Below are positions 1-16,932 of a stretch of DNA of 16,932 nt, in pieces. The translations under genes and the position numbers were made by a program. The notes under the pieces were generated by a model. The model was not told the origin of the DNA. It searched no databases and saw only the letters and a list, made by a program, of their open reading frames with translations. The stretch is from Chitinophagaceae bacterium UBA3961 (GTDB lineage: Bacteria; Bacteroidota; Bacteroidia; Chitinophagales; Chitinophagaceae), in NCBI GenBank assembly GCA_002385265.1, contig DGDD01000240.1, positions 1 through 16,932 of the forward strand, given 5' to 3'. Each line of letters starts with the position of its first letter. The first letter of the stretch is position 1.

Positions 1-624
1 CCCATCCCAATTTCGCATAGCCATACTCCGAGCCTTGTGTTCAACTACTTTCTCTCCAATTTTTCTGAATCCCGACCATTTAGCAATCAATGGAATGTAA
101 CGGTGCATCTCACCATAAACTTCAATGCTCTTTACAACCTTTGATCTGTAGATTTTTAATCCGCAGTTGAAATCGTGCAAGGGAATTTTTGAGATCTTTG
201 AAGTTACCCAGTTAAAAAATTTAGACGGAATGCGTTTTTCAAGAGGGTCGTGTCTTCTTTTCTTCCAACCACTAACTAGATCGAGTTTATTATCTAAAAG
301 CATACTCCTCAGTCCAGGAATTTCATCCGGACTATCTTGCAGGTCAGCATCCATTGTTACCACCACTTCTCCAATACAGGCTTTGAAACCTTCATTCAAA
401 GCTGCCGATTTCCCATAATTGCGTTGGAACTTGATTCCTTTAACTTCGGGGTATTTTGAAGACAATTTTTCGATAACCTCCCACGACTCGTCAGTACTGC
501 CATCATCGATCATGATCACTTCGTAAGACAAATTCTCTGCTTTCAGGACACGATCGATCCAATCTGCCAATTCAGGCAGTGATTCTTCTTCATTAAAAAC
601 GGGAACAATTACCGATATATCCAT
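1..624 (-). CDS. Family 2 glycosyltransferase (polyprenyl-phosphate sugar transferase type), partial, apparent frameshift
   Basis: The reverse strand reads from an ATG at 624 for 208 codons to the window edge; the C-terminus lies outside. The start reads MDISVIVPVFNEEESLPEL, followed by VIMIDDGSTD (about 37-45) and the nucleotide/metal motif MDADLQDSPDE (91-101), then HDFNCGLK and YGEMHRYIP. These are hallmarks of the DPM1/GtrB-like GT2 family, which moves a sugar from a nucleotide donor to a polyprenyl phosphate at the inner membrane; such proteins often carry C-terminal membrane helices, not visible here. It begins 11 bases after the DUF4199 gene and is probably co-transcribed with it. After residue 199 (EHKAR) the expected family sequence, YGYAKLGW, is found in another frame (about 3-25), so one base seems lost near 26-30. 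The family call is firm. Whether the gene is broken or the base is a sequence error cannot be told here. Confidence 0.88.
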   Translation of the reverse strand, partial: MDISVIVPVFNEEESLPELADWIDRVLKAENLSYEVIMIDDGSTDESWEVIEKLSSKYPEVKGIKFQRNYGKSAALNEGFKACIGEVVVTMDADLQDSPDEIPGLRSMLLDNKLDLVSGWKKRRHDPLEKRIPSKFFNWVTSKISKIPLHDFNCGLKIYRSKVVKSIEVYGEMHRYIPLIAKWSGFRKIGEKVVEHKARSMAMRNWDG

Positions 625-635
625 AATTATCTAAA

Positions 636-1157
636 TCAAGCGTTTTCAAAAGGTGCTTCTGCTCCATCTTTTTTAGCGATAGCCGCACCAAGAAGAGAAG
701 CCACAAGCCCTCCCACTAAATACCAGAAAAGAATTCCGATGATCAAAAACAACGTATAGTTCTTGCTGAACATCTCCATACCTTGTTCAATTTGTTGATC
801 GGTGGCTTGGCCTGGGTTTTTCAATGCATTTTCTCTTGCGAGATCAATGATTTTTTCTTTCACATCCGGAAACAATGCGTTAAATAATAGCGTGTAGGCA
901 ATCATCATTAAAGTGATTATTGCTACAGTTTTGAAACCGAACGCGAATAAGTTTCCAAAAGTTACTTTATGATCTCTTTCTTTACTGTTATTAATTACGG
1001 CAAAAATGATTCCACCGCCGAGTAACAAGACCCCTACCCATTGATTCCAACTTTCGGTATATAAACCAGTGAAATAGGTAATTAAGGCAAAAACGATCAA
1101 AATAAGGCCGATAAAAAAGCCTGCTAAAACGGAGCTGGTAACTTTGTTTTCTGACAT
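636..1157 (-). CDS. DUF4199 family integral membrane protein
   Basis: A 173-residue protein with four hydrophobic segments (about 8-28, 36-56, 70-93 and 134-157) and a soluble loop between the third and fourth that holds NPGQATDQQIEQGMEMFSK. This layout, and the start MSENKVTSSVLAGFFIGLIL, fit the DUF4199 family of small membrane proteins common in Bacteroidota. No function is established for it and no catalytic motif is visible. It lies between the dihydroorotase-like gene (6 bases upstream) and the glycosyltransferase (11 bases downstream), so the three are probably one transcript. I recall the same grouping in other Bacteroidota genomes, which would suggest a conserved housekeeping neighbourhood rather than part of the capsule locus. 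Family assignment is from overall pattern, not from a search. Confidence 0.82.
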   Translation of the reverse strand: MSENKVTSSVLAGFFIGLILIVFALITYFTGLYTESWNQWVGVLLLGGGIIFAVINNSKERDHKVTFGNLFAFGFKTVAIITLMMIAYTLLFNALFPDVKEKIIDLARENALKNPGQATDQQIEQGMEMFSKNYTLFLIIGILFWYLVGGLVASLLGAAIAKKDGAEAPFENA

Positions 1158-1163
1158 GATTCG

Positions 1164-2426
1164 TTAGTTTAGGTGAAGTTTTGAACCGTTAATGATTCCC
1201 AATACTTTACCCTTCAAGTTTCGATTCAAAAACGGTGTATTTTTCGATTTCGAATGAATCGCTGCCGAAGTAAAAATTTGGTAATCGTTTGATTTATATA
1301 TTGTTAAGTCTGCGTTTGCTCCTATGGTTATGGATGCTGCCGGCAATCCAAAGATCTTCCTCGGATTAATGCTCAATAGTTCAGTCCATTTCGAGTTCGG
1401 TAAATCCTCCAGTACTGTTTGTAGTACGGAATAACTAGTTTGTAAACCAATAATTCCAAACCCGGCATATTCGAACTCCACCATTTTGCTATCAATTTCA
1501 TGTGGTAAGTGATGGGTTGCAAAGCTATCAACCGTACCATCAAGTACAGCAGCTTTCAAAGCTGATACTTCTTTTTCAGTTCGTAATGGGGGGTAAACTT
1601 TAAGGTTGCTATCATATTCCCACAAGTCTTTATCCGTAAAAAAGAGGTGATGGGGCGTTACAGAACAGGTTACTTGAGCACCGCTTTCTTTCGCTCTGCG
1701 GATATATTCCAAAGATTTAGGAGAGGTAACTCCTGTAAAATGGATCTTAGACTCTGCGTATCTGGCCAATTTAATGTCACGGGCCACAATCAATTCTTCC
1801 GCTAACATTGGCTTTCCGGGCATTCCCAATTGTGTGGAAACCAATCCCTCGTGCATTTGTCCATGGCCTCCCAAGCTTGTATCATCGGGAATTTGGATGA
1901 TCACTCCATCGAAAGCCTTTACATATTGGAGCGCTTTTACGAGGATTCCGGACGACTGAATAGGGTGGGTTCCATCACTAAAAGCTACTGCGCCACTGTT
2001 TTTCATGTCATGCATTTCCGCTAAATCTTGGCCGGCTGCCTTTTTAGAGACCGCCCCGATCGGAAAAATAGTAGAAACAGCACTGGAAGACTGATGCAGT
2101 AAGTATTCAATTTGTGTTTTGTTGTCAATAACCGGATTTGTGTTTGGGATGCACATTACACCGGTGTACCCACCTGCCGCGGCTGCTTTTAAGCCGGTAG
2201 CGATGGTTTCTTTGTGTTCGAGCCCTGGATCGGCTAAATGGGTAAAGATGTCAACCCATCCGGGGCTTACTGTTGCTTGGGCAAAATCTAGTACTTCGCA
2301 GTTTTCTGCGGATATGGAATCACCAATTTCATGAATTACCCCATTTTGGATCAGAATGTCAACCGTTTTACCATTAAATGGTGATTGAGGATCATTAATA
2401 AGTGCCTGTTTTATAAGCCTGTTCAT
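1164..2426 (-). CDS. Dihydroorotase-like amidohydrolase with missing catalytic residues
   Basis: A 420-residue protein of the class I dihydroorotase family, which closes carbamoyl-aspartate to dihydroorotate in pyrimidine synthesis. Family landmarks include PGWVDIFTHLADPG (56-68), the PNTNPV loop (95-99), GQMHEG (189-194), TPHHL (257-261) and YPPLRTEKE (278-286). Several active-site positions differ from the usual enzyme. The metal motif DxHxHxR reads D59-I-F61-T-H63-L-A65, so the first histidine and the substrate arginine are absent. The histidine expected after H229 is replaced by G232. The catalytic aspartate of ATDHAPH is H305 in ATHHLPH. As written the protein should bind metal poorly and may be a non-catalytic partner, as pseudo-dihydroorotases are for aspartate transcarbamoylase in some bacteria. 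Variants of this kind may be normal in Bacteroidota. It is the first gene of the minus-strand set and is read away from the capsule locus. Confidence 0.85.
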   Translation of the reverse strand: MNRLIKQALINDPQSPFNGKTVDILIQNGVIHEIGDSISAENCEVLDFAQATVSPGWVDIFTHLADPGLEHKETIATGLKAAAAGGYTGVMCIPNTNPVIDNKTQIEYLLHQSSSAVSTIFPIGAVSKKAAGQDLAEMHDMKNSGAVAFSDGTHPIQSSGILVKALQYVKAFDGVIIQIPDDTSLGGHGQMHEGLVSTQLGMPGKPMLAEELIVARDIKLARYAESKIHFTGVTSPKSLEYIRRAKESGAQVTCSVTPHHLFFTDKDLWEYDSNLKVYPPLRTEKEVSALKAAVLDGTVDSFATHHLPHEIDSKMVEFEYAGFGIIGLQTSYSVLQTVLEDLPNSKWTELLSINPRKIFGLPAASITIGANADLTIYKSNDYQIFTSAAIHSKSKNTPFLNRNLKGKVLGIINGSKLHLN

Positions 2427-2550
2427 TGCAAAAAAGGAATTGAGCGAAGGTACGTTTTGTTCTTCAATAAATTTGGAGCAAATTCGAATGTGGAAATGTG
2501 GATAAAATCATTACTATTGTATTAGAATTAATGACTTACGAATTTTTTTC

Positions 2551-2583
2551 CCGTGAAACATAGTTCTGTATTGGTTTTCACGG
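2551..2583. repeat. Inverted repeat, 8-bp perfect arms
   Basis: CCGTGAAA (2551-2558) and TTTCACGG (2576-2583) are perfect reverse complements around a 17-base centre. The T-run lies before the structure on the plus strand and becomes an A-run after it on the minus strand, so it is not an intrinsic terminator either way. It lies about 125 bases upstream of the dihydroorotase-like start and could be an operator for that gene. No regulator is known for it. Confidence 0.4.
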
Positions 2584-2708
2584 AACGATCAAAATAAGAG
2601 ATTCTATTTATTATTCACATCGCACTAAATCGAGCGAAATATTAAGTTTAAATTCTTTGTTTTCAAGAGATTAAAGGTTTCCTAGATACTAGGGGCCGCT
2701 ATTATTCC

Positions 2709-2721
2709 GTTACTACTATAG
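2709..2721 (+). repeat. First copy of a repeated GTTACTA(T)CTATAG motif
   Basis: GTTACTACTATAG here recurs as GTTACTATCTATAG at 2874-2887 with a single inserted T. The heptamer GTTACTA occurs a third time at 2987-2993. The related heptamer TACTAGG occurs at 2687-2693, 2728-2734 and 2989-2995. A binding site for a capsule regulator is possible; no protein is identified. Confidence 0.4.
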
Positions 2722-2831
2722 GAATACTACTAGGTGTTTTTAATTGTATTACCGGAATTGTTCTTGTTAAAGCGTTGAAACAGAAAAAACTGTAGGGTGT
2801 AAACTATTCTCCAAAATTTAAAATGGGGGGC

Positions 2832-2862
2832 TTGCACTTTCGGGAAATGGATAGTAACTTTA
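2832..2862 (+). promoter_or_regulatory. Predicted Bacteroidota-type promoter of the polysaccharide operon
   Basis: TTG at 2832-2834 and TAACTTTA at 2855-2862 are 20 bases apart. This matches the Bacteroidota housekeeping consensus TTTG-N19-TAnnTTTG at all but the final base of the second box. Transcription would start near 2869 and run into the antiterminator gene at 3140. It is the best match in the intergenic region, it points the right way, and its -7 box lies inside the left arm of a perfect dyad. Confidence 0.55.
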
Positions 2863-2882
2863 CGTTCCTATTGGTTACTATC
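2850..2882. promoter_or_regulatory. Perfect 9-bp dyad overlapping the promoter (possible operator or 5'-end hairpin)
   Basis: GATAGTAAC (2850-2858) and GTTACTATC (2874-2882) are exact reverse complements separated by 15 bases, with centres 24 bases apart. The left arm covers the start of the predicted -7 box and the right arm lies just after the predicted start site. A dimeric repressor bound here would block the promoter. The right arm also belongs to the GTTACTA(T)CTATAG repeat, whose other copy is about 165 bases upstream. Confidence 0.5.
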
Positions 2883-3073
2883 TATAGTTAAATGTGCTAA
2901 CAAACTTCAATTACCCTGTTCCACAAATCCTGTTAAGAACCCATAGTACAATAGTTTTTGGTTAAGTGCTAACAGAATAAGTAGCTGTTACTAGGTAAAT
3001 TATGTGCCTACTATACTAAACGGTGAAAATCCGTGTTTTAATAGTGGCCCCCTTTATATCGTTGATCGGGAAA

Positions 3074-3105
3074 CTCTGGCTCTTGATGTGACAGGGAGTA
3101 GCGAA
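3074..3105 (+). promoter_or_regulatory. JUMPStart/ops-like element before the UpxY/RfaH-family gene
   Basis: In order the sequence has CTCTGG (3074-3079), 12 bases, CAGGG (3092-3096) and GTAGCG (3098-3103). The enterobacterial JUMPStart element, as I recall it, has CTCTGG, 12 bases, CAGGGG, then CGGTAGCG. The first two blocks have identical spacing and the last lies two bases closer here. Against the 12-base ops signal bound by RfaH, 3094-3105 matches at 8 positions, including the central GTAGCG. CTCTG and CAGGG can pair in a 5-bp hairpin with one G-U, as in JUMPStart. The element lies inside the predicted leader, 34 bases before the start codon of an RfaH/NusG-family protein that could bind it. 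The comparison is from memory; binding is inferred. Confidence 0.5.
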
Positions 3106-3139
3106 GCTCTGCGGTGTTAGGGAAATCAAACAGAAAGCT

Positions 3140-3634
3140 ATGAACTGGAATGTTGTTTATACCAGACCTTGTTGGGAAAAAAAGGTGTCGAAACTATTAG
3201 ACATTAAGGGCATTGAGAATTACTGCCCAATGCAGAAAAAGGTTCGTCAATGGAGCGACCGAAAGAAAATCATCTACGATCCATTATTCAAATCCTATGT
3301 ATTTGTTCGAATTGATCAAAAGCAGCGTAATGAGCTCTTTAACACCGATGGCGTGTTGAAATTGGTTCAGTTTGAAGGGAGAGCCGCAGTTTTAACCGAA
3401 GAGGAGATTATACAGGTTAAAACGTTTGTTGAAGCATACAAAGATATATCGGTTCAACAAATTGATTTTGAGATAGCGGATACAGTTAGAATCAAAAGCG
3501 GACCGTTTAACGACAAAACCGGAAAAGTTATCCAGATCAAGAAAAACACTGTAAAGATATTGTTACCAACACTTGGATTCACATTGGTAGCTGAAATTGA
3601 AAAACAACAATTAGAAAAATTAGCAACAGCATAA
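3140..3634 (+). CDS. UpxY/RfaH-like NusG paralog, transcription antiterminator of the polysaccharide locus
   Basis: A 164-residue protein with an N-terminal NGN domain (about 1-98: NWNVVYTRPCWEKKVSKLL, ENYCPMQKKVRQWSDRKK, PLFKSYVFVRID) and a C-terminal KOW domain (about 113-150, around IKSGPFNDKTGKV). Specialised NusG paralogs of this size, UpxY in Bacteroides and RfaH in enterobacteria, ride on RNA polymerase and let it read through terminators in long polysaccharide operons after loading at a leader site. Being the first gene of such a locus, behind a leader of about 270 bases, fits UpxY closely. The loading site may be the JUMPStart-like element just upstream, and a possible target is the hairpin at 9131-9164. 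The start is the only sensible one, since it begins exactly at the conserved NGN edge. The general factor NusG would be encoded elsewhere. Confidence 0.9.
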   Translation: MNWNVVYTRPCWEKKVSKLLDIKGIENYCPMQKKVRQWSDRKKIIYDPLFKSYVFVRIDQKQRNELFNTDGVLKLVQFEGRAAVLTEEEIIQVKTFVEAYKDISVQQIDFEIADTVRIKSGPFNDKTGKVIQIKKNTVKILLPTLGFTLVAEIEKQQLEKLATA

Positions 3635-3679
3635 ATTTTATCACCTTAAACGAAACCTTAAGAAACCACTCGATTAATT

Positions 3680-4966
3680 ATGAAAAAGTATAAAATCGCA
3701 GTCATTGGACTTGGCTATGTAGGCTTACCTCTTGCAATTGAATTTGCTAAAAAGTATCCAACTATTGGGTTTGATATCAACAAACGTAGAATTGGCGAAT
3801 TGAGAGAAGGTAAGGATGTTACATTGGAAGTTGAAGACAGACAATTGTTAGAAGTAAACAAAGCTTCTAATGACGACAACAATGGTTTCTTTGTAACTGA
3901 TCAATTAGATGAATTGAAAACGGCTAACTTCTTTATAGTTACAGTTCCTACACCGGTTGACAAACATAACAAGCCTGATTTAACTCCATTATACAAAGCG
4001 AGCGAGACTGTAGGTAAAGTTTTGAAAGCGGGTGATATTGTGGTATATGAAAGTACGGTTTACCCCGGAGTAACGGAAGATGAGTGCGTTCCTGTATTGG
4101 AACGTGTATCGGGTCTCAAATTCAACAAAGATTTCTTTGCAGGATATTCACCTGAGCGCATTAACCCAGGAGACAAAGAACATACTGTTACTAAAATCAA
4201 GAAAGTTACATCCGGTTCTACTCCAGAAATTGGAAAAGAAGTAAACGATGTTTACTCAAGCATTATCGTTGCCGGAACACATTTGGCAACTACTATTAAA
4301 GTAGCGGAAGCAGCAAAAGTAATTGAGAATGCCCAGCGCGATATCAACATTGCTTTTATTAATGAATTGGCTAAAATATTCAACGCATTGAATATTGATA
4401 CAAACGAAGTATTGGCTGCGGCAGGTACTAAATGGAACTTCCTTCCATTTAAACCAGGCTTAGTTGGTGGTCACTGTATTGGTGTAGATCCATATTACCT
4501 AGCCCAGAAAGCTATGGAAGTAGGCTATCACCCGGAGATCATTTTGGCAGGTCGACGTTTAAATGATGGTATGGGAGCCTATGTTGCAAGCGAGGTAGTG
4601 AAATTGATGATTAAAAAGGGAATTCAGGTAACGAATAGTAAGATTTTGATCATGGGCTTTACTTTTAAAGAGAATTGTCCGGATGTTCGTAATACAAAGG
4701 TGATCGACATTATTACTGCACTAAAAGAATACAACCTCAGTTTGGATATTGTAGACCCTTGGGCTAACCCAGACGAAGTTGAGCATGAATATGGAATTCG
4801 CACCATTCAAAAATTGGATGACGGTGCAGCTTACGATGCAATTGTTGTAACAGTAGCGCACAAAGAATTTAATTCAGCAATGGTGAAACATCATAGAAAG
4901 GCACACAGCGTTGTGTTCGATGTGAAATCGATCATGGAAAAAGAAATCGTTGACGCTCGTTTATAA
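3680..4966 (+). CDS. tviB: UDP-HexNAc 6-dehydrogenase, TviB/WbpO type (UDP-GalNAcA synthesis)
   Basis: A 428-residue NAD-dependent nucleotide-sugar dehydrogenase that oxidises C6 of a UDP-N-acetylhexosamine to the uronic acid in the cytoplasm. The Rossmann motif is G10-LG-YV-G15. ESTVYPG follows at 124-130, [12 protein letters not shown] at 154-165, and the catalytic cysteine is C266 in [15 protein letters not shown]. The C-terminal UDP-binding domain holds [16 protein letters not shown]. Length and the text [19 protein letters not shown] fit the TviB/VipA/WbpO branch, which acts on UDP-GlcNAc or UDP-GalNAc, rather than UDP-glucose dehydrogenase. The next gene, 12 bases on, is the epimerase that accompanies this enzyme in Vi-antigen and O6 loci, so UDP-GalNAcA is the likely product. 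Substrate is inferred from the branch and the neighbour; UDP-ManNAcA is the main alternative. Confidence 0.88.
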
Positions 4967-4978
4967 ACCGTACACAAT

Positions 4979-5980
4979 ATGTATACTACACAGTTTCACA
5001 ATAAAGACATTAGTAATTCTAGCTTTTTGGTTTCCGGTGGTGCCGGATTCATTGGATCAAACATCGTTGAATACTTGATTCGGTATGGCGCAGGTAAAGT
5101 TAGAGTGCTGGATAATTTCGCTACCGGCTCGCTCGATAATATAAAAACTTACATGTCACTTCCGAATTTTGAATTGATGGAAGGTGATATTCGTGACTTT
5201 GCTACTTGTCAGAAAGCGGTTGAGGGAATGGATTATGTTTCACATCAGGCTGCCCTTGGTTCTGTTCCTCGTTCAATTGCCGATCCAATTACAAGTAATG
5301 ATGTGAACGTAAGTGGTTTCTTGAACATGCTTACAGCGGCGCGAGATGCAGGTGTAAAGCGAATGGTATATGCTGCCAGTTCTAGCACCTATGGTGATCA
5401 TCCCGGCTTGCCCAAATTTGAAGACAGGATTGGGAATCCTCTTTCGCCTTATGCGGTAACAAAGTATGTAAATGAGTTGTATGCGAATGTATATTCAAAG
5501 ACTTACGACTTCCATACCATTGGGCTGCGCTATTTCAATGTGTTTGGCCCAAGGCAGAATCCTAGAGGCCCTTATGCGGCAGTTATACCGTTATTTGTAG
5601 AGTCGGCATTGAAAAATGAGGCCCCCTTTATTAATGGTGATGGTTTAACAAGCCGAGATTTTACATTTGTTGAAAATGCTGTTCAGGCTAATATCAAATC
5701 GTTAATAAATTCTGAAATCACTAAACACGAGGTGTGTAATATTGCGGTTGGTGAATCTAATAACTTGAATCAACTATGGGGTTATATTAGTGAGATCCTT
5801 GGTGTTTCGAAGCCTCCTCAATACCGTGAAGAACGCAAAGGCGATGTTAAGCATAGCCTAGCCGATATCAGTAAAGCCAATAATTTAATTGGATATCAAC
5901 CTGCTGTTAAGATGCGTCAAGGTCTTGAAGTTACGGTTCAATGGTATCAACAACAAGCTCAATCACCTATTGCCAAATAA
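4979..5980 (+). CDS. tviC: NAD-dependent UDP-HexNAc(A) 4-epimerase, TviC/WbpP type
   Basis: A 333-residue extended short-chain dehydrogenase/reductase. The nucleotide-binding glycine motif is G20-G21-AG-FI-G26 in SGGAGFIGSN. The catalytic triad is visible as SSS at 134-136, Y158 and K162 (SPYAVTKY). The substrate-binding region reads LRYFNVFGPRQNPRGPYAAVIP. The short lead-in before the glycine motif (FHNKDISNSSFLVSGG) and the overall text match the WbpP/TviC/VipB group, which interconverts UDP-GlcNAc and UDP-GalNAc or their uronic acids. Paired with the dehydrogenase just upstream it would supply UDP-GalNAcA for the repeat unit. No residue needed for catalysis appears to be missing. Related enzymes also epimerise non-acetylated sugars, so the exact substrate is an inference from the pair. 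Confidence 0.88.
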   Translation: MYTTQFHNKDISNSSFLVSGGAGFIGSNIVEYLIRYGAGKVRVLDNFATGSLDNIKTYMSLPNFELMEGDIRDFATCQKAVEGMDYVSHQAALGSVPRSIADPITSNDVNVSGFLNMLTAARDAGVKRMVYAASSSTYGDHPGLPKFEDRIGNPLSPYAVTKYVNELYANVYSKTYDFHTIGLRYFNVFGPRQNPRGPYAAVIPLFVESALKNEAPFINGDGLTSRDFTFVENAVQANIKSLINSEITKHEVCNIAVGESNNLNQLWGYISEILGVSKPPQYREERKGDVKHSLADISKANNLIGYQPAVKMRQGLEVTVQWYQQQAQSPIAK

Positions 5981-5998
5981 CCCATACAAATTGATCAT

Positions 5999-6781
5999 AT
6001 GAACATTAAACTGTGGAGAAACAACTTGTTTGTCTTAATTCTAGGAATTTTCGGTTTAACAGTTGCTTTTAGTTCTTGTACCAATGTGAAAAAACTTCAT
6101 TATTTCACAGATTTACCGGAGACTACACTAGATACATTACCTATTCTGCAACAAGAGGAGCGAATTATTGAAGCCGGTGATGAAATTGAAATTTTTCTGA
6201 GTACGCCCGACACAGGGGTTATCGGCCCTTTTCTTAAGTTGCCTGCCAACCCTTCTACTGGTGGCGTATCAGTGTATAAAGTAAATCCTGATGGAAGAAT
6301 TGAAATGTCTGGTATTGGAAGTATTCCAGCTTCCGGCTCTACAACAGCCGAGCTTAAGAAAAAGATATCGAACGCACTTTCTCCTTTTATTAATGTTAAG
6401 AAATTATTGATCGAAGTAAAGTTTACGACATTTAAAGTGACGATGATGGGAGAAGTAAGATCTCCGGGAACAGTAAACCTGCCCATCTCGAAAAACACCA
6501 TTCTCCACGCATTGGCTGCAGCAGGCGACCTTCCTTCTACCGCGATGCGTTATGACATAAAGCTCTTCCGTGAATACAATGGAAAGAGAACTGTTAGAAC
6601 TATTGACTTGAGAAGTAAAGAAGTATTGACCAATCCGGATATCTATTTACTGAAACCCAATGATGTAATATATGTGAAGTTGAGAAAAGCTTCTGTGTTC
6701 AAAGAAGATCTCACAATCTATACAACCATTTTCACTATTGTAGTATCAGGTGTTTCACTTGGACTCGCGTTAACAAGATAA
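5999..6781 (+). CDS. Polysaccharide export outer-membrane lipoprotein (Wza/BexD-like)
   Basis: A 260-residue protein with a lipoprotein signal: positive NIKLWRN, hydrophobic FVLILGIFGLTVAF, and a lipobox FSSC with cysteine 27 as the predicted lipidated residue. Next comes a poly_export domain (about 50-140; EAGDEIEIFLSTPD and KVNPDGRIEMSGIG). An SLBB-like domain follows (about 145-210; FKVTMMGEVRSPGTVNLP, ILHALAAAGDLP), then PNDVIYV. It ends in a hydrophobic helix (about 237-257), the position where Wza forms its outer-membrane barrel. It would form the channel through which polymer leaves the cell, docked onto the co-polymerase encoded 21 bases downstream. It is shorter than E. coli Wza, with a single SLBB-like repeat, as is usual in Bacteroidota. 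The lipobox has phenylalanine at -3, slightly off consensus. Confidence 0.9.
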   Translation: MNIKLWRNNLFVLILGIFGLTVAFSSCTNVKKLHYFTDLPETTLDTLPILQQEERIIEAGDEIEIFLSTPDTGVIGPFLKLPANPSTGGVSVYKVNPDGRIEMSGIGSIPASGSTTAELKKKISNALSPFINVKKLLIEVKFTTFKVTMMGEVRSPGTVNLPISKNTILHALAAAGDLPSTAMRYDIKLFREYNGKRTVRTIDLRSKEVLTNPDIYLLKPNDVIYVKLRKASVFKEDLTIYTTIFTIVVSGVSLGLALTR

Positions 6782-6802
6782 TAACCCGTATATATTAAAG
6801 CT

Positions 6803-9124
6803 ATGGAAGAAAAAGAATTGAGTACCGGATTTGACATTTCAAGATTGTTTAGAAGGATTCTAAGCAATTATTTCTGGTTTTTGTTTACCATTCCGGTATT
6901 GGTAGGAGGCGCCTATTTATACCTTAAATACTCGGTGCCACTTTTCCAAGTAGTTTCCTACTTGCAAATACAACCACCCAATGAAGGTCAGAGTTTAATT
7001 GGTGGATCGCCTTTCTCTTCTTCAGGGCAGCAAGCGAACAACTTGCCCGACATGAATGGAGAAGTCTTTAAACTTCAATCTACAGCTTTATTTGAGCAAG
7101 TAGTGGATTCACTTCGATTAGACATTGAGGTATCAGCCAAAGGTAAAGTAAAGAATCAACCCATGCAGGTAGACTCGCTTCCCTTTGTAATTACTACCAA
7201 AAGAACCAATGTTCATCAATCAAGTGAAGTTTTCGATTTGCGTTTGAATAAGTCCGGATTTGAATTGGTGAGTTCCAATAAGAAAATTTCCGGGATATAC
7301 GACAAGCCCTTCGTTATTAATGGCGACTCTGTTTTGTTCCAATTAAGCGATTCTGCTGCAATTGGCCAAGCATACACCTTCCAATTGAAATCGAAGAAGG
7401 AAAAAGCTGCTGAGATTCTCGGTCGATTCACTGTAGGGCCTGTTCCTAAAGGTGGAAGTGGAATGTTGCAATTAACGTTGAAAGACGAAATAACTTCAAG
7501 AGCAAAAATGATTATTGAAGTTCTCATCGATAAATACGATGGTGCAAACCAAGACTTCAAAACGAAAAGCTTAAAAAGTGAAATGGCATTTCTCGACAAT
7601 CGATTAAATGCCGTTGCTCGTGAATTAGAGACTCAGGAAAATACCGTGCGTGATTTCAAAGCAAGTAATAAAATCAATAACGTGTCAGCCTCAGCTGATC
7701 AATTACTGACCAGCTTAACGGATATTGACAAGCAAAAGAATGACAATAAGTATAAAGAGACACTTCTGTCAAATATTGAGAACTACATTCGTAATCGTCC
7801 GGATGAAAAGATACAAGTAGCAGGTGTGCAAGATGGTGAACTACTTGGGCTGGTTTCTGCCTACAACGGGAAACTCACCGAAAGAGCTTCAGTATTAGCA
7901 TATGGTGCAGCGCAAGACCTTCGCTTGCCTCCGATAAATACAAAAATTGAAGACTTAAAGCGCTCCATTGAAAATCGTATCAATAGCTTGAGAGAGGAGT
8001 TAGGTACTAGCAATTCATATCTAGCCGAAAGAGAACGTTCTACAAACTCTCGCTTTGTAACATTACCTGAGAAAGAAAAGAATTACATTGAAGTAAACCG
8101 ATTGTTAAATGTTAAGCAAACACTTTACGTATTCTTACTTCAAAGAAAGGAAGATAAAAATATTGAATTCGCATCTTCGGGATTTGGAGGTTCTAGAATT
8201 GTAGATTGGAAATTTAGCAATATGCGCGAACCAAGACCGCTGTTTATATACGCCGGGGCTTTAGGTGCAGCCATTTTGCTTCCTTTGTTAATCATCGTTA
8301 TTGCTTTCATTTCAAACAGGAAGATTGACAGTTTTGAAGACATTTATAAGTCTACAGCAATGCCGGTAGCGGGCGAGATTTCATATTTGCCAAAGAATAA
8401 AGAGAATATTGTTATTACTGAAGATAATGTAAGTGCTGTTGCAGAGCAATTCAGAACATTAAGAACTAATTTCTTCTATTTAAGCAAGCAACTTGCTAAT
8501 AAAGTGGTAATGGTTACCTCCAGTATTAGTGGTGAAGGAAAGAGTTTTGTGAGCTTGAATTTGGGAAACAGCATTGCTATTTCCGGCAAGAAAATCGTGC
8601 TACTTGAGTTTGACTTGAGAAACCCGACGTTGAGCGATAAAGTTAATCTTGAAAATAAAGTTGGAATACATAACTATTTGTCTGGTGAAGTTTCCATTGA
8701 AGAGATTGTAAATCCGGTAGAAGGGTATCCCAACTTATATTTTATCAGTGCAGGAACTCCTTTAACACCAAATCCGGGTGAAATAATTTTAAGCAACAAG
8801 ATGCCAACAATGTTTGAGTATCTGAGAGCCAATTTTGACTACATTATTTTAGACACCCCACCAATTGAAGCGGTATCGGATTCGCTAACGATGTCGAAAT
8901 ATGTAGATAGCACCTTCTACATCGTACGTCATAAGTACTCCAATAAATCTTCACTTACGTTGATCAATCAATTGTATAAGGATAAAAAGCTACCAAATCC
9001 AGTGTTGGTAATCAATGGTATTAAAGCCGGGGATGGATACAGAAATGCCTATGGATACGGGTATGGGCAGAAGGCGAAGATTAAGAAGAAGAAAGGATTT
9101 TTAAGAATAGCATCAATATTTTAA
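6803..9124 (+). CDS. Wzc-like polysaccharide co-polymerase with BY-kinase domain
   Basis: A 773-residue inner-membrane protein joining a Wzz chain-length domain to a bacterial tyrosine kinase. The first membrane helix is near 22-41 (YFWFLFTIPVLVGGAYLY). A long periplasmic part with coiled-coil stretches (about 250-450) follows, then a second helix near 478-506. The cytoplasmic kinase has Walker A SGEGKS (576-581), Walker A' LLEFDLR (600-606, glutamate at the place of the more usual first aspartate, which I recall as common in this phylum) and Walker B ILDTPP (682-687). The C-terminal tail carries four tyrosines (746, 750, 752, 754) in YRNAYGYGYG, the expected autophosphorylation cluster, then a lysine-rich stretch. 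Cycles of phosphorylation of this tail set polymer length and export with the Wza-like partner just upstream. A strong hairpin follows the stop codon. Confidence 0.92.
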   Translation: MEEKELSTGFDISRLFRRILSNYFWFLFTIPVLVGGAYLYLKYSVPLFQVVSYLQIQPPNEGQSLIGGSPFSSSGQQANNLPDMNGEVFKLQSTALFEQVVDSLRLDIEVSAKGKVKNQPMQVDSLPFVITTKRTNVHQSSEVFDLRLNKSGFELVSSNKKISGIYDKPFVINGDSVLFQLSDSAAIGQAYTFQLKSKKEKAAEILGRFTVGPVPKGGSGMLQLTLKDEITSRAKMIIEVLIDKYDGANQDFKTKSLKSEMAFLDNRLNAVARELETQENTVRDFKASNKINNVSASADQLLTSLTDIDKQKNDNKYKETLLSNIENYIRNRPDEKIQVAGVQDGELLGLVSAYNGKLTERASVLAYGAAQDLRLPPINTKIEDLKRSIENRINSLREELGTSNSYLAERERSTNSRFVTLPEKEKNYIEVNRLLNVKQTLYVFLLQRKEDKNIEFASSGFGGSRIVDWKFSNMREPRPLFIYAGALGAAILLPLLIIVIAFISNRKIDSFEDIYKSTAMPVAGEISYLPKNKENIVITEDNVSAVAEQFRTLRTNFFYLSKQLANKVVMVTSSISGEGKSFVSLNLGNSIAISGKKIVLLEFDLRNPTLSDKVNLENKVGIHNYLSGEVSIEEIVNPVEGYPNLYFISAGTPLTPNPGEIILSNKMPTMFEYLRANFDYIILDTPPIEAVSDSLTMSKYVDSTFYIVRHKYSNKSSLTLINQLYKDKKLPNPVLVINGIKAGDGYRNAYGYGYGQKAKIKKKKGFLRIASIF

Positions 9125-9130
9125 ATAGAT

Positions 9131-9164
9131 ACAACAGAACTGAACACCAGTTCTGTTGTGTTTT
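9131..9164 (+). terminator. Terminator-like hairpin between the kinase and ABC flippase genes
   Basis: ACAACAGAACTG (9131-9142) and CAGTTCTGTTGT (9148-9159) form a perfect 12-bp stem closed by the 5-base loop AACAC. A G and four T residues follow (9160-9164). It starts 7 bases after the kinase stop codon and ends 14 bases before the next start codon. The stem is strong but the T-run is short, so it may be a partial terminator inside the locus, or an mRNA-stabilising 3' end. In a locus led by an antiterminator it is a natural read-through point. Confidence 0.75.
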
Positions 9165-9178
9165 AACAAAACTCGACT

Positions 9179-10981
9179 GTGCAGTATCAATACAAGAATA
9201 ATTTTATTGGCTATTTCAAGTTCTACTATCGAATTGTAGGTAAAAGAATGATTTTCTTTTTCATGCTTACGATTTTAATTAGTTTTCTTGATGGCTTGGG
9301 CTTAGCAATGTTCATTCCCTTGTTGCAAAGCGTTTCTGACGCGGGCAACTCAGGCGCTGCCGATACTTCATCAATGGGTGAACTACATTATCTTGTAGAT
9401 TTTATAAGATCTATGGGATTTGAGCTTACACTAAATACTGTTTTAGGGAGCTTAATGATCTTGTTTATTGCAAAGGGAATAATGAGATTCTTTCAATTGA
9501 GTTATTATGCTGCACTCAGACAGTATTTTATCAAAAAGGTTCGAACTCAGCTTATTGATAATTTAAATGGCATTTCATATAACTCGTTTTTGAAGATTGA
9601 ATCAGGTAGAATTCAGAATACGCTGACAGTAGATGTACAAAGACTGTTTCAGACAATGAAATTTTACTTTGATGCATCCCAAGCATTTGTGATGTTGGCT
9701 ACATATATGTTGCTTGCATTCTTAGCAAATTATCAATTTGCAATTTTAGTTGGTGTTGGTGCGGGATTATCGAATTTGATATACAGAAGAATTTATAAAG
9801 TTACTAAGAAGGCATCGATTGCATTGTCGAGCAAAGGAAGTGACTTTAATAGTTTTCTTGGCCAATCAACAAACTACTTTAAATACTTGAAGTCAACGAA
9901 TACATTCGCGCCGTATGCAAAGAAGTTGAAGAAAGTTATTACGGAGACTGAGTTTTTAAACAGGAAGATTGGTAATATGAATGCCATTACCACAGCTGTA
10001 AAAGAGCCTATGATTGTAACGATTGTTACAATTGTAATTTTTGTTCAGATAAGGTTCATGGGCGCTAGTTTGGGTGCGATTATATTGAGTTTATTATTGT
10101 TTTACCGAGCTCTTAGTTTCTTGGTTATGATTCAAAATCATTGGCAAGGATATATTGAGAATATTGGCGGAATGAATGCCGTTGCCACATTACTTGATGA
10201 AATGGCATCATTGAAAGAAGAAAATGGGCAAACGCAATTTACCAACTTAGAGAAAGGTATCACTGTTAGCAATGTTACTTTTAAGTACGGAGACAAGACC
10301 GTAATAGACAATATCAGCATTCAAATTCCACGAAGAAAAACAGTTGCATTGGTGGGAGAAAGTGGCTCTGGAAAGACGACTATGGCGAATATGATTGTTG
10401 GATTGATCAAGCCTGAGTCGGGAACTATTTATATCGACGGAACAGCTATGGATCAGTACGATCTCAATTCTTATAGAAGTACTATCGGCTATATTTCTCA
10501 AGAGTCAGTTATTTTTAGCGACTCCATTTATAATAATATCACATTCTGGGCGGAAAAAACACCTGAGAATATCGAACGTTTCAAAGAGGTGGTGAAGATT
10601 GCTTTGTTAGAAGACTTTATCAATAACCAGCCTGAACACGAAGAAACGAAACTTGGCGATAATGGAATATTGATTTCAGGGGGCCAGAGACAACGAATCT
10701 CGATTGCCCGGGAACTTTATAAAAATACCAGCATCATTGTTTTTGATGAGGCAACATCAGCACTTGACTCTGAAACTGAGAAATCAATTCAAGAGAATAT
10801 TGAGAAATTGTATGGAAGTTTCACTATGATTTTAATTGCACATCGACTGTCTACCATTAAGACTGCCGACACCATATTTTTACTTGAAAAAGGAAAAATA
10901 TCAGCTTCAGGTACTTTCGAAGAAATGATAGATAAGTCACCTAGGTTCAAGAAAATGGTAAGTCTCCAAGGTTTTCATTAA
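9179..10981 (+). CDS. ABC transporter, fused membrane and ATPase domains (MsbA/PglK-like flippase)
   Basis: A 600-residue half-transporter. The N-terminal part has about six hydrophobic helices (about residues 20-330), beginning RMIFFFMLTILISFLDGLG. The ATPase domain follows (about 350-600): Walker A GESGSGKTT (393-401), Q-loop ISQES, signature ISGGQRQ (499-505, I for the usual L), Walker B IIVFDEATSALDS with D523-E524, and switch histidine H555 in AHRLS. As a homodimer it should move a lipid-linked substrate across the inner membrane. In this setting that is probably the undecaprenyl-linked repeat unit, as PglK does, though lipid A-type export cannot be excluded. The start is GTG at 9179: an in-frame stop lies 15 bases upstream, and the next ATG (9249) would cut into the first helix. 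The start lies just after a terminator-like hairpin, so translation or transcription may be regulated there. Confidence 0.87.
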   Translation: MQYQYKNNFIGYFKFYYRIVGKRMIFFFMLTILISFLDGLGLAMFIPLLQSVSDAGNSGAADTSSMGELHYLVDFIRSMGFELTLNTVLGSLMILFIAKGIMRFFQLSYYAALRQYFIKKVRTQLIDNLNGISYNSFLKIESGRIQNTLTVDVQRLFQTMKFYFDASQAFVMLATYMLLAFLANYQFAILVGVGAGLSNLIYRRIYKVTKKASIALSSKGSDFNSFLGQSTNYFKYLKSTNTFAPYAKKLKKVITETEFLNRKIGNMNAITTAVKEPMIVTIVTIVIFVQIRFMGASLGAIILSLLLFYRALSFLVMIQNHWQGYIENIGGMNAVATLLDEMASLKEENGQTQFTNLEKGITVSNVTFKYGDKTVIDNISIQIPRRKTVALVGESGSGKTTMANMIVGLIKPESGTIYIDGTAMDQYDLNSYRSTIGYISQESVIFSDSIYNNITFWAEKTPENIERFKEVVKIALLEDFINNQPEHEETKLGDNGILISGGQRQRISIARELYKNTSIIVFDEATSALDSETEKSIQENIEKLYGSFTMILIAHRLSTIKTADTIFLLEKGKISASGTFEEMIDKSPRFKKMVSLQGFH

Positions 10982-11013
10982 ATATTCCAGCATTACCCTA
11001 TAATAAAATTGTC

Positions 11014-12093
11014 ATGATTCCAGTAACGAAACCTTTTTTGCCACCAGTTGAAGAATACGAAGCATTCGTAAAGGATATTTGGACGAGGCATTGGCTAACG
11101 AATAATGGCCCGTTGGTGAACGAATTAGAAATCAGAGTAAAGAATTATTTGCAAACTCCCCATTTCTTGTTTGTTAATAATGGTACGATTGCACTTCAGA
11201 TGGCCATACGAGCCCTACGCTTGGAAGGTGAAGTGATCACGACTCCGTTTTCGTTTATTGCAACAACAAGTAGTTTGATGTGGGAGCGTTGTACACCGGT
11301 GTTTGTAGACATTGATCCCGATACTTTCAATATTGATCCAGAAAAAATTAGAGCCGCAATTACGCCTAAGACAACTGGTATTTTAGCTACCCATGTTTTT
11401 GGTAATCCATGTGATATAGAAGCAATTACTGAAATTGCAAAAGAATACAACTTAAAAGTAATTTATGACGCGGCACACAGCTTCGGTGTGAAATACAAAG
11501 GGCAATCGCTTTTTAATTTCGGAGACATAAGTACAACCAGCTTCCATGCAACGAAATTATTTCATACAATTGAAGGTGGCGGTGTATTTACTGTCAATGC
11601 AGAGTTGTTAAAGGAAATGGCATATGTTAGAAATTTCGGGTTTGATGGGCCGGAGAATTTCGCTACAGTGGGAATCAACGGAAAGAATTCTGAATTTCAT
11701 GCTGCGATGGGCCTTGCAAACCTAAAATACATAGAAGATATTCTGAACAGAAGGAAAGATACCTACGAGTATTATTTAGAGCATCTTCAAGACAAAAATA
11801 TCAAGTTTCAAAAAATAGAAAAGAATACTACCTACAATTATTCCTATTTCCCTGCAATTTTCGAGTCGGAAGAAATTCTAAAAAAAGTAGAGAATTATTG
11901 TATGATGAACTTGATTGTTCCTAGAAGGTATTTTCATCCATCACTCAATACTATTAGAATACTTTCAGGTAACAAATGTCCGATAAGTGAAGATATAGCT
12001 TCTCGCGTTTTGTGTTTGCCGATGTATCATGTGCTAAGTAAGGAAGAGACCAATTTTATCCTTCGAATCATATTGCGAGCATTGAATTACTAG
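11014..12093 (+). CDS. DegT/DnrJ/EryC1 sugar aminotransferase (VioA-like)
   Basis: A 359-residue PLP enzyme of the sugar aminotransferase family, which adds an amino group from glutamate to a keto-nucleotide sugar. The start PVTKPFLPPVEEY and WLTNNGPLVNELE are typical. VNNGT (54-58) binds cofactor phosphate, D152 and H155 in YDAAHSFG contact the PLP ring, and K181 in SFHATKLFHTIEGGG is the Schiff-base lysine. All expected catalytic residues are present. The text most resembles VioA-type enzymes, which make dTDP-4-amino-4,6-dideoxyglucose (Qui4N); that regiochemistry is an inference. The dTDP-sugar enzymes it would need are not in the window. It ends one base before the first WbqC gene and is surely co-translated with it, so the new amino group is probably modified by neighbouring gene products. 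Confidence 0.88.
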   Translation: MIPVTKPFLPPVEEYEAFVKDIWTRHWLTNNGPLVNELEIRVKNYLQTPHFLFVNNGTIALQMAIRALRLEGEVITTPFSFIATTSSLMWERCTPVFVDIDPDTFNIDPEKIRAAITPKTTGILATHVFGNPCDIEAITEIAKEYNLKVIYDAAHSFGVKYKGQSLFNFGDISTTSFHATKLFHTIEGGGVFTVNAELLKEMAYVRNFGFDGPENFATVGINGKNSEFHAAMGLANLKYIEDILNRRKDTYEYYLEHLQDKNIKFQKIEKNTTYNYSYFPAIFESEEILKKVENYCMMNLIVPRRYFHPSLNTIRILSGNKCPISEDIASRVLCLPMYHVLSKEETNFILRIILRALNY

Positions 12094-12094
12094 T

Positions 12095-12799
12095 ATGAAA
12101 GTTGCAATTATGCAGCCCTATTTTTTTCCATATATAGGGCAATTTAACCTTATTCTTGCGGCAGATCGTTTTCTTTTATGTGATGAAGTACAGTACATCA
12201 AGAAGGGATGGATTAACCGAAATCGGATCATTACACAGTTGAATACTGTTGATTATATTACTGTGCCCATTCAAAAGCACAGTAGTAAAGAAATAATCAA
12301 GAATATCTATATAGCGAATGAATTGCTTTGGCAAAAAGAAATTCTAAATAAACTAAAGGCGTACACGAAAGCACCATACTACAAAGAAGTTAGTGAGCTT
12401 GTTGAGTTCGTAGTGTATTCCAAGAAAGAAACTATTGCGGAATTGAACGCTATTTGCTTTGAAACGGTGTGTAAATACCTTGATATCCCTTTTAAAATTG
12501 AATTTACTTCGTCTTTGAATATCGATTATTCATCTGTAAAACGTGTGGAAGATTGGGCTATAACTATTTCGAAAGCAGTAAGTGCTACAGAGTATTTGAA
12601 CCCTCCAGGTGGCATGAGTATTTACGAAAATGAGTATTTCAAAAATGCCGGAATTGAGTTAAAATATATTAAGCCTATAACGCAAGTTTACAAGCAGTTT
12701 TCAAATACGTTTGAAGCGAATCTTTCAATAATTGATGTTTTAATGTTCAATGGAAGTAAAGGTTCAAAAGAATTGATTTCTAAATACGAAGTGATATGA
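12095..12799 (+). CDS. WbqC-family protein (first of two)
   Basis: A 234-residue protein with the family opening MQPYFFPYIGQFNLI (6-20), the block IKKGWINRNR (35-44) and, later, YLNPPGG and a final IIDVLMFNGS. The family is named after wbqC of an enterobacterial O-antigen cluster and is common in Bacteroidota surface-polysaccharide loci. To my knowledge its reaction has not been firmly established, although its neighbours are often aminotransferases and acyltransferases, suggesting a role in acylating or aminoacylating amino sugars. Here it starts one base after the VioA-like aminotransferase and overlaps the next gene by ATGA, so the three are tightly coupled. It is clearly paralogous to the protein at 15223-15993. 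No signal peptide or membrane helix is seen, so it should be cytoplasmic. Confidence 0.85.
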   Translation: MKVAIMQPYFFPYIGQFNLILAADRFLLCDEVQYIKKGWINRNRIITQLNTVDYITVPIQKHSSKEIIKNIYIANELLWQKEILNKLKAYTKAPYYKEVSELVEFVVYSKKETIAELNAICFETVCKYLDIPFKIEFTSSLNIDYSSVKRVEDWAITISKAVSATEYLNPPGGMSIYENEYFKNAGIELKYIKPITQVYKQFSNTFEANLSIIDVLMFNGSKGSKELISKYEVI

Positions 12800-13758
12800 G
12801 GGAATACGGTGGATACATAGAGCTGGAATCAGTAGGAAATCAATGTTCCGAATATCATAGTGGAATTAGAACCAAATGTGGTAGGGCTTCGTTGAATTAT
12901 ATTTTAGAATCAGTAGAGGTAAAAAAGATCTACTTGCCTTATTATTGCTGCATTCGAGTATTAGATCCTGTGTGGGATAAGGCAATTCCCTATGAATTTC
13001 TCGAAATAGATCAGAATCTAGAACTCAAGGAGTTGCCCAAATTAGCAGCAGGCGAGTACCTGATTTATGTGAACTTCTTTGGAATGAAGGAAGAGTATAT
13101 TTCAAAGCTAGGGAATGAATTTAAAGATCAATTAATTATTGATAATACCCAAGCCTATTTTTTCAAGAAACAAACTGAATATTGGCATTTCAATTCATGT
13201 AGGAAGTTCTTTGGTGTGCCCGACGGAAGTTATCTTTATATGCCTCATTCATATAAACTAAGCCAACCAACAAAAATAAATTCAGAGTACAAGGTAGAGC
13301 ATTTATACAAACGTATATTATACAACGCACCAGCCGGATATCAGGACTACAACGCCAATGAAATGTTGTTGGATCATCGGATTGAAGATATGAGTTCTTT
13401 CAGTCGTTATCACTTGCAACACATTGACCAAGATGCTTTGGCAGCAAAAAGACTCAGCAACTTTCAAGTAGCGCATTCTATCTTAGGAAATTCGAATCGA
13501 TTTGATACGTCTGCGATAAATGCCGGCCTGTATTATCCTTTTTTCCCGAGCGTATTGGTAGATAAAAAGCGCTTTTTCCAGCGGAACATATTTATATCAA
13601 CGCTCTGGGGAGACCTTTTTGAACGCCCACAAACTGATCAATTTAGTTTTGAGAAGGAAATTTCAACATATCTTATACCCATTCCAATTGACCACAGATA
13701 CAATGCCGCTGACATCGAACATATTTGTTCTGTTGTTTTGGAAATAATCAACACTTAA
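12796..13758 (+). CDS. Uncharacterised protein with a divergent DegT/aminotransferase-like fold
   Basis: A 320-residue protein with no family I can name with confidence. It resembles a PLP-dependent fold type I aminotransferase in outline. CGRASLNYIL (28-37) sits where such enzymes bind cofactor phosphate. IYLPYYCC is a core strand, and IIDNTQAYF with D116 and Q119 corresponds to the usual DAAHSFG. NSCRKFFGVPDGSYLY with K137 corresponds to the segment with the Schiff-base lysine. The D-to-K distance is 21 residues, a little shorter than the 29 in the VioA-like enzyme upstream. So it may bind PLP, but overall similarity is too low to assign a reaction. It overlaps the WbqC gene by four bases and is followed three bases later by a glycosyltransferase, so it belongs to the sugar-tailoring block. 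An inactive scaffold role is also possible. Confidence 0.6.
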   Translation: MREYGGYIELESVGNQCSEYHSGIRTKCGRASLNYILESVEVKKIYLPYYCCIRVLDPVWDKAIPYEFLEIDQNLELKELPKLAAGEYLIYVNFFGMKEEYISKLGNEFKDQLIIDNTQAYFFKKQTEYWHFNSCRKFFGVPDGSYLYMPHSYKLSQPTKINSEYKVEHLYKRILYNAPAGYQDYNANEMLLDHRIEDMSSFSRYHLQHIDQDALAAKRLSNFQVAHSILGNSNRFDTSAINAGLYYPFFPSVLVDKKRFFQRNIFISTLWGDLFERPQTDQFSFEKEISTYLIPIPIDHRYNAADIEHICSVVLEIINT

Positions 13759-13761
13759 CCT

Positions 13762-14595
13762 ATGAACGCTCCTTTAGTTTCTGTATGTGTTATTACATAC
13801 AATCACGAACCATTTATCAGGAACTGTCTTGATGGAATACTACAACAAAAGGTCAATTTTCCAATTGAGATTATTATTGGAGAAGATTGTTCTAAAGATG
13901 GAACAAGGTCTATTATTGAAGAGTATGTTGACAAGTATCCTGATTTATTTGTACCCATCTTTCATAACAAGAATGTAGGTGGCGCACGAAATGGTTACGA
14001 GCATTGTTTTAATAAGATAAGAGGGAAGTATGTTGCCGTTTGTGAGGGGGACGATTTTTGGACAAATGCTGACAAGCTTCAAAAGCAGGTTGATTTTTTA
14101 GAAGCTCATCCAGAGTTTTCTTTTTGCTTCCACAGAATTGATGCAGTGAATGAAAAAAATGAAAAGCTGGAAGCTCAAGACACTTTTGATAGAGTAAAAG
14201 TATATAGTCCGGAGGAGGTGATTCATACGTTTATTCCTACGCTTTCGGTAGTATTCAAACATAACTTTACTAGAATTCCCGAGGAAATATATAGTGTAAA
14301 GAGCGCTGATGCATTTCTATTTGCTATGTTAGCGAAATTTGGGCCCGGCGCGGATTTAGGGTTCATGGGAGCTTCCTATAGAAAGCATTCAGGTGGGGTT
14401 TTCAATAGTTTGTCTAAATACAAACAATTGCAGCAAGCAATTGAAACAAGAAGAACGATGCTAAAATCAGAGTTTTTCGACAAGCGCATTAAAAACGAGA
14501 TTAAACGTGATATTTTCACTCGCAAGAAAAAGGGATTTCTACTTCTATTGAAAGAGTTCAAACTCAGTGAAATTCCAAGCTTGTTAACCCTATAA
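13762..14595 (+). CDS. Family 2 glycosyltransferase
   Basis: A 277-residue GT-A fold enzyme. It starts PLVSVCVITYNHEPFIRNCLDGIL. It continues with IGEDCSKDGT (40-48) for nucleotide binding and the metal-binding CEGDDFW (94-100), where D97 and D98 fit the DXD position. HPEFSFCFHRI and a C-terminal YRKHSGGVFN block are characteristic of a large subgroup of O-antigen and capsule transferases. No membrane helices are seen, so it probably works at the cytoplasmic face of the inner membrane, adding one sugar to the lipid-linked repeat unit. Donor and acceptor cannot be read from the sequence. It follows the divergent aminotransferase-like gene by three bases and precedes a GNAT gene by ten, so one candidate donor is the amino sugar made and modified by these neighbours. 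Confidence 0.9.
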   Translation: MNAPLVSVCVITYNHEPFIRNCLDGILQQKVNFPIEIIIGEDCSKDGTRSIIEEYVDKYPDLFVPIFHNKNVGGARNGYEHCFNKIRGKYVAVCEGDDFWTNADKLQKQVDFLEAHPEFSFCFHRIDAVNEKNEKLEAQDTFDRVKVYSPEEVIHTFIPTLSVVFKHNFTRIPEEIYSVKSADAFLFAMLAKFGPGADLGFMGASYRKHSGGVFNSLSKYKQLQQAIETRRTMLKSEFFDKRIKNEIKRDIFTRKKKGFLLLLKEFKLSEIPSLLTL

Positions 14596-14605
14596 ACCTA
14601 ATCTT

Positions 14606-15127
14606 ATGTCAACAGTGTACATTCGTCCAACAGTAATTGAAGATGCAAAAGTATCTTACAAATGGAGAAACATTCCCAGATTATGGAAATACACAGCATT
14701 CAAAACGGACAAAGAAATCACCTATGAAGACGAAAAGGCATGGCTCGAGAAGAAGCTTGAACAAAGTAATGAATTTCGGTTCTCAATTTGTTTAGTTGAA
14801 AACGATCAGTACATCGGATACATGTTCATTAACAACATCACAGAAAATGAAGGTGAAATACACACTGTAATAGGAGAGATGGCCTATTGGGGTGGCGGAA
14901 GAGCGAAAGATGCGGCTAAATTGGTTTTAGATTCTATGTTTAAAAACACGTCTGTTAAACAGATCATAACCAAAGTTAATGTGAAGAATCTTGGTGCAAT
15001 TAAACTTACTCTAGACATGGGATTTGAAAAAACACACGAAGAGTTTCATCAAGAAACAGGATTCGATTTAGTGGTTTTTAGAATGACTAAAGAGTCATTC
15101 TATGAACAATTCCCTGATTTTAAATAA
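14606..15127 (+). CDS. GNAT acyltransferase, RimJ/RimL type
   Basis: A 173-residue protein with the GNAT layout: IRPTVIEDAKVSYKWRN at the start, a central strand region IGYMFINNITENEGEIHTVIG, the acetyl-CoA pyrophosphate-binding turn around GGGRAKDAAKLVL (about 97-109), and a late block KVNVKNLGAIKLTLDMGFEK that is very typical of RimL-like members. It would transfer an acetyl or similar acyl group from CoA to an amine. In ribosomal RimJ/L the target is a protein N-terminus, but in polysaccharide loci such enzymes (for example PseH-like) acylate 4-amino sugars, and the VioA-like gene upstream would supply such a substrate. The gene closes a compact run (11014-15127) and is followed by an 86-base gap with a possible promoter. 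Confidence 0.82.
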   Translation: MSTVYIRPTVIEDAKVSYKWRNIPRLWKYTAFKTDKEITYEDEKAWLEKKLEQSNEFRFSICLVENDQYIGYMFINNITENEGEIHTVIGEMAYWGGGRAKDAAKLVLDSMFKNTSVKQIITKVNVKNLGAIKLTLDMGFEKTHEEFHQETGFDLVVFRMTKESFYEQFPDFK

Positions 15128-15170
15128 ATACATATTGCGTAGAGTGTTGATAATCATTTGATTTGTAGAA

Positions 15171-15200
15171 TTGCTTTTTTAGAGATTTTTGAATAATTTG
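15171..15200 (+). promoter_or_regulatory. Possible internal Bacteroidota-type promoter
   Basis: TTG at 15171-15173 and ATAATTTG at 15193-15200 are 19 bases apart. The second box matches TAnnTTTG in its last four bases and its spacing, but not in its first two. Predicted transcription would start near 15207 and give a leader of about 16 bases to the ATG at 15223. It lies in the first sizeable gap of the tailoring block. Confidence 0.35.
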
Positions 15201-15222
15201 TAATTAGATTCAATTGTACCCC

Positions 15223-15993
15223 ATGATAGCTACAGAAATTAATGCTCGAGTAGCAAAAAACGAAATTTCAGAAAAAGAAGTAGCCGTGAAAAAGCTTGCC
15301 ATAATGCAACCCTATTTTCTTCCGTATATCGGATACTTTCAGTTGTTTAAGGCAGCAGATGAATTTATTATTTATGATAATATTGAGTATACAAAAAAGG
15401 GCTGGATCAATAGAAATCAATTTGTTTTGAATGGGAAAACACAATTGTTCAGTATACCTCTAGAAAAGTCATCTGATTATTTAGATGTAGTTCAAAAAAT
15501 CATTTCTCCGGAATTCGAGAAAGAAAGGAAGAAAATTCTAGCCCAAATCCATTCAGGTTATCGAAAAGCACCAGAGTTCAAGAATGTGTATCCCTTAATA
15601 GAAGAAGTTTTCATGCATGATAATAAGAACCTTTTTGAATTCACGCTGCATTCTGTACAAAAAGTAACAGCGTTCTTAGGAATTAACATTCCCATTAAAG
15701 TATCATCAAAATTTGATGTAGATCACAGTTTAAAAGGTTCTGCGAAAGTAAGGAGCCTTGCAAAGGCAGCAAATGCTGACTACTATATTAATCCCATTGG
15801 TGGGCAGTGCTTGTACAGTGTTGATGAATTCAAAGCAGATGGAATTGACTTGAAATTTCATAATTATCGACCTATACCATATACTCAAGTTGATGTAAGT
15901 GAATTTATATCACATATGTCAATAATTGATGTGTTGATGAATAATTCGCCCCAGCAAGTTCAAGTTCATTTACAATCATATGAAGTGCTTTAA
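15223..15993 (+). CDS. WbqC-family protein (second of two)
   Basis: A protein of 256 residues from the ATG at 15223. It has the family opening LAIMQPYFLPYIGYFQLF, the block TKKGWINRNQ, YINPIGG and a final SIIDVLMNNS, each alignable with the WbqC protein at 12095-12799. The two are clear but diverged paralogs, so they probably act on different sugars or substituents. The start is uncertain. A TTG at 15214 is possible but poor. The ATG at 15223 adds 21 residues absent from the paralog. A GTG at 15286, preceded by purine-rich AGAAAAAGAAG, would give 235 residues, almost the paralog's 234. I keep the ATG because the extension is open, reads like coding sequence and follows a possible promoter closely. 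It stands before an oxygenase gene and is separated from its neighbours by 80-95 bases on both sides. Confidence 0.82.
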   Translation: MIATEINARVAKNEISEKEVAVKKLAIMQPYFLPYIGYFQLFKAADEFIIYDNIEYTKKGWINRNQFVLNGKTQLFSIPLEKSSDYLDVVQKIISPEFEKERKKILAQIHSGYRKAPEFKNVYPLIEEVFMHDNKNLFEFTLHSVQKVTAFLGINIPIKVSSKFDVDHSLKGSAKVRSLAKAANADYYINPIGGQCLYSVDEFKADGIDLKFHNYRPIPYTQVDVSEFISHMSIIDVLMNNSPQQVQVHLQSYEVL

Positions 15994-16007
15994 TTGAACC
16001 TCGTTAG

Positions 16008-16038
16008 TTGACACATTTTCCCCACATTTTTATATTAA
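16008..16038 (+). promoter_or_regulatory. Possible promoter before the oxygenase gene
   Basis: TTG at 16008-16010 and TATATTAA at 16031-16038 are 20 bases apart. The second box fits TAnnTT but lacks the final TG. The 77-base gap before the PhyH-like gene is AT-rich, so this could be chance. Confidence 0.25.
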
Positions 16039-16070
16039 TAATTCTACCCTAAACCTAAATTAATTTTAGT

Positions 16071-16847
16071 ATGCTTACACAAGAAGAATTTCATGATGAA
16101 ATCAAAGACCGTGGTTGGGTTCATTTCAAAGGTGTTCTAAGTAGCGAATTTGTTGACGCATTGAATGAAGGAATGGACATTGCCTATCAAAATTGCCGTA
16201 ATGTTCAAGTTCAGAATGGAGTTGACGTTAACACCGATGGAACAGTTCACCATTTACTAGGTCAACATGAGGTTTTTTTGGAGTTTATCAAAAAGCTCCC
16301 ATTGCATGACTATATGAAAACCTTTTTCGGTATTCCTTATATTGTAAACGGATTTGGAGGTGTTATTAATCTACCTCACAAAGCCTCTTATGTATGTAAT
16401 ATTCATAGAGATATTAGAACATTCTATACCTTACCCATGATGATAAACATGTTGGTAATGTTAGATGACTTTACACTGGAGAATGGAGCCACCTATTTCT
16501 TGTCCGGGTCAAATAAAAAAGATGAGCGCCCTACAGATGAAGATTTTTACGCAAAATCTGAAAGAGCTGTAGGAAAAGCCGGAGATATCATACTTTTTGA
16601 CTCTCTGGTTTGGCATGCAGCCGGAAAAAACACTACTGAAAAAATTAGAAGAGCCCTAACATTGACTTATTCCAGACCTTTCATGAAGCAACAGTTGGAT
16701 TATCCACGTGCTTTAGGTTACGATAGAGGAGAGGAATTCTCTGAAGATGTTAGGCAAGTACTTGGGTACAATTCACGCGTACCTTCGAACTTAAGCGAAT
16801 GGTACCAACCACCTGCAAAAAGATTTTACAAACCAGGTCAAGGTTAA
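16071..16847 (+). CDS. Phytanoyl-CoA dioxygenase (PhyH)-like Fe(II)/2-oxoglutarate oxygenase
   Basis: A 258-residue protein with the double-stranded beta-helix signature of the PhyH family. It starts LTQEEFHDEIKDRGWVHFKGVL. The iron-binding motif H112-R-D114 lies in NIHRDIRTF, and DFTLENGATYFLSGSNK is the usual strand-turn after it. The distal histidine H182 (SLVWHAAGKNT) follows, with R193 or R194 about ten residues later to bind 2-oxoglutarate. All core ligands are present, so the enzyme should be active, hydroxylating a C-H bond with O2 and 2-oxoglutarate. The substrate cannot be read from the sequence. Its place between a WbqC gene and a GNAT gene suggests a sugar, or an acyl or aminoacyl group attached to one; that is inference. 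The next gene starts four bases after its stop codon, so the two are probably co-transcribed. Confidence 0.87.
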   Translation: MLTQEEFHDEIKDRGWVHFKGVLSSEFVDALNEGMDIAYQNCRNVQVQNGVDVNTDGTVHHLLGQHEVFLEFIKKLPLHDYMKTFFGIPYIVNGFGGVINLPHKASYVCNIHRDIRTFYTLPMMINMLVMLDDFTLENGATYFLSGSNKKDERPTDEDFYAKSERAVGKAGDIILFDSLVWHAAGKNTTEKIRRALTLTYSRPFMKQQLDYPRALGYDRGEEFSEDVRQVLGYNSRVPSNLSEWYQPPAKRFYKPGQG

Positions 16848-16851
16848 TAAT

Positions 16852-16932
16852 ATGAATAGCTACTATTTAAGGGAAATTGAAAAGCGTGACATTGGGCAAA
16901 TTAATACTTGGCGCAATGATCGTTCTATTATT
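16852..16932 (+). CDS. GNAT acyltransferase, N-terminal fragment cut by window edge
   Basis: Twenty-seven codons are visible from the ATG at 16852 to the last base. LREIEKRDIGQINTWRND is the typical start of a RimJ/RimL-type GNAT protein and parallels the opening of the complete GNAT gene at 14606 (IRPTVIEDAKVSYKWRN). It begins four bases after the PhyH-like gene and is probably translated with it. A second acyltransferase in the block is thus likely, but catalytic residues lie outside the window. Confidence 0.6.
   Translation, partial: MNSYYLREIEKRDIGQINTWRNDRSII

Follow-up and report, generated by a model that had tools for sequence, protein, structure and literature searches.

What in the leader of a UpxY-led polysaccharide operon could bring UpxY to RNA polymerase? 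A passage of a 2020 paper says that it was unknown how UpxY and other operon-borne paralogs are recruited (PMC7593976), and RfaH is called the only well-studied NusG paralog in a passage that leaves open whether other paralogs have similar mechanisms (PMC12691694). The question is raised by a stretch of 16,932 nucleotides from Chitinophagaceae bacterium UBA3961 (the whole of which is called the window here), in which a upxY-family gene apparently leads such an operon, the operon structure being taken from gene orientation:

3140..3634, + strand: gene of a upxY-family NusG paralog of 164 aa (NF033644 match; modelled with an NGN and a beta-type KOW domain)
3680..9124, + strand: genes of a UDP-sugar dehydrogenase, an epimerase, a Poly_export/SLBB protein and an AAA_31 protein (Pfam, ORFs), the first genes of the presumed controlled operon

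Same-strand ORFs extend beyond the AAA_31 gene, whose product may be Wzc-like, to 16847. The window UpxY scored 132.1 bits against NF033644, above the curated cut-off of 100, and 59 bits against the RfaH model TIGR01955, below its cut-off of 144.5. A fold search with its model (mean pLDDT 82.5, pTM 0.65) placed NusG (6e-13) ahead of RfaH (7e-9), and as a single query against the PDB the protein matched NusG and not RfaH; a profile of 22 UpxYs had RfaH as its top PDB match (1.9e-14).

A preliminary description had placed CTCTGG, CAGGG and GTAGCG blocks upstream of the NusG-paralog gene and likened them to JUMPStart and ops. Letters, spacing and coordinates are all confirmed: CTCTGG occupies 3074-3079, CAGGG follows after 12 bases at 3092-3096, then come an A and GTAGCG (3098-3103), and the ATG stands at 3140. 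These blocks were picked after the fact; CTCTGG-N12-CAGGG has one exact occurrence in the window (allowing up to 2 mismatches gives 4 matches, where 1.36 would be expected) and, with GTAGCG, has its sole exact match in the 4.12-Mb genome here. That one occurrence speaks for an enterobacterial-type JUMPStart/ops element, but CTCTGG lies near the conserved core described below in only 2 of 112 sites, so that the JUMPStart-like blocks look coincidental, and the JUMPstart family RF01707 was absent among the matches of an Rfam search of the window; we have rejected this reading as barely conceivable. CTCTGG-N10-14-CAGGG was found in 1 of the 112 sites, the window itself, the base-by-base match to ops (8/12) proved to be in a different register from the conserved hairpin, and the genome belongs with Chitinophagaceae, not with Flavobacteriales as had been supposed.

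What is conserved is an element at 3087-3111, which overlaps the CTCTGG/CAGGG blocks and starts 13 bases downstream of their start. Its consensus is TGTGACTGA-N3-5-[G/A]-GCGNAGC-YN-TG, and in the window it has the following parts, with a single C between the last two:

3087..3092, + strand: TGTGAC, the upstream box, predicted to lie in the upstream duplex at -24 to -19 from the predicted pause (column information, half-site test)
3093..3099, + strand: AGGGAGT, a spacer of 7 bases, 8 nt with A3100; relatives mostly have 7-9 nt from box to core (site alignment)
3100..3108, + strand: A-GC-GAA-GC-T, a predicted non-template DNA hairpin of three pairs plus a sheared G.A, with a one-base loop (6-mer counts, outer pair)
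3110..3111, + strand: T-G, the predicted pause (-1/+1), with the first G of the core (3101) at -10 (site alignment)

A 660-nt gap (window 2427-3086) precedes the element, and no TAnnTTTG-type promoter box was found in window 2601-3140. Scored with a matrix built from 97 other sites, the window itself being excluded, the element reached 22.4 bits, the next-best place in the window 5.3 bits, and none of 60 shuffled windows attained the same score (best 20.2, mean 7.1).

Conservation and strand were assessed in 137 leaders, 134 of them from the family of the window including the window itself, of which 132 remained when two truncated ones were dropped; the set covers nearly all family places over the cut-off, with at least G102:C1:3128984 left out and the sub-cut-off L173-L176 taken in. 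Counting of 6-mers with no preset motif ranked GCGAAG (72 leaders) and CGAAGC (70 leaders) first, each being present in 3 on the other strand; ACTGAG and TGTGAC were both within the top ten. The pattern TG[TG][GA][AG][CGT]-N6-10-GCGNAGC was present within 650 nt before upxY in 86 of the 132 leaders on the coding strand and in none on the other strand, while 20 shuffles gave a mean of 0.4 and a maximum of 2. When the core was ignored and only the half-site TG[TG][GA]A[CG]TGA was sought in 206 leaders, the core followed in 74 of 80 cases on the + strand and in 0 of 8 on the - strand. The upstream box has columns of 1.1-2.0 bits in 98 sites, which were chosen partly on the box, and the six bases 5' of it have at most 0.25 bit. 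The earlier proposal is supported to this extent: the UpxY leader of the window has an ops-type element that is specific to one strand and conserved across many lineages. One leader (L107) has two copies 41 nt apart before a single upxY, both near the TGTGACAGGG...AGCGAAGCT type of the window.

Variation within the core was tabulated for 105 unique sites, family and class together. GCG and AGC were fixed by the search pattern in this table, and their constancy therefore rests on the 6-mer counts and the half-site test. The loop base is A in 74, G in 20, T in 3 and C in 1, and 7 sites have a loop of two bases (AT in 4 of them); at the outer pair there is G:C in 43, G:T in 37, A:T in 20 and something else in 5, and never A:C; the third base after AGC is T in 93, and it is followed by G in 54 and by A in 29. 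Of 98 one-base-loop sites, 95 have the outer pair formed, a number that 1 of 2000 shuffles equalled. Several column pairs that are not expected to pair also show excess mutual information in these 98 sites, so relatedness among the sites counts, and with relatedness counted there were 6 independent contrasts for covariation of the outer pair, about 3 as expected and none opposed (p 0.25). DNA folding energy gave -0.6 kcal/mol for the window core, equal for other loops, and so did not single out its loop; the common core form TGGCGAAGCTG was predicted to be unfolded.

From these comparisons we consider it likely that 3087-3111 is a UpxY loading site, predicted to consist of a non-template hairpin and an upstream duplex box, with the reader gene starting 29 bases further on. 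In transcribing the leader, RNA polymerase would pause at T3110/G3111, and in the open bubble the non-template strand could fold into the mini-hairpin A-GC-GAA-GC-T, which is ops-like with one loop base fewer. UpxY would then dock on this mini-hairpin and on the upstream duplex box TGTGAC and, remaining on the polymerase, would suppress premature termination along the long operon, its own gene first. This proposal is based on what was observed of the element, namely its conservation, its strand and placement, its pause-like flanks and the way it occurs together with UpxY; pausing, folding of the DNA hairpin, UpxY contacts and antitermination at the element are what we infer.

For co-occurrence we used a strict form, TGTGACTGA-N4-6-GCGNAGC, which the copy in the window itself falls outside. 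Of 117 genomes of the family 60 have it, and of 396 of the class 49; a reversed-pattern control gave 0 matches in both sets. In the family, 59 of 98 genomes with UpxY have it, compared to 1 of 19 without (p 6e-6), the exception (G032) having its strict site before an integrase gene. In 169 class genomes (G332-G500), where UpxY presence was called at E 1e-28, it is present in 15 of 49 with UpxY and in 0 of 120 without (p 1.5e-9). These figures bear on the suggestion that the element is a conserved pause site lacking a sequence-specific reader, UpxY binding through the polymerase only. It does contain the elemental-pause letters G-10, T-1 and G+1, but the conservation of GCG.AGC and TGTGAC exceeds what a pause generally needs, and the element is nearly absent from genomes without UpxY; we regard a bare pause site as highly improbable and keep to the loading site.

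Beyond the family, inspection of 69 class leaders found the element upstream of upxY in 12 (f28, f92, f95, f102, f103, f108 and, once, f86) and also in f4; downstream of upxY it was present in 13 of 63 loci tested, mainly in f22, f68, f75, f98 and f106, and once in f37, which is of another class. The one-base-loop motif is absent from the 650 nt upstream in 46 of the 132 family leaders, and with these class figures it follows that many UpxY genes have no nearby element. In f35, of another class, the 300 nt upstream showed no element to the eye, and a pattern search downstream found none. At least 120 stretches with the element came from a scan in which each species had one genome; most of the 80 titles listed name Bacteroidota (Chitinophaga, Algoriphagus, Mucilaginibacter, Pedobacter, Cyclobacterium, Prolixibacteraceae and others), and a small number are bins that carry the label Neomarinimicrobiota, Kryptoniota, Thermodesulfovibrionia, Nitrospira, Sphingomonadales or simply bacterium. 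Since an ops-type element is conserved in so many lineages, RfaH-like recognition probably extends beyond Proteobacteria, and the preliminary idea that it is wider than thought is borne out to that extent. Three copies, in records labelled Bacterium BMS3Bbin08 (L358), Thermodesulfovibrionia (L386) and Sphingomonadales (L424), precede an APS kinase, a UDP-GlcNAc 2-epimerase and an epimerase gene respectively and may reflect transfer or mis-binning.

Among 121 listed scan sites (120 genomic and 1 viral), 30 lie before and 23 after a upxY within 1.5 kb on the same strand, 5 have a upxY elsewhere in the locus and 63 have none. The viral-contig copy (L468:6537-6560) precedes an ORF with a Cpn10 match (5e-9). 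For 101 of these sites the ORF that follows has the same orientation and for 15 the opposite one, at a median distance of 92 nt, and 107 lie outside any ORF of at least 100 aa. TAnnTTTG promoter-like boxes occur within 300 nt upstream on the coding strand at 50 of 104 sites, compared to 10 of 104 on the other strand.

With such boxes upstream the sites seem to lie in transcribed leaders, as would suit a signal read in the nascent RNA, that is, a leader hairpin to which UpxY binds or which takes part in termination, like the LoaP/dfn hairpin. A passage of PMC12691694 has LoaP using RNA, and the frequent G:T outer pair would also be in keeping with this. There are only three pairs, however, and nothing complementary to the upstream box was noticed; the RNA fold of the window leader is not unusual (z -0.01), no Rfam match fell at the element in the window and four loci tried (weak miRNA-type matches in L422 were far from its site), and relative to a pause-like sequence the core occupies -10 to -4. 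An RNA signal is in our judgement unlikely. Should the element instead be a double-stranded operator for a regulator of initiation, the conserved TGTGAC, of which TGTGA is a CRP/FNR-type half-site, and the position of most sites outside ORFs would be explained, but the consensus has no palindromic partner, the next ORF is mostly on the same strand, promoter-like boxes lie upstream of the element and the element co-occurs with UpxY, making an operator quite improbable.

Returning to the UpxY loading site, its placement bears on whether the reader acts in cis or in trans. A separate site (L002) belongs to the second UpxY of the window genome, and the window site had no other copy that stood out, for which reasons cis action and autogenous control are the simplest reading for the window UpxY. 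When up to 2 mismatches were allowed, further copies in the genome were at chance level (43 matches compared to 54 for controls) and were discarded, as was one look-alike (L331), which lies within an ORF of 801 aa whose product resembles a P-type ATPase. The autogenous control put forward earlier therefore holds for the window and for many relatives, but elsewhere the site lies directly 3' of upxY or far from it.

For the 63 listed sites without upxY, the first ORFs of 49 were scanned (39 + 10). The 39 comprised Poly_export (7), epimerase/Polysacc_synt_2 (4), Wzz (4) and UDP-sugar dehydrogenase (2), the rest being mixed or without match, and the other 10 comprised two sugar epimerases, the rest being other or without match. 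The strict sites that the family and class have apart from upxY are followed by genes for Poly_export, UDP-sugar dehydrogenase, Wzx-type or epimerase proteins, and also by genes for integrases and for nuclease-type, AFOR, glyoxalase and unknown proteins. Ten family UpxYs are encoded 3' of a 450-478-aa ORF (a Peptidase_S41 gene in the one tested, L021) with no site at their own gene. In five of these ten genomes (G016, G128, G078, G111, G084) strict sites stand elsewhere before Poly_export or UDP-sugar dehydrogenase genes, in G011 one stands before an integrase gene, and the strict-form scan found none in the remaining four. G128 and G078 hold a second UpxY of the AT-loop kind, which leaves three clean orphan cases. 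Orphan UpxYs with distant strict sites look like trans-acting, RfaH-like cases.

Several arrangements were seen besides. Four strict copies (L244, L260, L307, L314) lie 26-80 nt before a phage-type tyrosine integrase gene; mobile elements may have inserted at leaders of this kind, or UpxY may control the integrases. G088 has four dispersed copies (L285, L303-L305) with a nearly common 3' flank, CCGTAC.AAATAATA, which gives the leader the look of a repeat, and one UpxY over the cut-off; G090 has six strict sites (L267, L298-L302), also with one UpxY over the cut-off, and its scanned downstream ORFs include Poly_export, methyltransferase, glyoxalase and unknown proteins. In several groups outside the family of the window, a 172-185-aa ORF lies directly upstream of the element, at about -630 to -40 (L270-L273, L275, L278-L280, L284, L289, L293, L294, L296, L297), and two of these ORFs had no match in Pfam.

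On the protein side, S39 of UpxY, in W-S-D-R-x-K, aligns to R40 of RfaH, is at least 90% conserved and lies at an inter-strand turn in the model. The fourth base of the box is G with S39 in 85 of 86 cases and A with S39 in 13 of 18, and T goes with H, N or C at this residue in 5 of 5. This coupling (z 13) is suggestive, but when tree-corrected it is not significant, with 4 supported independent contrasts, and we do not rely upon it. The KOW domain is modelled as beta strands, in agreement with the NusG-like spectrum given for UpbY in a passage of PMC9247905, and RfaH-type autoinhibition is consequently not expected in UpxY.

A wider proposal is that many Bacteroidota outside Bacteroidaceae, with outliers in neighbouring phyla, load UpxY through one ancient GNA mini-hairpin plus TGTGAC box, that the loop base and box set the pairing of UpxY with its site, that orphan UpxYs control scattered polysaccharide operons in trans like RfaH, and that ops and this element are two loop lengths of one DNA fold; for this the balance seems to us to be even. 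The preliminary view that no such recognition site had been described for the phylum was too strong as regards UpxY recognition in Bacteroides, which has already been published, and the element here would be a further variant of that kind of site. Saba et al. in 2024 reportedly had UpxY in Bacteroides recognise a paused polymerase via non-template DNA and the upstream duplex, a design that the two-part element fits, which supports the mechanism and lowers its novelty. One sentence of a paper citing Saba et al. 2024 has UpxY bridging to the upstream DNA duplex. Among the literature matches listed, the sequence of the element, its spread, its correspondence with the ops fold and the trans sites were unreported, which describes those matches and is not a claim of absence from print. 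A passage of a 2024 paper asks whether non-template hairpins with an A, G or C loop recruit other elongation factors (PMC11001881); the natural set of sites has loops of A, G, T, C and AT, often beside likely readers, and makes that question directly testable. The element also gives a sequence rule with which to find polysaccharide operons under UpxY control.

Among known systems, the Bacteroides UpxY/UpxZ pairs share with the window the protein family, the leading position in the operon and, as proposed here by analogy, the leader-dependent antitermination that a passage of a review describes for their capsule control (PMC7819879). They differ in that the second gene of the window operon is by Pfam a UDP-sugar dehydrogenase, not upxZ, and in that the element is almost absent from f86, probably Bacteroidaceae, whose UpxYs score best and in which the relaxed form was found in only 3 of 121 genomes and was absent from 118. 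JUMPStart (RF01707) is similar in that it lies in polysaccharide leaders and contains ops, but its 5' blocks are not conserved at the UpxY element. The oligonucleotide d(GCGNAGC), an unusually stable DNA mini-hairpin, is a heptamer identical to the core of the element, with N free; the DNA energy model that we used did not reproduce this stability for the GCGNAGC core. To our knowledge such mini-hairpins are known as oligonucleotides and aptamer tags and not as a transcription signal.

The closest comparison is with ops and RfaH. According to passages of the papers concerned, the ops hairpin has G2:C9, C3:G8 and a sheared G4:A7 with loop G5-T6, the RfaH beta-hairpin loop, with R40 at its tip, contacts the upstream DNA backbone (PMC11001881, Nat Commun 2024), and the pause-inducing TG of ops is at 11-12 (PMC5995543, eLife 2018). 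The element lacks the 12-nt ops sequence GGCGGTAGCGTG, and in the pause register GCGAAGCTCTG of the window and GCGGTAGCGTG of ops (the latter taken in part from the preliminary description) are identical at 5 of 11 positions; the loop T contacted by RfaH is not matched, the window loop being A. The element further differs from ops in its one-base loop in place of G5-T6 (a minority having two bases, such as AT) and in the extra upstream box TGTGAC, and from RfaH in its predicted reader, a UpxY with KOW modelled as a beta barrel. Five family leaders without the short form (L154, L155, L162, L167, L169) carry AGCGATAGCT, one base off the ops core GCGGTAGC, and their UpxY has R-H-E-K-K in place of the R-W-E-K-K of most family proteins; taken to mark the AT loop, R-H-E-K-K fits these five but was dropped, as L237 has it with a one-base loop. 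The window sequence would allow an ops-type stem of G:C, C:G and sheared G.A. The likenesses are that the GC-G(N)A-GC of the element is GC-G(GT)A-GC of ops minus one loop base; that with T as -1 and G as +1 the first core G stands at -10, where G2 of ops stands; that T-G is present at the predicted pause in the window, as are T and G singly in 93 and 54 of the 105 sites; and that both lie in leaders before polysaccharide operons, with a NusG paralog as the likely reader and apparently some sites in trans. This suggests that UpxY and RfaH share, or have converged on, one recognition fold.
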